From: Streptomyces sp. NBC_00536
GTDB lineage: Bacteria > Actinomycetota > Actinomycetes > Streptomycetales > Streptomycetaceae
Assembly (NCBI RefSeq): GCF_036346295.1
Contig: NZ_CP107819.1
Location: 372,001-436,000, forward strand
Length of the DNA stretch: 64,000 nucleotides
Reading direction: 5' to 3'
Part shown: positions 1-64,000 of the stretch, one piece after another
Numbering within the stretch: the first letter of the stretch is position 1
Layout: each line of letters starts with the position of its first letter
Program-made: the position numbers and the translations under genes
The notes under the pieces: model-generated
Told to the model about the DNA's origin: nothing
What the model saw: the letters and a program-made list of their open reading frames with translations, nothing else
Databases searched by the model: none

Positions 1-1
1 G

Positions 2-664
2 CCCGTCGTCGGTGACACCGCGCTGGCCGTCGATCTGGCCTCCTTCGGGCGGGTTCCGGCCGCGGACGGCGCGCGCGCCCTGCCCCCGCCCACCGAGTGG
101 TGGCTGCCCGCCACCTCCGACGACGACCCCGTGCCGGCGAGCGCCGCCGCCGCGTTGCGGACCGGGCCCGGAGCGGGGGCCCAGGACGTGCTGCTGCGCG
201 AGGACGTGGCCGCCGCACTGCTCGACGATCCGCTGAGCACCGCCCCGCAGCGCGCGCTGGCCGTCCTGGCGGTGGCCTGCGCGGTGCTGGCCGCGATCGG
301 TTTCGCCGCGTCCGCCGCGGCGGGCGCGCGGGAGCGGTCCCGGGAGTCCGCGGTGCTGCTGGCCCTCGGCGCGCCCCGGCGCACGCTGGCCCGTACGGCC
401 GCTGCCGAGGGCGCGGTCCTCGCCGGGATCGGCAGCGCCGCCGGGGTGGGCATCGGCGCCGCCCTCGTCCATCTCGTGGTGCCGCTGATGGTGCGGACAC
501 CCGCGGGCAGCCGCCCGTTCCCCGAACTACTGGTCGACCTGCCGGGTGGCCGGACACTGCTGCTGACCGTCGCGATCGCCGTCGTCCCCCTGTTCGCGGC
601 CACCCTCGGTGGCCGCCGCAACCGGAACACGGCCGCGCGGCTGCGGCAGGTGGAGGAGTCATGA
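2..664 (+). CDS. FtsX-like ABC transporter permease, C-terminal part (cut by window edge)
   Basis: Only the last 220 residues are present; the frame is open from base 2, so the gene begins left of the window. It ends with the membrane module of MacB/FtsX-type permeases: a helix after 'PQRALAVLAV', a cytoplasmic 'GARERSRESAVLLALGAPRR' stretch typical of FtsX domains, and two more hydrophobic segments. Its TGA stop overlaps the next start as ATGA, so the two permeases and the ATPase behind them form one operon. The substrate cannot be told. Exporter or lipoprotein/peptide transport is inferred from the family. Confidence 0.85.
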   Translation, partial: PVVGDTALAVDLASFGRVPAADGARALPPPTEWWLPATSDDDPVPASAAAALRTGPGAGAQDVLLREDVAAALLDDPLSTAPQRALAVLAVACAVLAAIGFAASAAAGARERSRESAVLLALGAPRRTLARTAAAEGAVLAGIGSAAGVGIGAALVHLVVPLMVRTPAGSRPFPELLVDLPGGRTLLLTVAIAVVPLFAATLGGRRNRNTAARLRQVEES

Positions 665-3414
665 TCCGCACTGCCCGTACGGCCTCACGCGCCGCACGTC
701 CCGCGTCCTGGGTGCGTACCCGGCTGCGCGCCATGCCAACGGCCGCCGTCCTGGCCGCCGTACTCGCCTTCGCCGCCGTGTTCCTGAGCGCGGCCCTGCC
801 CCGCGCCCTGGACCGGGGCGCCGACCAGGCCCTGCGGACCTTCGTGGGCGGCAAGGGGCCGGGCCCGACGAGCGTGCAGGTGTACGGCGACTCCAAGAAC
901 GGGCCGGGGGTCGGCGGGGACCTGGACCGGATCCTGGGCCTGCTGACCGCCCGGACCGGCGGGGAGCTCGTCCTGGCCCCGAGCGGCCCGGTGCACGGCA
1001 CCCAGGGCAACAAGCCGCGCGCCCTCAACAACCCCGGTCTGTCCCGGCCCGAGGGCGTGGACCCCCTGCTGCACCTGCTGCACCTGCGCGAAGCGAGCGG
1101 GCACATCCGGATGGTGGCGGGCCACTGGCCGAGCGGCGCCACCCCCGAGGGGAAGCCCGTACCGGTCGCCCTCTCGCAGCGGGCGTCGGAGGCCCTCAAC
1201 GCACCGCTGGGCACGGTGCTGGAGACCAACCCGACCGGCCCGTGGGCCCCGGAGACCGGCCGGGCCGAGGTCGTCGGCCTGTACGCCGCGAACGACGAGG
1301 CCGATCCCGTCTGGACCGGCCTGCCCTGCCTCAGCCACGCCTGCACCGGCTACACCCTCGGGATGGAACCGAAGGCCTACTGGAACGCGGGGGCCCTGGT
1401 CGGCGTCGAGGACCTGCCGCGGGTCGCGACCTGGGGCGAGGGGGGCACCGACTTCTGGCGGCTGCCCATCGACGCCACCCGGCTGCGCGCCGACCGGCTG
1501 CCCGAGACCCGCCGACAGCTCGCCGACTACGTGTCCGGCTCCACCGCGGCCGAGCTCCTCGACGCCTCCGGACGGCTGGACCTGGCGATCACCTCCCCGC
1601 TGAGCGGCGTGCTCTCCGAGGCCCTGGCCCGGCAGCAGGCCGCCGCCCCGATCGGGGTGAGCGGTCCGGCCGGGGTCGCCGGAGTCGTCTTCGTCGTCCT
1701 GTGCCTGGCCGCCGCGCTCGGCGGAGAGCGGCGCGAGTCCGAACTGCGGCTGCTGCACGCCCGCGGTGCCTCGCGCGGCGGGATCGCCCGCAGACTGCTC
1801 GCCGAGGGCGCGGTCACCGCGCTCCCCGCGGCCCTGCTCGCCGCGGTGATCGCGTTCGTCTGGCTGCCGACGCCCCGGCTGCTGCCCTCGCTGTCGGCGG
1901 CGCTGGCCGCGACGCTGCTGGCCTGGCTGGCCTTCCCGGTACGGGCGCTGGTCATGCTGGCGCCGCCGCGGCCGCGCAACCGGTGGCACCGCCCGGTGGC
2001 GGAGCTGCTGGTGGTCCTGGTGACCGGCGCCGCCCTCTCCGAGGTGCGGGGACGGGGGATCGCACAGGCCGGAGCGGACGTCGATCCGCTGCTGGTCGCC
2101 GCGCCCCTGCTGCTCGCGCTGTGCGGCGGGCTGCTGCTTGCGCGGATCCTGCCGCTGCTGGTCGCCCTGCCGGCCCGGATGGCCGCGCGGGGCTCCGGGG
2201 TGATCGGTTTCCTGGGGCTGACGCGCGCCGCGCGCGGCAACGGGGGCCGCGGCCGCACACCGGTGCTGCCGCTGATCGCCCTGCTGCTGGCCGTCACCAC
2301 GGGCGGCTTCTGGACCACCGTGCTGAACGCGGCGGAGGACGCCCGGCTCGCCGCGACCCGGGTGAGCGTCGTGGCCGACGCGCTGGTCGCCGCGCCACCG
2401 ACCCAGACCCTGCCGCCCGACCTGGTCAAGGCCCTGGGCTCGGTGGAGGGCGTACGGTCCTCCGTCAGCCTGTGGACCGAGGACGACGCGTTCCTGGACG
2501 CTCCGGCGGCGCAGTTCACCACCCAGGTCAGTGTGGTCGTCGTCGAACCGAAGGCCTACGCCGCCCTGTCCAAGGCCGTCCGGACCGGCCCCTTCGACCC
2601 GGCCCTGCTCGGCGGGAAGGCCACCGGTACGCAAGACTCCCCGCTGCCCGTGCTGTTCAGCACCGGGCTGGCCAAACTGGCGCCCAGCGGCACCTTCCGG
2701 CTCCGGTTCGGCGACGGCCAGCTCCAGGTGACCTCGCGCGGCGTGGTCGACGGGACGCCCGTACGGCCCGGCGCCGACGGGGCCACGGTCATCGTGCCCG
2801 CGGGCACGGCCACGCAGGCCATCAAGCTCACCCGGCAGCCCAACCGCTGGTACGCGCTCGGCAATCCGCCCGAGGACCGGCTGAAGGTGCTGGTGCGCTC
2901 GCTCGCCCCGGCCGCCTCCGCCGCCGAGTTCCGCGTGCAGACCAGCGCCGGAATGGCGGACGAAGTGGGCTCCGACCCGCTCCAGGCGGCGGCGGTCCGG
3001 CTGTTCCGGGCTTCCGTCATCGGGGCGGCGGGCTTCGCCCTGCTGGCCGTCCTGCTGGCCCTGGTACGGGCGGCCCCCGAGCGGGCCGCGCTGCTGGCCC
3101 GGATGCGCACGATGGGGCTGCGGCCCCGGCAGGGCATCCTGCTGATGCTGGCCGAATCGCTGCCGCAGGCCTTCGCGGCGGCGCTCGGCGGGGCACTGAC
3201 CGCGACCGCGGCGGTGCTCCTGCTGGGACCGGCCGTGGACCTGTCCACCCTGGTCGGGCAGCCCGTACCGGGCGGACTGACGTTCAGCGCGCGGCCCGTA
3301 CTGGTCCAGGCACTGGGCCTGGCCGCCCTGGTGGCGGTGGCCGTACTGGCCGAAGCCGCGGTGTCGGGACGACGCCAGATCACCACCGAGTTGAGAGCGG
3401 GAGACCAGCGATGA
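661..3414 (+). CDS. FtsX-like ABC transporter permease, large two-module form
   Basis: 917 residues. An N-terminal helix near residues 22-42 is followed by a large extracytoplasmic domain of about 300 residues. A first FtsX membrane module lies near 340-500, a second periplasmic-type domain follows, and a C-terminal FtsX module holds 'ARMRTMGLRPRQGILLMLAE' and three helices. The double layout matches actinobacterial macrolide-exporter-like permeases that work without a separate fusion protein. Start is the ATG overlapping the previous stop (ATGA), and the stop overlaps the ATPase start the same way, so translation is probably coupled. Substrate unknown. Confidence 0.88.
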   Translation: MIRTARTASRAARPASWVRTRLRAMPTAAVLAAVLAFAAVFLSAALPRALDRGADQALRTFVGGKGPGPTSVQVYGDSKNGPGVGGDLDRILGLLTARTGGELVLAPSGPVHGTQGNKPRALNNPGLSRPEGVDPLLHLLHLREASGHIRMVAGHWPSGATPEGKPVPVALSQRASEALNAPLGTVLETNPTGPWAPETGRAEVVGLYAANDEADPVWTGLPCLSHACTGYTLGMEPKAYWNAGALVGVEDLPRVATWGEGGTDFWRLPIDATRLRADRLPETRRQLADYVSGSTAAELLDASGRLDLAITSPLSGVLSEALARQQAAAPIGVSGPAGVAGVVFVVLCLAAALGGERRESELRLLHARGASRGGIARRLLAEGAVTALPAALLAAVIAFVWLPTPRLLPSLSAALAATLLAWLAFPVRALVMLAPPRPRNRWHRPVAELLVVLVTGAALSEVRGRGIAQAGADVDPLLVAAPLLLALCGGLLLARILPLLVALPARMAARGSGVIGFLGLTRAARGNGGRGRTPVLPLIALLLAVTTGGFWTTVLNAAEDARLAATRVSVVADALVAAPPTQTLPPDLVKALGSVEGVRSSVSLWTEDDAFLDAPAAQFTTQVSVVVVEPKAYAALSKAVRTGPFDPALLGGKATGTQDSPLPVLFSTGLAKLAPSGTFRLRFGDGQLQVTSRGVVDGTPVRPGADGATVIVPAGTATQAIKLTRQPNRWYALGNPPEDRLKVLVRSLAPAASAAEFRVQTSAGMADEVGSDPLQAAAVRLFRASVIGAAGFALLAVLLALVRAAPERAALLARMRTMGLRPRQGILLMLAESLPQAFAAALGGALTATAAVLLLGPAVDLSTLVGQPVPGGLTFSARPVLVQALGLAALVAVAVLAEAAVSGRRQITTELRAGDQR

Positions 3415-4424
3415 GCGGCGAGCGGACAGACGGCGCGGACGGCCACGGGCCGGACGGCCGGGCGGAGGCGGCCGTGAACGGCGGGCCCAGCTACGAGGAA
3501 CTGCGCCGGCGCGCGGTGGCGGCCACCGAGCCCCCGCCGCCCGAGGCGGGCACGGCCATCGTGTGCGACCGCCTGGTACGGGTGTTCAGCGCCGACGGCA
3601 TCGAGGTACAGGCCCTCCAGGGGCTGGAGTTGACGGTGGCCCAGGGTGATCTGGTCGCCCTGGTCGGCGCCTCGGGCAGCGGCAAGTCGACGCTGCTGAA
3701 CATCCTGGCGGGCCAGGACCGGCCCACGGCGGGCACCGCCCGGGTGGCCGGTTACGACCTGCTGGAGATGTCGTCGCGGGACCGGCTGCGCTACCGGCGC
3801 GAGGCGGTCGGCTTCGTCTGGCAGCAGACGGCGCGCAACCTGCTGCCGTTCCTGACGACCACTCAGAACATAGCCCTGCCGATGCAGTTGACGGGTGGCG
3901 GGCGGGGAGCGGCGAAGCGGCACGCGGCCCGCACGGCGGAACTGATCGACGCCCTGGACCTCGGCCCGCTCGCGGGCCGCCGCCCGGCCGAACTCTCCGG
4001 CGGGCAGCAGCAGCGGGTGGCCGTGGCCGTGGCGATGGCGGGCGCCCCGAAGGTCCTCCTCGCCGACGAACCCACCGGCGAGCTGGACTCCGAGACCGGC
4101 GCGGCCGTCTTCGAGGCCTTCCGGACGGTCAACCGGGAGCTGGGGGCCACGGTGGTCGTCGTCACCCACGACCCGATGGTCGCGGGCGAGGTGCGGCGCA
4201 CGGTGGCCATCCGTGACGGCCGTACCAGCAGCGAGGTGCTGCGGCGCACGGTCACCGACGAGCACGGCGCGGAGTCGGTCAGCGAGCGCGAGTACGTGAT
4301 GCTGGACCGCAGCGGCCGGGTCCAGCTGCCGCGCACCTTCCTGGAGGCGCTCGGGATGGAACACCGGGTGGCGGTCGACCTCGGCTCCGACCACATCGAA
4401 CTCCGGCCGGACTCGGCCGGATAG
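3411..4424 (+). CDS. ABC transporter ATP-binding protein with AbrB-like C-terminal domain
   Basis: 337 residues. Residues 48-275 form a MacB/LolD-type ATPase: Walker A GASGSGKS (86-93), signature LSGGQQQRV (195-203), Walker B LLADEP (216-221) and switch His in VVVTHD. Two additions are unusual. The first 45 residues are charged and low-complexity. Residues 296-332 ('YVMLDRSGRVQLPRTFLEAL' then 'VAVDL...IELRP') read like a SpoVT/AbrB swapped-hairpin domain, a fold normally found in DNA-binding regulators and antitoxins. Last gene of the FtsX operon and coupled to the permease. The tail might regulate or dimerise the transporter; that is inference. Confidence 0.92.
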   Translation: MSGERTDGADGHGPDGRAEAAVNGGPSYEELRRRAVAATEPPPPEAGTAIVCDRLVRVFSADGIEVQALQGLELTVAQGDLVALVGASGSGKSTLLNILAGQDRPTAGTARVAGYDLLEMSSRDRLRYRREAVGFVWQQTARNLLPFLTTTQNIALPMQLTGGGRGAAKRHAARTAELIDALDLGPLAGRRPAELSGGQQQRVAVAVAMAGAPKVLLADEPTGELDSETGAAVFEAFRTVNRELGATVVVVTHDPMVAGEVRRTVAIRDGRTSSEVLRRTVTDEHGAESVSEREYVMLDRSGRVQLPRTFLEALGMEHRVAVDLGSDHIELRPDSAG

Positions 4425-4452
4425 CCGCTCGATCCGGTGGGTGGAACCGCGG

Positions 4453-4478
4453 AGCCCCGGGGCGCGTGCCCCGGGGCT
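4453..4478. terminator. Bidirectional hairpin terminator
   Basis: Perfect 11-bp stem AGCCCCGGGGC / GCCCCGGGGCT around a GCGT loop, between the converging ATPase gene and the gene ending at 4484. There is no U-tract, as is usual in Streptomyces. Confidence 0.8.
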
Positions 4479-4483
4479 TCCGG

Positions 4484-4870
4484 CTATCCCTCCCCGGCCA
4501 CGAGGCGGGTGATCTCCTCGTCGGCCGCCCGGGCCTCCGCCCGCCGTTCCATCCGGGCCAGTTGACCCCCGTACGCCCGCAGGGCATCGATCAGGAGACC
4601 GGCCCGCCCGGGCTCCCTCGCGTACATCTCCCGTGCCGCGGCGACGGATTCGGCCAGCAGGGCGAGCTGGATCGCGGGCTCGTGCGCGAACTCCCGCGCC
4701 CCGTACTTCCGCAGCGCGCCCGCCAGCAGCGGCAGGTAGGCGAGCGGGCTCACCCGGGCGAGGATCCGGTAGGCGGCGACCCGCTCCGCGAGGAGGGGCT
4801 TCCCCGACCCCAGGAGGGCCACTCTTGCTCGTAGGACCGCGTCGTGACTGATGTGCGCCGAGAACGTCAT
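4484..4870 (-). CDS. Small all-helical (TPR-like) protein of unknown function
   Basis: 128 residues, almost entirely predicted helix. Alternating Leu/Ala patterns such as 'LARVSPLAYLPLLAGALRKY' and 'RAGLLIDALRAYGGQLARM' suggest two or three TPR-like hairpins. No signal peptide, membrane helix or catalytic motif is visible. ATG at 4870 is the first start in the frame; no strong ribosome site precedes it. It stands alone, convergent with the ABC operon. I do not recognise a family, and it may act as a protein-binding adaptor. Confidence 0.6.
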   Translation of the reverse strand: MTFSAHISHDAVLRARVALLGSGKPLLAERVAAYRILARVSPLAYLPLLAGALRKYGAREFAHEPAIQLALLAESVAAAREMYAREPGRAGLLIDALRAYGGQLARMERRAEARAADEEITRLVAGEG

Positions 4871-5011
4871 GAGGGAGATTCTGAAAGCCGCACAGGGGGT
4901 CGAACAAGGGCAATCGGCTGTGCCCTTGGTCCTACGAAAACACCCTCTGACCTGTCATGATGGATACGTATTCACCCTTGGGCCAGGAAGTGAGGGCCCG
5001 TCAGACTCCGG

Positions 5012-6478
5012 TCAGGCGCGGTTCTTCGTCCGGTCGCGCAGCCCGAGGCCGATCAGGACGCCCGCCACGAGCAGGACCGCCACGTCGAGTGCCAGGACCG
5101 TGCGCACCCCGTCGAAGAGCGAGTCCTGGGTCGTCGCCAGGACACCGAGCAGCGGGATGCCGATGGTGAGACCGACCTGCTGGGTGGTGGTCACCAGGCC
5201 GGTCGCCAGGCCCTGTTCCCCGTCCGGCACGCCGCTGGTCACCGTGACCCCGTACGAGATGATCGCGCCGAGGTGGCACATGCTGGCCGCCGACACCGCG
5301 ACGGTCGCCAGCAGCGCACCCGATCCGGCGCCCACGGCGAGCAGCACCGCGGTGAACGCGGCCTGGCCGAAGAGCGAGACCACCAGCGTGCGGCGTGCGC
5401 CGATCCGGCCGATCACCCGGGAGGCGTAGGTGCCGGCGACGGCCGACATGACCCCCTGGACGCCGAAGACCAGACCCGTCCGGAAGGACGACAGTTCCAG
5501 GGTCTCCTGGAGGTAGAGGGTGAGCACGAAGACGACCGTCGACATCATCGAGAAGGTCACCAGGCCGCCGATGTTGCCCCAGGCCACCGTGCGCCGCCGC
5601 AGCATGGGCAGGGAGACCAGCGGGGCCGGGGACTTCGTCTCCACCACGGCGAACACGGCGAGCAGCACGATCCCGGCGGCCAGCGTGCCCCAGACGTCGG
5701 CCCGGCCGAAACCGTCCTGGGCCGCCGTGGACAGGGAGTAGATCAGCGCGAGCAGACCGCCGGTGACGGTGACGGCGCCCGGTACGTCCAGCCGGGGGCG
5801 CTCGGGGTTGCGCGACTCGGGCAGCAGCCGGGGGGCCAGGACCAGCACGATCAGCGCGGTGGCCGTGAGGAGTCCCATCGTGGAGCGCCAGCCCAGCGTG
5901 TCGGTCATGACGCCGCCGAGCACCATGCCGACGGTGAAGCCGAGGGACAGCAGGGTGCCGGAGATGCCGAGGGCCTTGGCGCGCAGCGGGCCTTCCGGGA
6001 ACGTGGTGGTCAGCAGGGACATGCCGGTGGGCACGATGAGTGCCGCGCCGAGGCCCTGGAGGGCGCGCCCGGCCAGGAAGGACGCCGGGTTCCAGGCGAG
6101 GGTGGCCAGCAGCGAGGCGACGCCGAAGAGGACGAGCCCGGTCAGGAACAGCTTCTTGCGTCCGTAGAGGTCGGCGATCCGGCCGAAGAGGAGCAGGAAG
6201 CCGCCGGAGGGCAGCGAGAAGGCCGTGACCGCCCACTGGAGCTGGGACCGGCCGAGGCCCAGGTCCTTCCCGAGCACCGGCAGGGCCACGTTCAGCACGG
6301 AGAAGTCCAGGGCCACCATGAACTGGGCGGCGCACAGCACGAAGAGGACCAGCTTCGCCCGGCCGGTGAGCCGGTCGCCGCCGGGGGCCGGGGCCGGTGC
6401 GGGGGTGGCCGCGGCTGGTGCGGCGGTGGCCGCGGGGGGCGCGGCCGTGGTGCGGGAGGTCTGTGTGTCGGTGGTCAT
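5012..6478 (-). CDS. MFS drug-efflux transporter, DHA2/EmrB type
   Basis: 488 residues with about 14 hydrophobic segments, the DHA2 (QacA/EmrB) topology. 'LFGRIADLYGRKKLFLTGL' is the MFS motif A loop between helices 2 and 3, and 'GISGTLLSLGFTVGMVLGG' is a motif-C-like antiporter segment. The N-terminal 45 residues are Thr/Ala/Pro-rich and cytoplasmic. Start is ATG 6478, preceded by AGGTGGGG; a longer frame exists upstream but lacks a ribosome site. Divergent from an XRE/MmyB regulator with an inverted repeat between them, so it is probably repressed by that neighbour and induced by its exported compound. Confidence 0.92.
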   Translation of the reverse strand: MTTDTQTSRTTAAPPAATAAPAAATPAPAPAPGGDRLTGRAKLVLFVLCAAQFMVALDFSVLNVALPVLGKDLGLGRSQLQWAVTAFSLPSGGFLLLFGRIADLYGRKKLFLTGLVLFGVASLLATLAWNPASFLAGRALQGLGAALIVPTGMSLLTTTFPEGPLRAKALGISGTLLSLGFTVGMVLGGVMTDTLGWRSTMGLLTATALIVLVLAPRLLPESRNPERPRLDVPGAVTVTGGLLALIYSLSTAAQDGFGRADVWGTLAAGIVLLAVFAVVETKSPAPLVSLPMLRRRTVAWGNIGGLVTFSMMSTVVFVLTLYLQETLELSSFRTGLVFGVQGVMSAVAGTYASRVIGRIGARRTLVVSLFGQAAFTAVLLAVGAGSGALLATVAVSAASMCHLGAIISYGVTVTSGVPDGEQGLATGLVTTTQQVGLTIGIPLLGVLATTQDSLFDGVRTVLALDVAVLLVAGVLIGLGLRDRTKNRA

Positions 6479-6527
6479 GGCCCCACCTTCGCCGCCCGGG
6501 AATGCCCGTGCAGAGTGGGAACTTATG

Positions 6528-6546
6528 CTGGTGGTGGCACCACCAG
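6528..6546. promoter_or_regulatory. 19-bp palindromic operator between MFS pump and its regulator
   Basis: Perfect inverted repeat CTGGTGGTG-g-CACCACCAG in the 89-bp divergent intergenic region, 49 bp from the MFS start and 21 bp from the regulator start. Overlapping -10-like hexamers (TATGCT on +, TAAGTT on -) lie just to its left. A likely binding site for the neighbouring XRE regulator; binding itself is inference. Confidence 0.6.
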
Positions 6547-6567
6547 GCAGCCAGTAGGGGGATTTTC

Positions 6568-7440
6568 GTGGCCACACCGATCGACAAGCACCGGCGCTCC
6601 GAACTCCGCGAGTTCCTCATGAGCAGACGGGCGCGGATCACCCCGACGGAGGCCGGACTGCCGGACGGCGGGGCCCGCCGCCGCACCCCGGGCCTGCGCA
6701 GGGAAGAGGTCGCGGTGCTCGCCGGGGTCGGGGTCTCCTGGTACCAGTGGCTGGAGCAGGGCCGCGACATCACGGTGTCCCCCCAGGTGCTCGACGCGGT
6801 GGGCCGGGTCCTGAAGCTGACCAGCGCCGAGCAGCGGCACCTGTACGTGCTGGCGGGTCTCAACCCGCCCGCCCCGCAGGTCGCGCCGTCCGCGCAGAAC
6901 ATGTGTGACGGGCTGCAGCGGCTGATCGACGCGTGGATGCCGTTCCCCGCGCACATCATGGACGTCTACTGGAACACCGTGATGTACAACGACGCGGCCT
7001 CGATGGTGCTCGGCATGCGTCCCGAGATCGTGCAGAACTGCCTGATCGCGTTCTTCACCGACCCCCTCTACCGGTCGCGCACCAAGCGCTGGGAGGAGAT
7101 CGCCTCCCACGTGGTCGCCCAGTTCCGGGCGGCGTGCTCGGAGACGCCGAACGACGACGGGTTCCGCGCGGTCGTCGAGGAGGCGAGGGAGGTCAGCCCG
7201 GTGTTCTCGGACCTGTGGGAACGGCGCGACATCGAGCCGGGCGGTCAGCTGCAGAAGGAGTTCGAACACCCCGTGGTGGGCGCACTGTTCGTCGAGTCGA
7301 CCCAGCTGCGCGTACCGGCCCGCCCCGACCTGTCCATCGTCCTGCACACTCCCCTGCCGGGCACCGACACGGCCGAGAAGCTGGAGTGGCTGGCGTCGCC
7401 GGAGGGGCGTCGCGGGTCCATGTACCCGATCGCGGGCTGA
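6568..7440 (+). CDS. XRE-family transcriptional regulator with MmyB-like ligand domain
   Basis: 290 residues. Residues 8-85 hold a helix-turn-helix with the actinobacterial hallmark 'RRRTPGLRREEVAVLAGVGV' and 'SWYQWLEQGRDI'. Residues 105-260 form the MmyB-like domain, which binds small lipophilic ligands in its family (seen as 'PAHIMDVYWNTVMYNDAAS'). Start is GTG 6568 with AGGGGGA at good spacing; a longer frame has no ribosome site. Divergent from the MFS pump, so the pair resembles a one-component efflux switch. Ligand unknown. Confidence 0.88.
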   Translation: MATPIDKHRRSELREFLMSRRARITPTEAGLPDGGARRRTPGLRREEVAVLAGVGVSWYQWLEQGRDITVSPQVLDAVGRVLKLTSAEQRHLYVLAGLNPPAPQVAPSAQNMCDGLQRLIDAWMPFPAHIMDVYWNTVMYNDAASMVLGMRPEIVQNCLIAFFTDPLYRSRTKRWEEIASHVVAQFRAACSETPNDDGFRAVVEEAREVSPVFSDLWERRDIEPGGQLQKEFEHPVVGALFVESTQLRVPARPDLSIVLHTPLPGTDTAEKLEWLASPEGRRGSMYPIAG

Positions 7441-7560
7441 GGACGGGCGGGCCCCGGAAGCGGGTCCGGGCGCGGGCGCGGGCAGCCATGCTCCCATCCC
7501 CTGCGGGGGAGCAGGACCGCCCGACACGGAACACCCGGCCCGCAGGAGGGTCCCACCCCC

Positions 7561-7593
7561 GCCCAACGTCGGCCTAACGCCCCGCTAACGGAG
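7561..7593 (+). promoter_or_regulatory. Three 11-bp-period direct repeats upstream of the SARP gene
   Basis: Three units of 11 bp carry CCAACG (7563), CTAACG (7574) and CTAACG (7585). Heptamer direct repeats with 4-bp gaps are the known layout of SARP/AfsR binding sites. They lie about 145 bp upstream of the AfsR-type gene. No clear -10 follows at the expected 8 bp. The rest of 7441-7735 holds a weak inverted repeat (CCCCGCG 7615-7621, CGCGGGG 7639-7645) and nothing else I can name. Confidence 0.45.
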
Positions 7594-7735
7594 CACCGGC
7601 CGACCGTCCGGCTCCCCCGCGGATCCGGTGGCCGGGCCCGCGGGGATAAATGGCCGGAGACCCCCTCATGTGTCGAAATGGGCCGCCGTACCCTCGGCCG
7701 GGGGGCCGTGACGCGTTGAGCAAGGTGGTTGTCGC

Positions 7736-10492
7736 ATGGAGTTCCGCGTGCTCGGACCCGTGGCCGTGGTGTCGGAGCGGGGGGAGCCGCTGCCCCTGGG
7801 CCCGGCCAAGCGGCGCGGTCTGCTGGCCATGCTGGTGCGGTGCCCCAACGCGGCCGTCGCCGTCGACCGGCTGACCGAGGCGCTGTGGCGGGGGGAGCCG
7901 CCCCGGCACTCGCGCACCGTGGTGCAGGGGCACGTCTCGCAGCTACGGGCTCTGCTGGCCGCGCACGGGGCGCCCGCCCACGGCGTCGAACTGCGCACGC
8001 ACGGAGCGGCGTACCTCCTGCGGGTGCCCGAAACCCGGGTGGACGCGCACCGCTTCGAGGAACTGCTCCGGGCCGCCCGGGCCGCGGGCGCACCGCGCGC
8101 GGCCCTGCCCGTGCTCCGGGAGGCGCTCGCGCTGTGGCGGGGGCCCGCGCTCGCCGGGACGGTGGACAGCCCGCTGCTGGAGCACGCCGCGCACGCGCTG
8201 GAGGAGCTGCGGCTGACGGCCGTGGAGGAACTGGCCGGGGCGCACGCGCTCCTCGGCGAGCACGGCACGGCGGCGGCGGTGCTGCGCGCCGAGGCCGTCG
8301 CGCACCCGCTGCGGGAGCCGCTGATCGCCGCGCTGATGCGGGCCCTGGACGGGGCGGGGCGGCAGGCGGACGCCCTGGACTGGTTCCACCGCACCCGACG
8401 GCTGCTGGCCGATCAGCTCGGCGTGGATCCCGGAGCGGTGCTCACCGACGCGTACACCGCTCTACTGCGGACCGGCTCCGCAGCGGCTCCCGCCGCCGCG
8501 GCCCCGATCCGGGGCGCGCTGCCTGTACCGGCCCCCGCACAGGCCCCCGCCACGGCCTCGACGCCGATACCGGCCCCGACGCCCACGGCCGTGGTTCCGG
8601 CCGCCCCGGCCGCCCCGTTTCCGCAGCTCCTCCCCCGCCGTCCCCGGGCCTTCACCGGGCGCGAGGACGAACTGGCCGCGCTCGACCGGGCCGTGACCGC
8701 CGCCCCCGGCGCCGTCGCCCTGATCACCGGCAGCCCCGGCGTCGGGAAGACCGCGCTCGCCGTGCACTGGGCGCACCGGCGCGGCGCGGACTTCCCCGAC
8801 GGCCGGCTCTTCGTCGACCTCCACGGGTACAGCACCGTCCCGGCGCGCAGCCCCACCGCCGTGCTCCGCGCGTTCCTGCTCGCCCTGGGCCTGCCCGCCG
8901 AGCAGATGCCCGGCTCCGCCGAGGCGCTGGGCGCCCGCTACCGCGAACTGACCGCCGCACGGCGGATGCTGATCGTCCTGGACAACGCCCGCGACTCCGG
9001 GCAGGTCCGTCCGCTGCTGCCGGGCGGGGAGCACTGCGTCACCGTGGTCACCGGCCGGGACCGGCTCGGCGGCCTCGTGGCCTCGGACGCCGCCCGTCCG
9101 GTCCCGCTCGCCCAGCTCCCCGCCGCCCGGTCCACCGAGCTGCTCGCGGCCGCGCTGGGCCCGGACCTGGGCCCGGAGCTGGTCGCCGCCGAACCGGAGG
9201 CCGCCGCGCGGCTCGCCGCGCTGTGCGAGGGCCTGCCGCTCGCCCTGCGGGTCGCCGCCGCCCGGCTCGCCACCGATCCGCACCGCGGGCTGGCCGCCTT
9301 CGTGCGCGAACTCTCCGACGAACACCGCAGACTGGACCTGCTGAACCTCGAAGACACCGGTGTCGGCGCCGCCCTCGGCCTCACGGTGCGGCAACTGCCC
9401 GAACCGGCGCGGCGGATGTTCCACCGGCTCGGTCCGCACACCGGCGCGACCCTCGACACCTGTACGGCCGCCGCGCTCGCCGACTGCCCGCCGGACCGGG
9501 CCGCCGTCGCGCTGGACCAGCTGGCCGCCGCCCAGCTGGTCGTCGAGGCCGGGCCGCGGACGTACGTACTGCACGACCTGGTCCGCCTCTACGCCCGCAG
9601 CCTGGCCCCCGGGCACGACCCCGCCGGGCTGATCCGGCTGCTCGACCACTGGCTGAGCACGCTCCTCGCGGCGAGCGCCGCCGCGGAGCCCGGCAGCGAA
9701 CCCTGCTGCGCCCTGCCCGCCGGTGCCCGGCCGTCCGCCGCGATCCGCGGGTTCGCGGACCGTACGAGCGCGCTCGCCTGGTACTCCGCCGAGCGGGACA
9801 CCCTGCGCGGGGCCGTCGACGCCGCCGTCGCGGCGGGGCTGCACGGCCGTGCCTGGCGGCTGGTCCTCCTCCAGTGGCCGCTGATCCTGTGGCAGGTCCG
9901 GGACGGCTGGGTGCCGCTCCTCGAACAGGGCCTGGCCTGCGCCGAGCGCGACGGCGATCCCGGCGCCCAGTCACGGGCCCGCGCCCTGCTGGGCTGGGTG
10001 CTCGCCGAGGAGGGCCGGTCCGAGGAGGCCCTCGGCCACCTGGAACGCGCCCCCGGCCTCTCCGCCCTGGCGGGCGACCCCGCCGGGGAGGCCGTGGCCC
10101 GGATCAACCTGGCCGTCGCGCTCACCCGGCGCGGCACCCCCGAGCGGACCCGGGAGCTGCTGGTGCGCGCGCTGGCGCTGGCCGAGGAGGCCGGACGTAC
10201 CGAGACGGTCACCCTCGCCCACCAGCACCTCACCGCGCACCTCCTGGCCGTCGGCGCCCCCGCCGAGGCCGCCCGCCACGCGGCGCGTGGGCTGGCCCTC
10301 GCCGCGCCCCCGCTGGCGGCGCCCCGGCGCGTGGTGCTGCGCACCCTGTACGGGGAGGCGCTCGCCGCGACGGGCCGTACCCCCGAGGCGGTGCGCCAGC
10401 TGGACGACGCGATCAGGGAGGCCCGGGCGCACGCGTACGAGGAGGGCGAGATCGCCGCCCGCGCGGTCCTGGCCGGGCTCCCCCGGCCCTGA
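7736..10492 (+). CDS. AfsR/SARP-family regulator: OmpR-type DNA-binding, BTAD, NB-ARC and TPR domains
   Basis: 918 residues. Domains in order: winged-helix trans_reg_C (1-95), bacterial transcriptional activation domain (98-243), an Ala/Pro-rich linker (245-300), an NB-ARC STAND ATPase with Walker A GSPGVGKT (332-339) and Walker B 'RMLIVLDNA', then winged-helix and TPR-like repeats from about 650 to the end. This is the AfsR layout, usually a pleiotropic or cluster-linked activator of secondary metabolism. ATG is preceded by AAGGTGG. No recognisable biosynthetic cluster adjoins it, so its targets may lie elsewhere. Confidence 0.92.
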   Translation: MEFRVLGPVAVVSERGEPLPLGPAKRRGLLAMLVRCPNAAVAVDRLTEALWRGEPPRHSRTVVQGHVSQLRALLAAHGAPAHGVELRTHGAAYLLRVPETRVDAHRFEELLRAARAAGAPRAALPVLREALALWRGPALAGTVDSPLLEHAAHALEELRLTAVEELAGAHALLGEHGTAAAVLRAEAVAHPLREPLIAALMRALDGAGRQADALDWFHRTRRLLADQLGVDPGAVLTDAYTALLRTGSAAAPAAAAPIRGALPVPAPAQAPATASTPIPAPTPTAVVPAAPAAPFPQLLPRRPRAFTGREDELAALDRAVTAAPGAVALITGSPGVGKTALAVHWAHRRGADFPDGRLFVDLHGYSTVPARSPTAVLRAFLLALGLPAEQMPGSAEALGARYRELTAARRMLIVLDNARDSGQVRPLLPGGEHCVTVVTGRDRLGGLVASDAARPVPLAQLPAARSTELLAAALGPDLGPELVAAEPEAAARLAALCEGLPLALRVAAARLATDPHRGLAAFVRELSDEHRRLDLLNLEDTGVGAALGLTVRQLPEPARRMFHRLGPHTGATLDTCTAAALADCPPDRAAVALDQLAAAQLVVEAGPRTYVLHDLVRLYARSLAPGHDPAGLIRLLDHWLSTLLAASAAAEPGSEPCCALPAGARPSAAIRGFADRTSALAWYSAERDTLRGAVDAAVAAGLHGRAWRLVLLQWPLILWQVRDGWVPLLEQGLACAERDGDPGAQSRARALLGWVLAEEGRSEEALGHLERAPGLSALAGDPAGEAVARINLAVALTRRGTPERTRELLVRALALAEEAGRTETVTLAHQHLTAHLLAVGAPAEAARHAARGLALAAPPLAAPRRVVLRTLYGEALAATGRTPEAVRQLDDAIREARAHAYEEGEIAARAVLAGLPRP

Positions 10493-10516
10493 CGGGTGCT
10501 GCGGCGCGCCCGTGGG

Positions 10517-11320
10517 TCACCCCGCGTCGCGCACGGCCTCCACCGCCTCCCGGACGTCCGGGTCCGGGTCTGCGGCGAGGCCGTCCAGCAGCTCGCTGAC
10601 CCCTGGGGTCGACCACCGGGCGACCGCCCACACCAGTTCCTCCCGAACCCCGGGGTCCGGGTGCGCCGCGAGCCGCCCCAGCTCGCGGAGCGGGCCCCGC
10701 CGACGCATCCCGAACCACCCCAGTGCCTCACGCAGCGCGGCCGGGTCCCCGGGGTCACCGGCCGCCGCGACCCGGGTGAGCAGCACCCTGGTGGGTGGCG
10801 GCGGGCCGTCCAAGGGATGCGGCAGCCGCTCGCGCAGGCGCCGCGCCCCGTACCCGCCGCGCACCCGGCACCCGAAGCAGGTGCAGGGGCGTACGCCGTG
10901 CGCGTCGGGCACGTACCGCCAGCCCGCCACCTGCGGCGCGCTGCGGACCCGGTGCACTTCACGCGGCCGGATCGCCCGGGGGACGAAGACCTCCCATCCC
11001 CGCGGGTCCTCCAGCGCGGCCACCCGCCGCACCGCCTCCGCCGCGCGGACCACGGCCTGGGCGTCCCGCGCGCGGTCCGAGTACCGCCCGACCAGCACGT
11101 CCTGGGCATCGTCCAGCCGCACATGGACGGCCACGAGCCCGCCCCGGCTCCCGGAACGGGCCAGCTCGCGCACCCATTGGTGGGTGAGGGTGTGCGAGGC
11201 CAGCACCGGGAAGCAGTAGACCCCGCGCGCGCCGCCCTGTCCGTGGCTGACCGCCCGGATCCCGGACCGCCGGATGCGCGGCGCGTTCGCCGCCGAGGTC
11301 ACGTGCACGAACATCGCCAT
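10517..11320 (-). CDS. HEAT-repeat protein with possible ADP-ribosyltransferase-like N-terminus
   Basis: 267 residues, convergent with the SARP gene. The C-terminal third holds HEAT-like helices ('DPGVREELVWAVARWSTPGV', 'DPDVREAVEAVRDAG'). The N-terminus ('FVHVTSAANAPRIRRSGIR', then 'GVYCFPVL') resembles the opening of ADP-ribosyltransferase/RNA 2'-phosphotransferase-like folds. In those folds a His in 'xHxT' and a later G(V/I)Y element contact NAD. A cysteine cluster (CTCFGC, near 156-161) could bind metal. The HEAT call is firm; the ART-like call is from motif shape only. Confidence 0.75.
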   Translation of the reverse strand: MAMFVHVTSAANAPRIRRSGIRAVSHGQGGARGVYCFPVLASHTLTHQWVRELARSGSRGGLVAVHVRLDDAQDVLVGRYSDRARDAQAVVRAAEAVRRVAALEDPRGWEVFVPRAIRPREVHRVRSAPQVAGWRYVPDAHGVRPCTCFGCRVRGGYGARRLRERLPHPLDGPPPPTRVLLTRVAAAGDPGDPAALREALGWFGMRRRGPLRELGRLAAHPDPGVREELVWAVARWSTPGVSELLDGLAADPDPDVREAVEAVRDAG

Positions 11321-11474
11321 GCCACGGGATGGTAGATCGTGTCGTCAAAGTCCCGGTACTCGCCCCCGGCCGGCGGCCCCCGGCGCGCGGACCGCGCCGC
11401 AACGGCCCACACTGGGCGGACACACCGCCTCGGGCGCGCGGCCGTGGCCGCGGCCCCGACGTCAAGGAGGGAGC

Positions 11475-11705
11475 ATGGACGACAGGGGCACGGACGAGGC
11501 CGAGGCCCGGGTCAAGGGGTTCGTCCAGTCCTACAACCGCGACAAGGGATACGGCTTCCTCGTCCCGTACGGCGCCCACGACACCGTCTACGTCGAACGC
11601 GCCGACATCGAGGCCGATCCTCGGGTCCTGTCCGAGGAACAGCAGGTCACCTTCACGATCGAATTCGCCGACGGCCATTTCGTGGCCCGGCACGTCCAGC
11701 CCTGA
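11475..11705 (+). CDS. Cold-shock-like (CSD/OB-fold) small protein
   Basis: 76 residues. 'VKGFVQSYNRDKGYGFLVP' and 'VYVERADIEAD' are an imperfect cold-shock domain: the RNP1 motif KGYGFI(T) appears as KGYGFLV, and the second aromatic motif VFVHxS as VYVERAD. Single-stranded nucleic acid binding is therefore likely but altered. ATG 11475 follows an excellent AAGGAGGGAG site. It stands alone between two genes on the other strand. Confidence 0.82.
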   Translation: MDDRGTDEAEARVKGFVQSYNRDKGYGFLVPYGAHDTVYVERADIEADPRVLSEEQQVTFTIEFADGHFVARHVQP

Positions 11706-11726
11706 GCGGCTCTTCCCGCCACGGAA

Positions 11727-12557
11727 CTACCGGCGGCGGATGGTGTCCACGATCGTGAGGAACACGAGGAGGTTGGGCACCTGCTGCGACTTGGGCGCGC
11801 ACCAGGCCTTGGTCTGTCCGGTGCGCCAGACGCAGACCATGCCGCCGCGCGCGGCGACCTCGCTGACCTCGCCCCAGGGCAGCATCCCCTGGGGGTCGTG
11901 CGTGACACCGGCCCGGGACAGCTTGAGCGGGCCGAAAGCGACCGTCCCGCCCTCCCGCACCAGTTTCCACACCTTGTCCGCCTGGGCGCGGGCGACGCCC
12001 TCGGCGATCAGCGGGGCCCAGGTGGGCGAGTTCGCGTAGACGTCGGTGACGCGTGCCCGCGCCCCGCCCGGCGCGACCAGCACGGAGACGTGCGAGCGTC
12101 CGACCGGCGTCTGCGTGCCCTTGTAGTTGATGACCTCCTGGACGGTCTCCTGGTAGAGCACCGCCCGCTCCCAGCGCACCGCGAACAGTTCCTTGCCGGT
12201 GGTGTTGACGACCAGCCCGTCTTCGTACAGGTGCAGCCGCCTGCCCGCCAGGCCCTTGCGGAAGAGCGGGCTGTTGGCGACCGCCACGGCGGCCAGCACG
12301 CCGATCCACAGGGGGAACAGCGCGACCCCCCAGCTCACTTCGCGCCATAACAGGACCCCACCGCCCAGCAGGGCGGCTATGCCGGTCAGGGAGCCGGCGA
12401 TGAACCAGGTCCGGTACTTCTCCGCTATGCCCACCTCGCTCTCGGGGCGGAAGGTGTGCTCCAGGGTGCCCAGCCGGTGGCGGGCTGCCAGCGCGTCCAC
12501 TGCGCGGGACGGCGGCGACGTCGGCACGGTCATGCGCGGCCTCGGCTTCAAGGTCAC
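11727..12557 (-). CDS. Membrane protein of unknown function (PH-like), contains a TTA codon
   Basis: 276 residues from GTG 12557, or 268 from ATG 12533; neither has a strong ribosome site. Two adjacent membrane helices (about residues 52-95) precede a 170-residue soluble domain rich in beta strands ('LYEDGLVVNTTGKELFAVRW'), which looks like a PH-type fold; it is possibly DUF6585. A TTA leucine codon sits at 12348-12350 (the second L of 'GVLLW'), so expression should depend on the bldA tRNA. Convergent with the cold-shock gene. Confidence 0.72.
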   Translation of the reverse strand: MTLKPRPRMTVPTSPPSRAVDALAARHRLGTLEHTFRPESEVGIAEKYRTWFIAGSLTGIAALLGGGVLLWREVSWGVALFPLWIGVLAAVAVANSPLFRKGLAGRRLHLYEDGLVVNTTGKELFAVRWERAVLYQETVQEVINYKGTQTPVGRSHVSVLVAPGGARARVTDVYANSPTWAPLIAEGVARAQADKVWKLVREGGTVAFGPLKLSRAGVTHDPQGMLPWGEVSEVAARGGMVCVWRTGQTKAWCAPKSQQVPNLLVFLTIVDTIRRR

Positions 12558-12698
12558 GGCGTACCCCGCAAGGCCGCCTGGACGGGAGGGAATTCACCGG
12601 GTGACACAGCGTCAGCACCGCATGAATGGCCCCAGCAGCCAACACCACGATCAGCGCGCGGGCAAGGCTTCCCGAGGCCGGATCAGAGCCCCTTCCGG

Positions 12699-13460
12699 TC
12701 AGTGCGCGGTGGCGGTGGTGACCACGAGCGGCGGCGCGGCGCGCTCCGCGGTCCACGGGCGGCCGCGGGCGAGGTCCGGGTCGGCGATCAGGAGCGCCTC
12801 GTCCACGGTCGGGTGGTGCTGTGCGACGTCGCCGAACCCGGCGCGTGCGAGCAGCGGCGGGAGGACGGCGGGGAGCCACGCGTGGTTGGGCATCTCCTGC
12901 CAGGTCCCGTCCGTGAGCAGCAGCCGTACGGTCACCCGGTCGCCGGGCCCGTAGACCTCGCCGGGTTCCCCGATGCGCAGGGAGGCGTACTCGGTGCCCG
13001 CGCACGCGGGGTCGGTGGCCAGCAGCACGAACAGGCCGCCCGGGCGCAGCAGTCGGCGGACCTCGGCGAACACCGAGAGCACGGCCTCCTCGGTCGGCAG
13101 GGACGCCAGTACGTGGCTGCACATCACCGCGTCGGCGCAGCCGTCCGCGAGGCCGACGGCCCGGCCGTTCTCGACCAGGTGGTACGCGGCGACCTCCGTC
13201 CCGGCGGCCCGGGCCAGCTCCAGCATCTCCGGGGAGGTGTCCACGCCGAGCACGCGCGCGCCGAGCAGCCGGGCGGCGTGCCCGGCGACGACGCCGGGGC
13301 CGCAGCCGTAGTCCACCAGGACGTGCCCGCTGTCGATCCGCCGCGCCAGGGCCCGGAAGACGAAGGGGTACCCCAGGAGCCAGTCGGTGGACGCCACCAC
13401 CGAGGCGAAGGCGCGGGCCCCCTCCGGCCCGGACCACGCGGCGCGTTCTCTGTCGCTCAC
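12699..13460 (-). CDS. Class I SAM-dependent methyltransferase
   Basis: 253 residues. Motif I is 'VLVDYGCGPGVVAGHAARLL', followed by the acidic ribose-binding strand 'VLGVDTSPEMLELAR', then 'ADAVMCSHVLASLPTEE' and 'LLRPGGLFVLL' (Methyltransf_11/25 type). Start is GTG 13460, which trims a non-conserved extension; the ribosome site is weak. Substrate unknown, with no cofactor or biosynthetic neighbours. The upstream gap 13461-13634 holds a small inverted repeat (TGCGCG-N6-CGCGCA at 13518) and the promoter of the next gene. Confidence 0.85.
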   Translation of the reverse strand: MSDRERAAWSGPEGARAFASVVASTDWLLGYPFVFRALARRIDSGHVLVDYGCGPGVVAGHAARLLGARVLGVDTSPEMLELARAAGTEVAAYHLVENGRAVGLADGCADAVMCSHVLASLPTEEAVLSVFAEVRRLLRPGGLFVLLATDPACAGTEYASLRIGEPGEVYGPGDRVTVRLLLTDGTWQEMPNHAWLPAVLPPLLARAGFGDVAQHHPTVDEALLIADPDLARGRPWTAERAAPPLVVTTATAH

Positions 13461-13634
13461 AGGTCCCACTATCGGCCCGCGAGCACCGGGTGCGCGCGTT
13501 GCGACACGGCGGGGGCGTGCGCGATCCTGCGCGCAACCAGGCCTCTTCGAGCACCTATTGACATGAACGCGGCACTGCGCTGCACTTTGCCCGCCACACG
13601 CACTCCCCTTCCCACCCACCGCTTGGGGACTCAC

Positions 13635-15965
13635 ATGCGTCTGCTCAGACTCCTGATCGCCGCCGTCCTGGCCGTGGCCGCACTGGCCCTCGCCCCACTG
13701 ACCGTACCCGCGGCCGCCGCCCCGGCCGCGCCGCCCGCGCAGGCCGCCGCCGGACCACCCCAGACCATCCCGGCGCTACGGCAGTGGACGGCCGGCACCG
13801 GCGCGTACACCTTCACGGGCACCAGCCGGATCGTGGTCGACCCCGCGTCCGCGGACCGGCTCTCCGACGAGGCGGCGACGCTGGCCGAGGACCTGGGGGC
13901 CCTCGCCGGGCGTCCGGTGACCGTCGTGACCGGCAGCGCCTCCCCCGGTGACATCGCCCTCGCCCTCGGGGACGCCACGCTGCCCGCGGAGGGCTACCGG
14001 ATGACCGTCGCGGCGACGCTCACCATCCAGGCCGGGACCGACACCGGCGCCTTCTACGGCACGCGCTCGGTCCTCCAGCTGCTGCACCAGTCCCCCTCCG
14101 TCCCGGCCGGCACCGCCGTGGACTGGCCGGCCAAGGCCGAGCGCGGACTGATGATCGACCAGGGCCGCAAGTTCTTCACGGTCGACTGGGTCAAGCAGCA
14201 CATCAAGGAACTGGCCTACCTCAAGCTCAACTACTTCCACTTCCACCTGTCGGACACCTTCGGCTTCCGGCTGGAGAGCGCCACGCACCCCGAGATCGTC
14301 TCCGCCGACCACTACTCCAAGCAGGACATCGCCGACCTGGTCGCGCTCGGGCAGAAGTACCACGTCACGATCGTGCCGGAGATCGACACCCCGGGGCACA
14401 TGAACCCGATCCTGGCCGCCCACCCGGAGCTGAAGCTCAAGAGCAGCACGGGCGCGGTCAGCGCCGACTTCATCGACCTGTCCCTGCCCGCCTCGTACGC
14501 CCTGATCAAGGACCTGGTCACCGAGTACCTGCCGCTGTTCCCGGCCGCGTACTGGCACATCGGCGCCGACGAATACGTCACCGACTACTCCAAGTACCCG
14601 CAGCTGCTCAGCTACGCCCGCGCCCACTACGGCGCGAACGCGACCGCCAAGGACACCTACTACGGGTTCGTGAACTGGGCGGACGACCTGGTCCGGGCGG
14701 GCGGCAAGACCACCCGGATGTGGAACGACGGCATCAAGGCCGGGGACGGCACCCTCACCCCGAACCCGGGCATCCTCGTCGAGTACTGGTACAACTACGG
14801 CCTCACCCCGCAGCAGTTGGCGGCGGCCGGGCACAAGGTCGCCAACGAGTCCTGGACGCCCACCTATTACGTGCTCGGCGGCGCGAAGCCCGACACCCGC
14901 TGGATGTACGAGACCTGGACCCCCGATCTGTTCGAGGGCGGCAACACCCTCACCGACCCGGCCAAGAACCCCGGATCGCTGATCCACGTGTGGTGCGACA
15001 ACCCGGGCGCCGAGACGGAGGCACAGATCGCCGCGGGCATCATGAACCCGCTACGGGCCCTCGCCCAGCAGACCTGGGGGTCGCCGAAGCCGGTGAGCAC
15101 CTACGCCGCCTTCACCCCGATCGTCACCGCGGTCGGGCACAACCCGGCCTGGCCCGGACTCGCCCAGCCGGGCAACCTCGCCCGCAACCGCCCGACCACC
15201 GCCTCCAGCACCGAGACGGCCAGCTTCCCGGCGGCCGCGGCGACCGACGGCGACCCCGCCACCCGCTGGTCGAGCGCCTACACCGACCCGCAGTGGCTCC
15301 AGGTCGACCTCGGCTCCACCCAGGCCGTCAGCAGGGTGGTGCTGCGCTGGGAGGCGGCGTACGGCAAGGCCTTCCAGATCCAGTTCTCCGACGACGGCTC
15401 GGCCTGGCGCACCGCGTACACGACCGCCACCGCGACCGGCGGGGTCCAGGACCTCACCGGCCTCTCCGGCTCCGGCCGCTACATCCGGCTGTACGCGACC
15501 CAGCGCGGCACGGCCTACGGCTACTCCCTGTACGAGTTCGAGGTGTACGGGGGGCCGCTGAGCGGGACCCGGACCCTCACCGCCGCGGGCAAGGCGCTGG
15601 ACGACCCGGCGAGTTCCACGGCCTCCGGCACCCAGCTGATCACCTGGACCCCGCACGGCGGCCCCAACCAGCAATGGCAGCTGAGCCTGAACACCGACGG
15701 GACCTACACCCTGGCCAACGCCCTCTCGCACCTGTGCGTGGACGTGGCGGGCGGCTCCACCGGTGCGGGCGCGGCCGTCGTCCAGGCCACCTGCACCGGC
15801 GGCGACAGCCAGCACTGGCTCTTCACCGCCCTCGGCGGCGGCGAGTACGCGGTGACCGGCAAGAAGAGCGCGCTCCTGCTGACCACGGCCTCCGCGGCGG
15901 ACGGCTCCCCGGTCAGCCAGCAGCCGTCCGGCGGATCCGGTGCGCAGCGGTGGCAGATCAGCTGA
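13635..15965 (+). CDS. Secreted GH20 beta-N-acetylhexosaminidase with F5/8C and ricin-type lectin modules
   Basis: 776 residues. Signal peptide (about 1-32, AAA-rich cleavage region). The GH20b domain spans roughly 45-150 and the GH20 barrel 155-500. The catalytic Asp-Glu pair is D312-E313 in 'WHIGADEY', where the usual motif is HxGGDE. 'NYFHFHLSD' and 'VPEIDTPGHM' are conserved barrel strands. An F5/8-type C carbohydrate-binding module (about 515-635) and a ricin-B QxW lectin domain (640-776) follow. Likely releases GlcNAc from chitin-derived or glycan chains outside the cell. No dre (DasR) site was found upstream. Confidence 0.93.
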   Translation: MRLLRLLIAAVLAVAALALAPLTVPAAAAPAAPPAQAAAGPPQTIPALRQWTAGTGAYTFTGTSRIVVDPASADRLSDEAATLAEDLGALAGRPVTVVTGSASPGDIALALGDATLPAEGYRMTVAATLTIQAGTDTGAFYGTRSVLQLLHQSPSVPAGTAVDWPAKAERGLMIDQGRKFFTVDWVKQHIKELAYLKLNYFHFHLSDTFGFRLESATHPEIVSADHYSKQDIADLVALGQKYHVTIVPEIDTPGHMNPILAAHPELKLKSSTGAVSADFIDLSLPASYALIKDLVTEYLPLFPAAYWHIGADEYVTDYSKYPQLLSYARAHYGANATAKDTYYGFVNWADDLVRAGGKTTRMWNDGIKAGDGTLTPNPGILVEYWYNYGLTPQQLAAAGHKVANESWTPTYYVLGGAKPDTRWMYETWTPDLFEGGNTLTDPAKNPGSLIHVWCDNPGAETEAQIAAGIMNPLRALAQQTWGSPKPVSTYAAFTPIVTAVGHNPAWPGLAQPGNLARNRPTTASSTETASFPAAAATDGDPATRWSSAYTDPQWLQVDLGSTQAVSRVVLRWEAAYGKAFQIQFSDDGSAWRTAYTTATATGGVQDLTGLSGSGRYIRLYATQRGTAYGYSLYEFEVYGGPLSGTRTLTAAGKALDDPASSTASGTQLITWTPHGGPNQQWQLSLNTDGTYTLANALSHLCVDVAGGSTGAGAAVVQATCTGGDSQHWLFTALGGGEYAVTGKKSALLLTTASAADGSPVSQQPSGGSGAQRWQIS

Positions 15966-15995
15966 CGCAGATCAGCTGACGCAGATCACCTGACC
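15954..15995 (+). repeat. Three tandem 14-bp repeats across the GH20 stop codon
   Basis: Units CAGATCAGCTGACG (15954), an identical copy (15968) and a diverged copy CAGATCACCTGACC (15982). The first contains the stop codon, so a slippage duplication at the end of the gene is the simplest origin. Confidence 0.8.
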
Positions 15996-16004
15996 GCGAA
16001 ATCC

Positions 16005-16020
16005 ATCAACGATCGTTTCC
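16005..16020 (+). promoter_or_regulatory. Border element, copy A
   Basis: ATCAACGATCGTTTCC. It matches copies at 16162-16177 and 20111-20126 (other strand), giving the consensus WTCAASGATCGTTTCN with a GATC core. It sits beyond the 3' end of the XRE/ImmA/membrane cassette. Confidence 0.5.
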
Positions 16021-16067
16021 CTGGATGAACCCATCAGAACCCCGCCCCCGGGTCGGACGAACCCTGT

Positions 16068-16099
16068 CCGCCGCTGGCCAAGTGCCTGACCAGCGGCGG
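16068..16099 (+). terminator. Hairpin terminator after the GH20 gene
   Basis: Perfect 10-bp stem CCGCCGCTGG / CCAGCGGCGG with a 12-base loop, followed by a T-rich run (TTTCAGGGGTTTT). It lies 100 bases after the stop. Confidence 0.7.
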
Positions 16100-16161
16100 T
16101 TTCAGGGGTTTTCGCACGCCAAATCCAGCGTCGGCGGACGCGGAGACTCCGAAAGGAAACA

Positions 16162-16177
16162 TTCAAGGATCGTTTCA
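16162..16177 (+). promoter_or_regulatory. Border element, copy B
   Basis: TTCAAGGATCGTTTCA, the second copy of the 16-bp element, in the same orientation as copy A and 157 bases from it. Nothing I can call a gene lies between them. Confidence 0.5.
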
Positions 16178-16217
16178 CTTGCGCAATCGATCATCGATCT
16201 GGTCTAGTGGCCACGCG

Positions 16218-16245
16218 GCCCCGGGGAGGAAGTCCTCCCCCGGGC
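16218..16245 (-). terminator. Terminator of the membrane-protein/ImmA operon
   Basis: Near-perfect 13-bp inverted repeat (GCCCCGGGGAGGA against TCCTCCCCCGGGC, one mismatch), ten bases beyond the stop at 16255. Confidence 0.7.
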
Positions 16246-16254
16246 AGGAAACGG

Positions 16255-17478
16255 CTAGCGTTGCGGCACCGGTATATCGGGGGTGTGCCGCAGCGCGGCC
16301 GCTTCACGGAAGGACCGCACGATGTCCGAGGACAGCGCGCGGGACATCCGCACCAGTCCGGAGGGGTCATCGGGGGAGACCAGGACGGAACGGTGGTTCT
16401 GCCGCAGGGGGTCCGCGCCTTCGGGCAGCGGGACGCGCCACGCCCACGCCACCACCGCGTGGGCGAGCGCGGCCGCGTCCGCGGTCGCCTCGGCGTCCTC
16501 GGCGCAGCCGGTGGTCTCGCGCGCCCTGGCCAGGGCCCGTTCCCGTACCGCGGCGTCCAGGTACGGGCTCACGGTGAGGATCCCGTCGTGGATGTCGGCC
16601 TCCAGCTGGGTCACGCGCAGTTCGATGGAGGCCCGTGGCCCTTCGGCGAGTTCCCGCGTGTGCTGGGTCGCCGCGCTCAGCTCCTTCCACAGGGGCCGCA
16701 GCTGACGGAACCGGCGCCACAGGTCCCGGTGGCTCGTGAACCGCTGTGCGGCGAGCGGCAGTACGAACCCGCCGCCGATCAGGATCACCGACAGCGAGGC
16801 GACGACGGGGGCCACCCCCTCGCTGAGGTAGTCCCGGTCGTGACCGAACCAGCGGAATCCGATCGCGGTGAACTTCAGCCCGTCGTAGAGCAGGTTGAAC
16901 AGGTGGCCGACGCAGATGAGGATCAGCCCGGCCCGCAGGGCGCCGTGCACCTGCCGCGCCCACACCCAGCACAGGGCGGTCACGATGATCCCGTTCGCCG
17001 TGTGGGCCAGCAGGTAGAGCAGGAGCATCTCGCGGATGTAGGGCGTGGTCGCGTAGTAGGTGTCCATGTCGGTGAGCCGCTCCACCGGTGCGTCACCCAG
17101 CACGAACAGGACGTTGATCAGGCCCACGACCGCCGCGGTGACCAGATAGCAGCGACGCGCCCACCGGGCCGACCACGCGGCCTTCTCCGGCCCGCTGTTC
17201 CACCGGATGATCAGCACGATGCTCGCACCGCAGAAGGCGGTCAGCAGCGAATACACCAGTGGCGCGGCGGCGTTCGGCACTCCGGTGAAGCGGTTGATCG
17301 CCTTGAGCGAGGGCACGGCGGTGGCGAAGTCCACGCACACCGCCAGGCCGAGCACCGCGCAGACGGACCTCAGCAGTTCGTTGCGCGGGTCCCGCCACAG
17401 GGCCGGGAGCCTGAGCAGCAGGATGACGACCAGGAAGGCACCCGGTATGTAGAAATCGAGGCCTTGCGAGCGCATCAT
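16255..17478 (-). CDS. Seven-helix membrane protein, MAB_1171c/DUF6545-like (second paralogue)
   Basis: 407 residues. Seven hydrophobic segments fill roughly residues 8-270, then a cytoplasmic domain of about 130 residues. It is a clear paralogue of the gene upstream. Both share 'FYIP/YYIP...LPAL' at the start, '(I/V)NR-TGV', 'DMDTYYA-TP-IREM' in a loop, 'DYLS--VAP', then 'PLW--L' and 'E-D(I/L)HD--L...PY-D' in the tail. The family is annotated elsewhere as a putative transporter, but no transport motif is visible; a sensor role fits equally. Start is ATG 17478, overlapping the upstream stop as ATGA. Last gene of the operon. Confidence 0.82.
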   Translation of the reverse strand: MMRSQGLDFYIPGAFLVVILLLRLPALWRDPRNELLRSVCAVLGLAVCVDFATAVPSLKAINRFTGVPNAAAPLVYSLLTAFCGASIVLIIRWNSGPEKAAWSARWARRCYLVTAAVVGLINVLFVLGDAPVERLTDMDTYYATTPYIREMLLLYLLAHTANGIIVTALCWVWARQVHGALRAGLILICVGHLFNLLYDGLKFTAIGFRWFGHDRDYLSEGVAPVVASLSVILIGGGFVLPLAAQRFTSHRDLWRRFRQLRPLWKELSAATQHTRELAEGPRASIELRVTQLEADIHDGILTVSPYLDAAVRERALARARETTGCAEDAEATADAAALAHAVVAWAWRVPLPEGADPLRQNHRSVLVSPDDPSGLVRMSRALSSDIVRSFREAAALRHTPDIPVPQR

Positions 17479-18710
17479 CGTGCGACCTTCCGTGCGGGTA
17501 CGGCGGGCCGGGCGGGCCCGGTGGTCACCGTCCGGCGGGAGAGCACCCCATAGTGCCGCGCGACCCGGGCGAGCGTGTCGCCGCCCCCTCCCAGGACCAG
17601 GGAGACCGCCTCGAACCCGGCGGCCGCCGCGGCCCCGTCGAGCTGCTCCGGCCCCGCGCCCCGGTCGGCGGCGGCGGTGGTGGCGGTGGCGGTGGCGGTG
17701 GCCACGGCGGCCGCGATCATGGTGGCGGCCGCGGCGCACCGGGCCTCCCCGGGCCCCGTCCCGGCGCGCAGGGCCGCCTCGTGGGCCTCCGTCATGACGT
17801 CCGGGTCGCAGTACGGGGCGAGGGCGATCAGCTGGTCGTGGAGGTCCGTTTCCCGGTAGGCCAGGCGGTCGTCCAGCGACGGCCTGCGCAGCGTCAGCGT
17901 CAGGTCCGGCTCACGGGCGATGGCCCGCAGGTCGCGCCAGAGCGGACCCATCCCCCGGTACCGCCGCCAGGTGCCCAGGAGCACGCCGACGCGCTCCCCC
18001 TGCGGGATGAGGAAGCCGGCCGCGCAGAGCAGCGATCCGAGACCCGCCATGGGCGGCGCGACGTCACTGCTCAGGTAGTCGAGGTCGGCGCCGGACCAAC
18101 GGGCGGCGAGGGCGACGGCCTTGGCCAGCCCGAAGCAGGTGCCGAGCGCGAAACCGGCGACGAGGCAGCGCAGTCCGGCCCGGACCCAGCCCTCGGCCTC
18201 GCGCAGCCACCGGCGGCACATGCGGGTGAGCGTGGCGTAGATCGCGGTGTGCCAGAGCAGGTAGAGGACGATCATCTCGCGGATGCCCGGGGTGGACGCG
18301 TAGTAGGTGTCCATGTCGCGCACCCGCTCGCTCGGTGCGTCCCCGGAGGCGAAGAACAGCGCGATCGACACGATGACGAGGGCGCCGCCCCACAGCCACG
18401 CGCGGACCTGCCGCCGGACCTCCGCGCCGAAACCGCTGCGCCAGTAGGTCAGCAGCACCATGGCCAGGGTGCTGCACCCGCTGATGATCGAGTAGACGAG
18501 CGGGCCCGAGATGTTGTCGACACCGGTCGTCCGGTTGACGTACCCGATGGTGGGGGGCGCGGCAAAGAAGAAGCCCGCACCGATGAGGAAGATCAGCCCG
18601 GCGACCCCCCGGACCATGGGGTTGCGCCACCTGCGCGGCAGGGCGGGCAGTTTGGCGAGGAAGACCAGGGCGAGCACCACGGCCGGGATGTAGTAGTCCG
18701 CACTGCTCAT
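17475..18710 (-). CDS. Seven-helix membrane protein, MAB_1171c/DUF6545-like (first paralogue)
   Basis: 411 residues. Seven membrane segments (about 5-260) and a cytoplasmic tail. The tail carries an Ala/Thr-rich low-complexity run ('AAAVATATATATTAAADRG') absent from its paralogue, encoded by a GGTGGC-type simple repeat near 17670-17705. ATG 18710 has a strong GGAGGA site and overlaps the ImmA stop as TGATG, so translation is coupled to the protease. The invariant loop 'DMDTYYASTPGIREM' is the best candidate for a functional site. By context it works with the ImmA/IrrE protease. Confidence 0.82.
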   Translation of the reverse strand: MSSADYYIPAVVLALVFLAKLPALPRRWRNPMVRGVAGLIFLIGAGFFFAAPPTIGYVNRTTGVDNISGPLVYSIISGCSTLAMVLLTYWRSGFGAEVRRQVRAWLWGGALVIVSIALFFASGDAPSERVRDMDTYYASTPGIREMIVLYLLWHTAIYATLTRMCRRWLREAEGWVRAGLRCLVAGFALGTCFGLAKAVALAARWSGADLDYLSSDVAPPMAGLGSLLCAAGFLIPQGERVGVLLGTWRRYRGMGPLWRDLRAIAREPDLTLTLRRPSLDDRLAYRETDLHDQLIALAPYCDPDVMTEAHEAALRAGTGPGEARCAAAATMIAAAVATATATATTAAADRGAGPEQLDGAAAAAGFEAVSLVLGGGGDTLARVARHYGVLSRRTVTTGPARPAVPARKVAR

Positions 18711-19282
18711 CAGTCCTCCGAGCCTCCGAGGGACGACTGGATCCGCTGCCCGGGGCCGTTGAGCAGCCGCTGGCCGGGATGGTGTTCGACGTGGCGGCGC
18801 ATCCTGCTGCCGAACCGGCGCCCGAACGCCTCGGCCTCGGCCTCGTCGCCGGGAACGGCGTGCGTCCGCGCGGCGACGCTGAGGATGGCCTGGTCGAGCG
18901 GCCCCGGGCCGAGGACGTCGACCAGCAGCCGGGTCGCGGCCTGCGAGCCGTGTTCGTGGGTGCCGCAGTGACCGCGGACCATGTGCCAGATCTCGTGCCC
19001 CAGGATGACCAGGGAGTGGAACGGGCTCGTGCTCCGCACCACGACGATCACGTCCTCGTGCTCGCGGTCCAGCCACAGCCCGGACAGGCCGGGCGGGAAG
19101 TTGCGCCGAAGCACCCGCACGGGACGGCCGCGCAGCTCGGTCAGATAGCCGGCCACCTTGCCGAACAGCTCGTCCACATCGGCCGGCGCCGGGCCGCGCA
19201 GCGCGGCGTCCAGCTCGCCGCACAGCTTCGCCATCTCCTCTTCCAGCTGTTGCTGCCGCCGCCTGTTACCGAAGATCCCCAC
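18710..19282 (-). CDS. ImmA/IrrE-family metallopeptidase
   Basis: 190 residues. The zinc motif HEIWH (96-100) sits in 'LVILGHEIWHMVRGH', with a downstream Glu-rich helix 'DEAEAEAFGRRFG' (146-158) supplying the third ligand, as in ImmA/IrrE (M78) proteases. Family members cleave XRE-type repressors on a signal, for example ImmA on ImmR and IrrE on DdrO. Such genes are often labelled 'toxin component' in automatic annotation. GTG 19282 has GAGGGG upstream. An XRE gene lies directly upstream on the same strand, its natural substrate candidate. Confidence 0.85.
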   Translation of the reverse strand: MGIFGNRRRQQQLEEEMAKLCGELDAALRGPAPADVDELFGKVAGYLTELRGRPVRVLRRNFPPGLSGLWLDREHEDVIVVVRSTSPFHSLVILGHEIWHMVRGHCGTHEHGSQAATRLLVDVLGPGPLDQAILSVAARTHAVPGDEAEAEAFGRRFGSRMRRHVEHHPGQRLLNGPGQRIQSSLGGSED

Positions 19283-19301
19283 CCGCAAAACCCCTCGCGA
19301 A

Positions 19302-19361
19302 GCACACCGTCCGCGGGCGGTGTGCGTGCCCTCTCCCCGTGCTCCCGCCGAGCGGCGGAGC
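19302..19361 (-). promoter_or_regulatory. Two hairpins in the ImmA leader
   Basis: GCACACCG-N8-CGGTGTGC (19302-19325) and GCTCCCGCCG-ag-CGGCGGAGC (19341-19361, one bulge) lie between the regulator stop and the ImmA start. They could terminate the regulator transcript or attenuate the operon. Confidence 0.5.
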
Positions 19362-19433
19362 CGACCTCTCACGTGCCGACATCACACGTGCCGACCTCAC
19401 GTGCAGACCTCGCACGTGCCGACGTCACACGTC
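19361..19433. repeat. Five tandem 15-bp repeats (pentapeptide-like) between regulator and protease
   Basis: Units of 15 bp of the form CCGACnTCnCACGTG start at 19361, 19376, 19391 (13 bp), 19404 and 19419. Read on the + strand they encode ADLSR-ADITR-ADLT, then, after the 2-bp loss in unit 3, ADLAR-ADVTR in another frame. That is the exact period and consensus (A-D/N-L-x-x) of pentapeptide-repeat proteins. No start or full gene surrounds them, and the last unit overlaps the end of the XRE gene. Either a pseudogene scrap or a CACGTG operator array. Confidence 0.7.
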
Positions 19434-20009
19434 CTGCTGGTCCTCTTCGATCGAGTCGATGAGGGCCTGCATCACGGCGCGCGTCTTGGGCGACGTACCC
19501 CGCAGGGCGAACCCGTTGAGCTGGTTCTTGCGTTTGAAGTCCTGGAGTTCGGCCAGCTGCCGCGAGCGCTCCTCTTCCAGCCGCTCCCGCAGGGCCCGGT
19601 CGAGGGCCTGGGAGGGGGTGGCCGTCAGGAAGCCCCGCGACACCTGGAAGAAGTCCTCGATCCGGGCCGCGTGCTCCAGCGAGGGCGCCTTCTCGCCGCG
19701 CAGGAAGCGGCCGAACCACTGCGGGGTCAGCCCGGCTCCGTGCGCGATCTCGGCCTGCGTGTACGGCCTGCCCGCCGGGCCCATCCGGGTCCGGCGCAGG
19801 AATTCCAGCCGCTGGGTGACCTGCTGGAGGAAGTCGCTCTCGGGCAGCGGCCGCCGGTGCAGGCCGGCCACCACCACCGATTCGGGCAGGCCGGTGCTCC
19901 GGGACAGCGGCTCCGGGTCGAGGGTCACGGCCCAGTCCAGCTCCGCTTCCTCGATCAGTCCCTCCAGAAGCGCCAGGCTCTTCAGATGAGGGCTTTCCTC
20001 GTCGCTCAC
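19425..20009 (-). CDS. XRE-type helix-turn-helix regulator of the ImmA/membrane cassette
   Basis: 194 residues. An unusual 65-residue N-terminal extension, rich in acidic and Leu residues, precedes the HTH (about 66-130, 'YTQAEIAHGAGLTPQWFGRF'). A Glu/Arg-rich helix (135-165) and a short tail follow. Start is GTG 20009, preceded by AGGAG at five bases; a GTG six bases upstream would overlap that site. A repressor cleaved by the downstream ImmA-like protease is the working model. Border element C lies about 100 bp upstream of its start. Confidence 0.85.
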   Translation of the reverse strand: MSDEESPHLKSLALLEGLIEEAELDWAVTLDPEPLSRSTGLPESVVVAGLHRRPLPESDFLQQVTQRLEFLRRTRMGPAGRPYTQAEIAHGAGLTPQWFGRFLRGEKAPSLEHAARIEDFFQVSRGFLTATPSQALDRALRERLEEERSRQLAELQDFKRKNQLNGFALRGTSPKTRAVMQALIDSIEEDQQDV

Positions 20010-20096
20010 GTTCACTCCTGGCTGGCTTGCTTGTCCCGTACGTAGCGGCCGACAGGGCAGTGCCCGTCCCGCCTCGTCACTGAATCAGATCAGCGA

Positions 20097-20126
20097 TCGG
20101 TTCTACAACCGAAACGATCGTTGAAT
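20097..20126 (-). promoter_or_regulatory. Border element copy C with adjoining inverted repeat, upstream of the XRE gene
   Basis: On the minus strand TTCAACGATCGTTTCG (20126-20111) is followed directly by TCGGTT-N4-AACCGA (20112-20097). It stands in the divergent region between the XRE gene and the HTH gene at 20208. This is the only border-element copy in a promoter position, which suggests the element is the cassette's own operator. Confidence 0.5.
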
Positions 20127-20172
20127 CCACCTTCCCTCCCTACCCCATCACTCCGCATCCTTCCCCATATTC

Positions 20173-20193
20173 CCTCAAGAGGGTTGTTTGAGG
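20173..20193 (+). promoter_or_regulatory. MerR-like inverted repeat before the HTH gene
   Basis: CCTCAA-N9-TTGAGG, with halves like those of SoxR/MerR sites (spacer longer). It overlaps the GAGGTAAGG ribosome site of the gene at 20208, so binding there would block translation or late transcription. Autoregulation is inference. Confidence 0.45.
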
Positions 20194-20207
20194 TAAGGTC
20201 CGTACCC

Positions 20208-20705
20208 ATGGAGAATCCAGAACGCGAGCTGTACTCGGTCGGCGAGGTCGCCGAGCGGCTGGGGCTCCACGTGCGGACCGTCCGGAACTACGTCCGCGAC
20301 GGACGGCTCAAAGCCGTCCGGATCGGCAAGCAGTACCGGATCAGCCACGAGGACTTCGAGGCGCTGACCCGGCGGCCGCTCACCGGCCGGGACCCGGCCC
20401 CGGCGGCGGCCGCCGCCCAGCGCGGCCATCTGGAGGTGTCGAGCATCGTGCAGCTCGACCCGATCGGCCCGGAGGCGGCGAGCCGGCTGAGCACCCTGGT
20501 CACGGCCGCCGTACAGGGCCCGCGGGACACGCCGCAGGCCCTGCGCGTCCAGACCGTCTACGACAAGGAGCGAGCCCGTATGAAGATCGTGGTCCTCGGC
20601 AGTGCCGTCGACACCGCCGACCTGCTCCATCTGATCGACGGCGCGCTCGGACCGGAGAACGGCCTGTTCCCGTCCGGCGCCCGGCAGGAGGCCCCCCGTG
20701 CCTGA
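20208..20705 (+). CDS. Excisionase/MerR-type helix-turn-helix protein with extra C-terminal domain
   Basis: 165 residues. Residues 6-58 hold the HTH_17 (excisionase-like) pattern 'YSVGEVAERLGLHVRTVRNY' and 'RIGKQYRISHEDFEAL'. A Pro/Ala linker follows, then an alpha/beta domain of about 75 residues with a beta strand 'MKIVVLG' whose family I do not recognise. ATG 20208 has GAGGTAAGG. Its stop overlaps the next gene by eight bases, so both are made together. No integrase is nearby, so a recombination role is unlikely and a regulator is more likely. Confidence 0.8.
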   Translation: MENPERELYSVGEVAERLGLHVRTVRNYVRDGRLKAVRIGKQYRISHEDFEALTRRPLTGRDPAPAAAAAQRGHLEVSSIVQLDPIGPEAASRLSTLVTAAVQGPRDTPQALRVQTVYDKERARMKIVVLGSAVDTADLLHLIDGALGPENGLFPSGARQEAPRA

Positions 20706-21060
20706 CGTCCTCGTGGAGCACCACGGCGTACCCGTCCTGGTCTGCGCCGCCGACGGCCCGCCGATCGCCACCGAGCAGGACGCCCTCGACCACCTGATCG
20801 GCGCGGCCTACCACCGGGCGGAGGCGATCGCGGTCCCGGCCGAGCGGTTCGACGACCGCTTCTTCGACCTCAGCAGCGGGATCGCCGGGGCGATCCTGCA
20901 GAAATGCGTGACCTACGGGATCCACCTGATCGTCGTCGGGGACATCTCGCACCACCTGCGGGCGAGCAAGGCCCTCCCGGACCTCGTCCGCGAGTCGAAC
21001 CGGGGCCGCCACGCCTGGTTCGTGGACGACCTCGACGCGCTCGCGGCCCGGCTGGCGTAA
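20698..21060 (+). CDS. DUF4180-like small protein
   Basis: 120 residues, GTG start inside the end of the upstream HTH gene. 'FFDLSSGIAGAILQKCVTYG' and 'IHLIVVGDIS' match the DUF4180 pattern as I remember it: a compact alpha/beta protein with a central helix 'SGxAGxILQK'. No catalytic residues are known. Pairing with an excisionase-type HTH gene suggests it modulates that regulator or senses a ligand for it. Confidence 0.75.
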   Translation: MPDVLVEHHGVPVLVCAADGPPIATEQDALDHLIGAAYHRAEAIAVPAERFDDRFFDLSSGIAGAILQKCVTYGIHLIVVGDISHHLRASKALPDLVRESNRGRHAWFVDDLDALAARLA

Positions 21061-21106
21061 CCGGGTCCGGGGCGCGGGAACGGGCACGCCGGTGTATCCA
21101 GGAGCC

Positions 21107-22252
21107 ATGGGTCATCGGCTGCGCCACCCGGTGAAGGGCCGGTTCCGGGAACCGCGCCTGGCGCTGCTGCCGGTGCCCTTCGCCCTGATCGCCCTGGTCA
21201 CCACGGTCGACGTACTGGCGCCGCCGGGTGTCCATCTCGGCCCGTTCCTGGTCGCCGCGCCCGCGCTGACCGCGTCCTTCTCCGGGCCCCGGATGACCGG
21301 GTTCGTCGGCGCGGTGGCGGTGCTGGCCCAGGCCGTGGTGGCCGTCGTACGGACCAACCTCACCGACCTGAACCACACCATCCAGATCGTCGCGCTGGTG
21401 CTGATCTCGGTGTTCGTCACCCTCTTCGCCCATCTGCGCGAGGTCCACGAGCGGCAGCTGACCCAGCTGCGCTCGGTGGCCCAGGCCGCCCAGCAGGTCG
21501 TGCTGCGGCCGCTGCGCGAGCGGATGGGTCCGCTGCGCCTGGCGTCCGTGTACCTGGCCGCCGAGGCCGAGGCGCAGATCGGCGGGGACCTGTACGCCGC
21601 CACGCGCACCCCGGACAGCACCCGGCTGATCATCGGTGACGTCCGGGGCAAGGGGCTGGAGGCCGTGGGGGAAGCGGCCCTGGTCCTCGGCGCCTTCCGG
21701 GCCGCCGCGCACCAGGAGGCCGATCTGCCGGGGCTGGTCGCCCACCTGGAGGCCGCCGTCGTGGCGGACCCGGACGACCCGTACGAGGCGAACGGCGAGG
21801 TGGCCCCGTACGACGGGGGCGACGCCTCCGACTGGCACCGCGAGCAGTTCACCACCGCGGCCGTGCTCGACGTACCGGACCGGGACATGACCCTGCGCCT
21901 CGTCAGCTGCGGGCACCCGCCACCCCTGCTGCTGCGCGGCGGCCGGGTCCTCCCGCTGGAGGTGGACCACCCGGCGCCGCCGCTCGGCCTCACCGAGTTC
22001 GCGGACGGCGGCTTCGCCGCGCAGTCGTTCCCCTTCGAGCGCGGGGACGTCGTCCTCCTGTACACCGACGGGGTCATCGAGGCGCGGAACGCGGCGGGGG
22101 ACTTCTACCCGCTGGCGGAGCGGGCCGCCGACTGGCCCGGCGACGGCCCGGAAGCCCTGTTGCGCCACCTGTGCGCGGACCTGCTCGCCCACTCCCCCGG
22201 CGGGCACTTGGGGGACGACGCGGCGATGGTGGCCATCGAGCGGATCGGCTGA
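21107..22252 (+). CDS. Membrane-anchored PP2C/SpoIIE-type serine phosphatase
   Basis: 381 residues. Four hydrophobic segments (about 20-110) precede a PP2C-like SpoIIE domain: 'IGGDLYAA' and 'IIGDVRGKGLEA' supply metal-binding Asp residues, then 'SCGHPPPLLL', 'LYTDGVIEAR' and 'GDDAAMVAI'. Such enzymes dephosphorylate anti-anti-sigma proteins or act in signalling. The start is uncertain: ATG 21107 has AGGAG only two bases away, and GTG 21092 lacks a site. No anti-sigma partner is adjacent. Confidence 0.85.
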   Translation: MGHRLRHPVKGRFREPRLALLPVPFALIALVTTVDVLAPPGVHLGPFLVAAPALTASFSGPRMTGFVGAVAVLAQAVVAVVRTNLTDLNHTIQIVALVLISVFVTLFAHLREVHERQLTQLRSVAQAAQQVVLRPLRERMGPLRLASVYLAAEAEAQIGGDLYAATRTPDSTRLIIGDVRGKGLEAVGEAALVLGAFRAAAHQEADLPGLVAHLEAAVVADPDDPYEANGEVAPYDGGDASDWHREQFTTAAVLDVPDRDMTLRLVSCGHPPPLLLRGGRVLPLEVDHPAPPLGLTEFADGGFAAQSFPFERGDVVLLYTDGVIEARNAAGDFYPLAERAADWPGDGPEALLRHLCADLLAHSPGGHLGDDAAMVAIERIG

Positions 22253-22257
22253 GCTTC

Positions 22258-22286
22258 CCGGGGCCGCGGTGGAACTGCGGCCCCGG
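22258..22286 (+). terminator. Hairpin terminator after the phosphatase gene
   Basis: Perfect 10-bp stem CCGGGGCCGC / GCGGCCCCGG with a 9-base loop, beginning six bases after the stop. Confidence 0.75.
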
Positions 22287-22317
22287 CCTGCCGGTCTGAG
22301 CGCGTACACGTGCCAGC

Positions 22318-22329
22318 TACCCTTGCCGC
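22318..22329 (+). promoter_or_regulatory. -10 box of a probable leaderless transcript
   Basis: TACCCT (22318-22323) ends six bases before the ATG at 22330, and no ribosome site is present. That is the signature of a leaderless actinobacterial mRNA. Confidence 0.4.
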
Positions 22330-23448
22330 ATGCCGACGCCGATGCCCATGCCGATCCCCAAGACCGTCCCCGTGAGTGTCGACGCGATGCTCGAAGACCT
22401 GCGGACACTCGTCGAGACCGAATCCCCGTCGCGGGATCTCGACGCCTTGAGCGCATCGGCCAAAGTCGTCGCCGCCGTCATCGAGAGCCGCCTCGGCGGG
22501 CAGGCCGTCCTGATCGAGACCGAGGCCGGACCGCACGTCCACTGGTCCGGCGGCGGCGATCCCAAGGTCCTGATCCTCGGTCACCACGACACGGTGTTCC
22601 CGCTCGGCACCCTGGAGCGCCGCCCGTTCACGGTCGCCGACGGGCACGCGACCGGCCCCGGGGTCTTCGACATGCTCGGCGGACTGGTCCAGGCCGTGCA
22701 CGGCCTCGCGGCCCTCGACGACCGGTCGGGCGTCGAGATCCTGGTGACCGCCGACGAAGAGGTCGGCTCCCACTCCTCCCGGGCCCTCATCGAGGAACGC
22801 GCCCTCGCCTGCGGCGCCGTCCTCGTCTTCGAGGGCGCCGCCGACGGCGGGGCGCTCAAGACCGGCCGCAAGGGCTGCGGCACCTTCCAGGTGTCGATCG
22901 CGGGCCGGGCCTCGCACGCGGGCCTGGAGCCCGAGGCCGGGGTGAACGCCCTCATCGAAGCCTCGCACCAGGTGCTGGACATCGCGGCGCTCGGCCGGCC
23001 CGGCATCGGCACCACCGTCACCCCGACCGTCGCGTCCGCCGGAACCCTGGACAACGTCGTTCCGGCGGAGGCCACTCTGATCGTCGACGTCCGCGTCGAA
23101 TCGGCCGACGAGAAGGAGCGCGTCGAGTCGGCGTTCGCGGCGCTGACCCCGCACCTGGACGAGGCGCGGATCGTGGTGCAGGGATCCGTCGGCCGCCCGC
23201 CGATGCCCGAGTCGGCGTCGGCGTCGCTCTTCGCGGTGGCGCGGCGGCTGCTGCCCCACTTGGAGGGCAAGGCGGTGGGCGGCGGCAGCGACGGCAACTT
23301 CACGGCCGCGCTCGGGGTGCCCACGCTCGACGGCCTGGGCGCCGTCGGCGGCGGCGCGCACGCCGACCACGAGTACCTGGTGGTCGACGCCATGACGGAG
23401 CGGGCGGACCTCGTCACCGGACTGGTGCGGGCGATCCGGGGCGAGTGA
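22330..23448 (+). CDS. M20-family metallopeptidase (glutamate carboxypeptidase/ArgE-like)
   Basis: 372 residues. Metal ligands appear in order: 'LGHHDTVFP' (84-91), 'GPGVFDMLGG' (Asp114), 'ADEEVGS' (catalytic Glu-Glu, 141-147), then 'GAAD' and a final His near 'GGGAHADHEY'. The dimerisation domain is about 175-285, including 'GRASHAGLEPE'. The fold hydrolyses N-acyl or peptide bonds of small substrates in the cytoplasm. The N-terminus is a run of Met-Pro repeats with several possible starts; ATG 22330 is chosen because of the leaderless promoter. Confidence 0.9.
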   Translation: MPTPMPMPIPKTVPVSVDAMLEDLRTLVETESPSRDLDALSASAKVVAAVIESRLGGQAVLIETEAGPHVHWSGGGDPKVLILGHHDTVFPLGTLERRPFTVADGHATGPGVFDMLGGLVQAVHGLAALDDRSGVEILVTADEEVGSHSSRALIEERALACGAVLVFEGAADGGALKTGRKGCGTFQVSIAGRASHAGLEPEAGVNALIEASHQVLDIAALGRPGIGTTVTPTVASAGTLDNVVPAEATLIVDVRVESADEKERVESAFAALTPHLDEARIVVQGSVGRPPMPESASASLFAVARRLLPHLEGKAVGGGSDGNFTAALGVPTLDGLGAVGGGAHADHEYLVVDAMTERADLVTGLVRAIRGE

Positions 23449-23522
23449 CAGGGCGGAGTGACGGGGCGTCCACCTGCCGGAATGCGGTGGACAGCGCTCC
23501 CCTGCCGGACAGAATGGGGATC

Positions 23523-24119
23523 ATGACCCGAACAGACCCCAAGGCAGACCTCCTTGTCTACCTCCAGGACGCCCGCGAAGTCCTGTTGTGGAAGCTCGAA
23601 GGGCTGTCGGAATACGACGTGCGCCGCCCCATGACACCGTCCGGTACGAACCTGCTGGGTCTGGTCAAACACACGGCGGGCGCCGAAGCCCTGTACTTCG
23701 GCGAGACCTTCGGGCGGCCCTTCGACGGACCGCCGCTGTGGATCACGGGCAGCGCCGAGGCGAACGCGGACCTGTGGGCGACCGCCGACGAGACGCGCGA
23801 GCACATCGTGGGGCTGTACCGGCAGGTCTGGGCACATTCGGACAAGACGATCGAGTCACTGGACCTCGACGCGGTCGGCCGGATCCCCTGGGGCGACCGG
23901 AGCGAGGTGACGCTCCATTCGAGCCTCGTTCACATGATCGCGGAGACCGACCGGCACGCCGGACACGCCGATGTCATCCGGGAACTCATCGACGGGACCG
24001 CCGGGTTGCGGCCCGGGAGCGAGGCCATGGCCCCGGGCGACGCCGCCTGGTGGGCGGACCACCGGGACCGCCTGGAACGCGTCGCCCGCGCGGCCGGGAA
24101 CCTTCCGGTCAGCCCGTAA
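23523..24119 (+). CDS. DinB/DUF664-family putative metal-dependent protein
   Basis: 198 residues. Helical bundle with conserved His residues in 'LVKHTAGAEALYFGETFGR' and 'RHAGHADVIRELIDG', the DinB-like metal triad. Family members include thiol-dependent transferases (mycothiol/bacillithiol S-transferases); substrate unknown. ATG 23523 is preceded by CAGAAT-GGGGATC, another leaderless-looking arrangement. A second ATG nine bases upstream is in frame. Confidence 0.85.
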   Translation: MTRTDPKADLLVYLQDAREVLLWKLEGLSEYDVRRPMTPSGTNLLGLVKHTAGAEALYFGETFGRPFDGPPLWITGSAEANADLWATADETREHIVGLYRQVWAHSDKTIESLDLDAVGRIPWGDRSEVTLHSSLVHMIAETDRHAGHADVIRELIDGTAGLRPGSEAMAPGDAAWWADHRDRLERVARAAGNLPVSP

Positions 24120-24166
24120 CCCCACGGCCGCCGCGTCGTTGAACCCGGCAGGTCAAGCGAAGTGTA

Positions 24167-24198
24167 CGAAGTCCCGGCCCCCAGGGTCCGGGACTTCG
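24167..24198. terminator. Bidirectional hairpin terminator
   Basis: Perfect 11-bp stem CGAAGTCCCGG / CCGGGACTTCG with a 10-base loop between the converging DinB-like gene and the response regulator. Confidence 0.8.
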
Positions 24199-24234
24199 TG
24201 CTGTCCCCGCGACCATCGGGCTAGGGGACACCCC

Positions 24235-24915
24235 CTAGCCGAGGATCTTGCGCTCGTAGGCCACCGCGACCGCCTCCGCGCGGTCCTTGGCACTCAACTT
24301 GCCGTAGATGTGCGTCAGATGGGTCTTCACCGTGGCCTCGCTGATGAACAGGGCCCGGGCGATCTCCCGGTTGGAGGTGCCCTTGGCCACGAGTTCGATG
24401 ACCTCCCGCTCGCGGGCGGAGAGCGGTTCACCGGCCGGGGCGGCCGGTCTGCGCACCGCCGTGACCAGGCGGGAGGCGACCGCCGGGGACAGGACGGTGC
24501 GGCCCTCGGCGGCGGCCCGTACCGCGGTGAACAGCTCCTCGCGCGGGGCGTCCTTGAGGAGGTAGCCGGTGGCCCCGGCCTCGATCGCGGGGAGGGTGTC
24601 CGTATCGGTGTCGTAGGTCGTCAGGACGAGCACCTTGGAGCGCAGTCCGCGGCGGGTGAGTTCCGCGATGGCGGCCACTCCCCCGCCGCCGGGCATGCGC
24701 AGGTCCATCAGGACGACGTCGGGGTCGAGCCGCTCGGCCAGGGCGACTCCCTCGACGCCGTCGGCGGCCTCGGCGAGGACTTCGAAACCGTCGGCGGCGG
24801 CGAACATCCCGCGCAGGCCGTCCCGGACCACGGGGTGGTCGTCGCAGATCAGCAGCGTGATGGCGCGGGCGGCGGACGGAGTGGTGGTGGTCGTGGTGGT
24901 GGTGTCATCGGTCAT
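24235..24915 (-). CDS. NarL/LuxR-type response regulator
   Basis: 226 residues. Receiver domain 17-135 with acidic pair D25-D26, phospho-acceptor D71 ('VVLMDLRMPG'), the conserved Thr in 'VLTTYDT' and Lys in 'YLLKDA'. LuxR HTH about 162-212 ('LSAREREVIELVAKGTSNRE'). The N-terminus carries a run of eight Thr encoded by a GGT/ACC simple repeat (24887-24908). Start overlaps the kinase stop by 11 bases. It most likely activates the ABC exporter in the same operon. Confidence 0.92.
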   Translation of the reverse strand: MTDDTTTTTTTTPSAARAITLLICDDHPVVRDGLRGMFAAADGFEVLAEAADGVEGVALAERLDPDVVLMDLRMPGGGGVAAIAELTRRGLRSKVLVLTTYDTDTDTLPAIEAGATGYLLKDAPREELFTAVRAAAEGRTVLSPAVASRLVTAVRRPAAPAGEPLSAREREVIELVAKGTSNREIARALFISEATVKTHLTHIYGKLSAKDRAEAVAVAYERKILG

Positions 24916-26173
24916 GGGGGACCAACGGTACGCGGGCGGACACGGCCGTGCCGTGACCGGGTTCCGATTCGACGGTCACACTGCCCGCGATGCGCTCCGT
25001 ACGGGCGCGCATCCCGTCGAGGCCGAAGCCCGCGGTGGCGGTGCGGGGCGGGAGGCCGACGGGGTCGAAGCCCCGGCCGTCGTCGCGGACGTCCAGGGAC
25101 ACCTCGTCCCCCATGAAGGAGAGGGTGACGCCGACCCGTGAAGCGCCGGCGTGACGGCCCGCGTTGGAGAGGGCCTCCTGGGCGACGCGGAGCAAAGTGG
25201 CCTCTATCTCGGTGTGGAGCTGACGGAGCGTGCCGGTGACGGTGAAGTCGGCGCGGACTCCGTGCCGGGCACCCCACTCCTCGACGGTCCGCTTCAACGC
25301 GTCGGGGAGCAGGTCGTGTTCGAGGTCGAGCGGGCTCAGGTTCTGCACGGAGCGGCGGGCCTCGCCGAGGCTGTGGCGGGCCAGGTCCTGTGCGCGGAGC
25401 AGGTGTTCGCGTACGAGGCCGGGGTCCTCGCTGACGGCGACCACCTGGAGCTGGGCGATGATTCCGGCCAGCCCCTGGGCGATGGTGTCGTGGATCTCGG
25501 CGGCGAGCCGGCGGCGCTCGTCGGCGACGCCGGCCTCCCGGGCCTGGAGCAGGAGTTGGGCGTGCAGGGCGGCGTTCTCGTCGAGGGCCTGGCGCAGGCG
25601 GGCATTGGCGGACTCCAGTTCGCCGATGGTCTCGGCCTGGACGCGGGCCTGTTCCTCCTCCTGCGCGGCGAAGTGGCCGAACACGCTGAGCAGCAGGAGG
25701 TTGACGACGAGCACCGCGCCGAGGACGACCCATCCCACCGGCCCCTTGGGGGGCAGGCCGCCCGACTGGGAGCCGGACATGATGACCGCGCTGGCGAAGA
25801 GGCCCGCCTTCAACCAGCGGCGGGGCAGCAGCCGTTCGGCGCCGAAGTATCCGATGGCGGCGTAGAAGGCGAAGAACGGGTTGAGCCAGGTGAGCGCGAA
25901 GGCGACGGCCCAGCGCAGGAAGTAGTAGACGGCTCCCGCGGCGGACGGTCCGCGGTGGCGCTCGCGGATCCGGTCCCAGCCGAGCTGGAGCATGACGCCG
26001 ACGGCGACGAGGACGACGGCGGCCCGGCGGCCGGTGGCGCTCATCAGGAGGTCCGCGGTGGCCGCCGAGACGAGCGACCCGATGACCAGCAGGGCGCCGG
26101 GTCCCCAGCGGTGGAACAGGTCCCACCGCGCGTCCAGTGGTGTGCGCCGCGTCGTGTCCGCCCCGTCGTTCAT
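24905..26173 (-). CDS. NarL-type sensor histidine kinase
   Basis: 422 residues. Six hydrophobic segments (about 20-170) form a membrane sensor with almost no extracellular loop, so it may sense envelope stress or the transporter itself. A coiled coil (about 175-215) leads to HisKA_3 with the phospho-His in 'RRLAAEIHDTIAQGLAGII', then an HATPase_c domain ('ALSNAGRHAGAS', 'DDGRGFDP', 'GFGLDGM'). ATG 26173 follows a weak GGGG site. It overlaps the response regulator and lies 47 bases after the permease. Confidence 0.9.
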   Translation of the reverse strand: MNDGADTTRRTPLDARWDLFHRWGPGALLVIGSLVSAATADLLMSATGRRAAVVLVAVGVMLQLGWDRIRERHRGPSAAGAVYYFLRWAVAFALTWLNPFFAFYAAIGYFGAERLLPRRWLKAGLFASAVIMSGSQSGGLPPKGPVGWVVLGAVLVVNLLLLSVFGHFAAQEEEQARVQAETIGELESANARLRQALDENAALHAQLLLQAREAGVADERRRLAAEIHDTIAQGLAGIIAQLQVVAVSEDPGLVREHLLRAQDLARHSLGEARRSVQNLSPLDLEHDLLPDALKRTVEEWGARHGVRADFTVTGTLRQLHTEIEATLLRVAQEALSNAGRHAGASRVGVTLSFMGDEVSLDVRDDGRGFDPVGLPPRTATAGFGLDGMRARTERIAGSVTVESEPGHGTAVSARVPLVPHDR

Positions 26174-26220
26174 GGCCCCAGTCTCGTACACGCCGCGCCG
26201 CCCCCCGGAACCCGCACGCC

Positions 26221-27054
26221 TCACTGCCAGCGGAACCAGCGGGTGGCGCCCGCCGAGAGCAGTACGGTCCACACCGCGAGGACGCCGAGGTGCGTCCAGC
26301 CGGGCCAGTGGCCCGCCGCGGCTTCGCCCAGGGCCTGGGCGGCGGCGCCGAAGGGGGTCACCTCGACGATGCGGGCCAGGGCCGTCGGCATGGCCTGGAC
26401 CGGCAGCCACACCCCGGCGCTGAACATCATCGGGAAGAAGACGGCGGAGCCGACCGCCTGGGCGATCTTCTGGGTCCGGGAGACGGCCGCGACCAGGGCG
26501 CCGAGCGCGAGGGCGGCCAGGATCGCGAGCACCAACGCGAGGGCGTAGCCCACGAGTTGCCCGGGCAGGGCGACGCCGAAGGCGACCCGGCCGACCGTGA
26601 GGGAGAGCAGCGCGGAGAGCAGGGCGGCCGCGCCGTGCAGCCCCATCTGCGCCCCGAGCAGGGCGGACGGGCGGACGGGGGTGGTCGACATCCGGCGCAG
26701 GATCCCGCGTTCGCGGTAGCCGGTGATGACCGGCGGCATCGCCTGCAGCCCCGCCAGGATCATGGCGAGCAGGACGGACACGGGGACGTACGCGTCGATG
26801 AAGCGGATGCCGCCGAGGTTCGGGTCGGGTGCGCGAAAGGCGGGGATCGAGCCGAGGATCCCGAGGAGGACGCTCGGGAAACCGATGATCCAGAAGAGTG
26901 CGGCGGGCTCCCGCCGGAAGAGGATCGTCTCGGTCCGCAGCACGGCGAGGGCGGCCCCGCGGGACGTACGGGCGGCACGAGGTGTGCGGGCGGCACGAGA
27001 GGTACCAGGGGTACGAGGGGCGCGGGGCGGGGTCAGTGCGCTGGTGCCGGTCAT
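26221..27054 (-). CDS. ABC-2 type transporter permease
   Basis: 277 residues with six membrane segments, the ABC2_membrane pattern. 'RRMSTTPVRPSALLGAQ' is the cytoplasmic coupling loop typical of the DrrB/YhfI family. The first 35 residues are Arg/Thr/Pro/Ala repeats ('RAARTPRAARTSRGA') from a short DNA duplication. Start overlaps the ATPase stop (ATGA). With the ATPase it forms a drug- or lipid-type exporter. Confidence 0.88.
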   Translation of the reverse strand: MTGTSALTPPRAPRTPGTSRAARTPRAARTSRGAALAVLRTETILFRREPAALFWIIGFPSVLLGILGSIPAFRAPDPNLGGIRFIDAYVPVSVLLAMILAGLQAMPPVITGYRERGILRRMSTTPVRPSALLGAQMGLHGAAALLSALLSLTVGRVAFGVALPGQLVGYALALVLAILAALALGALVAAVSRTQKIAQAVGSAVFFPMMFSAGVWLPVQAMPTALARIVEVTPFGAAAQALGEAAAGHWPGWTHLGVLAVWTVLLSAGATRWFRWQ

Positions 27055-27980
27055 GCCGAGGCCTCCGTGAGGTCGAGGAACGCGTCGTCGAGGGTGGCCT
27101 CGGACACGCGGAGCTGGTGGGCGGTGATGTGGTTCCGGGCGAGGAGGGTGATCACCGCGTTGACGGTGTCGTCGGTGCCGTGGAGGGTGAACCGGCCGTG
27201 CCGCTCGGTCACGGCGGCGGCCTCGGGCAGCGCGGCGAGGGCGGCGCGCACCGGGTCGGCGAGCGGAACCGAGGGCGTGAAGGAGATGACGGTCGAACCG
27301 GCCGCCCGGCGGATCAGCCCTGACGGGGTGTCGAGCGCGGCGATCCGCCCCTTGTCGATGACCGCGATCCGGTCGCAGAGGCGCTGCGCCTCCTCCATGA
27401 AGTGGGTGACGAGGAGGACCGTGACCCCGCCACGGCGAATGTCCTCGATCAGCTCCCAGGTGTCGCGGCGGGCCCGCGGGTCGAGGCCGGTGGTGAGTTC
27501 GTCGAGGACGACGACCCGCGGGTTGCCGATGAGCGCGAGCGCGATGAACAGCCGCTGCTTCTGGCCGCCGGAGAGGGCGCCGAAGCGAGTGGTGAGCCTG
27601 CCGGTGAGGCCGAGGCGCTCCGCGAGCGGCCGCCAGTCGGCGGGGGCCGGGTAGCAGGCGGCGTACAGGGCGAGCGCCTCGCGCACCGTGAGTTTGGCGG
27701 GGAGTTCGCTCTCCTGGAGCTGCGCGCCGAGGATGCGGGTCACCTCGTCGTGGTCGGCCACCGGGTCGAATCCGGCGACCCTGACCGTCCCGGAGTCGGG
27801 GATCCGGAGCCCTTCGACGCACTCGACGGTGGTCGTCTTGCCGGCGCCGTTGGGGCCGAGGATGCCGAAGATCTCCCCTTCCTCGACCGTGAAGCTGACG
27901 CCGTCGACGGCGGGCTCGCGGCCGGGCCCGGCTCCCTGGCCGTAGGTCTTGCGCACCTCGTTGACTTCGATGATTGCCAT
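27051..27980 (-). CDS. ABC transporter ATP-binding protein, DrrA-like
   Basis: 309 residues. Walker A GPNGAGKTTT (near 42-51), LSGGQKQR, Walker B 'VVVLDELTTGLDP' and the switch His in 'LLVTHFMEEAQRL'. The normal DEP of Walker B reads DEL. Residues 225-305 are the C-terminal domain seen in DrrA-type exporter ATPases. First gene of the operon, so its upstream region (27981-28086) should hold the promoter. Confidence 0.92.
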   Translation of the reverse strand: MAIIEVNEVRKTYGQGAGPGREPAVDGVSFTVEEGEIFGILGPNGAGKTTTVECVEGLRIPDSGTVRVAGFDPVADHDEVTRILGAQLQESELPAKLTVREALALYAACYPAPADWRPLAERLGLTGRLTTRFGALSGGQKQRLFIALALIGNPRVVVLDELTTGLDPRARRDTWELIEDIRRGGVTVLLVTHFMEEAQRLCDRIAVIDKGRIAALDTPSGLIRRAAGSTVISFTPSVPLADPVRAALAALPEAAAVTERHGRFTLHGTDDTVNAVITLLARNHITAHQLRVSEATLDDAFLDLTEASA

Positions 27981-28086
27981 GCGTCGAGGATCGCGGCGGG
28001 CGGGGCTCCGTCACATCGCCCATCGCGCTCGACGCCGCATCAACCGATCGGTTGACCGGGCGGTACGACCCGCGCCGCGCTGCGGT

Positions 28087-28114
28087 GTCCTGCCCGCCGG
28101 TCGGCGGGCAGGAC
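28087..28114 (-). terminator. Strong hairpin terminator after rnhA
   Basis: Perfect 13-bp stem GTCCTGCCCGCCG / CGGCGGGCAGGAC with a 2-base centre (realistically 12 bp with a 4-base loop). A second small hairpin (GGCGCC-N5-GGCGCC, 28115-28131) lies nearer the gene. Confidence 0.8.
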
Positions 28115-28143
28115 GGCGCCTTCACGGCGCCTTCATGACGCCT

Positions 28144-28860
28144 CTATGCCGGGGCGTCGGCCGGGGCCGCGGCGGCGCAGTCCGCGTGGCCCCAGCGCGC
28201 GCCGAGCTTGGCGATCATGTCACCGGCCGCATAGGGCTTGCCGCACGGGCAGCTGCCGGGGAACTTCGCCTTGATGGCGCGCGAGGCCCGGCCCGGCGCC
28301 GCCGTGGCGGCCGCCGTCCGCTTCGCCGGGGCGGCGGACTTCGACCGCGCCGGGGCGCTGCGGGCCGGGGCCGGGACCGGGATGGTCTCGCTCCCGAGGG
28401 CCGTCCCCGCGGCCTGCTGCGTCACGGCGGCGTCGCTCGCGGCCTGGTCGGCGATCGCGTTGAGGTGGTCACCGTCCTCGCGGTGGGCCGGGACGTAGCG
28501 GAACTCCACGTCCCGGTCCGTCAGCAGCTCGTCGATGCTCTCGACCAGTTCACGGTTGGCCACCGGCTTTCCGGCCGCCGTCTTCCAGCCGTTGCGCTTC
28601 CAGGCCGGCAGCCACTGCGTCACGGCCTTCATGGCGTACTGGGAGTCCATCCGTACCTCGATGGACGTCCCCGGCAGCACGGCCTCCAGGAGCCGCTGAA
28701 GGGCGGTGAGTTCACCCACGTTGTTGGTGGCGCGGCCGAGCGCGCCGGACTCCCAGCGCTCCGGGCGGCCCGCGGAATCCGCGATGACCCAGGCCCACCC
28801 GGCAGGCCCGGGATTCCCCTTCGCCGCCCCGTCGCAGGCGGCAATGATGCGATCAGACAT
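28144..28860 (-). CDS. rnhA: Ribonuclease HI with C-terminal zinc-ribbon-like tail
   Basis: 238 residues. Residues 1-150 are RNase H1 with all four carboxylates: D10 ('IAACDGAAKGNPGPAGWAWV'), E50 ('NNVGELTAL'), D72 ('MDSQYAM') and D138 ('AIADQAA'). It cuts the RNA of RNA-DNA hybrids. A basic Ala/Pro linker (155-200) leads to 'CPCGKPYAAGDMI' and 'WGHADC', a CxC...HxxC cluster that probably binds zinc and may add nucleic-acid affinity. ATG 28860 is chosen over GTG 28878, both with poor ribosome sites. Confidence 0.92.
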   Translation of the reverse strand: MSDRIIAACDGAAKGNPGPAGWAWVIADSAGRPERWESGALGRATNNVGELTALQRLLEAVLPGTSIEVRMDSQYAMKAVTQWLPAWKRNGWKTAAGKPVANRELVESIDELLTDRDVEFRYVPAHREDGDHLNAIADQAASDAAVTQQAAGTALGSETIPVPAPARSAPARSKSAAPAKRTAAATAAPGRASRAIKAKFPGSCPCGKPYAAGDMIAKLGARWGHADCAAAAPADAPA

Positions 28861-28946
28861 CCCCCGATCATGCCCCACCCGCCCCGGGATCCGGGCATCG
28901 GCGAACGGCGGACCGCGTGCGGCGGGGGCCCCGAAGCGTCACCGGG

Positions 28947-28964
28947 GGTGGCACTACTGCCACC
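28947..28964. promoter_or_regulatory. Inverted repeat upstream of the secreted hydrolase
   Basis: GGTGGCA-CTAC-TGCCACC, a perfect 7-bp inverted repeat in the 193-bp divergent region between rnhA and the hydrolase. Operator or small hairpin; no regulator gene is adjacent. Confidence 0.35.
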
Positions 28965-29053
28965 ACGGATCCTGGTGACAGCGGTATCGAAGCGGGGGCG
29001 GCCCGCGGGCGAGGATCGGAGCGACCCACAAACGCCCGACGGGGAGAGACCAG

Positions 29054-30673
29054 ATGCACGTGTTCAGGAACAGGACGAGGACGAGGAAGCCCGCGCGCCG
29101 GGCCGCGGCGGCCGTCGTGTGCGGGCTGCTCGCCGCGGCCGCGCTGCCCGCCACCGCCGCCTCGGCGAGCCCGGCCGGCGCGGCCACCGCCGCGTCCGGA
29201 TCCCGCGTCACGGCGCCGCCCGTACCGGAGCGCTACCGCACCCAGCGGCTCGACTGGCACCCCTGTGCCTCGGGCCCGCTGGAGTGCGCCTCGATGGCCG
29301 TGCCCCGGGACTGGTACCACCCGGACGCCGGGCCGGACCTGCGCGTCGAGGTGTCCCGGCACCTCGCGACGGACCCCGCGGCGCGGCGCGGGGTCCTGAT
29401 GACGGCGGCGGGCGGACCGGGCGCTTCGGGGCTCGGGCGCGCGGCGACCCTCGCCGGGTACGGGCCGAAGCTGGCGGCGGCCTACGACATCGTCAGCTTC
29501 GACCAGCGGGGCGTGGGCGCCAGTACCCAGGTGGTCTGTTCCGACCAGGACAAGGTGGACGCGCTCTTCTCCAGCGGCGACCTGCGCGACCGGTCCCCGC
29601 GGGCCCTCGCCCGTACCGTCGAGCGCGCCCGTGACTTCGTACGGGACTGCGAGCGCAATTCCGGCGGGCTGCTGCCGTACATCACCACCGATCAGGCCGC
29701 GCACGACATGGACCTGTACCGGGGGCTGCTGGGCGCGGACCGGATCTCCTACTTCGGGGCCTCGTACGCGACCGTGCTCGGGGCGTACTACGCCACCGAG
29801 TTCCCCGGCCGGGTGGAGCGGGTCGTCCTCGACAGCAACGTCGACTTCACCGCCACCTGGCAGTCGTTCCAGCTGGGCCAGCCGATGAGCTTCCAGCGCC
29901 GCTACGAGCAGGACTTCCTGCCGTGGCTGGCGGCGAACGACGCCACCTACCACCAGGGGAACACGCCCGCCGCGGCGCAGGCCTCCTACGAGCGGCTGCG
30001 GGCCGCGCTGCGCGAGCACCCGCTCGACATCGAGGGGACGGTGATCACGCCCAACCACCTCGACGTGGCCGCGAGCGACTCCATGTACAACGCGGAACGC
30101 TTCGCGTCCTTCGCCACCCTCCTCGGGGTCCTCGAACACCCGGAGCAGGCGCCCGCGCCGGTGCGGACCGCGGTGGCCGCCCGGCTCAAGCACCCGATGG
30201 GCGCCGCATTCGTCGCCGACTACTTCGCCGTGACCTGCGCGGACACCCCGTGGAACCGCAGCGGAAGGTTCTGGCTGGAGCAGAGCGGCGCGGCGACCCG
30301 CGACGATCCGCTCGTCGGGGCCCGCGTGCTGACCTTCAGCTCGATCTGCGCGAACTGGCCGCGGACCGCGACCGCGACGCCGCCGGTCAAGGTCACCGGC
30401 GCGGGGCTGCCGCCCGTGCTGATGCTCAACTCGACGAACGACCCGGCGACGTACTACGAGGCGGCCGTACGTGCGCACCGCGGGCTGGCCGGTTCGCGGC
30501 TGCTGACGGTCGACGGCGGTGACCACGGCCAGTACCAGAACCACAACGCGTGCGTCGACGGGCACGTCGAGGCGTACCTGCTGGACGGCGCCCTGCCCGC
30601 CGAGGGCACCCACTGCCCGGGCGGCCCGCTTCCCGTCCCCGCGCCTACGCCCGCGCCCGCGCAGCGCGGCTGA
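29054..30673 (+). CDS. Secreted alpha/beta hydrolase, TAP (tripeptidyl aminopeptidase)-like
   Basis: 539 residues. Long basic signal peptide (about 1-45, cleavage near ASA-SPA). Nucleophile S237 in 'YFGASYATVLG' (the usual GGSYG is GASYA here), acid D463 ('NSTNDPAT') and His491 ('GGDHGQY'). The oxyanion-region motif 'AAGGPGASG' is at about 117-126. It probably releases N-terminal peptides or processes secreted proteins such as transglutaminase zymogens, by family knowledge. ATG 29054 follows GGGGAGAG. The tail is Pro/Ala-rich. Confidence 0.9.
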   Translation: MHVFRNRTRTRKPARRAAAAVVCGLLAAAALPATAASASPAGAATAASGSRVTAPPVPERYRTQRLDWHPCASGPLECASMAVPRDWYHPDAGPDLRVEVSRHLATDPAARRGVLMTAAGGPGASGLGRAATLAGYGPKLAAAYDIVSFDQRGVGASTQVVCSDQDKVDALFSSGDLRDRSPRALARTVERARDFVRDCERNSGGLLPYITTDQAAHDMDLYRGLLGADRISYFGASYATVLGAYYATEFPGRVERVVLDSNVDFTATWQSFQLGQPMSFQRRYEQDFLPWLAANDATYHQGNTPAAAQASYERLRAALREHPLDIEGTVITPNHLDVAASDSMYNAERFASFATLLGVLEHPEQAPAPVRTAVAARLKHPMGAAFVADYFAVTCADTPWNRSGRFWLEQSGAATRDDPLVGARVLTFSSICANWPRTATATPPVKVTGAGLPPVLMLNSTNDPATYYEAAVRAHRGLAGSRLLTVDGGDHGQYQNHNACVDGHVEAYLLDGALPAEGTHCPGGPLPVPAPTPAPAQRG

Positions 30674-30677
30674 AACC

Positions 30678-30695
30678 GCGCGGCCGGGGCCGCGC
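30678..30695. terminator. Short GC hairpin between convergent genes
   Basis: GCGCGGCC-gg-GGCCGCGC, right after the hydrolase stop and ahead of the acyl-CoA synthetase 3' end. Confidence 0.5.
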
Positions 30696-30698
30696 GCG

Positions 30699-32327
30699 TC
30701 AGGCGGTACCGGCCAGCAGCCGGACCGCCTGTTCGCGCATCTCGATCTTGCGGATCTTCCCGGTGACGGTCATCGGGAACTCCTCCACCACATGGACGTA
30801 GCGCGGGATCTTGAAATGGGCGAGCCGGCCCGCGCAGTACGCCCGCACGGCGTCCGCGGTCAGCGGCTCGGCCCCCTCCCGCATCCGGACCCAGGCCATC
30901 AGCTCCTCCCCGTACTTCGCGTCGGGTACGCCGATGACCTGGACGTCCAGGACGTCCGGGTGGGCGTGCAGGAACTCCTCGATCTCCCGCGGGTAGACGT
31001 TCTCCCCGCCCCGGATCACCATGTCCTTGATCCGACCGGTGATGCTCAGGTAGCCCTCGTCGTCCATGACGGCGAGGTCGCCGGTGTGCATCCAGCGGGC
31101 CGCGTCGATGGCCTCGGCCGTCCGCCCGGGCTCGGCCCAGTAGCCGAGCATGACCGAATAACCGCGGGTGCACAGTTCGCCCGGCTCGCCGCGGGGCAGG
31201 GTGCGGCCGGAGTGCGGGTCGACCACCTTGACCTCCAGGTGCGGCCCCACCCGGCCCACAGTCGACACCCGGCGCTCCACCGAGTCGTCGGCGCGGGTCT
31301 GGGTGGAGACCGGCGAGGTCTCGGTCATGCCGTAGCAGATGGACACCTCGGCCATCCCCATGCGTTCGATGACCTCCCGCATCACCTCCACCGGGCACGG
31401 CGAGCCGGCCATGATGCCGGTGCGCAGGCTGGAGAGGTCGTAGGTGGCGAAGGCGGGGTCGGCCAGTTCGGCGATGAACATCGTGGGGACGCCGTAGAGC
31501 GAGGTGCACGCTTCCGCCTGGACGGCGGCCAGGGTGGCGCCCGGGTCGAAGGAGGGGGCGGGGATCACCATCGCCGCGCCGTGGCTGGTGCAGGCGAGGT
31601 TTCCCATCACCATGCCGAAGCAGTGGTAGAAGGGGACCGGGATGCAGACCCGGTCCTGCTCGGTGTAGTGGCACAACTCCCCGACGAAGAAACCGTTGTT
31701 GAGGATGTTGTGGTGCGAGAGGGTCGCGCCCTTGGGGAAGCCGGTGGTGCCCGAGGTGTACTGGATGTTGATGGGGTCGTCCGGGCTCAGCGAGGCCTGG
31801 GCGCGGGCCAGTTCGGCGGGATCGCCCGCGCGTCCGCGCTCCAGCAGGGAGGACCACAGGGGTCCGTCCAGCAGGACCACGAACTCCAGGCCGGGACAGC
31901 GCGGCCGGACCTCTTCGATCATGCCCGCGTAGTCGGAGGTCTTGAACCGCTCGGCCGCGGCCAGCAGCCGGATCCCCGACTGCCGCAGCACGTACTCCAA
32001 CTCGTGCGAGCGGTAGGCCGGGTTGACCGTGACGAGGACCGCGCCGATCTTCGCCGTGGCGTACTGCACCAGGGTCCACTCGGCCCGGTTGGGGGCCCAG
32101 ATGCCGACCCGGTCGCCCTTGGTGATGCCGAGGTCCAGCAGGCCGAGGGCCAGGGCGTCGACGTCGGCGGCGAGTTCCGCGTACGTCCAGCGGCGCCCGG
32201 TGGCCATGTCGACGAGGGCGTCGCGGTCCGGGAACCTGCGCACCGTACGGTCGAGGTTCTCCCCGATCGTGTCGCCCAGCAGGGGTGTTTCGCAGTCTCC
32301 GGACGAATGGCTCGACGTGACGGACAC
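30699..32327 (-). CDS. Medium/long-chain acyl-CoA synthetase (AMP-dependent ligase)
   Basis: 542 residues. P-loop-like motif '[11 protein letters not shown]', 'YGMTETSPV' (A5), 'HTGDLAVMD' (A7), hinge '[15 protein letters not shown]' (A8) and the catalytic Lys in 'TVTGKIRK' (A10). It adenylates a fatty or aryl acid and transfers it to CoA, like FadD/AcsM2 types. GTG 32327 has GGAGG at five bases. It stands alone; its promoter must lie in 32328-32470, where I see no clear box. Confidence 0.92.
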
Positions 32328-32475
32328 ACGTACCTCCAGGCGGGGCGGCGGGCGCGGGCCCCGGCGGGCCGGCGTGCCCTCATGATCCCCGCCGCCCGCG
32401 CGGGCGTCCACCGCCGCGCGGGCGGCCGGACCGCGGGGCGGCCGGACCGCCGGACCGCGGGGCCGCGGTAACCCG

Positions 32476-32565
32476 TTGTCCCGTACACCGGTCCACTGCT
32501 AACCTCACCGGCATGTCTCTCCTCTGTGCGTAGGACCCGCTGCCGACCGCCCGCCCCGGGCGGTC
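32476..32565 (+). promoter_or_regulatory. Promoter, 6-codon leaderless leader ORF and hairpin before the MFS gene
   Basis: TTGTCC (32476-32481), an 18-bp spacer and TAACCT (32500-32505) place the transcript start at the ATG of a tiny ORF, 32513-32533, encoding M-S-L-L-C-A and stopping at TAG. Twelve bases later lies a perfect 9-bp hairpin GACCGCCCG-N3-CGGGCGGTC (32545-32565). Promoter, leader peptide and hairpin make an attenuator-like layout 66 bases ahead of the transporter start. Confidence 0.55.
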
Positions 32566-32631
32566 CTCCGGCGTCCCCGCATGTCCGCGGCGCCCACGCG
32601 CGCGCCGCCCTCCAGAGGAAATCGATCCGTC

Positions 32632-33948
32632 ATGTTCTCGTCCTATCGCGCTGTCCTGCGCGCTCCGTACGCCTGCCGTACCTTCGGCTCCGCCCTGCTC
32701 GGGCGGCTGTCGAACGGAACGGTCTGCCTCTCCCTGCTGCTCGCCGCCAAGGACACCACCGGGTCGTACCGGGTGGCGGGGGCCGTCACGGCCCTCTTCG
32801 GTCTGTCGAGCGTCCTGCTCTCCCCCGCCCGCGCCCGGCTGGTCGACCGCTGGGGTCCGCGCCGGGCCCTGGTCCCGCTGGCGGCCGCGTACGCGCTCCT
32901 GCTGGCGGCGCTGGCCTGGCTGACCTGGCGCCCCGGCGCCTCCGGGTCCGCCATCGCGGCCCTGGCCCTGGCCGCCGGGTGCTGCATTCCGCCGCTCGGG
33001 CCGGTGATGCGTTCGCTGTGGAGCACGATGCTCCCCGACCGGCTGATGCTGCAACGCGCGTACAGCCTGGACGGTGTCGCCGAGGAACTGCTCTTCGTCA
33101 GCGGCCCGTTGATCGTGGGCCTGCTGGTGCGCGCCGCCGTTCCGGCCGCGGGCATCGCGGCCAGTGCGGCGCTGGTCCTGGTGGGCACCCTCGCGTTCGT
33201 CTCCTCGCCCGTCGCGCGGACCGTGCGCGGATCCTCCGGCCCGCGGCCGGCCGGCGGGCCCTCCGACGGTCTCTCCGATGGTCCCTCCGAGGCGCCCACC
33301 GGCGGACCGGCCGCCGGGCGGGGCGGGTCGTGGTCCTCGGGGCTGGGCGGTGTGGTCGTGGTCGCGGCGGGCGTGGGGGCCGGGCTCGGGGGCCTGGACC
33401 TGCTCGTGGTGGCCTTCGCCGATCAGCTCCACCAGTCGGGGGCGGTGTCCTGGGTGCTGGCCGCGATGTCCACGGGCAGCGCGCTCGGGGGGCTGGCGTA
33501 CGGCGCGGTGGCCTGGCGGCTGTCCGGGCGGCGGCGCCTGACGCTGATCTCCGTGGGGCTGGCGGTCACCCTGGCCGCGGCGGGCCTGTCGCCGAACGCG
33601 TGGGCGCTGATCCCGCTGGCGGCCCTCGCGGGCGTGTTCATCGCCCCCGCCATCACCACCGCCTACCTGATCGCGGACGAGTCGGCCGCTCCGGCGCACC
33701 GGGTCCGGGCGGGTGCCTGGGTCAATACGGCGCTCAACGCGGGCACGGCGGTCGGCAGCGCCGCCATCGGGCTGCTGGTGGGGCGGGTCCCGGTGGCGGG
33801 GTGCTTCGCGCTGATGGCCACCGTGGTGCTGCTGTCGGCGGTCGCGGCCCGGGCCCGGACCCTGGTCGCGGGGCGGCGTCGGCCGCACCCCGTCAGCGGC
33901 GCGGCGGCGCCCGGGCCGGGCGCGAAAACTGAGGTGGCACGGGCCTGA
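32632..33948 (+). CDS. MFS transporter, 12-helix
   Basis: 438 residues, about 12 hydrophobic segments split by a charged central loop (residues 195-230) with repeated 'GPSDG'-like units. 'ARARLVDRWGPRRALVPL' is the MFS loop 2-3 motif. The start is ambiguous: ATG 32632 with AGAGGAAA upstream is preferred over ATG 32581, which adds 17 basic residues. Probably an exporter, judging from the attenuator-like leader. Followed by an unrelated acetyltransferase gene. Confidence 0.85.
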   Translation: MFSSYRAVLRAPYACRTFGSALLGRLSNGTVCLSLLLAAKDTTGSYRVAGAVTALFGLSSVLLSPARARLVDRWGPRRALVPLAAAYALLLAALAWLTWRPGASGSAIAALALAAGCCIPPLGPVMRSLWSTMLPDRLMLQRAYSLDGVAEELLFVSGPLIVGLLVRAAVPAAGIAASAALVLVGTLAFVSSPVARTVRGSSGPRPAGGPSDGLSDGPSEAPTGGPAAGRGGSWSSGLGGVVVVAAGVGAGLGGLDLLVVAFADQLHQSGAVSWVLAAMSTGSALGGLAYGAVAWRLSGRRRLTLISVGLAVTLAAAGLSPNAWALIPLAALAGVFIAPAITTAYLIADESAAPAHRVRAGAWVNTALNAGTAVGSAAIGLLVGRVPVAGCFALMATVVLLSAVAARARTLVAGRRRPHPVSGAAAPGPGAKTEVARA

Positions 33949-33969
33949 CCCCTTTGGCAGGATGCCGTG

Positions 33970-34560
33970 ATGATCTCCCATGAGCCGGTCCCTCCGGTGG
34001 TTCCCGAGGGCCGGATGGCCCGCACCGAACAGCCCGTGCTCGACCTGCCGGACGGCATGCGGCTGCGCCCGTGGCGGCCGGACGACGCGCACGCGCTGGT
34101 CGCCGCCGGGCTCGATCCGTCGATCCGGCTGTGGAACCTGATCCAGGCCTGGACCGAGGACGAGGCCCGCGGCCGGATCGATCGGATGCGGGAGCGCTGG
34201 CAGGCCGAGTCGGGCGCGCTGTGGGCGATCGCCCGCCCCGGTGACGACGCGGCCGTCGGCCTCGTCGGGTGGAACGGCATCGACCTCGCGGCCGGCACCG
34301 CCGAGATCCTGTACTGGATCCTGCCCGCTGCCCGCGGGGGCGGTGTCGCCGTCGCCGCGGCGCGCCGCGCCTGCCACTGGGCCTTCGAGGAACTCGGCCT
34401 GCACCGGCTTCAGTTGCTGCACGCGGTGGACAACCCGGCGTCCTGCCGGGTGGCGGACAAGGCCGGGTTCACCCTCGAAGGCACGATGCGCAGCGCGGTC
34501 CTCCACGCGGACGGGTGGCACGACATGCACCTGCACGCGATGATCAAGGGCGATATCTGA
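33970..34560 (+). CDS. GNAT-family N-acetyltransferase (RimJ/RimL type)
   Basis: 196 residues. Acetyltransf_3 pattern: 'RLRPWRPDDAHALV', 'GLVGWNGI', the beta-bulge strand 'AEILYWILPAARGGGVAVAA' and C-terminal 'NPASCRVADKAGFTLEGTMR'. In 'RGGGVA' the acetyl-CoA loop (Q/RxxGxG/A) is recognisable. A GTG three bases upstream is an alternative start. One base separates its stop from the next MFS gene, so the two are co-translated; it may acetylate the compound that the pump exports. Confidence 0.88.
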   Translation: MISHEPVPPVVPEGRMARTEQPVLDLPDGMRLRPWRPDDAHALVAAGLDPSIRLWNLIQAWTEDEARGRIDRMRERWQAESGALWAIARPGDDAAVGLVGWNGIDLAAGTAEILYWILPAARGGGVAVAAARRACHWAFEELGLHRLQLLHAVDNPASCRVADKAGFTLEGTMRSAVLHADGWHDMHLHAMIKGDI

Positions 34561-34561
34561 G

Positions 34562-35896
34562 ATGCACCTCCCCACCTCGCCCGCCTCATCCGACTCGTCC
34601 GCCTCATCCAACTCGTCCGCCTCGCCCGCCTCGTCCGCCCTGCTCCGGAACAAGCGCTTCCGGACGCTGCTGCTCGCGAGCCTCATCTCGGCGAGCGGGT
34701 CGGCGATGGCGCCGGTCGCCCTGGCCTTCACGGTGCTCGGCTTCGACAGCCGTCCCGGCTCGCTGGCCATCGTCCTGGCGGGCAGCGCCGTTCCCCAGCT
34801 GCTCCTGCTGCTCGTCGGCGGGGTCGCCGCGGACCGCTTCTCCCGGCGGCGGCTGATCGTGTTCGGCAATGTGGTCCCGGCCCTCACCCAGGGCACGGTC
34901 GCGCTGCTCGTCTTCTGGGGAGCGGCGACCACCACCCGCGTCGCGGTGTTCGCCGCCGTCGCGAGCGGGGCGTCCGCCCTGGCCTCGCCCGCCATGAACA
35001 GTCTGCTGCCGCAGTTCGTCGAGGCGGATCGGCTCCAGGAGGCGAACGCGCTGCTCCGCCTCCCCACGAACCTCGTCCGCATCCTCGCACCCGCGCTCGG
35101 CGGTGTCCTCGTCGCGCTGGTCGGGCCGCAGCTCACCCTCGCCTGGGACGCGGCCAGTTTCGCCGTCGCCGCGCTCCTGTACGGCCGGCTCTCGATCGCC
35201 GGACCGGTCGCCGCGCGGGGTTCCGTACTCCGCGACTTCCGCACCGGCTGGGACGAGTTCCGCGGCCGCTTCTGGCTGTGGTCGTACACGCTGTCCGGCA
35301 CCTTCGTGGTGGCCTGCTGGCTGGGCGGGTACGCGCTGCTCGGTCCGGTCATCGCCCACGACTCGGACCTCGGCGCGGCCGGGTGGGGCACCGTCCAGGG
35401 GTCCTTCGCGGTCGGGCTGGTCCTCGGCGGGGTGCTCTCGCTGCGCTGGAAACCGTCCCGCATCATGATCGCGTGCGTGGCCGCCAACCTGCCGCTGGCG
35501 CTGCCCCTGCTGGCGCTGGCCGCCGGCGCCCCGCTGTCCGTCCTCGCGGTGTCCGCGGCGCTGGCCGGGGTGGGGGTCGACATCGCGATCGTGTGCTGGA
35601 ACACCGTGATGCAGCAGCAGCTTCCCTCCGAACTGCTGGGACGGCTGGGCTCGTTCAGCTCGATCGGTGAGCAGCTGGCCGTCCCGCTGGGCTACCTCCT
35701 CGTCGGGGCCGCCGCGACGTCCTGGGGAGCGGCGCCCGTCCTGTGGGCCGCGGCGGCGGCGATGACCCTGGCGACCGTGGTGCTCTTCGCCGCCCCGAGT
35801 CTGTGGGCGCTGCGCAGGACGCCCGCGGCGGAGCGGTCCGCGGCGCTCGGGGACGTACGGGAGGACGTGCGGGGGGAGTCCGCCGCGCCCTCGTGA
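34562..35896 (+). CDS. MFS transporter with Ser-rich repeat N-terminus
   Basis: 444 residues, 12 hydrophobic segments of the MFS_3/TetV-like type ('GGVAADRFSRRRLIVFGN' loop). Residues 6-25 are nearly all Ser/Ala/Pro, from three 18-bp tandem repeats (34580-34635). It follows the acetyltransferase by one base, without its own strong ribosome site. Together they look like an acetylate-and-export resistance pair. Confidence 0.87.
   Translation: MHLPTSPASSDSSASSNSSASPASSALLRNKRFRTLLLASLISASGSAMAPVALAFTVLGFDSRPGSLAIVLAGSAVPQLLLLLVGGVAADRFSRRRLIVFGNVVPALTQGTVALLVFWGAATTTRVAVFAAVASGASALASPAMNSLLPQFVEADRLQEANALLRLPTNLVRILAPALGGVLVALVGPQLTLAWDAASFAVAALLYGRLSIAGPVAARGSVLRDFRTGWDEFRGRFWLWSYTLSGTFVVACWLGGYALLGPVIAHDSDLGAAGWGTVQGSFAVGLVLGGVLSLRWKPSRIMIACVAANLPLALPLLALAAGAPLSVLAVSAALAGVGVDIAIVCWNTVMQQQLPSELLGRLGSFSSIGEQLAVPLGYLLVGAAATSWGAAPVLWAAAAAMTLATVVLFAAPSLWALRRTPAAERSAALGDVREDVRGESAAPS
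34580..34635 (+). repeat. 18-bp tandem repeat coding a Ser-rich tract
   Basis: About three units of the type CGCCTCATCCGACTCGTC, in frame, encode SS-D-SSA / SS-N-SSA / SP-A-SSA at the start of the MFS protein. Confidence 0.7.
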
Positions 35897-36040
35897 CGCG
35901 CTTCGGCGGGGCCCCGACAAGCCTTGCCCTCGCCCCCTGCGTGCGGTGCGGGGGGTGGGCGTGGGGCCCCCAGGTCGGGTGGGTACTCTGCGGTGCCCTC
36001 GAAGACCGGGGGCGATCGACCCCCCGCTCAGGAGGAACCC

Positions 36041-36460
36041 ATGGCCGTCAAGAAGGCCACCATTCAGCAGCAGGTGGCGCAGGCCATCGCCGAGGTCAAC
36101 CCGGCGGACCGCCCGGTCGTCACGATCCAGGCCATCGCGGGCCCCAGCGTGTGGCTCATGAGCATGCTCGGTCTGATCGGCCAGGCGTTCCTCACCTACT
36201 ACTTCATCACGGTCACCGAGCAGGCCGTGGTGATACACAAGGCCAGCCGGATGAGCAACCGCCCCCAGGAGATCGCCTTCGCGATCCCGGCCCACGAGGC
36301 CGTCGGCATCGTCACCGGCATCGACCGCAACACCGTGTGGAGCTCGTTCCGCCTCCAGCTGCCCGGCCAGGCGAAGCCGACGCGGATGAACGTGCACCGG
36401 CTGTGGCGCGCCGAGATGGACCAGCTGCTGGGCCGGATGACCGGTCAGGTCGCCGCCTGA
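36041..36460 (+). CDS. Small membrane protein with PH-like fold, unknown function
   Basis: 139 residues. One hydrophobic segment (about 36-55, 'WLMSMLGLIGQAFLTYYFIT'), then beta-rich sequence 'VVIHKASRMSNRPQEIAFAI' and 'TVWSSFRLQLPG', which fits a PH-like or lipid-contact domain. ATG is preceded by an ideal AGGAGGAA. A GGGGG-N7-CCCCC hairpin (36008-36024) lies just before that site and may control translation. Family not recognised. Confidence 0.72.
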   Translation: MAVKKATIQQQVAQAIAEVNPADRPVVTIQAIAGPSVWLMSMLGLIGQAFLTYYFITVTEQAVVIHKASRMSNRPQEIAFAIPAHEAVGIVTGIDRNTVWSSFRLQLPGQAKPTRMNVHRLWRAEMDQLLGRMTGQVAA

Positions 36461-36484
36461 CGGAGCCGTGGCCCGCGGCGCGCG

Positions 36485-37615
36485 TCACGCGTGGGCGGCG
36501 ATCCGCGCCGCCGGGCGGGCCACGGCCAGGGCGGGGTAGTCGGTGTAACCGGTCTCCCCGCCCACATACATCAGGTACGGGGAGCGGACCTGGTTGAGCG
36601 GTGCCCCGGCGCGCAGCCGGTCGGTCAGGTCGGGATTGGCCAGGAACGCCCGGCCCAGGGCGATCAGATCGGCGCCCGCGGCCAGCAGCCGCTCGCTCTC
36701 CCGGAGGGTGTCCGGGGAGGTCAGGTCCTCGCTCCGGAACACGGGGTTCGCGATCAGGGTGCCCGGCCAGAGGGCGCGGATCCGGTGGTAGAGGGGCTGC
36801 GCCGGATCGGCGTGGACCAGGTGCAGGTAGGCGAGCGGGAGCGGTGCCAATGCCGTGACGAGCGCCGGGTAGAGGGTGTCGGTGTCCCCTTCTGTCATCC
36901 CGTTCACCGTGGTTCCGGGCGAGATCCGTACGCCGACGCGCTCGGAGCCGATCGCCTCGGCCACGGCGCGGACCACCTCCAGGGTGAAACGGATGCGGTG
37001 GGCCACCGGGCCGCCGTAGCCGTCGGTACGGCGGTTGGAGCCCGCGTCGAGGAACTGGTGGAGCAGGTGGCCGTTGGCCGCGTGGACCTCGACCCCGGCG
37101 AATCCCGCGTCGACCGCCTTGCGGGCCGCGGCCGCGAAGTCCGCCACCGTGGTGGCGATGTCCGCGGCGGTCATCTCGCACGGAACCACAGATTCCTGGC
37201 GCCCTGTCGGTGTGTGGATGGTCTCCGGCAGCGGGACCGGGGAGGGCGCGAGCGGGACCAGCCCGCTGGTGTCCGGGTGTCCGTTGCGGCCGCCGTGCTG
37301 GAGCTGGAGGAACATCACTCCGCCCGCCGCGCGGACGGCGTCGGAGACCCGGCGCCAGCCCGCGACGTGCGCCGCGGTGTGGATGGCGGTGATGTTCGGA
37401 TACGTCTGGCCCACGGCGTTCGGGGTGGAGCCCTCGGCGATGATCAGTCCGGCGGAGGCGCGCTGTGCGTAGTAGGTCGCCATCATCGGCAGGGGAACCC
37501 CGTCGGCGTCGGCGCGGTTGCGGGTCAGGGGCGCCATCACCAGGCGGTTCGCCAGGTTCAGGGGGCCGAGCCGGGTGGCGGTGAACAGGTCGGGGAGGAT
37601 GCCTCGCTGCGTCAT
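36485..37615 (-). CDS. Alkene reductase, old yellow enzyme family
   Basis: 376 residues, FMN-dependent TIM barrel. 'GVEVHAANGHLLHQFLD' holds the His-x-x-Asn substrate pair, 'NRRTDGYGG' follows, and 'LQLQHGGRNGHPDTSG' and 'LIALGRAFLANPDL' are FMN contacts. It reduces activated C=C bonds with NADPH, typically for detoxification of electrophiles. ATG 37615 coincides with the predicted transcript start, so the mRNA appears leaderless. Divergent from a MerR regulator. Confidence 0.93.
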   Translation of the reverse strand: MTQRGILPDLFTATRLGPLNLANRLVMAPLTRNRADADGVPLPMMATYYAQRASAGLIIAEGSTPNAVGQTYPNITAIHTAAHVAGWRRVSDAVRAAGGVMFLQLQHGGRNGHPDTSGLVPLAPSPVPLPETIHTPTGRQESVVPCEMTAADIATTVADFAAAARKAVDAGFAGVEVHAANGHLLHQFLDAGSNRRTDGYGGPVAHRIRFTLEVVRAVAEAIGSERVGVRISPGTTVNGMTEGDTDTLYPALVTALAPLPLAYLHLVHADPAQPLYHRIRALWPGTLIANPVFRSEDLTSPDTLRESERLLAAGADLIALGRAFLANPDLTDRLRAGAPLNQVRSPYLMYVGGETGYTDYPALAVARPAARIAAHA

Positions 37616-37621
37616 GCACGT

Positions 37622-37653
37622 AAGGTAAGAGTTGACATCAATGTCAGGTTCAA
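37622..37653 (-). promoter_or_regulatory. MerR-type promoter with 20-bp spacer and central palindrome
   Basis: Minus strand: -35 TTGAAC (37653-37648), a 20-bp spacer containing the palindrome TGACAT-tg-ATGTCA (37646-37633), and -10 TACCTT (37627-37622). Over-long spacers with a central dyad are the hallmark of MerR-activated promoters. The predicted start falls on the ATG of the alkene reductase. Confidence 0.75.
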
Positions 37654-37681
37654 GTCCTTCGGCTGAGCGGCGGGGTGGCGC

Positions 37682-38053
37682 GTGCGGATCGGTGAACTGG
37701 CCCGGCGGACCGGGGTGAGCGAGCGGTCGCTGCGGTACTACGAGGAGCAGGGGCTGCTGTCGGCGGAGCGGACGGCCGGCGGCCAGCGGCAGTATCCGGA
37801 CGCCGCGGTCGACCGGGTGATCCGGGTACAGGAGCTGTTCGCGGCGGGGCTGCACAGTGCGAAGATCGCGCAGCTGCTGCCCTGCATGCGGGACACGGAC
37901 GGCGGTCCGAGCGAGATCGCCACGCCCCGGCTGGTCGCCGACCTCACCACGGAGCGGGACCGGATCGACCGGATGATCACCGATCTGGTCCGGTCCCGCG
38001 GGGTGCTCGACGAGGCGATCGACGCGGCGTCCGAGCCGCCCTCACAGCACTAG
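37682..38053 (+). CDS. MerR-family transcriptional regulator
   Basis: 123 residues. 'MRIGELARRTGVSERSLRYYEEQGLL' is the standard MerR HTH and wing (shown in parts), with 'RVQELFAAGLHSAKI' as the linker to the dimer helix (80-115). The only Cys is in 'LLPCM', so a thiol or metal sensor of the SoxR type is unlikely. GTG 37682 follows GGGGTGG. It most likely activates the divergent alkene reductase through the 20-bp-spacer promoter. Its stop overlaps the convergent gene as CTAG. Confidence 0.9.
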   Translation: MRIGELARRTGVSERSLRYYEEQGLLSAERTAGGQRQYPDAAVDRVIRVQELFAAGLHSAKIAQLLPCMRDTDGGPSEIATPRLVADLTTERDRIDRMITDLVRSRGVLDEAIDAASEPPSQH

Positions 38054-38469
38054 GCCGCGTGGTCCAGCGAGCGGGGGCACTCGGCAGCGGCCTCGGCGGA
38101 GGCGAAGTCGGCGGCGGAGGTGTCGACGAACTCGGCCGCCGCGTCCCGCTGTTCGAGGCGGGCCAGCAGTTCCTTCAGCTCGCCGTTGCGGCCGGTCGCC
38201 ATCATGTAGATCATCTTCAGGTCGCCGGAGAAGGCCGCTCCCGGGTCGGTGAAGCCGACCGGCAGGTTGCGCTCGAAGATGAAGTGGCCGCTCCAGGCGA
38301 AGGTGAAGAAGGCCGCGGGCACGGTCCACAGCAGCTTCGGCCGACGGCGCCGGACGATGGTCACGGCGGCCACCGCGGCGGCGGACATGCCCACGACGTG
38401 CATCCAGCGGCTCGCCTCGCTGGTGTGCCCGCGCATGTACTCCTCGAAGCGCTGGTCGAACTCCCTCAT
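38050..38469 (-). CDS. Mpo1-like (DUF962) membrane protein
   Basis: 139 residues. 'RWMHVVG' and 'WSGHFIFERNLPVGF' match the DUF962/Mpo1 pattern (H...GHxxFExNxP) with two hydrophobic segments. Yeast Mpo1 is an Fe(II) dioxygenase of 2-hydroxy fatty acids, so an oxygenase role is possible. ATG 38469 has GAGGAG at eight bases. It lies 58 bases after the preceding gene on the same strand and looks like the last member of the UbiA/P450 operon. The C-terminal 40 residues are acidic and Ala-rich. Confidence 0.75.
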   Translation of the reverse strand: MREFDQRFEEYMRGHTSEASRWMHVVGMSAAAVAAVTIVRRRRPKLLWTVPAAFFTFAWSGHFIFERNLPVGFTDPGAAFSGDLKMIYMMATGRNGELKELLARLEQRDAAAEFVDTSAADFASAEAAAECPRSLDHAA

Positions 38470-38527
38470 CGCGTAACTCCTCAGGTGTGGTGGGTCGGTG
38501 GCTTGCGTGCGGTACCGGGTCATGCCA

Positions 38528-39181
38528 TCAGCCGACAGCGGAGCCCGCCTCGTACGACGAGCGAAGCAGCGGGTCGGCGACCGCTCCCCGTTCGTATCGG
38601 GTGCCGAAGCGGTGCTGGTACTCCGCGAACAGCCGGCTGTCGTTGTGCAGGAACAGCACGTCGTGCAGCGCCATGTTCCGCATGGCGAGGAGCGGTACGG
38701 GGCTCCGCGAGACCGGGAACTGCGGGTTGCGGGCGGCGGGTTCGGGGCATTCGGGGTGGAACTGGCCCAGCATCAGCCCGCCCTCGGCCAGTTCCGCCTT
38801 CAGACCGGCCTGCACCGCGTCGAGTTCCGCCCACTGTTCGCGCGGCAGGTCGGGCAGGATCAGGACGTAGGCGTACATGGTGGGGTTGGTGCGCGGCCAG
38901 CGGGTGGTGCGGAAGGTCCGCGCCATCTCCCGTACCAGGGCGCGCAGTTCGGCGCCGCGCGCCTCCGTGAGTCCGGTGCGGGTGTGCATCATCAGGGTTC
39001 CGGCCCGGGCGGCGGGTTCCACGAAGGGGCAGACGTCGCCGTCGCGGCCGAGCTGTTCGTGGGGTTGGCTCACGTAGTCGCGCAGCCATTCCTGGACCAC
39101 GGCCTCGGCCCGTTCCGTGACGGACGCCGGGCAGGCGGGGGGCAGCACCGCCACGGGCGCCGACTGGTCGTGGAGCGTCAT
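38528..39181 (-). CDS. Protein of unknown function, DUF6875-like
   Basis: 217 residues, soluble, rich in conserved-looking aromatic and His positions: 'CPFVEPA', 'MYAYVLILPDLPREQW', 'MLGQFHPECPEPA' and 'ALHDVLFL'. It recalls proteins labelled DUF6875, but I am not certain. No known cofactor motif is visible; the Cys and His residues in 'DVCPFVEP' and 'QFHPECPEP' could form a metal or active site. Start overlaps the methyltransferase stop (ATGA), so it belongs to the same pathway. Confidence 0.65.
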   Translation of the reverse strand: MTLHDQSAPVAVLPPACPASVTERAEAVVQEWLRDYVSQPHEQLGRDGDVCPFVEPAARAGTLMMHTRTGLTEARGAELRALVREMARTFRTTRWPRTNPTMYAYVLILPDLPREQWAELDAVQAGLKAELAEGGLMLGQFHPECPEPAARNPQFPVSRSPVPLLAMRNMALHDVLFLHNDSRLFAEYQHRFGTRYERGAVADPLLRSSYEAGSAVG

Positions 39182-40305
39182 CGGTCACCGCCCTCGGGCG
39201 CCGGGGGCGTACCGAGCGTGCCGCGCGCCTCGATCACCCCGGTGCCGCCGGGCAGCCGGGTCACCCGCAGCACCGTCAGCCCCGCCTCCCGCAGCAGCGC
39301 CGCGGTCTCCTCGTGGGTGCGTTCCCGGCCGCCGTCGAAGAGGGACATCATGTAGAGGTCCATCAGGCCGCCCCACTGGCCGCTGGAACCCTCCCCCGCG
39401 TCGCCGGTCGGATCGGCGGCCGCGAGGTGGTCGATGAGGACCAGCCGGGCGTCCGGTCCCATCGCGGCGCGGCAGTTGCGCAGGATCGCCACGCAGGACT
39501 CGTCGTCCCAGTCGTGCAGGATGTGGCGCAGGACGTAGCGGTCCGCGCCGCCCGGCAGGGGCTCGAAGAAGTTGCCCTCGCGCAGTTCGCAGCGGTCCGC
39601 GAGTCCGGCGCCGGTCAGGCGCAGCGCGGCGGGCGGGAGGGCGGCCGCGAGGTCGACGAGGGTGCCGCGCAGCTCGGTCCGGTCGGCGAGCAGGCCGGTG
39701 AGCAGCGCCCCGTCCCCGCCGCCGATGTCGACGACGCTGAGCGGGCCGGTGAAGTCCACCGCGCCCAGCAGCCCCTCCAGTTCGAGGGCCAGGCCGGTCT
39801 CCTGGGACCGGTCGAAGATCCGGCGCAGCCGGGTGTCGTCGCCGAGGTGGGAGAAGAAGTCCTGGCCGAAGACCTCCGGGAAGGCCGCGCGCCCGGTGCG
39901 GACCACCTGGGTGAGCCGCTCCCAGGCGGGCGCCACGGTGGCGGCGACCAGCAGGGCCGTCGGCAGTGCGGAGCCGGGGCCGTCCGAGCGGAGCGTCTCG
40001 CCGAGCGGGGTCAGCGAGAACTCCTCGCGGCTGCCCCGGCGTTCGAGGTGCAGGATCTCGAAGGAGGCGAGGGCGCGCAGCAGCCGGGGCAGCAGGGCGC
40101 GGTCGGCGCCGACCTTGTCGGCGAGTTCGGCCGCGGTGAGCGCTCCGTCGCCGAGGACGTCGGCGAGGCCGAGTTCGGCCATGGCGCTGATGGCGCGGGA
40201 GCGGAGCTGGCCGTAGATCATTTCGCGCATCCGCCAGGCGTGCCGGGCCTGGGCGCCGTCGGGGACGGCGACCCTGCCGGGCGGGCGGACGGTCCGGGTC
40301 GTCAT
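39178..40305 (-). CDS. SAM-dependent O-methyltransferase (hydroxyindole/polyketide OMT type)
   Basis: 375 residues. N-terminal winged-helix dimerisation domain (about 25-105, 'ELADKVGADRALLPRLLRAL'), then a SAM fold: 'SVVDIGGGDGALL' (motif I) and 'VLRHILHDWDDESC', which carries the His-Asp catalytic region of methyltransf_2 enzymes, and a later acidic helix 'HEETAALLREAGL'. Such enzymes methylate phenolic or enolic hydroxyls of natural products. Coupled by ATGA to the P450 upstream and to the unknown gene downstream. Confidence 0.9.
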   Translation of the reverse strand: MTTRTVRPPGRVAVPDGAQARHAWRMREMIYGQLRSRAISAMAELGLADVLGDGALTAAELADKVGADRALLPRLLRALASFEILHLERRGSREEFSLTPLGETLRSDGPGSALPTALLVAATVAPAWERLTQVVRTGRAAFPEVFGQDFFSHLGDDTRLRRIFDRSQETGLALELEGLLGAVDFTGPLSVVDIGGGDGALLTGLLADRTELRGTLVDLAAALPPAALRLTGAGLADRCELREGNFFEPLPGGADRYVLRHILHDWDDESCVAILRNCRAAMGPDARLVLIDHLAAADPTGDAGEGSSGQWGGLMDLYMMSLFDGGRERTHEETAALLREAGLTVLRVTRLPGGTGVIEARGTLGTPPAPEGGDR

Positions 40306-41729
40306 CGGGTTTCCTCCACCAGTAAGGCGCGGTCGGGCCGATCGGTCCGGTCGGTCCGGTCGGTGTCGCGGGTCCGGGTACGGGCCCGCTCCCGGACGGG
40401 CAGCTCGGCGACCTGGACGTGCAGTCCGCCGCGCGGGATGAGCGCCGGAATGCCGCCGTACTGCGGCCGCAGGGTCAGCAGGTCGAGTTCGGTGCGCTGG
40501 GCCAGCCGGGAGAGGACGGCGGGGAGCACGGCTCCGGCGATCCCGGCCCCGATGCAGCGGCGGGCCCCGTAGCCGTAGGGCAGGTACTCGAAGGGCGACG
40601 GGGACTGGTAGCCCTCCTGGTCGGTGTCCCAGCGTTCGGGGCGGAACGCGTCGGGGGCGTCCCAGACGGCGGGCAGCCGGTGCGTGATGTATTCGCTGAC
40701 CGCCACGGTGGCGCCCGCCGGGATCAGGTGACCGCGGTGGCGGAAGGCCTTGACGACGCGGCGCGGGCTCATCACCACGGGCGGGTGCAGTCGCAGGCTC
40801 TCCTGGACGACCCGGCCCGTGTAGCGGAGCTTGCGGACGGCGGCCGGGGTGGCGGGGGCGCCGCCCAGGACCTCGTCGGCCTCGGCCCGTAGCCGCTGCC
40901 ACACGCCGGGGTGGGCCAGGGAGTTGTAGACGGCCCAGCCGACTCCGGAGCCCACCGGGTCGTAGCCCGCGATCAGCGCGCTGACGACCATGTCGCGGAT
41001 CTCCTGGTCCGTCATCACGGCGCCGCCGTCGGCCAGCATCACGGAGATCAGGTCCTCGCCGCCGCGCGCTCCGGCCTCGCCGGTGTGCCGCCTGCGGGCG
41101 ATCTCCTCGTAGATGCGCTCCTCGACGGCGGCGATCCCGTCGAGGGCGCGCCTGCGGGCGCGGGTCGGCAGGCTCCAGGCGACCATCTGCTGCGGCAGCG
41201 GATTGTCCATCAGCTCATGGATCTGGTCCAACTGGCCGATCAGATACGGAGCTTGCGTGGCGAGCCGGTCGCCGCAGAACAGGACGAGCATCGCGCCGCG
41301 GATCGCCTCGCGCAGGGCGGCGTGGATGTCCAGGCGCTGCCCGGGCCGCCAGCCGTCGATGGCCCGGTCGACGGATTCGACGATGAGCCGGGTGGCCTGT
41401 TCGACTCCGGGGCGCTGGAAGGAGGGCAGGGCCTTGCGCTTGCGGCGGGCGTGCGGCTCGCCGTCGGTGACGACCAGGGCCGTCTCGCCGGCGATGGGGC
41501 GGAGCATGTCGTAGGCCCCGGCGAAGCGGAAGTTGTCGGGGTTGCGCATCACGAGGGCGTTGGCGTCGGCCCCGAAGAGGAAGTAGGTGCGGGTGGGGCC
41601 CAGGCCGAAGGCGCTGACCTCACCGTATTCGTCCTTGAGGTGCTCCAGCCCTTCCGGCAGCGAGCGCTGGAACGCTCTGACGGTGCGCACGACTTGAGCT
41701 GGTGTGCGCGGTCCGGGGACAGCGGCCAT
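40302..41729 (-). CDS. Cytochrome P450 with unusual I-helix
   Basis: 475 residues. Heme loop 'YGYGARRCIGAG' (FGxGxRxCxG with Tyr for Phe), ExxR in 'VQESLRLHPP' and 'FRPERW'. The I-helix oxygen-activation motif, normally (A/G)Gx(D/E)T, reads 'IAGYDPVGSG': Asp is kept but the Thr is replaced by Pro. The C-terminus ends in a Arg/Asp/Thr repeat tail ('RTRDTDRTDRTDRPDR'). ATG 41729 follows AAGGAGTT. It lies between the UbiA and OMT genes. Confidence 0.9.
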   Translation of the reverse strand: MAAVPGPRTPAQVVRTVRAFQRSLPEGLEHLKDEYGEVSAFGLGPTRTYFLFGADANALVMRNPDNFRFAGAYDMLRPIAGETALVVTDGEPHARRKRKALPSFQRPGVEQATRLIVESVDRAIDGWRPGQRLDIHAALREAIRGAMLVLFCGDRLATQAPYLIGQLDQIHELMDNPLPQQMVAWSLPTRARRRALDGIAAVEERIYEEIARRRHTGEAGARGGEDLISVMLADGGAVMTDQEIRDMVVSALIAGYDPVGSGVGWAVYNSLAHPGVWQRLRAEADEVLGGAPATPAAVRKLRYTGRVVQESLRLHPPVVMSPRRVVKAFRHRGHLIPAGATVAVSEYITHRLPAVWDAPDAFRPERWDTDQEGYQSPSPFEYLPYGYGARRCIGAGIAGAVLPAVLSRLAQRTELDLLTLRPQYGGIPALIPRGGLHVQVAELPVRERARTRTRDTDRTDRTDRPDRALLVEETR

Positions 41730-41773
41730 GCGGGAACTCCTTCGGGGCGGGGGGCGGTAAGAAAAGAGTGGGC

Positions 41774-42871
41774 TCAGGTGGTCCGCGGCGCGGCGGCGCC
41801 GTCGCCCTTGCGCCGCGAGTCCAGGGCCAGCAGGTCGCTGCCGAAGAGGATCACGGCGCCGATCACCACGGAGAGGGCGGTCGCCCAGCCCGGGGTGCGG
41901 AGCACGAGCACGGAGGCGAGGAACGCGGTCGACAGCAGCATGTCGGCCTTCAGGACGGCGTTGGCCGCCGGATTCTCGACGGCCCGGGCCATCGCCAGGC
42001 ACTGCCGGAAGGCCGCGACCGCCCACGGCAGCGCCGCCAGGGTCCGCAGCGGCAGGCTGCCCGCCAGGACGAAGCCCGTCAGTGACAGGTAGCCGATCAG
42101 GGTGACCACGGTCGCGGCGCGGGCGGCGGAGAGCCGGTCGGGAAAGACCGTCGCGGAGGTCCGCAGCCCGGCCTCGCGGTCACCTTCGTAGTCGGGGATG
42201 TTCTTGACCATTCCCTTGGCCACGAACCAGATGATCAGGAAGGCGAGGATCGCCCAGGCGTCGGTGGTCAGCCGCCGCACCCCGGCGGGGGCCGCGAAGT
42301 AGCCGAGCAGGTACGGGCCGAAGACGGCCAGGCTGAAGGCGAACAGCCCGGTCACGGGGCGGGCCTTGAGCCGCCCGGGGAGGAAGGAGTACTGGTGGGC
42401 GCCGACGAGCGCCAGGGTCATCGGCACCACGTACGCCGCGCTGTAGAAGAGCGAGACGCCGATGAGTACGGCGCTCATCGCGTGGCTGATCCACAGCAGT
42501 CGGCGGTGCCCGATGCGCAGGACCTGCCAGACCCGGCCGGGCAGGTTGCGGCTGTCCTCGGCGAGGTCGGTGTAGGCGTTGTAGGTGTTGGCCAGCAGTC
42601 CGTACACCAGGGAGACGGCCAGTCCCGCGAAGAACAGCCCGGTGACCCCGCCGCCGGCCACCGTCCAGCCGAGCGCGAAGGTCAGCATCCCGGGGACGCA
42701 GGTCCGCGGCCGGCCCAGCATCAGGGTGATCCGTACGGTTTCGGCCCACCCGGAGCTGCCGGGGGTGGTGCGCACCACTTCCTCGCGCCGGTGCGGGCTG
42801 AGCGCGGCGAACTCCTCGGGTCCGGGGAGGGGCGGGGCCTGTGCGGGCAAGGGGGCGGCGTTCACGGTCAC
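41774..42871 (-). CDS. UbiA-family prenyltransferase or UbiA-type terpene cyclase
   Basis: 365 residues with about eight membrane helices after a 70-residue soluble N-terminus. Both Asp-rich sites are present: 'NAYTDLAED' (NxxxDxxxD) and 'DYEGDREAG' (DxxxD). Canonical members prenylate aromatic rings, and some bacterial UbiA proteins cyclise prenyl diphosphates into terpenes. With a P450 and an OMT behind it, a small meroterpenoid or terpenoid pathway is likely. Start GTG 42871 follows GGAGG. First gene of the operon. Confidence 0.88.
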   Translation of the reverse strand: MTVNAAPLPAQAPPLPGPEEFAALSPHRREEVVRTTPGSSGWAETVRITLMLGRPRTCVPGMLTFALGWTVAGGGVTGLFFAGLAVSLVYGLLANTYNAYTDLAEDSRNLPGRVWQVLRIGHRRLLWISHAMSAVLIGVSLFYSAAYVVPMTLALVGAHQYSFLPGRLKARPVTGLFAFSLAVFGPYLLGYFAAPAGVRRLTTDAWAILAFLIIWFVAKGMVKNIPDYEGDREAGLRTSATVFPDRLSAARAATVVTLIGYLSLTGFVLAGSLPLRTLAALPWAVAAFRQCLAMARAVENPAANAVLKADMLLSTAFLASVLVLRTPGWATALSVVIGAVILFGSDLLALDSRRKGDGAAAPRTT

Positions 42872-42893
42872 GGGGGTCGTCCTCCATCCACCG

Positions 42894-42928
42894 GGTCCGG
42901 CCCACACGTGTCGAGCGGGGGCCGGACC
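42894..42928. promoter_or_regulatory. 10-bp inverted repeat upstream of the UbiA operon
   Basis: GGTCCGGCCC-N15-GGGCCGGACC, perfect, ending 23 bases before the GTG. It can form a leader hairpin or serve as an operator; its loop contains CACGTG. In the rest of 42929-43188 (between operon and tRNA) I find no gene and no convincing promoter. Confidence 0.5.
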
Positions 42929-43188
42929 GTGCCTCACGGTTCGGTGGTCCGACGATGACGGCGATCACTTGACGACCACTCAGCTCTGCCTTGAGATCGC
43001 TTCGAGAGCCGGTCCGGACCGGCCCGGTGATGCACACCGCGCCTCGGCCGTCCGGCGCCGACCTGGGCGGACACCGCTGGACACCGCTACGGAAGGCGTC
43101 CGGAAGCCGTCCGGATCCGGTCCAGGACCACTGGAGGAGCGCTGTGGTGAGCCGGGCCCGGAAACTCGCGTAGAGTGAGGTTTACCGA

Positions 43189-43262
43189 CGCGGGGTGGAG
43201 CAGCTCGGTAGCTCGCTGGGCTCATAACCCAGAGGTCGCAGGTTCAAATCCTGTCCCCGCTA
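43189..43262 (+). tRNA. Initiator tRNA-fMet (CAT anticodon)
   Basis: 74 bases. The acceptor stem has an unpaired first position (C43189 against T43261), the mark of initiator tRNAs. The anticodon stem has the three G:C pairs (GGG...CCC) around CTCATAA, and the T arm contains GGTTCAAATCC. Discriminator base is A43262; CCA is not encoded. Confidence 0.95.
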
Positions 43263-43270
43263 CTCATGGA

Positions 43271-43306
43271 TGAGGCCCCCTCGACGTTCACGTCGAGGGG
43301 GCCTCA
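43271..43306. terminator. Strong hairpin terminator after the tRNA
   Basis: Perfect 16-bp stem (43271-43286 with 43291-43306) and a TTCA loop. It also serves the gene ending at 43329 on the other strand. Confidence 0.85.
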
Positions 43307-43328
43307 TCACGTTCCGGGCCGGCTGGTG

Positions 43329-44360
43329 CTAGCCGTGCAGCAGGTCCGGGCCGATCTCGCCCAGGGTGGCGGCTCCGGCCAGCGCCATCCGCAGCGAGAG
43401 CTGTTTCCGGTACGAGTCGAGCAGGGCGGCCACCCCGTCGGCGCCGTCCAGGGCCAGGGCCCACAGGACCGGGCGGCCCACCAGGACCGCGCGGGCGCCC
43501 AGGGCGAGGGCGACCAGGACGTCCGTGCCCGTCAGAATGCCCCCGTCGACCAGCACCGGCACGGTGTCCCCCACGGCCCGGACCACCGAGGGCAGCACCT
43601 CGGCGGTCGCGGCCGCGCGGTCGAGCTGGCGGCCTCCGTGGTTGGAGACGATCACACCGGCCGCCCCGGCGGCCACGCACGCCCGCGCGTCGTCGGCCCG
43701 CAGCACGCCCTTGACCAGCACGGGCAGCCCGGAGAGCCGCGCCAGTTCACCGATCACCTCGGGGCCGATGGAGGGGTCCTGCTCCCAGCCGGGCGTACGG
43801 GTGCCCAGTCCGACCGAGCGGCACAGTTCGTCGTCCTGCGGCAGCGGCAGCGGCGCGCCCGCCGTGGGCTTCGGCGCGACGTACGGCGCGTCGACCGTGA
43901 GGACCAGCGCCCGGGCTCCGGCCGCCGTGGCCCGTTCGACCTGGCGGCGGGTGATCTCCCGGTCGCGCAGGCAGTAGACCTGGAACCACCAGGGCCCGGC
44001 GGCCGCCGCGACGTCCTCCGGGTACCGGGTGGCCCGGGAGGAGAGCACCATGAGGGAACCCGCGGCCCGGACGCCCGTGGCCGTGGCCACCTCGCCCTCG
44101 TCGTGCGCCATCCGGTGGAAGGCGGTCGGCGCGGCCAGGACGGGCGAGGCCAGCGTGCTGCCGAGCAGTTCCACGGAGGTGTCCACCGCGGAGACGTCCC
44201 GCAGCACGCGCGGGGCGAGCCGCCGGGTCCGCCAGGCCGCCGCCGCCTCGCCCGTGCTGATCTGTTCGTCGGAGCCCGCCGCGTAGAAGTCGTAGGCCGC
44301 TTCGGGGAGCACCGCCCTGGCGCGCCCGGCCAGTTCGGGGCCCGCTGTGATGCCGTTCAC
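43329..44360 (-). CDS. FMN-dependent alpha-hydroxy-acid oxidase/dehydrogenase
   Basis: 343 residues. 'VIVSNHGGRQLD' carries the catalytic His and substrate Arg of the glycolate oxidase/lactate dehydrogenase family; 'LVDGGILTGTDVLVALALGA' and 'VLVGRPVLW' bind FMN phosphate. It oxidises L-2-hydroxy acids. GTG 44360 overlaps the stop of a tiny ORF as GTGA. Two very small coupled ORFs precede it. No radical-SAM or peptide-maturase genes are near, so it is not part of a mycofactocin-type cluster. Confidence 0.9.
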   Translation of the reverse strand: MNGITAGPELAGRARAVLPEAAYDFYAAGSDEQISTGEAAAAWRTRRLAPRVLRDVSAVDTSVELLGSTLASPVLAAPTAFHRMAHDEGEVATATGVRAAGSLMVLSSRATRYPEDVAAAAGPWWFQVYCLRDREITRRQVERATAAGARALVLTVDAPYVAPKPTAGAPLPLPQDDELCRSVGLGTRTPGWEQDPSIGPEVIGELARLSGLPVLVKGVLRADDARACVAAGAAGVIVSNHGGRQLDRAAATAEVLPSVVRAVGDTVPVLVDGGILTGTDVLVALALGARAVLVGRPVLWALALDGADGVAALLDSYRKQLSLRMALAGAATLGEIGPDLLHG

Positions 44361-44431
44361 CGGGGCCGCCTCGGACCCGTTCGTCCGGGGACCTCCCGGC
44401 CGCCGCCGACGATGAGTACGTGCTCGGTCAT
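44357..44431 (-). CDS. 24-residue ORF, possibly the remnant start of an ATP-grasp or nucleotide-binding gene
   Basis: Begins 'MTEHVLIVGGGREVPGRTG' and stops after 24 codons, with ATGA overlap upstream and GTGA overlap downstream. The opening strand-loop 'HVLIVGGGRE' looks like the first beta strand and Gly loop of ATP-grasp or Rossmann enzymes. The likeliest origin is an in-frame deletion that kept the start and the coupling. It could also be a real coupling peptide. Confidence 0.4.
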   Translation of the reverse strand: MTEHVLIVGGGREVPGRTGPRRPR

Positions 44432-44592
44432 GTGGTCACCTCGGTGGTCGCGGGGGTGGACGGGACCGCGCCCGGCCCCCGGGGGTCGCCACCCGGGTCC
44501 GGACGCGGGCCGCCGGTGGCCCGTACGACGACCGCGGCGAGCACGAAGATCCCGGCGAGCAGCGCCCACCCTATGCTGCCGGGCGGGAGCAT
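44428..44592 (-). CDS. 54-residue single-helix membrane microprotein
   Basis: Starts 'MLPPGSIGWALLAGIFVLAA' with one membrane helix (about 8-24), then a Pro/Gly/Thr-rich cytoplasmic or external tail. Its stop overlaps the next ORF as ATGA. No ribosome site is evident upstream of ATG 44592, so the start is uncertain. Frame usage has the expected high GC3. Family unknown; it may anchor or regulate the oxidase encoded behind it. Confidence 0.5.
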   Translation of the reverse strand: MLPPGSIGWALLAGIFVLAAVVVRATGGPRPDPGGDPRGPGAVPSTPATTEVTT

Positions 44593-44634
44593 GGCGGAGT
44601 CATGCCGATGATCGCGGGCCGGCCTGGGCGCGGG

Positions 44635-46920
44635 CTAGCCGAAGCGCAGCAGCTTGGCGCCGAAGGAGGGTTCGGCCAGGTCTTCCTTCAGGGCCAGCGG
44701 GACCTTCGCCGCGCCGGGGCCGTCGCCGATCACCAGCTCACCGACCGGTGTGCCCGCCTTGGCCGCGTGGGGCAGCGCCTTGCCGCCGTCGGCGAGCGCC
44801 AGCCGTACCTGCTGGCCGGGTACTCCGACGGCCTGGCCGTCGCGGGTGGCCACGAGCGGGGTGCGCTTGCCGAGGCCGTCGTCCACGTACCCGACGACCT
44901 GGCCCTTCTTCACGGCTCCGGCCGCCGTCAGGGCGCCCCGTACCGATTCGATGATCTTCTTGCTGTTCTCCTTGACGAGGGCCAGGCTGTTGATGGCGTC
45001 CTTGTCGGGTGCGGGGGCCCGCTGCTCCAGCGTGGTCCCGATGATCAACTGGTCCTTGCCGCCGACCGACTTGTACGCCGCCCACATCAGCGCGCCGCCC
45101 GCCGCGGAGCTGGAACCGGTCTTGATGCCCGTGATGCTGAGTCCGGCGAGCAGCAGGTTGCCGTTGTTGTTGATGAGCGGCGTCGCCAGGCCCTTGATGG
45201 GGGCGCTGGGCAGCATCACGATCGGCCGGAACGCGTCGAACCGCATGACCGCCTCGGCCAGTTTGAGCTGGTCCTCGGCGGTGCTCTTCGTCCCGGCGTC
45301 CAGCCCGCTGGGGTCGGTGTAGGTGGTGTTCGTCATGCCGAGTTCCTTGGCGGCGGCGTTCATCTTCTCGACGAACGCGGCCTCCGAGTCGCTGCCGCCG
45401 TCCCAACGGGCCAGCAGCCGGGCGGCGTTGTTGCCCGACGGGACCATCAGCATCTTCAGCACGTCCTGCTGGCTGAACTTGGAACCCGCGGTCAGACCCT
45501 CGACGCGCGACTCGTCCTCGGACGTGCCGTCCGCGACCATCTTGGCGTCGATCTCGATCAGCGGACCGGCCTCGTCCTTCTTCAGCGGATGGCCCTTGAG
45601 GATGACGTAGGCCGTCATCACCTTGGCCACGCTGGCGATCGGTACGGGCTTCTGCTCACCGAAGGTGCCGACGTCGCCGCTGCCGACGACACGGACCGCG
45701 CCCTGGCCCGCGCCCGGCCACGGGGCCGTGTAGGTCCCGTCGAAGGTGAAGGAGGCCGGGGCGTCCCCGGTGGTCACGGTCGGCGCGGGCAGCGGCCGGA
45801 CGGTCTGCGCGACGACGCCCGCGCCGAGCAGCGCGAGCAGGACGGGCGTCCAGATCTTGAACCGGCGGCCGACGGTACGGGCGGCCGTCTCGGGCGGCGG
45901 GGGCGTGTTGGTGAGCTGAGCGAGCAGGTCGAGGGGCGGGAGGGGCTGCGAACGTTCCGGGGCGGGGGCTTCCGGGGCGGGCCGCGGGGGTGCCGTGGTC
46001 GCCGCGGGGCGGGGGGCCTCACTCCGGGCCGGGACCCGGGGCCAGCCCGTCGCCCCGGCGGGGGTCGTCCCGTCGGGCTTCGCATCCGCCGGGGCGGGGG
46101 CCGGGGCCGGTGCGGTGGCCGGACGCTTGGCCCAGGTCGGGGTGGGCGGTGCCGACGGGGCGGCCGCCGCCTCGGCCGGTGCCGTGTCCGGATCCAGGGG
46201 CTTGAGGGCGACGAACGTGCTCGTCCGCTCGTTGTCGGACTCCGGCACGGCCTTACGGCCTGACGGGGTGGGGGATCCGGCCTCGGACGCGGGCGCGGGC
46301 GCGGTATCGGGCGCGGGCCCTGCGGTGGACGAAGCCTCCTTCGTTTCCTTGGCCTCCTTCGCCTCCTTCACCTCCGGCACGGATGTGCCGGACGGCCGCT
46401 CGGCCGACGCCTCGGATACGGGCGCACCCTCGGCGGTGTCGGCGTCGGCATCGGCGTCGGGCCCGACCTCCGACTCCGCAACGGGATCGGCGTCCGGCTC
46501 CGGCTCGGCTTCGGCCCGGGGGCCGGTGTCGGCCTCCGGAGCGGATCCCTTCCGCGCCGCGGCCACGGGCTCGGTGACCAGCACGGACCCGAGGGCCGGG
46601 TCCGTCCCGGGCCCGTCCGCGGGCGCGGATCGGGGATCCGGCGCGGGCCGGGAGTCCGCTTCAGCCTCCGCCGCCGCCTCGCCCACCGGCGCGGCCCCGG
46701 AGTCCGGCTCGGGCTCGGACCCCTCCCCCGCCTCGGCCGCAGGCGCAGGCACGGGCACGGGCGCCGGGTCGGCGGCGGGCCGGGGGTCGGTCGGCTCGGC
46801 GGCCGGGGTGGCTTCGGGGGGCGCCGGTTCGGGGGTGGGGGTGTCCGCCGCGTCCACGGTCGAACCCTGCGCGCTCTTCGACGTGTCGGGCGACTCGCCC
46901 GCCACTGATACCGCCTTCAT
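44635..46920 (-). CDS. D-alanyl-D-alanine carboxypeptidase (PBP5/DacA type) with long acidic N-terminus
   Basis: 761 residues. The C-terminal half is a serine penicillin-binding fold: SxxK as 'IASVAKVMTAY', SxN as 'MVPSGNNAAR' and KTG as 'TGIKTGSSS'. A membrane helix (about 355-375, 'WTPVLLALLGAGVVAQ') makes it type II. The first 350 residues are cytoplasmic, Pro/Ala/Glu/Asp-rich and repetitive, including 'KEAKEAKETKEA'. It trims pentapeptide side chains of peptidoglycan. ATG 46920 (AGGTGG at eight bases) is preferred to GTG 46932. The unusual cytoplasmic tail may recruit partners or be phosphorylated. Confidence 0.9.
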   Translation of the reverse strand: MKAVSVAGESPDTSKSAQGSTVDAADTPTPEPAPPEATPAAEPTDPRPAADPAPVPVPAPAAEAGEGSEPEPDSGAAPVGEAAAEAEADSRPAPDPRSAPADGPGTDPALGSVLVTEPVAAARKGSAPEADTGPRAEAEPEPDADPVAESEVGPDADADADTAEGAPVSEASAERPSGTSVPEVKEAKEAKETKEASSTAGPAPDTAPAPASEAGSPTPSGRKAVPESDNERTSTFVALKPLDPDTAPAEAAAAPSAPPTPTWAKRPATAPAPAPAPADAKPDGTTPAGATGWPRVPARSEAPRPAATTAPPRPAPEAPAPERSQPLPPLDLLAQLTNTPPPPETAARTVGRRFKIWTPVLLALLGAGVVAQTVRPLPAPTVTTGDAPASFTFDGTYTAPWPGAGQGAVRVVGSGDVGTFGEQKPVPIASVAKVMTAYVILKGHPLKKDEAGPLIEIDAKMVADGTSEDESRVEGLTAGSKFSQQDVLKMLMVPSGNNAARLLARWDGGSDSEAAFVEKMNAAAKELGMTNTTYTDPSGLDAGTKSTAEDQLKLAEAVMRFDAFRPIVMLPSAPIKGLATPLINNNGNLLLAGLSITGIKTGSSSAAGGALMWAAYKSVGGKDQLIIGTTLEQRAPAPDKDAINSLALVKENSKKIIESVRGALTAAGAVKKGQVVGYVDDGLGKRTPLVATRDGQAVGVPGQQVRLALADGGKALPHAAKAGTPVGELVIGDGPGAAKVPLALKEDLAEPSFGAKLLRFG

Positions 46921-47098
46921 CCGTCGTGCCACCTAGCTTGTACCGGCCGGGACACCAGCCCGCCCTCTGTCTCTTGGTGTCGTCGGTGGCACCCCCGCAG
47001 AGGGGCCACTCGATCATGTAGAGACCTGGGGGGCACTCATTGGTTCCCTGGAAAACGGCCCTAAATATCCGAATTTCGTCCGGATGTAGGCGTACGCG

Positions 47099-47452
47099 CT
47101 ACGACAGACCCGTGCCGGCCCGCGGTGCGAAGAGGTGCGAGGCCCGGTGTTCCGCCGCCAGCCAGGACGCACCCGCGCCCAGCAGACCCGACGCCGTGGC
47201 GCGGGCGAGGGCCTGCCGGTGTTCCGAGCACGGTTCGCAGCCGGGGGTCCAGTGCGGGATGTGCTCCAGGTGCATGTTGGCCAGGTGCCGGGCCAGCCGG
47301 GTGCGCGAGGCCCTCGCCCCGTCCCGCGGCCCGTCGGCCACCACGTGGAAGTGCTGCATCGCCCCGTACAGCCGGACGCATTCGGCGCAGTCGGACATCC
47401 AGGCCGGGGTCGGCGGCCACTGGGTTGCGGGGCTGACGCCGTCGGCACTCAT
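47099..47452 (-). CDS. Small Cys/His-rich protein, unknown function
   Basis: 117 residues. CxxC in 'MSDCAECVRLYGAM', then 'HLANMHLEHIPHWTPGCEPC' with a second CxxC and several His. This spacing suggests a zinc-binding fold of two knuckles. No membrane helix. ATG 47452 follows AAGGTG. Isolated between the carboxypeptidase and an acetyltransferase. Not recognised. Confidence 0.65.
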   Translation of the reverse strand: MSADGVSPATQWPPTPAWMSDCAECVRLYGAMQHFHVVADGPRDGARASRTRLARHLANMHLEHIPHWTPGCEPCSEHRQALARATASGLLGAGASWLAAEHRASHLFAPRAGTGLS

Positions 47453-47531
47453 GTGCACACCTTAGTTGCAGGTCACGGCCGCGGCGGCCGATGACCGCCA
47501 CTCCCACCCCGCTGGCCTACCCGTCCGGCCG

Positions 47532-48065
47532 TCAGGCGTCGTACTCGGTCAGGTCGATGGTGTGCACCTGGAGCAAGTGGCCGTGGACGGGGTGCGTCGC
47601 GTTCCGGTCCAGCTCCATGCCCAGCTTGCGGATGACGTTCTCGGACTCGTCGTTGCCCGCCCGGTTGATGGCGATGACCCGGTCGAGACCGCGGTCCTGG
47701 AGCGCGAACTCCAACGTCGCGTGCGCGGCTTCGGACGCGTACCCCTGGCCCCAGAAGGACCGGCCGAGCCGCCAGGTGATCTCCACCTCGTGCGCGAACT
47801 CCGGCAGGGCGTCCGGGACGGTCAGCCCGACGGCGCCGATCAGCTCTCCCGAGGCCAGCAGTTCGACGGCGAACAGGCCGAAGCCCTCGTCGTCCCACTC
47901 CTCCTCCCAGCGCTCGATGTCTCCGGCGGTCTCGTCCAGGTCCCGGACGGAGCCGTCGCCGATCCAGCGCATCACCTCCGGGTCGGCGTTGATCTCCGAC
48001 AGCGGAACGAGGTCGTCGTCGTTCCAGCGGCGGAGGAGGAGTCGGGGGGTGCGGATCTCGGTCAT
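47532..48065 (-). CDS. GNAT-family N-acetyltransferase
   Basis: 177 residues. RimJ/RimL-type pattern 'IRTPRLLLRRWNDDDLVPLS', 'HEVEITWRLGRSFWGQGYAS' with the acetyl-CoA loop GQGYAS, and 'NDESENVIRKLGME'. Substrate unknown. ATG 48065 lies close behind a CAGGAT hexamer, so it may be leaderless; an ATG nine bases upstream is an alternative. Confidence 0.88.
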   Translation of the reverse strand: MTEIRTPRLLLRRWNDDDLVPLSEINADPEVMRWIGDGSVRDLDETAGDIERWEEEWDDEGFGLFAVELLASGELIGAVGLTVPDALPEFAHEVEITWRLGRSFWGQGYASEAAHATLEFALQDRGLDRVIAINRAGNDESENVIRKLGMELDRNATHPVHGHLLQVHTIDLTEYDA

Positions 48066-48219
48066 GCCCCACATCCTGCCGAACGCCGCCGGTCAGAGGT
48101 AATCGGCTACCTCGCCACCACGGTCTGAACCTTTTGCCCTCGCAACCCTTGACGATCCACATAAGGAAGAAATAATGACTGCGCCGACATGATCGGCACA
48201 GCACATCAGGGGTGGGGAC

Positions 48220-48384
48220 ATGCAGGTCAGTGGGGATCCGGTCGAGTCCGGGAAGGTGCGAACACGCACAGAGGAATGCATACGGCTCGGCCGGCTGGAG
48301 GAAGCACGCGAGGTTGCGAACGCGTTCCTTGAAGAGGAGGGGCCGGACGCCGGACGATCGCGGTGCAGCGGAATCCCGTGCTGA
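48220..48384 (+). CDS. 54-residue small ORF coupled to the following membrane protein
   Basis: Starts at ATG with GGGGTGGGG before it. 'EECIRLGRLEEAREVANAFL' is one TPR-like helical hairpin. It ends inside the next gene's start (GTGCTGA, a seven-base overlap). It could be the 5' remnant of a longer TPR gene or a genuine partner peptide. Confidence 0.5.
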   Translation: MQVSGDPVESGKVRTRTEECIRLGRLEEAREVANAFLEEEGPDAGRSRCSGIPC

Positions 48385-49403
48385 GCCGGCCGCCGAAGGG
48401 CCCCTCCTCGTACCGTGTGCAGACGTACGACCTGAAGTGGGCCCTGGCGGGTACGGCCGACCGGGCCGCGGCGGCCGAGGAGTCCCGGATCGCCGCCGAG
48501 GCGCACCCGGACGACGTACGGCGGGTGGTACTGGCGCACACGCTCGCCGCCTTCGCCCGTCCGACGGCGGCACGGCTCCTGCCGATCCTGCTGCGGCCGT
48601 TCGCCTACGGCCTGTTCCATGCCGGGTGCCTGATCGCGCTCATCCTCGGCCGATTCGTCCTCGACGGGCCCTCGTGGGTGGTACTCGCCGGAGTCCTCGT
48701 CCTGCGCCTGCCGCGGCTGGCGGTGACGCGGCTGCTGCGCAAGGCCCGCCGCGCCGCGGGCACGTGGCCCCGGGACGATTTCGCCGCGGCCCTGGAACCG
48801 GACACGGCTTCCGCGAGCGGGCTGCCGCCCGTCCCGCGGTACTCCCGTCGCGAAGTGACGCACGCGCTGATCCCTCTGGGCCTGGTGGTGGTCTCGGTCA
48901 TCGGCTCATCGGCCTGGGCCTATGCCCGCTACCTGGAATATCCGCGCTACGAGATCGCGGCGCCCGCCACCCTGTCCGGCATGACGCCCGCCGCCGCCGG
49001 GCCGCTCAAGGAAATGGCCGACCTCCTCCCGGACACCATCAGCTTCGGGGAGCCGTTCGCGTTCGCCTACACCGAGGACGACGACGAGAACCGGGGGATC
49101 GTCGTCTACGGCGGCACCGCCGACCTCCACGACGTGGGGGAAGACCTGGTCGGCATCAACCGCCGAGTCATCGCGGCCTCCCGGGACGCGCGCGTCATCG
49201 ATGTCTGGCGACCCGGTCCGGGCGCGTTCGGCGGGTGGATGGAGTGCTTCTCCGCCGAGGGCATCAGCGCGGTCTGGCACCAGTGCACGTGGGCCGACAA
49301 GGGAAGCACCGGCAGCGTGATCATCCGCAAGGCCGCGCTGAGCCGGGACCAGGTCTCCGACCTCGCCCGGACCACGCGGGAGGCGGTCCTCCACCGCCGC
49401 TGA
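48378..49403 (+). CDS. Membrane protein of unknown function
   Basis: 341 residues from GTG 48378 (GTG 48363 is five codons earlier). A hydrophobic hairpin (about 75-115) and another helix near 170-190 are followed by an extracytoplasmic domain of 150 residues with 'GIVVYGGTADLHDVGEDLVG' and two Cys ('MECFSAEG', 'WHQCTW') that could form a disulfide. Family not recognised. Translationally coupled to the 54-residue ORF. Confidence 0.7.
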   Translation: MLSRPPKGPSSYRVQTYDLKWALAGTADRAAAAEESRIAAEAHPDDVRRVVLAHTLAAFARPTAARLLPILLRPFAYGLFHAGCLIALILGRFVLDGPSWVVLAGVLVLRLPRLAVTRLLRKARRAAGTWPRDDFAAALEPDTASASGLPPVPRYSRREVTHALIPLGLVVVSVIGSSAWAYARYLEYPRYEIAAPATLSGMTPAAAGPLKEMADLLPDTISFGEPFAFAYTEDDDENRGIVVYGGTADLHDVGEDLVGINRRVIAASRDARVIDVWRPGPGAFGGWMECFSAEGISAVWHQCTWADKGSTGSVIIRKAALSRDQVSDLARTTREAVLHRR

Positions 49404-49410
49404 GGCCGAC

Positions 49411-49450
49411 CCGGCGGCGCTTCCCATCCTGGGGTGGGAAGCGCCGCCGG
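49411..49450. terminator. Bidirectional hairpin terminator
   Basis: Perfect 16-bp stem (49411-49426 with 49435-49450) and an 8-base loop between two converging genes. Confidence 0.9.
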
Positions 49451-49463
49451 ACGGGCCGGGCCG

Positions 49464-51269
49464 TCAGTGGGCCGTGACCGCCGCCTTGCCGCCGATCTTC
49501 GGGTTCTCCTTCAGCCAGGCGCGCACGGCTTCCTGCTCCTTGCCCTTGCCCGTCTCCTGGATCTTCGCCTCCAGGCCGGTGAGCTGCTGCTCCGTCAGCT
49601 TGAAGTCGCGCAGCCACGAGGTCACCTCGGGCTCGTCGGCGGCGAATCCCTTGCGGGCCAGGCTGTGGATGCCGTCGCCCTGGCCCCAGACGCCCTTGGG
49701 GTCCGCGAGCTTGGTCAGGTCGTACGAGGCGTAGGCCCAGTGCGGCGACCAGAGCACGACCGCGACGGGCTCCTTCTTGTCGTACGCCCGCTTGAGTTCG
49801 GCGAGCATGCCGGGGGTGGAACCGTCGACGACCTTGTACTCGCCGTCGAGGCCGTACTCCTTGAGGACCTTGCTCTTGAGCAGCCCCATCGCGCCCGCGC
49901 TGGGCTCGATGCCGATGATGCGGCCCTTGAACTCGGCCGATTTGCCCTTGAGGTCCGCGAGGGACTTGACGTCCTTCACGTAGGAGGGAACCGACAGCTC
50001 CAGGGAGGTCGGCCCGTACCAGGAGCCCAGGTCGTCGAGCTTGTTGCCGTACTTCGCCCAGTACTCGGCCTGGGTGACCGGCAGCCAGCCGTCGGTCTGG
50101 AAGTCGACCTGCCCGCCCGCGAGGCCGGTGAAGAGCGCGCCCAGTTCGAGCTGGCGGGCCTCCACCTGGAAGCCGCGGCGCTCCAGCAGTTCCTTCCACA
50201 GGAAGGTGGAGGCGATACCCTCGTCCCAGGGGATGTAGCCGATGCTGATCTTGCGGCCCTTGCCGATGTCGTCGGCCGCGTCGACGGTGGCCTTCCCCGG
50301 GCCGCCGAAGGCGTTCAGGCCGCCGGCGACCAGGGCCAGTACCACCACTCCCGTGAGGGCGTAGGCGGGCTGCGGACGGTGGTTCCACACCTTCTTCGGT
50401 CCGCTCGCCAGGGCGCGGGCCTTCGCGAGCGTGCGGCGGCCGAGCGGCGAGACCTGACGGCCGAGCGCACCGGTCATCCGGTCCAGGTACATGGCGAGGA
50501 TGACGATGGAGATGCCCGCCTCGAAGCCGAGGCCGATGTCGATGTTGCCGATGGCGCGGTAGACCGCGCCGCCCAGACCGCCGCCGCCGACCATGCCCGC
50601 GATCACGACCATCGACAGGCTCAGCATGATCACCTGGTTGATGCCCGCCATGATCGTGGGCAGGGCGAGGGGCAGCTGGACCTTGACGAGGGTGTTGCGG
50701 GGGGTGGTGCCGAAGGCGTCGGCGGCCTCGACTAGTTCCCCGTCGACCTGGCGGATGCCGAGTTCGGTCATGCGTACGCCGGGCGGCAGGGAGAAGACGA
50801 TGGTGGCGATGATCCCGGGGACCACGCCCACGCCGAAGAAGATGATGCCGGGGATCAGGTAGACCATGGCGGGCATGGTCTGCATGAAGTCCAGGACCGG
50901 GCGCAGTACGCCGCTCACGCGCGCGGAGCGCGAGGCCCAGATGCCCAGCGGGACCGCGATGACGAGGGTCACCAGGGTCGCGACGAGCACCAGGGACAGC
51001 GTGGACATCGCCTCGTTCCACAGCTCGACGGAGTCGATGACGGCGAGGCCCGCGAAGGCGAGCAGCGCGGCGAGCAGGCCGCGCAGCCACCAGGCGGCGA
51101 CGGCGAGGATGCCCGCGAAGAGCAGCGGGTGCGGGAAGGACAGCACGGCGTCGAAGCCGTCGTACAGGCCGGTGACGACGGCGCTGATCGCGTCGAAGAG
51201 CCAGGCCAGGTGACTCTGGAGGAAGTCGACCGTGTGGTCGACCCACACACCGAGGTGGAGGCGGGGCAT
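49464..51269 (-). CDS. Glycine betaine/proline ABC permease fused to substrate-binding domain
   Basis: 601 residues. The N-terminal half is an OpuAB/ProW-like permease (about seven helices; the coupling loop reads 'ADAFGTTPRNTLVKVQLPLA'). After a last membrane segment, residues about 325-601 form an OpuAC-type binding domain ('ISIGYIPWDEGIASTFLWKE' and 'VVLWSPHWAYASYDLTKL', with Trp residues that cage quaternary amines). This fusion delivers osmoprotectants directly to the channel. Start overlaps the ATPase stop (TGATG). Confidence 0.92.
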   Translation of the reverse strand: MPRLHLGVWVDHTVDFLQSHLAWLFDAISAVVTGLYDGFDAVLSFPHPLLFAGILAVAAWWLRGLLAALLAFAGLAVIDSVELWNEAMSTLSLVLVATLVTLVIAVPLGIWASRSARVSGVLRPVLDFMQTMPAMVYLIPGIIFFGVGVVPGIIATIVFSLPPGVRMTELGIRQVDGELVEAADAFGTTPRNTLVKVQLPLALPTIMAGINQVIMLSLSMVVIAGMVGGGGLGGAVYRAIGNIDIGLGFEAGISIVILAMYLDRMTGALGRQVSPLGRRTLAKARALASGPKKVWNHRPQPAYALTGVVVLALVAGGLNAFGGPGKATVDAADDIGKGRKISIGYIPWDEGIASTFLWKELLERRGFQVEARQLELGALFTGLAGGQVDFQTDGWLPVTQAEYWAKYGNKLDDLGSWYGPTSLELSVPSYVKDVKSLADLKGKSAEFKGRIIGIEPSAGAMGLLKSKVLKEYGLDGEYKVVDGSTPGMLAELKRAYDKKEPVAVVLWSPHWAYASYDLTKLADPKGVWGQGDGIHSLARKGFAADEPEVTSWLRDFKLTEQQLTGLEAKIQETGKGKEQEAVRAWLKENPKIGGKAAVTAH

Positions 51270-52351
51270 CAGACGGTCACCTCCTTCTTCTGGCGCGGGA
51301 CGACCGTACGGTCGCAGCGGAGCGGAGCGCGGTGCTCGTCGCCGATGAAGGCGACCAGCCGGGACTGCGGTACGCGGCCCACGATGGCGCCGTCGGCGTC
51401 CGTGACGGCGACGGGGTGCGGGACGCGGGCGCTGACCGCGCACAGCTCGGCGAGCGGGGTGTCGGCGCTGACGGTGGGGCAGTCGCAGGCGCGGTCCCCG
51501 GCGCCGCCGGGCGCGGTCATCACGGCGTCGGCGGTGAGCACGCGGGAGCGGTCGACGTCCTGGATGAAGGAGGCGACGTAGTCGTCGGCGGGCCGCATGA
51601 GGATGTCCTCCGCGGTGCCGAGCTGGACGATCCGCCCGTTGCGCATGACGGCTATGGAGTCGCCGAGGCGCATCGCTTCGTTCAGGTCGTGGGTGATGAA
51701 GACGATGGTCTTCTTCAGCCGGTGCTGGATCTCCAGCAGCTGGTCCTGCATGTCGCGGCGGATCAGCGGGTCGAGCGCGCTGAAGGACTCGTCCATCAGG
51801 AGCAGGTCGGCATCGGTGGCCAGGGCGCGGGCGAGGCCGACGCGCTGCTGCATGCCGCCGGAGAGTTCGTCGGGCCAGGAGCGCTCCCAGCCGGCCAGAC
51901 CGCACAGCTCCAGGGCCTCGGTGGCCCGGCGCTCGCGTTCGGCCCGGGGCACACCCTGGACTTCGAGGCCGTAGGCGGCGTTCTCCAGTACGTCACGGTG
52001 CGGGAAGAGCGCGAAGTGCTGGAAGACCATGCTGATCTTCGTGGAGCGGACGTGGCGCAGCTCACCCGGGCTGAGGGCCGTGAGGTCCTGGCCGTCGTAG
52101 AGGACGCGCCCGGCGGTCGGTTCGAGGAGACCGTTCAGCATGCGCAGCAAAGTGGACTTTCCGGATCCGGAGAGGCCCATGACGACGAAGATCTGCCCCG
52201 GCTCGACACTGAAGGACGCGTCGATCACCGCTGCCGTCGTTCCGTCGGCGCGCAGATCATCGCGGTCGGCGCCGGTCTCAAGGGACCGCACCGCCTCTTC
52301 GGGCCGTCTTCCGAACACTTTGTATACGTGCTCGGTCTGGAGCCTGGACAC
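51269..52351 (-). CDS. Glycine betaine/proline ABC transporter ATP-binding protein
   Basis: 360 residues. Walker A GLSGSGKST, signature LSGGMQQRV, Walker B 'LLMDESFSALDP' and His in 'FITHDLNEAM'. Residues 275-350 are a CBS-like regulatory pair, which in OpuAA-type ATPases senses ionic strength. GTG 52351 has GAGG at six bases. It heads the osmoprotectant operon. Confidence 0.93.
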   Translation of the reverse strand: MSRLQTEHVYKVFGRRPEEAVRSLETGADRDDLRADGTTAAVIDASFSVEPGQIFVVMGLSGSGKSTLLRMLNGLLEPTAGRVLYDGQDLTALSPGELRHVRSTKISMVFQHFALFPHRDVLENAAYGLEVQGVPRAERERRATEALELCGLAGWERSWPDELSGGMQQRVGLARALATDADLLLMDESFSALDPLIRRDMQDQLLEIQHRLKKTIVFITHDLNEAMRLGDSIAVMRNGRIVQLGTAEDILMRPADDYVASFIQDVDRSRVLTADAVMTAPGGAGDRACDCPTVSADTPLAELCAVSARVPHPVAVTDADGAIVGRVPQSRLVAFIGDEHRAPLRCDRTVVPRQKKEVTV

Positions 52352-52510
52352 ATGTACCTCGCGGGTCGTAGTGAGCACGGCATGCGGGTCCGCAGACCCA
52401 CGGCCGTGGAGCGATGCGGGATCCGCCCGCGTCGTCCCGGCCCGGCCGACAGCACCGGAGCGGGGTTCGCTCAAGAGGCGCAAATGCCCTGTCTGTGAAT
52501 GAGCAAACAC

Positions 52511-52532
52511 AAACGTGATCCAGTTCACGTTT
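52511..52532. promoter_or_regulatory. Inverted repeat upstream of the glycine betaine operon
   Basis: AAACGTGA-N6-TCACGTTT, perfect 8-bp arms, 160 bases before the ATPase start. The 397-base gap 52352-52748 holds no gene I can support; this repeat is its clearest signal and a plausible osmotic or metabolic operator. Confidence 0.55.
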
Positions 52533-52748
52533 CGGGCGTACGGGGACGGAGTCCTCACCGGGAGCCGGTCCGCGGGCGCGGGCGTGCCATGGCGCGGACC
52601 CGGAAGTGGAGTTGGGGCGCGGAGCCCCCAGGAAAGCCCGCACGGAACCGGAACGCCGGCCGATCGGGCGTCTCACCATGCGGACAGCGCGAGCGTTCCC
52701 GGCCTTTCCGTGGGTGTTCCTGACTTTCGCCGGTCCCGCCGACGCCGG

Positions 52749-53558
52749 TCAGCCCGCCTGACCCTCGGTGAGGACGATCTCGCCGACCCGCTCGGCGATG
52801 GCCGCCGCCTCGTCCGGCGGGAGGGCATCGGTGACGAGCACGTCGATCTGGTCGAGCGTGGCGAAGGTGGTCAGCCCGACCGTCGTCCACTTGGTGCGGT
52901 CGGCGAGCACCACGGTGCGGCGCGCCGCGCGCAGGAAGGTCCGGTTGGTCTCGGCCTCGGCGAGGTTCGGGGTGGTCAGGCCGGTCGAGGTGCCCAGCCC
53001 GTGGCAGCCGACGAAGAGCAGGTCCACATGCAGGGACCGGATGGCCCGGTCGGCCACGGGCCCGACGAGCGCGTCCGAGGGCGTACGGATGCCACCCGTC
53101 AGCAGCACCGTGGTGCCGCTCGCGCCGCCGCCGAGCCGTGCGGCCTCGAAGACCTCGGCGGTCCGGATCGAATTGGTGACGACGGTGAGGCCCGGGACCT
53201 CGGTGAGTTCCCGGGCCAGGGCGTGGGTGGTGGTCCCCGCGGACAGCGCGACGGCCGATCCGGGGGCCACCAGCGCGGCCGCGGCGCGCGCGATGGATCC
53301 CTTCGCGGCCCGTTCCCACTCCGATTTCGCCGCGAATCCCGGTTCGTGGCTGCTGGGCTCGCCGCCGAGGACCGCGCCGCCGTGCACCTTCTGCAGCAGG
53401 CCCTCCCGGGCCAGGGCGTCCAGGTCGCGGCGCACGGTCATGTCGGAGACGTTCAGCGAGCGGGTCAGCTCGTTCACCCGTACGCCGCCCCGCCGGCGCA
53501 CCTCTTCGAGGATGTGCGCGCGGCGCTGGTGGGCCAGCAGAGTGCCGGGGTCGGCCAT
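52749..53558 (-). CDS. DeoR-family sugar-responsive regulator
   Basis: 269 residues. HTH near 5-55 ('LLAHQRRAHILEEVRRRGGV', 'NVSDMTVRRDLDAL'), then a DeoRC sugar-phosphate-sensing domain ('ALSAGTTTHALARELT', 'VVTNSI', 'VGCHG', 'LADRTKW'). Usually represses sugar catabolic operons. ATG 53558 follows AGGAACC. Divergent from the GH27/sugar ABC operon and separated from it by an inverted repeat, so that operon is its likely target. Confidence 0.92.
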   Translation of the reverse strand: MADPGTLLAHQRRAHILEEVRRRGGVRVNELTRSLNVSDMTVRRDLDALAREGLLQKVHGGAVLGGEPSSHEPGFAAKSEWERAAKGSIARAAAALVAPGSAVALSAGTTTHALARELTEVPGLTVVTNSIRTAEVFEAARLGGGASGTTVLLTGGIRTPSDALVGPVADRAIRSLHVDLLFVGCHGLGTSTGLTTPNLAEAETNRTFLRAARRTVVLADRTKWTTVGLTTFATLDQIDVLVTDALPPDEAAAIAERVGEIVLTEGQAG

Positions 53559-53659
53559 CCTGCGGTTCCTCTCCTCGGGGGCGGGTGAGCGGACTGGCGG
53601 GTTTGCGGGTTTCGGGGTCACCGAGAGCATCCTGACGGTCGGCCCCGACGTCAACAGGT

Positions 53660-53690
53660 TCCAACAGAACGGCACGGGACGGTTGTTGGA
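53660..53690. promoter_or_regulatory. Candidate DeoR operator
   Basis: TCCAACA-N17-TGTTGGA, a perfect 7-bp inverted repeat in the divergent region, with an extra CAACAG direct repeat at 53652 and 53662. It is placed between both transcription units, as expected for a shared operator. Confidence 0.5.
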
Positions 53691-53728
53691 CGACGGTGGA
53701 TGACGGTGGATGACGGTGGATGACGGTG
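53691..53728 (+). repeat. 10-bp tandem repeat next to the operator
   Basis: Nearly four copies of TGACGGTGGA, in register with one DNA turn, directly between the putative operator and the promoter of the GH27 gene. Possibly extra regulator contacts or simple slippage. Confidence 0.75.
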
Positions 53729-53737
53729 CGCGCCATA

Positions 53738-53766
53738 TTGACATGCTCACGAAACGGCAGTGTGAT
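53738..53766 (+). promoter_or_regulatory. Promoter of the GH27/sugar-transport operon
   Basis: Perfect -35 TTGACA (53738-53743), 17-bp spacer and TGTGAT (53761-53766). This leaves a leader of about 95 bases before GTG 53869. Confidence 0.6.
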
Positions 53767-53868
53767 GTGGGCCGTCCCGTTGGATTCCGTTCGATCCTGA
53801 TGATTTCGCGCCCCAGGAACCGCCGGGACACCCTCTCGCACATGACTTCTCGTCCCCAGGAGCCGTCC

Positions 53869-55563
53869 GTGCACACATCGCCCTCGTCGCCCGTCCGCCG
53901 CCGCCTGACCGCGGTCCTCGCGGCGCTGCCGCTTCTCTTACCCGCGGCGGGAGCCGCCGCGCTCGCCGGAGCCGTGGTGGTCACCGCCGCGTCACCCGCC
54001 GCCGCCCTTCCGGACGGTCAGGCGCTCACCCCGCCCATGGGGTTCAACAACTGGAACTCCACCCACTGCCGGGCCGAGTTCAACGAGAGCATGGTCAAGG
54101 GCATAGCCGACCTGTTCGTCAGCAAGGGACTGAAGGCCGCCGGATACCAGTACGTCAATCTCGACGACTGCTGGGCGCTGCCGAACCGCAACGCCCAGGG
54201 CGATCTGGTCGCCGACCCGGTCCGCTTCCCGAACGGCATCAAGGCGGTCGCCGACTACGTCCACGGCAAGGGCCTGAAATTCGGGATCTACACCAGCGCC
54301 GGGACCAAGACCTGCGACACGGCCGGTTTCCCGGGCGGTCTGGGCCACGAGCAGCAGGACGCGAACCTGTTCGCCGCCTTCGGTGTCGACTACCTCAAGT
54401 ACGACAACTGCAACAACCAGGGCGTGGACGCCAAGAAGCGGTACACGGCGATGCGGGACGCGCTGCGCACCACCGGACGGCCGATCGTGTTCTCGCTGTG
54501 CGAATGGGGCCAGAACCAGCCGTGGACCTGGGCGGCCGACGTCGGTCACCTCTGGCGCACCACCGGCGACATCGGCGACAGCTGGTCCTCGATGATCAAC
54601 ATCGCGCACACCAACCAGGGACTCGCGCAGTACGCCGGGCCCGGCCACTGGAACGACCCCGACATGCTGGAGGTCGGCAACGGCGGGATGACGGCCGCCG
54701 AGTACCGGACCCACTTCAGCCTCTGGTCGATGATGGCCGCGCCGCTCCTCATCGGCAGTGATCTGCGCACGGCGAGCGCCGAGACCTTCGCCGTCCTGTC
54801 CAACCCCGATGTCATCGCGCTCGACCAGGACCCGCTCGGGCGGCAGGGCACCGTGGTCTCCGCCAACGGCGGCCTGGTGGTCATGGTCAAGGAACTCCAG
54901 AACGGCGACCGGGCCGTGTCCCTGACCAACGAGACGGGATCCACCGCCACGGTCTCCACCACCATGGACGCCCTCGGCATCGGCGGGCGCGCCCCGTACG
55001 CCCTCAAGGACCTGTGGAGCAAGGCGACTTCGACCACCGGCGGCCCCGCGCTGAGCGCCTCCGTCGGCGCGCACGCCACCACCGTCTTCCGGATCACCCC
55101 CGGCGCCCTCCCCCTCCCGCCCGCCGGCACCTCGGCGCTCTCCGACCTGTCGTGGACCAGCGCGTCCAACGGCTGGGGCCCGGTGGAGAAGGACCGCAGC
55201 AACGGCGAGCAGGCCGCCGGTGACGGCCGCACGCTGACCGTGGGCGGAGTGACGTACGCCAAGGGCCTGGGCGCCCACGCGGCCAGCACCGTGACCTACC
55301 ACCTGGGCGGCCGGTGCAGCACGCTCAGCGTGAACGTGGGCGTCGACGACGAGAAGAGCAGCTACGGCTCGGTGGTCTTCCAGATCTACCGGGACTCCGT
55401 CAAGGCCGCCGACAGCGGTCTGCTCACCACGGCGGACACCGCCCGCACACTGACCGCCGACCTCACCGGCGGCCAGACGCTGAAGCTCGTCGTGACCGAC
55501 GGCGGCAACGGCATCAACTCCGATCACGCGGACTGGGCCACCCCCCGGCTCACCTGCAGCTGA
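53869..55563 (+). CDS. Secreted GH27 alpha-galactosidase with NPCBM module, TTA codon
   Basis: 564 residues. GTG 53869 with AGGAG at six bases is preferred to ATG 53842. Signal peptide about 1-50. GH27 barrel: 'GFNNWN', 'YVNLDDCW' (the Asp pair of true alpha-galactosidases; I recall arabinopyranosidases changing it), nucleophile Asp in 'YLKYDNCNN' and acid/base Asp in 'HWNDPDML'. A C-terminal NPCBM carbohydrate-binding module lies near 430-564. A TTA codon at 53938-53940 (codon 24, in the signal peptide) makes it bldA-dependent. Confidence 0.93.
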   Translation: MHTSPSSPVRRRLTAVLAALPLLLPAAGAAALAGAVVVTAASPAAALPDGQALTPPMGFNNWNSTHCRAEFNESMVKGIADLFVSKGLKAAGYQYVNLDDCWALPNRNAQGDLVADPVRFPNGIKAVADYVHGKGLKFGIYTSAGTKTCDTAGFPGGLGHEQQDANLFAAFGVDYLKYDNCNNQGVDAKKRYTAMRDALRTTGRPIVFSLCEWGQNQPWTWAADVGHLWRTTGDIGDSWSSMINIAHTNQGLAQYAGPGHWNDPDMLEVGNGGMTAAEYRTHFSLWSMMAAPLLIGSDLRTASAETFAVLSNPDVIALDQDPLGRQGTVVSANGGLVVMVKELQNGDRAVSLTNETGSTATVSTTMDALGIGGRAPYALKDLWSKATSTTGGPALSASVGAHATTVFRITPGALPLPPAGTSALSDLSWTSASNGWGPVEKDRSNGEQAAGDGRTLTVGGVTYAKGLGAHAASTVTYHLGGRCSTLSVNVGVDDEKSSYGSVVFQIYRDSVKAADSGLLTTADTARTLTADLTGGQTLKLVVTDGGNGINSDHADWATPRLTCS

Positions 55564-55638
55564 CCATCCCTGGTCACCACCGTCTCCGCCGTCACCACCA
55601 TCACCACCGTCTCCACCTCGACACGGGAGTCCTCTCGC

Positions 55639-56694
55639 ATGCACCCTTCCTCCCCCCTCCGTTCGCTGCGCCGCGCCGCGGCCCTGAGCGGCGTGCTCGC
55701 GCTGGCGCTCACCCTGGGCGCCTGCTCCTCCGGCAAGCCCTCCGGCGGCGGGGGCGGGAAGGGGCCGGCCGACGGCCCGTTGTCCATCGCCTACCTGCAG
55801 AAGCAGGGAGACCAGGAGTACTTCGTCTCCGAGGCAGCGGGCGCGCAGCGCAAGGCCGACGAACTCGGCATCAAACTGCGGGTGGTCAACCTCGGCAACG
55901 ACGCGTCCAAGACCATCACGGAGGTGAAGTCGGCGGCCGCGCAGAAGAACCAGGGCATCATCATCGTGGTTCCGGAATCGGCCGTCGGGCCGCAGGTCGT
56001 CGCGGAGGCGAAGAACGCCGGTATCGCGCTGCTCACTTCGGACGACCAGGTCTGCGCGAACGGTCCGAAGCCCGCCGACTGCGACGAGGCGAACCTGGTA
56101 CCCCGGGTGGGCTTCTCCGGTCTCCAGATGGGCAACGAGGTCGGCAAGCGGGCCGCCGCCGAGTTCCTGAAGGCGGGCTGGAGCGCGGCGGACACCCGGA
56201 TCATCTACGCCTGGAAGCAGGACACCACCGTCTGCACCGACCGGGTCAACGGCGCCAAGGCGGCGTGGAAGGAGGCGGGCGGCCCCGAGGTCCAGGCCAT
56301 CGAGGTCGGTACGGACAACACCCCGGCGGGCGCGCAGGCGAAGGTCGAGGCCACGGTGACCGCCAACCAGGGCGTCAAGCACTGGGTGGTCATGGGCTGC
56401 AACGACGAGAACGTCTCGGGCGGGGTCAAGGGCCTGGGCAACGCCGGGGTGAAGGGCGCGGACATCGTCGGCATCGGCCTCGGCGCCTATCTGGCCTGCA
56501 AGGACTGGCAGGCCGGCGCCGACAACGGCATGAAGGCCGCGCTCTACATCCCCGGTGACGAGGTCGGCAAGCTCGCCGTGCAGGCCATGTACGACAAGCT
56601 CAAGAACGGCAAGGAGTTCGCCCCGGAGTCCTTCGCACCGACCAGGATGGTCGACGCGGGCACCTGGAAAGACGCCGGGTTCGGCTGCAAATGA
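55639..56694 (+). CDS. Sugar ABC transporter substrate-binding lipoprotein
   Basis: 351 residues. Lipobox 'LTLGACSSG' puts the acylated Cys near 29. Periplasmic-binding fold type I (Peripla_BP_4), with an arabinose/galactose-binding-protein look ('GDQEYFVSEAAGAQRKADEL', 'IIIVVPESAVGPQVV'). Stop overlaps the ATPase start (ATGA). It follows the GH27 gene by 75 bases of CACCACC-rich simple sequence. Probably imports the monosaccharide released by GH27. Confidence 0.92.
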   Translation: MHPSSPLRSLRRAAALSGVLALALTLGACSSGKPSGGGGGKGPADGPLSIAYLQKQGDQEYFVSEAAGAQRKADELGIKLRVVNLGNDASKTITEVKSAAAQKNQGIIIVVPESAVGPQVVAEAKNAGIALLTSDDQVCANGPKPADCDEANLVPRVGFSGLQMGNEVGKRAAAEFLKAGWSAADTRIIYAWKQDTTVCTDRVNGAKAAWKEAGGPEVQAIEVGTDNTPAGAQAKVEATVTANQGVKHWVVMGCNDENVSGGVKGLGNAGVKGADIVGIGLGAYLACKDWQAGADNGMKAALYIPGDEVGKLAVQAMYDKLKNGKEFAPESFAPTRMVDAGTWKDAGFGCK

Positions 56695-58340
56695 GTGACG
56701 CCGGACTGAGTGGCGCCGAAATGAGTGGCGCCCCTGTGCACGAGAACGCGGGCGGGGGCGGGGGCGCGGGCGAGGCCGGGCTGCGCGTCACCGGACTCGT
56801 CAAGAGCTACGGCGCCGTGCGGGCCCTGCTCGGCGTGAGCCTGGACTTCCCGGCGGGCACCGTCACCGCCCTGATGGGCGAGAACGGCGCGGGCAAGTCC
56901 ACCCTGCTCAAGATCGTCTGCGGTGACCAGGGCGCCGACTCCGGCACCGTGGGGCTCGACGGCGTCCCGCTGCGCCTGCACTCCCCCGCCGACGCCCGGG
57001 CCGCCGGGATCCGGCTCATCCCGCAGGAGCCGGAGATCGTCCCGCACCTCAGCGTCGCCGAGAACGTCTACCTCGGCGCCCTGCCGACCCGGGCCGGGCG
57101 CCGCTTCGACCGCACCGGCCTGCGCCGCCGCCTCGAAGCGGACCTGCTGCGGATCGGCTTCGCCGAGGTCCTCGACGCCGACACCCTCGGCGCCGATCTC
57201 ACCGCGGCGCAGCGCCAGTTGGTGGAGATCCTGCGGGCGCTGACCGGGCGGGCCAAGGTCATCGCCTTCGACGAACCGACCTCCTCCCTGTCGGAGCACG
57301 AGGTGGCGGCCCTGTTCGCACTCATCCGCCGGCTGCGCGCGGACGGCCTGGCGGTCGTGTACGTGTCCCACCGGATGCGGGAGATCTTCCAGCTCGCCGA
57401 CCGGGTCGCCGTACTGCGCGACGGCGCGCTGGTCGGCGTACGGGACGCGGCGGACACGGACGAGGGCGAGATCGTACGGATGATGGTGGGCCGGAACCTG
57501 TCCGCCCTCTTCGCCCGCGCGCACGTGGCCACCGACCGGGTCGTCCTCGACGTCCGGGACGTGCGCACCGACGACGTGAGCGGGATCAGCCTGCGGGTCC
57601 GGGCCGGGGAGGTCGTGGCCCTCGCGGGGCTCGTCGGCGCCGGACGCTCCGAACTGGCCCGGGCCCTGGTCGGTGACCTCCCGCTGCGCGGTGGCTCGGT
57701 CGCGGTCGACGGCCGCGCCCTGCGGCTGCGCCGCCCCTCCGACGCCGTGCGCGCCGGGATCGGCCTGGCCCCCGAGGAGCGCAAGGCGCAGGCGCTGTTC
57801 ATGGACCGGTCGGTCCGGGACAACACCACGCTGGTGATGCTGGGGCGGCTCAGCCGCCTGCGGTTCGTCCGGCGGGGTTCGGAGCGGCGCCTCGCCCGGG
57901 AGTTCACCGACCGGCTGCGGGTGCGCGCGCCCTCCATCGAGCACGAGGTACGGGGGCTCTCGGGCGGCAACCAGCAGAAGGTGGTGCTCGCCCGCTGGCT
58001 GGCGCGGCGGCCGAAGGTCCTGATCCTCGACGAACCGACCCGCGGGATCGACGTCGGGGCCAAGGCCGAGATCTACCGGATCATCGCGGACCTCGCCGAG
58101 GCCGGGGTGGCACTGCTGGTGATCTCCTCCGAGCTGCCCGAGGTACTGGGCCTGGCGGACCGGGTGCTGGTCATGCAAGGAGGAAGGATCACTGGCGAGT
58201 TGAGCCGGTCCGAGGCCACGGAGGAACGGATCCTCGCGCTGGCCATGGCCGATGACCTGACCCCGGGCGACGGCCCGCACGACCCTACGCACGACCGCAG
58301 GCACGACGACCGTACGCACGACAGCGAGGGCCGGACATGA
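56691..58340 (+). CDS. Sugar ABC transporter ATP-binding protein (AraG/RbsA type)
   Basis: 549 residues, two ATPase halves. The first is canonical (Walker A GENGAGKST, Walker B 'VIAFDEPTSSL'). The second has the degenerate Walker A 'GLVGAGRSEL' normal for this family, LSGGNQQKV and 'LILDEPTRGIDVG'. The C-terminal 25 residues form a His/Asp/Arg repeat ('DPTHDRRHDDRTHDSEGR') from a short DNA duplication. Coupled on both sides by ATGA. Confidence 0.93.
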   Translation: MSDAGLSGAEMSGAPVHENAGGGGGAGEAGLRVTGLVKSYGAVRALLGVSLDFPAGTVTALMGENGAGKSTLLKIVCGDQGADSGTVGLDGVPLRLHSPADARAAGIRLIPQEPEIVPHLSVAENVYLGALPTRAGRRFDRTGLRRRLEADLLRIGFAEVLDADTLGADLTAAQRQLVEILRALTGRAKVIAFDEPTSSLSEHEVAALFALIRRLRADGLAVVYVSHRMREIFQLADRVAVLRDGALVGVRDAADTDEGEIVRMMVGRNLSALFARAHVATDRVVLDVRDVRTDDVSGISLRVRAGEVVALAGLVGAGRSELARALVGDLPLRGGSVAVDGRALRLRRPSDAVRAGIGLAPEERKAQALFMDRSVRDNTTLVMLGRLSRLRFVRRGSERRLAREFTDRLRVRAPSIEHEVRGLSGGNQQKVVLARWLARRPKVLILDEPTRGIDVGAKAEIYRIIADLAEAGVALLVISSELPEVLGLADRVLVMQGGRITGELSRSEATEERILALAMADDLTPGDGPHDPTHDRRHDDRTHDSEGRT

Positions 58341-59395
58341 CGACGAAAGCGATGCGCCCCGAGGGCCAGGAGCATGACCAGGACCAGGACCAGCACCGGA
58401 TGTCCACGGCCCCGCGGAGCCGCGCGGCGGCCTGGCTCGGCGCGGTCGGCGGCCAGAACGTCGGCCTCATCGGCGGTCTGATCCTGGTGACGGCCCTCTT
58501 CGGCTCACTCAACTCCGCCTACCTCACCTGGGCCAACATCAAGGTGATCGGCGACGCGGTGACCATCTCGGGCCTGCTGGCCCTGGTGCAGACGGTCGTC
58601 ATCATCTGCGGCGCGCTCGACATCTCCGTCGGGTCCCAGGTCGGTGTCGCCTCCGTCGTCTCCGCGATGGTGTTCACCTCGACCGGTTCCAACGCGCTGC
58701 TCGGCATCGCCGCGGCGCTCGGCGTCGGCCTGCTCGCCGGTCTGGTCAACGGCGCGGTGATCGTCTACGGGCGGATCAACCCGGTCATCGCCACGCTGGC
58801 GACGCTGGCCGTGTACAAGGGGGTCGCCCAGCTCCTCTCGAAGGGCGCGGCGCAGGGCTACGTCAGCAACGACGACGTCTTCGTCTTCCTCGCGAACGGG
58901 GCGATCGCCGGGGTACCCGTACTGCTGTGGGTGCTCGCCCTGGTGACCGTCTGCATCCACCTGCTGCTGAAGTACACGGACATCGGCCGCAACGTCTACG
59001 CGATCGGCGGCAACGACACGGCGGCGCGGCTGGCCGGGATCCACATCAACAAGTACCTGATCGCGGTCTACGGCCTGGCCGGGGTCGTGGCCGCGGTCGC
59101 CGGGGTGCTGCTGACCGCCCGTACCGGCTTCGGCCACCCGGTCTCGGGCAGCGAGGGCCTGGAGCTGAAGGCGATCACCGCGGCCGCCCTCGGCGGCTGC
59201 CTGCTGACCGGCGGCCGCGGCGGTGTCGGCGGCACCCTGCTGGCGATCACCCTGCTGGGAGCCCTCGACAACGGCCTGACCGTCGAGGGCGTCAACCCGT
59301 TCTGGCAGAACGTCGCCCAGGGCACCCTGCTGGTCGCGGCCGTGGTCATCCAGAAACGCCGCACGGGCGAACGCGCCGTGGGCCTGCCGACGTAG
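58337..59395 (+). CDS. Sugar ABC transporter permease (AraH/RbsC type)
   Basis: 352 residues, about ten hydrophobic segments. 'ISVGSQVG', 'VNGAVIVYGRINPVIATLAT' and 'GGNDTAARLAGIHI' are BPD_transp_2 motifs, the last being the ATPase contact. The N-terminal 25 residues are Asp/Gln-rich. Last gene of the operon; a small GTAC hairpin (59415-59431) follows. Confidence 0.92.
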   Translation: MTTKAMRPEGQEHDQDQDQHRMSTAPRSRAAAWLGAVGGQNVGLIGGLILVTALFGSLNSAYLTWANIKVIGDAVTISGLLALVQTVVIICGALDISVGSQVGVASVVSAMVFTSTGSNALLGIAAALGVGLLAGLVNGAVIVYGRINPVIATLATLAVYKGVAQLLSKGAAQGYVSNDDVFVFLANGAIAGVPVLLWVLALVTVCIHLLLKYTDIGRNVYAIGGNDTAARLAGIHINKYLIAVYGLAGVVAAVAGVLLTARTGFGHPVSGSEGLELKAITAAALGGCLLTGGRGGVGGTLLAITLLGALDNGLTVEGVNPFWQNVAQGTLLVAAVVIQKRRTGERAVGLPT

Positions 59396-59475
59396 CCGGG
59401 ACCCGACCCAGGCCCCGTACCCCGCGTACGGTTCACGGCGCCACCGCTCCGCCCGGACTGTTGCCCGGCGTGGGG

Positions 59476-60300
59476 CTACCAGATCTGGGCGACCCATTCC
59501 GGGTGGTCGATGAACGGGTTGCGGTTGTGCTGGTAGGTGTCGTATATGACCTGGTTGCGGTGCTGTTCGAAGGCGTCCGGCGGGTCCTGCTGGCTCCACT
59601 GCTTCAGGACGCTGATGCGGCCGATCGCGGGGGCCGTGCCGTTGTTGACCTGGTCGTTGAGCTCAAGGTCGGCGAAGCCGTCGCCGCCGTCGTAGCGGAC
59701 CGCCATGTAGAGCAGCATCCGCGCCACGTCGCCCTTGACGGCGTCGCGCGGTTCGAAGGAGTCGGAGTCCGTGAAGCTGCCCGGGGCCTCGGCGACCGGG
59801 CTGCCGCCCTTGTCGAAGTCCTTGTTGCCGCGGGTGCTGTTGACCGTGACGTCCTCGGGCCGCAGGTGGTGCAGGTCGGTGCCGGGGCCCGTGGCGGTGC
59901 CGAAGTCGCCGTGGCTCTTGGCCCAGACGTGCTCGCGGTTCCAGTCGTTGGCGCCGCCGCCGTTCGTGGACTTGGACTGGGAGCGGCCCGAGTACACCAG
60001 GATCACGTTGTTGTGGTTGGCGGGGTCCTCGTCCGTCACCTTCAGGGCGTTCCACACCTGGTCATAGGTGATCTTGGACTGGACCTTGATGATCTCGTGG
60101 AGCGCGCTCTTGAGCGCGGGGCCGGTCTTGCCCTCGGCGGCGGCGTAGTACGCGTCCACCGAGACGGAGCCCGCGAGGGGCGCGGTGACGGGCGCCGCCT
60201 GGGCGGGCGGCTGACCCGCGGAGGCGTGCGCCGGGGCGAACAGCAGGGCCGTCGCCGCGAGACCCGCGGTCAACGGCGCAAGGCGCGAGATTCTGATCAC
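59476..60300 (-). CDS. Secreted endonuclease I-family nuclease
   Basis: 274 residues. Signal peptide about 1-30. 'NDWNREHVWAKSHGDFG' contains the catalytic His of the endonuclease I (beta-beta-alpha metal) family, followed by 'LHHLRPEDVTVNSTRGNKDF', which supplies the Asn metal ligand. It degrades extracellular DNA or RNA. GTG 60300 has GGAGAGG at nine bases. Convergent with the sugar operon, in a separate unit. Confidence 0.92.
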   Translation of the reverse strand: MIRISRLAPLTAGLAATALLFAPAHASAGQPPAQAAPVTAPLAGSVSVDAYYAAAEGKTGPALKSALHEIIKVQSKITYDQVWNALKVTDEDPANHNNVILVYSGRSQSKSTNGGGANDWNREHVWAKSHGDFGTATGPGTDLHHLRPEDVTVNSTRGNKDFDKGGSPVAEAPGSFTDSDSFEPRDAVKGDVARMLLYMAVRYDGGDGFADLELNDQVNNGTAPAIGRISVLKQWSQQDPPDAFEQHRNQVIYDTYQHNRNPFIDHPEWVAQIW

Positions 60301-60548
60301 GTGGGGGGACCTCTCCACACGCACCGCTCCCGCCCGGGGAATTGGCGGGACATCAGGTGGCAGAGCGAGGTTCACATTGTCATGTGCCGAACAGATGAAG
60401 AACACATGTCGGGAGCCTGGACCTTGCCGATGGACCCCGATGGACCCGCCGGTCGGGTGACGCCCTCTTGGCAGAATCCCGCCGCGCGGGCACGGTGACC
60501 ATGGCCCACCCGGGCCATGTCCGTGAACAGCCCCACCAGGAGCAGCCC

Positions 60549-61115
60549 ATGGCAGTGAAGATCCTCATCGTGACCGGCGACGCGGCGGAGTCACTGGAAG
60601 TCATCTACCCCTACCAGCGCCTGCGCGAGGAGGGCTACGACGTGGTCGTCGCGGCCCCCTCGCGCAAGCAACTCCGCTTCGTCGTACACGACTTCGAGGA
60701 GGGCTTCGACACCTACACGGAGAAGCCCGGCTATTCCTGGCCGGCCGACCTCGCCTTCTCCGAGGTCGACCCGCAGGAGTACGCCGCCCTGGTCATCCCG
60801 GGCGGGCGGGCACCGGAGTACCTGCGCAACGACCCCGAGGTGCAGCGGATCGTGGCCGCCTTCACCGGCACGGACCGGCCGATCGCCCAGATCTGCCACG
60901 GTCCGCTGATCACCGCGGTCGGCGGCGGGCTGACGGACCGCAGGGTGACCGCCTATCCGGCGCTGGCCCCCGACATGGCGGCCGCGGGCGCCACCTTCGA
61001 GGATTCCGAGGCCGTCGTGGACGGCACCCTGGTCTCCGCCCGGGCCTGGCCCGACCACTCCGCGTGGATGCGGGAGTTCCTCACCGTGCTGCGCGGCAAG
61101 GCCCCGCTGGCCTGA
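60549..61115 (+). CDS. DJ-1/PfpI-family protein
   Basis: 188 residues. The nucleophile elbow is 'IAQICHGP' (Cys near 114), with an upstream Glu in 'SLEVIYPYQRLREEGY' and 'VIPGGRAPEYLRND'. The family includes glyoxalase III/deglycase and proteasome-like PfpI forms. ATG 60549 follows GGAG. It stands alone; 60301-60548 carries no further gene and only a weak CATGTG/CACATG repeat. Confidence 0.92.
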   Translation: MAVKILIVTGDAAESLEVIYPYQRLREEGYDVVVAAPSRKQLRFVVHDFEEGFDTYTEKPGYSWPADLAFSEVDPQEYAALVIPGGRAPEYLRNDPEVQRIVAAFTGTDRPIAQICHGPLITAVGGGLTDRRVTAYPALAPDMAAAGATFEDSEAVVDGTLVSARAWPDHSAWMREFLTVLRGKAPLA

Positions 61116-61158
61116 CCCCGCCGACCGGCCCTGCCGTCCGGTCCCTGCGGGTCGTCCG

Positions 61159-62265
61159 TCAGGCCTGTGCGGGTACGTCGCCCAGCGCGCGGCGGCGTAC
61201 CCGCAGGGCCACCACCCCCGCACCCGCGACGGCCGCCGCCGCGCCCACGAGCGTCAGCAGCCACACCGGGATGCCGTCGCCGACCGTCAGGAGCCGGTCC
61301 TCGTAGACCACCGGGCGGTAGGGAGTGTCGGCGGCGGTCGCCCGCAGTTCGTGATCGCCCTCGATCCGGGCGGGCTGCGGGAACTGCTGCTCGATGGCGG
61401 TCAGGAACACCGGTTTGCCTTCGGTCAGTTGGGCCACCGCGTCGTGCACGCCCGCGGCCTTCGGGTCGATCCGGCCCGCGAACGTCACCTCGGGGGCGCC
61501 CCCGCCGATGGCCGAGCGGGGCTCCATCCGGTGGTCCGCGAGGACGTACAGGCCGAGGGACTGCGGGGTCTTCGCCAGCCGGGACAGCCGCATCGGATAG
61601 ACCAGCCGGTCGCTGGCGAAGCGGATGCGCAGCGGATCCAGGTCACCGGCGAGGGTCCGGCCCGGATCCTTGGGCGCGAGCCGCACCGCCACGTACTCCC
61701 ACTTCTGGTCGACGTACGGCTTCAGTTCGGTCGCGAGGCCGTCGGGCAGCTCGAAGCCGTTGTCCCTCAGCCACCCGCGCAGTGCCTGCGGGTCGGTCGC
61801 CGTCAGCCGCGCGACATCGAAGTCGCCGAGCTGTTCGCGCCCGACGACACCGACCCGCGGCGCCCCCGCGGGGGGCGCGCCGCCCACCCGGGCCCCGTCC
61901 CCCGAGCGGAAGGGCCAGTCACGGTCCCGGGGCCAGAAGTAGCTCCGGGTCCGGTACTCGGGCCGGGTCAGCTCGGCCAGGTCGACGAACAGGTCGGGAT
62001 TGCCCAGCTCCACGGTCGCCCGCCCGGGCACCGGCATGATCCAGGCCGCCCGGTGCGCGTCCCCGCTGACGCTGAACCGCATCACGATCTGCTCCGTGGC
62101 GCCGTCCCAGCGCACCACGGAGCTCTCCCGGCCGACCCCGATCCGGGACCGGCCGTCGGGGATCATCGCGCCGCAACCGCAGGCGTAGGCCGGGCTGATG
62201 AGCGAGCCGAGCTGGGTCGCGAGCAGGGCGAGCAGCACGGCGAGAATTCTTCGTTTCCTCCACAC
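61159..62265 (-). CDS. DUF2330 secreted, membrane-anchored protein
   Basis: 368 residues. Signal peptide ending at 'AYACGCGAMI', where the mature chain begins with a Cys-Gly-Cys, the DUF2330 hallmark. 'AAWIMPVPG' and 'LADHRMEP' are further family patterns. A C-terminal membrane helix (about 335-357) with an Arg tail anchors it outside. Function unknown; possibly metal binding through the N-terminal CxC. The start is GTG 62265, with no clear ribosome site. Confidence 0.85.
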   Translation of the reverse strand: MWRKRRILAVLLALLATQLGSLISPAYACGCGAMIPDGRSRIGVGRESSVVRWDGATEQIVMRFSVSGDAHRAAWIMPVPGRATVELGNPDLFVDLAELTRPEYRTRSYFWPRDRDWPFRSGDGARVGGAPPAGAPRVGVVGREQLGDFDVARLTATDPQALRGWLRDNGFELPDGLATELKPYVDQKWEYVAVRLAPKDPGRTLAGDLDPLRIRFASDRLVYPMRLSRLAKTPQSLGLYVLADHRMEPRSAIGGGAPEVTFAGRIDPKAAGVHDAVAQLTEGKPVFLTAIEQQFPQPARIEGDHELRATAADTPYRPVVYEDRLLTVGDGIPVWLLTLVGAAAAVAGAGVVALRVRRRALGDVPAQA

Positions 62266-62358
62266 GGGGTCTCAGACGGCAACCACCGTGATCCGGTTCC
62301 GGTTCCGGTCGCGCGTCGCCGCGAGGCGGGCGGCGAAGCCGGTGGGGCCGGGGCCGAC

Positions 62359-63648
62359 CTAGCCGGCGGGACCTTCCGGAGCGGTCGGGGGCGAGACCGC
62401 CCTGACGGTCGCGGCGCACGGCGCGCGGCACACCATGAAGTCGGCCCGCCCCAGCTCGTCCGCCACCTCACGGGCCAGCCGGACCAGGTCCTCGCCGCCC
62501 GGACCGGACAGCGTCCACACAACGACCCGCCCCGCCCCGGCCGTTGCCGATCCGGCCGGGGGCGGGACGGCGGCGAAGCGGGCCCGGATGTCCGCCTCGG
62601 CAGTCGCGGCGCGGGCCACGACCAGGGACTCGTAGCGCACCGGGGCCGTGTCCACGGCGCTCGCGGTCAGGGTCTCGCCGTCGATCAGCAGCTCGGTGTA
62701 GCCGCGCCCGCCGTTCTCGGCGGGGCCGCGCGCGTGCGTGTTGCCCGGATACACGGCGAGGAAACCGCGCGCGGGCACCAGCCGATGGTGGACGTGCCCC
62801 AGGGCCCAGTAGTCGTATCCCGCGGTCGCCAGCGTCCGCACGTCGGTCGGGGCACACGTCTTGCGGCTCCAGGCACCGTGCAGGCTGGTGTGCAGCAAGC
62901 CGATGTTGGCGAGTCCCGGGATCCGGCGCGGATAGTCCGCCGCGAGGTCGCGGAGGTCATCGGCCTCCGCGATCGACTGGCCGTGCACGGCGGTCCCGAG
63001 GTGTTCCCAGTGGACGGTCTCCGGGGCGTGGGCGCCCAGCCAGCGCACGGAGGGCGGCAGGTGCAGTTTCTGCGGCAGCGGCGATTCCGCGTCGTGGTTG
63101 CCGGAGACGACGACGGTCACGAGCCCCTCGTCGTGGAAGCGGCCGAGCACGTCCTGAAAGGCCGTCAGGGCGGCGGCGTCGGCGTGATGCCGGTCGAAGA
63201 CGTCCCCGGCGACGAGGACCCCGTCGTAACGGCCGTCGGCGACCCGGCCCACGAGCGCGTCCAGGGCATCGTACGGAGCCTGCTCGGGGTCGATGGCGGG
63301 GGCGCCCGGATGGTCATCGAGCCCACGCAGCGGCGAGCCGATGTGCAGATCGGCAAGGTGGGCCAGCCGTATTCGCCCCGGGGCGGGGGGCACGGGAGCA
63401 GGGGCTTCGCCTCCGCCCTCGGCTCCGCTTCCGGGCCCGTCCGATCCGACCGAAACACGTCTGCCCGGGTTGACGTGTGGGTGCGGGTGCCCGGGGAGCG
63501 GTCGGTCCGGGAACGGCGGCGCGCCCGCCTCGGGCGGCTCTGCTGCGCGCGGCAGGACGGGGCCCGTACGTCCTGCGGGCTGCTCCGCGCGTCCTGCGTC
63601 CCGGACGGGGCCCGGCCGGGCGGGGGCCGGTACGAACGGCGTTGTCAT
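62359..63648 (-). CDS. SbcD/Mre11-like metallophosphoesterase (putative DNA repair exonuclease)
   Basis: 429 residues. An 85-residue Pro/Gly/Ala-rich N-terminus precedes the phosphoesterase: 'HLADLHIGSPL' (DxH), 'VAGDVFDRHH' (GDxxD), 'VVSGNHDAE' (GNHD) and 'ALGHVHH' (GHxH), the full two-metal set. Length and tail resemble the YhaO type more than SbcD. No SbcC/ATPase partner lies downstream. ATG 63648 is one of two close starts. Confidence 0.9.
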   Translation of the reverse strand: MTTPFVPAPARPGPVRDAGRAEQPAGRTGPVLPRAAEPPEAGAPPFPDRPLPGHPHPHVNPGRRVSVGSDGPGSGAEGGGEAPAPVPPAPGRIRLAHLADLHIGSPLRGLDDHPGAPAIDPEQAPYDALDALVGRVADGRYDGVLVAGDVFDRHHADAAALTAFQDVLGRFHDEGLVTVVVSGNHDAESPLPQKLHLPPSVRWLGAHAPETVHWEHLGTAVHGQSIAEADDLRDLAADYPRRIPGLANIGLLHTSLHGAWSRKTCAPTDVRTLATAGYDYWALGHVHHRLVPARGFLAVYPGNTHARGPAENGGRGYTELLIDGETLTASAVDTAPVRYESLVVARAATAEADIRARFAAVPPPAGSATAGAGRVVVWTLSGPGGEDLVRLAREVADELGRADFMVCRAPCAATVRAVSPPTAPEGPAG

Positions 63649-63882
63649 GCTCGCCAGCATGCCGAGACGGGCGGCCCGACGGCACCCCCGCGGGCGGATC
63701 CAGGACATCGGAAAGGCGAACGGGTCGGCGACCGGCGAGCCCACCAGGAGCCTGCCGGGACGCGGGCCGGCCGAACCGCGGCTCCGGGCGCGCACACCGG
63801 GCCACCGGCCGGGCGGGCCAGGCGGGACGACCAGGCCGGGCAGGACGGCCCGCTGGGCGCTCGTACCGCGTCCGGACCGGAA

Positions 63883-64000
63883 TCAACCGGCACGGTGGTT
63901 GCCCAGGACGAGGTCGGTTTTGAACGCGTTGCGCTCCAGCAGCCAGCCCTCGGCGCGCAGCTTGCCCATCAGGTCGGCGCGCAGCCGCACCGCCTCGCCG
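63883..64000 (-). CDS. C-terminal fragment of a gene cut by the right window edge
   Basis: 39 codons and a stop, reading 'AVRLRADLMGKLRAEGWLLE' then 'NAFKTDLVLGNHRAG'. Helical, basic and codon-biased like a real gene. Family cannot be judged. The region 63649-63882 between it and the phosphoesterase holds no gene I can support. Confidence 0.6.
   Translation of the reverse strand, partial: GEAVRLRADLMGKLRAEGWLLERNAFKTDLVLGNHRAG

Follow-up and report, generated by a model that had tools for sequence, protein, structure and literature searches.

M78 metalloproteases are familiar as cytosolic enzymes that set off derepression. The protease PprI cuts the repressor DdrO and the protease CapP cuts the repressor CapH, and both enzymes are triggered by single-stranded DNA (PMC10904395). 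Gene pairs encoding COG2856 proteases and Xre regulators have been treated together in another study, which sets Xre-membrane protein pairs aside; the combination of protease, regulator and membrane protein is absent from its treatment of these pairs (PMC2701414). Here, we describe a four-gene cassette that brings these three components together, found in a window of 64,000 nucleotides (the whole stretch of DNA analysed) that is part of the 9.15-Mb genome, in four contigs, of Streptomyces sp. NBC_00536. Its genes and their immediate surroundings are as follows.

19425-20009, minus strand: REG, an XRE-type regulator of 194 residues, with a helix-turn-helix at about residues 81-130 (HTH_3 E 1e-4, just under the cut-off)
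18710-19282, minus strand: PROT, an M78 (ImmA/IrrE-fold) metalloprotease of 190 residues, with an HEIWH motif and a GTG start, assigned from its model fold
17475-18710, minus strand: MEM A, 411 residues, seven transmembrane (TM) helices plus a DUF6545 domain (NF042915 122.6 bits, cut-off 100; PF20182 56.2 bits, cut-off 24.4)
16255-17478, minus strand: MEM B, 407 residues, seven TM helices plus a DUF6545 domain (NF042915 114.4 bits; PF20182 54.9 bits; model pLDDT 92.7)
16218-16245, minus strand: hairpin and possible terminator directly 3' of the MEM B stop (folding z -4.4 for the 101-nt stretch at the MEM B 3' end)
20208-22252, plus strand: divergent HTH_17, DUF4180 and SpoIIE-phosphatase genes adjoining the cassette

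The first-pass annotation had described four genes on one strand with the last three coupled, and the reading-frame coordinates bear this out: the PROT stop and the MEM A start have one base in common (TGATG), the MEM A stop and the MEM B start overlap as ATGA, and REG is separated from PROT by 142 nt. Named relatives of the cassette proteins come from Streptomyces in nearly all cases, and a search for related loci in named genomes gave 37 pattern matches, none of which was confirmed. The divergent HTH_17, DUF4180 and SpoIIE genes were rejected as cassette members, being unmatched beside ten other cassette loci except for a 29% SpoIIE match in L149.

PROT has no Pfam or NCBIfam match of its own, and the PF06114 profile, which does not match it, reaches E 0.01 or better in 10 of 30 relatives (best 0.0019). 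Its model matches the folds of IrrE, PprI and CapP and has the M78 fold; its HEIWH sequence is of the HExxH type, and residues H96, E97, H100 and E147 are invariant across 30 aligned relatives. At one locus (L072 of G352, 5040-6677) a protease and a DUF6545 domain are encoded in one frame that lacks the seven-TM part; an M48 peptidase gene comes next. No second full-length fusion of this type was present among the matches listed for 392 genomes, which leaves one isolated deletion as a possible origin, and the fusion was not retained as proof of contact between the protease and DUF6545.

The association of these genes is real and conserved. A draw of 396 genomes from the phylum yielded 42 DUF6545 matches in 18 genomes, the source genome included, and 38 loci, in each of which profiles seeded with the window proteins were run. 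The membrane gene is immediately preceded by the protease gene, in the same orientation, at 32 of the 38; the six exceptions are a locus with the protease downstream (L047), one with a monooxygenase in between (L056), the fused L072 and three loci out of the 38 in which no protease was found (L055, L068 and L074). A regulator match on the same strand is present in 20 of the 38 loci and missing from 18, with opposite-strand matches in L061, L076 and L077 and, farther off, in L057. The source genome has seven membrane genes in six loci, the protease being found beside all six and the regulator in five. Among 61 genomes of the same genus the protease profile matched in 47 and the membrane profile in 48, which corresponds to 47 genomes with both, 13 with neither, one with the membrane protein only (G403) and none with the protease only (Fisher p 2e-12); up to 11 membrane matches were counted in one genome. 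Of the 150 membrane matches listed, 118 directly follow the protease gene, another 12 occupy the second place in a tandem and the remaining 20 do neither. Among the 150 protease matches listed, 92 have a regulator no more than 900 nt upstream. For 13 a regulator is present while no membrane gene on the same strand is listed inside 10 kb, which indicates that the membrane protein is dispensable for the regulator-protease pair. Full triplets make up at least 67 of the 118 protease-membrane pairs among the matches listed, a lower bound because 112 of the 150 listed regulator matches were used.

Membrane genes standing without the protease are thus not the rule (32 of 38 loci and 118 of the 150 matches listed have it directly upstream), and the earlier impression that the membrane proteins look wired to the protease holds as a strong genomic pairing (32 of 38 loci; Fisher p 2e-12). 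The regulator fared less evenly as a member of the conserved neighbourhood: at least 67 of the 118 pairs are triplets, but it is fairly often missing, with a same-strand match in 20 of 38 loci. The membrane-protease link can therefore be regarded as well supported by genomic pairing, and the presumed protease-regulator link draws both on genomic pairing and on the behaviour of related proteases. A stretch of 18 kb in one contig (G432 C2, L116) contains two cassettes in head-to-head orientation, and both have monooxygenase matches in their vicinity. As for the proposal that the signalling cassette is undescribed, its parts already bear family names (DUF6545 or MAB_1171c, toxin component); as a system, no description of such a cassette was found in the openly licensed literature, and that search returned nothing on DUF6545 or on IrrE together with EspR.

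The DNA around the genes carries copies of one element, listed below.

20078-20125, minus strand: conserved putative operator block of 48 bp upstream of REG, with two half-sites 21 bp apart, also present before REG orthologues
16162-16209, plus strand: second copy of the block, located 3' of the cassette genes and oriented towards the end of MEM B (pattern match with one mismatch)
16006-16019, plus strand: a further exact half-site, TCAACGATCGTTTC (sequence match)

Copies of TCAACGATCGTTTC at 16006 (plus, exact), 16163 (plus, one mismatch), 20090 (plus, two mismatches) and 20111 (minus, exact) confirm the observation that the cassette is bracketed by this element. At up to three mismatches the window holds 7 matches against 1.8 expected, a number that no shuffle reached. 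In the whole 9.15-Mb genome the two exact copies are those at the cassette, one-mismatch matches number two, one of them away from it, and the limit of two mismatches gives 24 matches, 22 of them with one or two mismatches, of which three either lie at or next to the cassette or deviate at one position. The same 48-bp block precedes orthologous regulators, 60-65% identical to REG, in three other species (G407, G594 and G654), and for this reason it is read as a putative operator, rather than as the end of a mobile element or an invertible segment; the half-site spacing is 21 bp in the window, G407 and G594. Allowing up to three mismatches, the block pattern has one match each in G407, G594 and G654 and two in the source genome (before REG and at 16162-16209), none elsewhere in the four genomes, and none with reversed-pattern controls. 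Scans of 15900-20300 returned neither a T-tract terminator nor a sigma-70-type promoter, and in view of the latter result the block is described as a putative operator and not as a promoter. The copy at 16162-16209 is identical to the G407 copy at 41 of 48 bases and to the REG copy of the window at 35 of 48; the hairpin at 16218-16245 lies between it and the 3' end of MEM B, and no gene is seen for it to drive; it is perhaps connected with an antisense RNA or is a relic.

A sister clade of regulators (L123-L148) has AATGCCACGATAGTTGACA, with one or two changes, upstream of the regulator in 26 of 26 loci examined. This is another element, with a core related to the window block, and in the 12 genomes tested it occurs once per genome, always before the regulator, with no control match. 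Since the strict sites are found only at cassettes, the regulators look local and dedicated and, as judged from these strict sites, a genome-wide regulon was rejected; the counts point to REG acting locally and not across the genome. The 65 N-terminal residues of REG, initially called novel, are so in having no Pfam match, but the extension is not peculiar to this protein, being conserved among its relatives (30 found, 26 aligned with REG). In searches with PADLOC and PHROGs, REG was the only cassette protein to match, and did so weakly, and the capH profile matches REG weakly over its whole length (E 0.002). A profile built on the broader set of regulators associated with these cassettes, which includes a mycobacterial EspR-like protein, matches EspR structures at E 3e-45, whereas EspR chains do not appear among the matches of the profile of REG's own clade down to E 1; likeness to the EspR family is thus a property of the wider set, from which REG's own clade differs. 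In two genomes from another family of the class (L076 and L077, about 4800-7500) an EspR-like regulator gene, in what we take to be the espR locus of mycobacteria, is convergent with a protease-DUF6545 pair. At L103 and L104 (about 7100-7900) a gene divergent from a regulator-protease pair that has no membrane gene presumably resembles a stand-alone version of the ligand-binding domain of MmyB-type regulators.

The explanation that we consider best, and hold with moderate confidence, is a receptor-gated proteolytic derepression switch with a dedicated repressor, for which we infer repression, cleavage, receptor-protease contact, signal and output as follows. REG would bind the operator before its own gene and keep the operon low, and MEM A and MEM B would act as a receptor pair whose conserved outer loops take up the signal. 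The resulting change would travel along TM7, which extends far into the cytosol, to the DUF6545 bundle, and this bundle may hold or activate the M78 protease; PROT would then cut REG, turning the operon on. Because regulator, protease and receptors share one operon, such a switch would reinforce itself until the signal ends. In favour of this reading are the protease-membrane pairing, the regulator upstream of 92 listed proteases, the fold in common with the repressor-cutting PprI and CapP, the modelled architecture of MEM B with its conserved outer loop, the strict operator block and the age of the MEM A/MEM B pair. Against it weigh the 18 of 38 loci lacking a same-strand regulator match, the 13 listed proteases that have a regulator but no listed membrane gene, the three loci in which no protease was found, the negative promoter scan and the weakness of the Foldseek matches of MEM B. 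The working output of the switch in relatives is likely to be the flavin monooxygenase of the operon, which the window copy does not have.

This monooxygenase (PF01494) was matched in 13 of the 17 phylum-draw loci of the DTYYA clade, on the other strand in L074, before the membrane gene in L056 and about 2.4 kb behind it in L069. A match is also present in 12 of another 13 loci of the clade, hand-picked for tandems, gaps or orthologous regulators; the window cassette, L060, L062, L064 and L111 are without it. In other clades the same place is occupied by an amidase in two loci and an amidohydrolase in one (10 proteins scanned). Such neighbours would acquire a different meaning if the cassette were a membrane-tethered protein processing unit, a reading to which we assign a minor but appreciable probability. 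In that case DUF6545 would anchor an M78 protease responsible for the maturation or turnover of some other protein, such as the flavin monooxygenase or amidase encoded alongside in relatives, and the XRE protein would merely autoregulate rather than serve as substrate. It would agree with the tighter pairing of the protease with the membrane protein than with the regulator, and with the monooxygenase that also adjoins protease-membrane pairs having no regulator (e.g., L067, L070, L071, L073 and L075). On the other hand, there are the 13 listed regulator-protease pairs with no listed membrane gene, the window cassette itself has no monooxygenase, and the M78 proteases PprI and CapP act on XRE-type repressors (PMC10904395), all of which speak against such a processing unit.

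The receptor role that this switch gives to MEM A and MEM B has to be weighed against the name of their family, since both proteins pass the curated cut-offs of DUF6545 and of MAB_1171c, a putative transporter. They share 39% identity over 308 residues and, as had been noticed at the outset, have in common the loop DMDTYYA-TP-IREM and the stretch E-D-(I/L)-HD...PY-D. The MEM B model (pLDDT 92.7) is a seven-TM bundle in which TM7 runs on as a helix into a cytosolic helical domain; its nearest folds are GPCR-like and it has the seven-TM GPCR-like fold, by Foldseek matches that are weak (best E 0.06), and the fold-match lists contain no bacterial seven-TM sensor kinase, an absence that says nothing against one. 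The most conserved compartment of MEM B is the predicted outer TM4-TM5 loop. In a midpoint-rooted FastTree of 65 membrane proteins the two members of the tandem sit in different, cross-species branches at 14 of 15 tandem loci, with the order swapped in L069 and L116 as the sole exception, and the first members are spread over more than one clade. By this tree MEM A and MEM B, initially described as tandem duplicates, are paralogues of long standing rather than products of a recent duplication; since the pair was evidently kept over several species, different roles of its two members are suggested. It is improbable, in our judgement, that these proteins work in transport or efflux under a regulator of their own, with the protease resetting regulation after uptake. 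Apart from the family name, such a system would accord with a MAB_1171c knockout of M. abscessus that halved biofilm and was read by its authors in terms of transport (PMC8707978), but no transporter family covers the proteins (one of 29 members has a marginal permease match, AA_permease_2, E 0.002), and in MEM B the GPCR-like fold and the direct continuation of TM7 into the cytosolic domain speak for a receptor. That the cassette is a toxin-antitoxin system, as the database name of PROT relatives ('toxin-antitoxin system, toxin component') would have it, is very improbable, for despite the high copy numbers (as many as 11 membrane matches in one genome) and the listing of COG2856-Xre pairs as predicted toxin-antitoxin systems, no known toxin family was found in the four genes (Pfam, NCBIfam, PADLOC and PHROGs), the neighbours in relatives are metabolic enzymes, and the study that lists these pairs favours repressor cleavage for COG2856 proteases and, for the type II systems it treats, reports none with a membrane component detected (PMC2701414).

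If the derepression switch is correct, it would constitute a short pathway from membrane to gene that works without phosphorylation, and both of its core genes are present in 47 of the 61 same-genus genomes sampled. It would also give an M78 protease a route to answer a signal from outside the cell and replace two doubtful database names, toxin component and putative transporter; with one strict operator per regulator, a single reporter could read signal, cleavage and output. More tentatively, and as a possibility in which we place limited confidence, Actinobacteria may use receptors of GPCR-like fold without kinases or G proteins, in which the conserved seven-TM pair gates a cytosolic M78 protease that destroys a dedicated repressor with a strict operator confined to its own cassette, giving a self-reinforcing on-switch; the flavin monooxygenase found in most relatives would make or destroy the sensed molecule, and several cassettes in one Streptomyces cell would provide parallel chemical channels.

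Among described families, MEM A and MEM B belong by curated cut-off to DUF6545/MAB_1171c, named for a putative transporter, whereas their architecture and neighbours here suggest a receptor. MEM B resembles G-protein-coupled receptors in fold alone, and as a shared fold is not homology, membership is not claimed. The inferred logic is that of BlaR1-BlaI and MecR1-MecI, in which membrane sensor, metalloprotease and repressor belong to one system (PMC7593790); there, however, sensor and M56 protease form one polypeptide, whereas here they are encoded by separate genes and the protease fold is nearest to IrrE, which sets the cassette apart from the BlaR1/MecR1 class. With IrrE/PprI-DdrO, ImmA-ImmR and CapP-CapH the cassette shares an M78-fold protease encoded next to an XRE-type repressor; PprI and CapP respond to single-stranded DNA (PMC10904395), whereas the closest genomic partner of the protease described here, which would likewise cleave its repressor, is a seven-TM DUF6545 protein.
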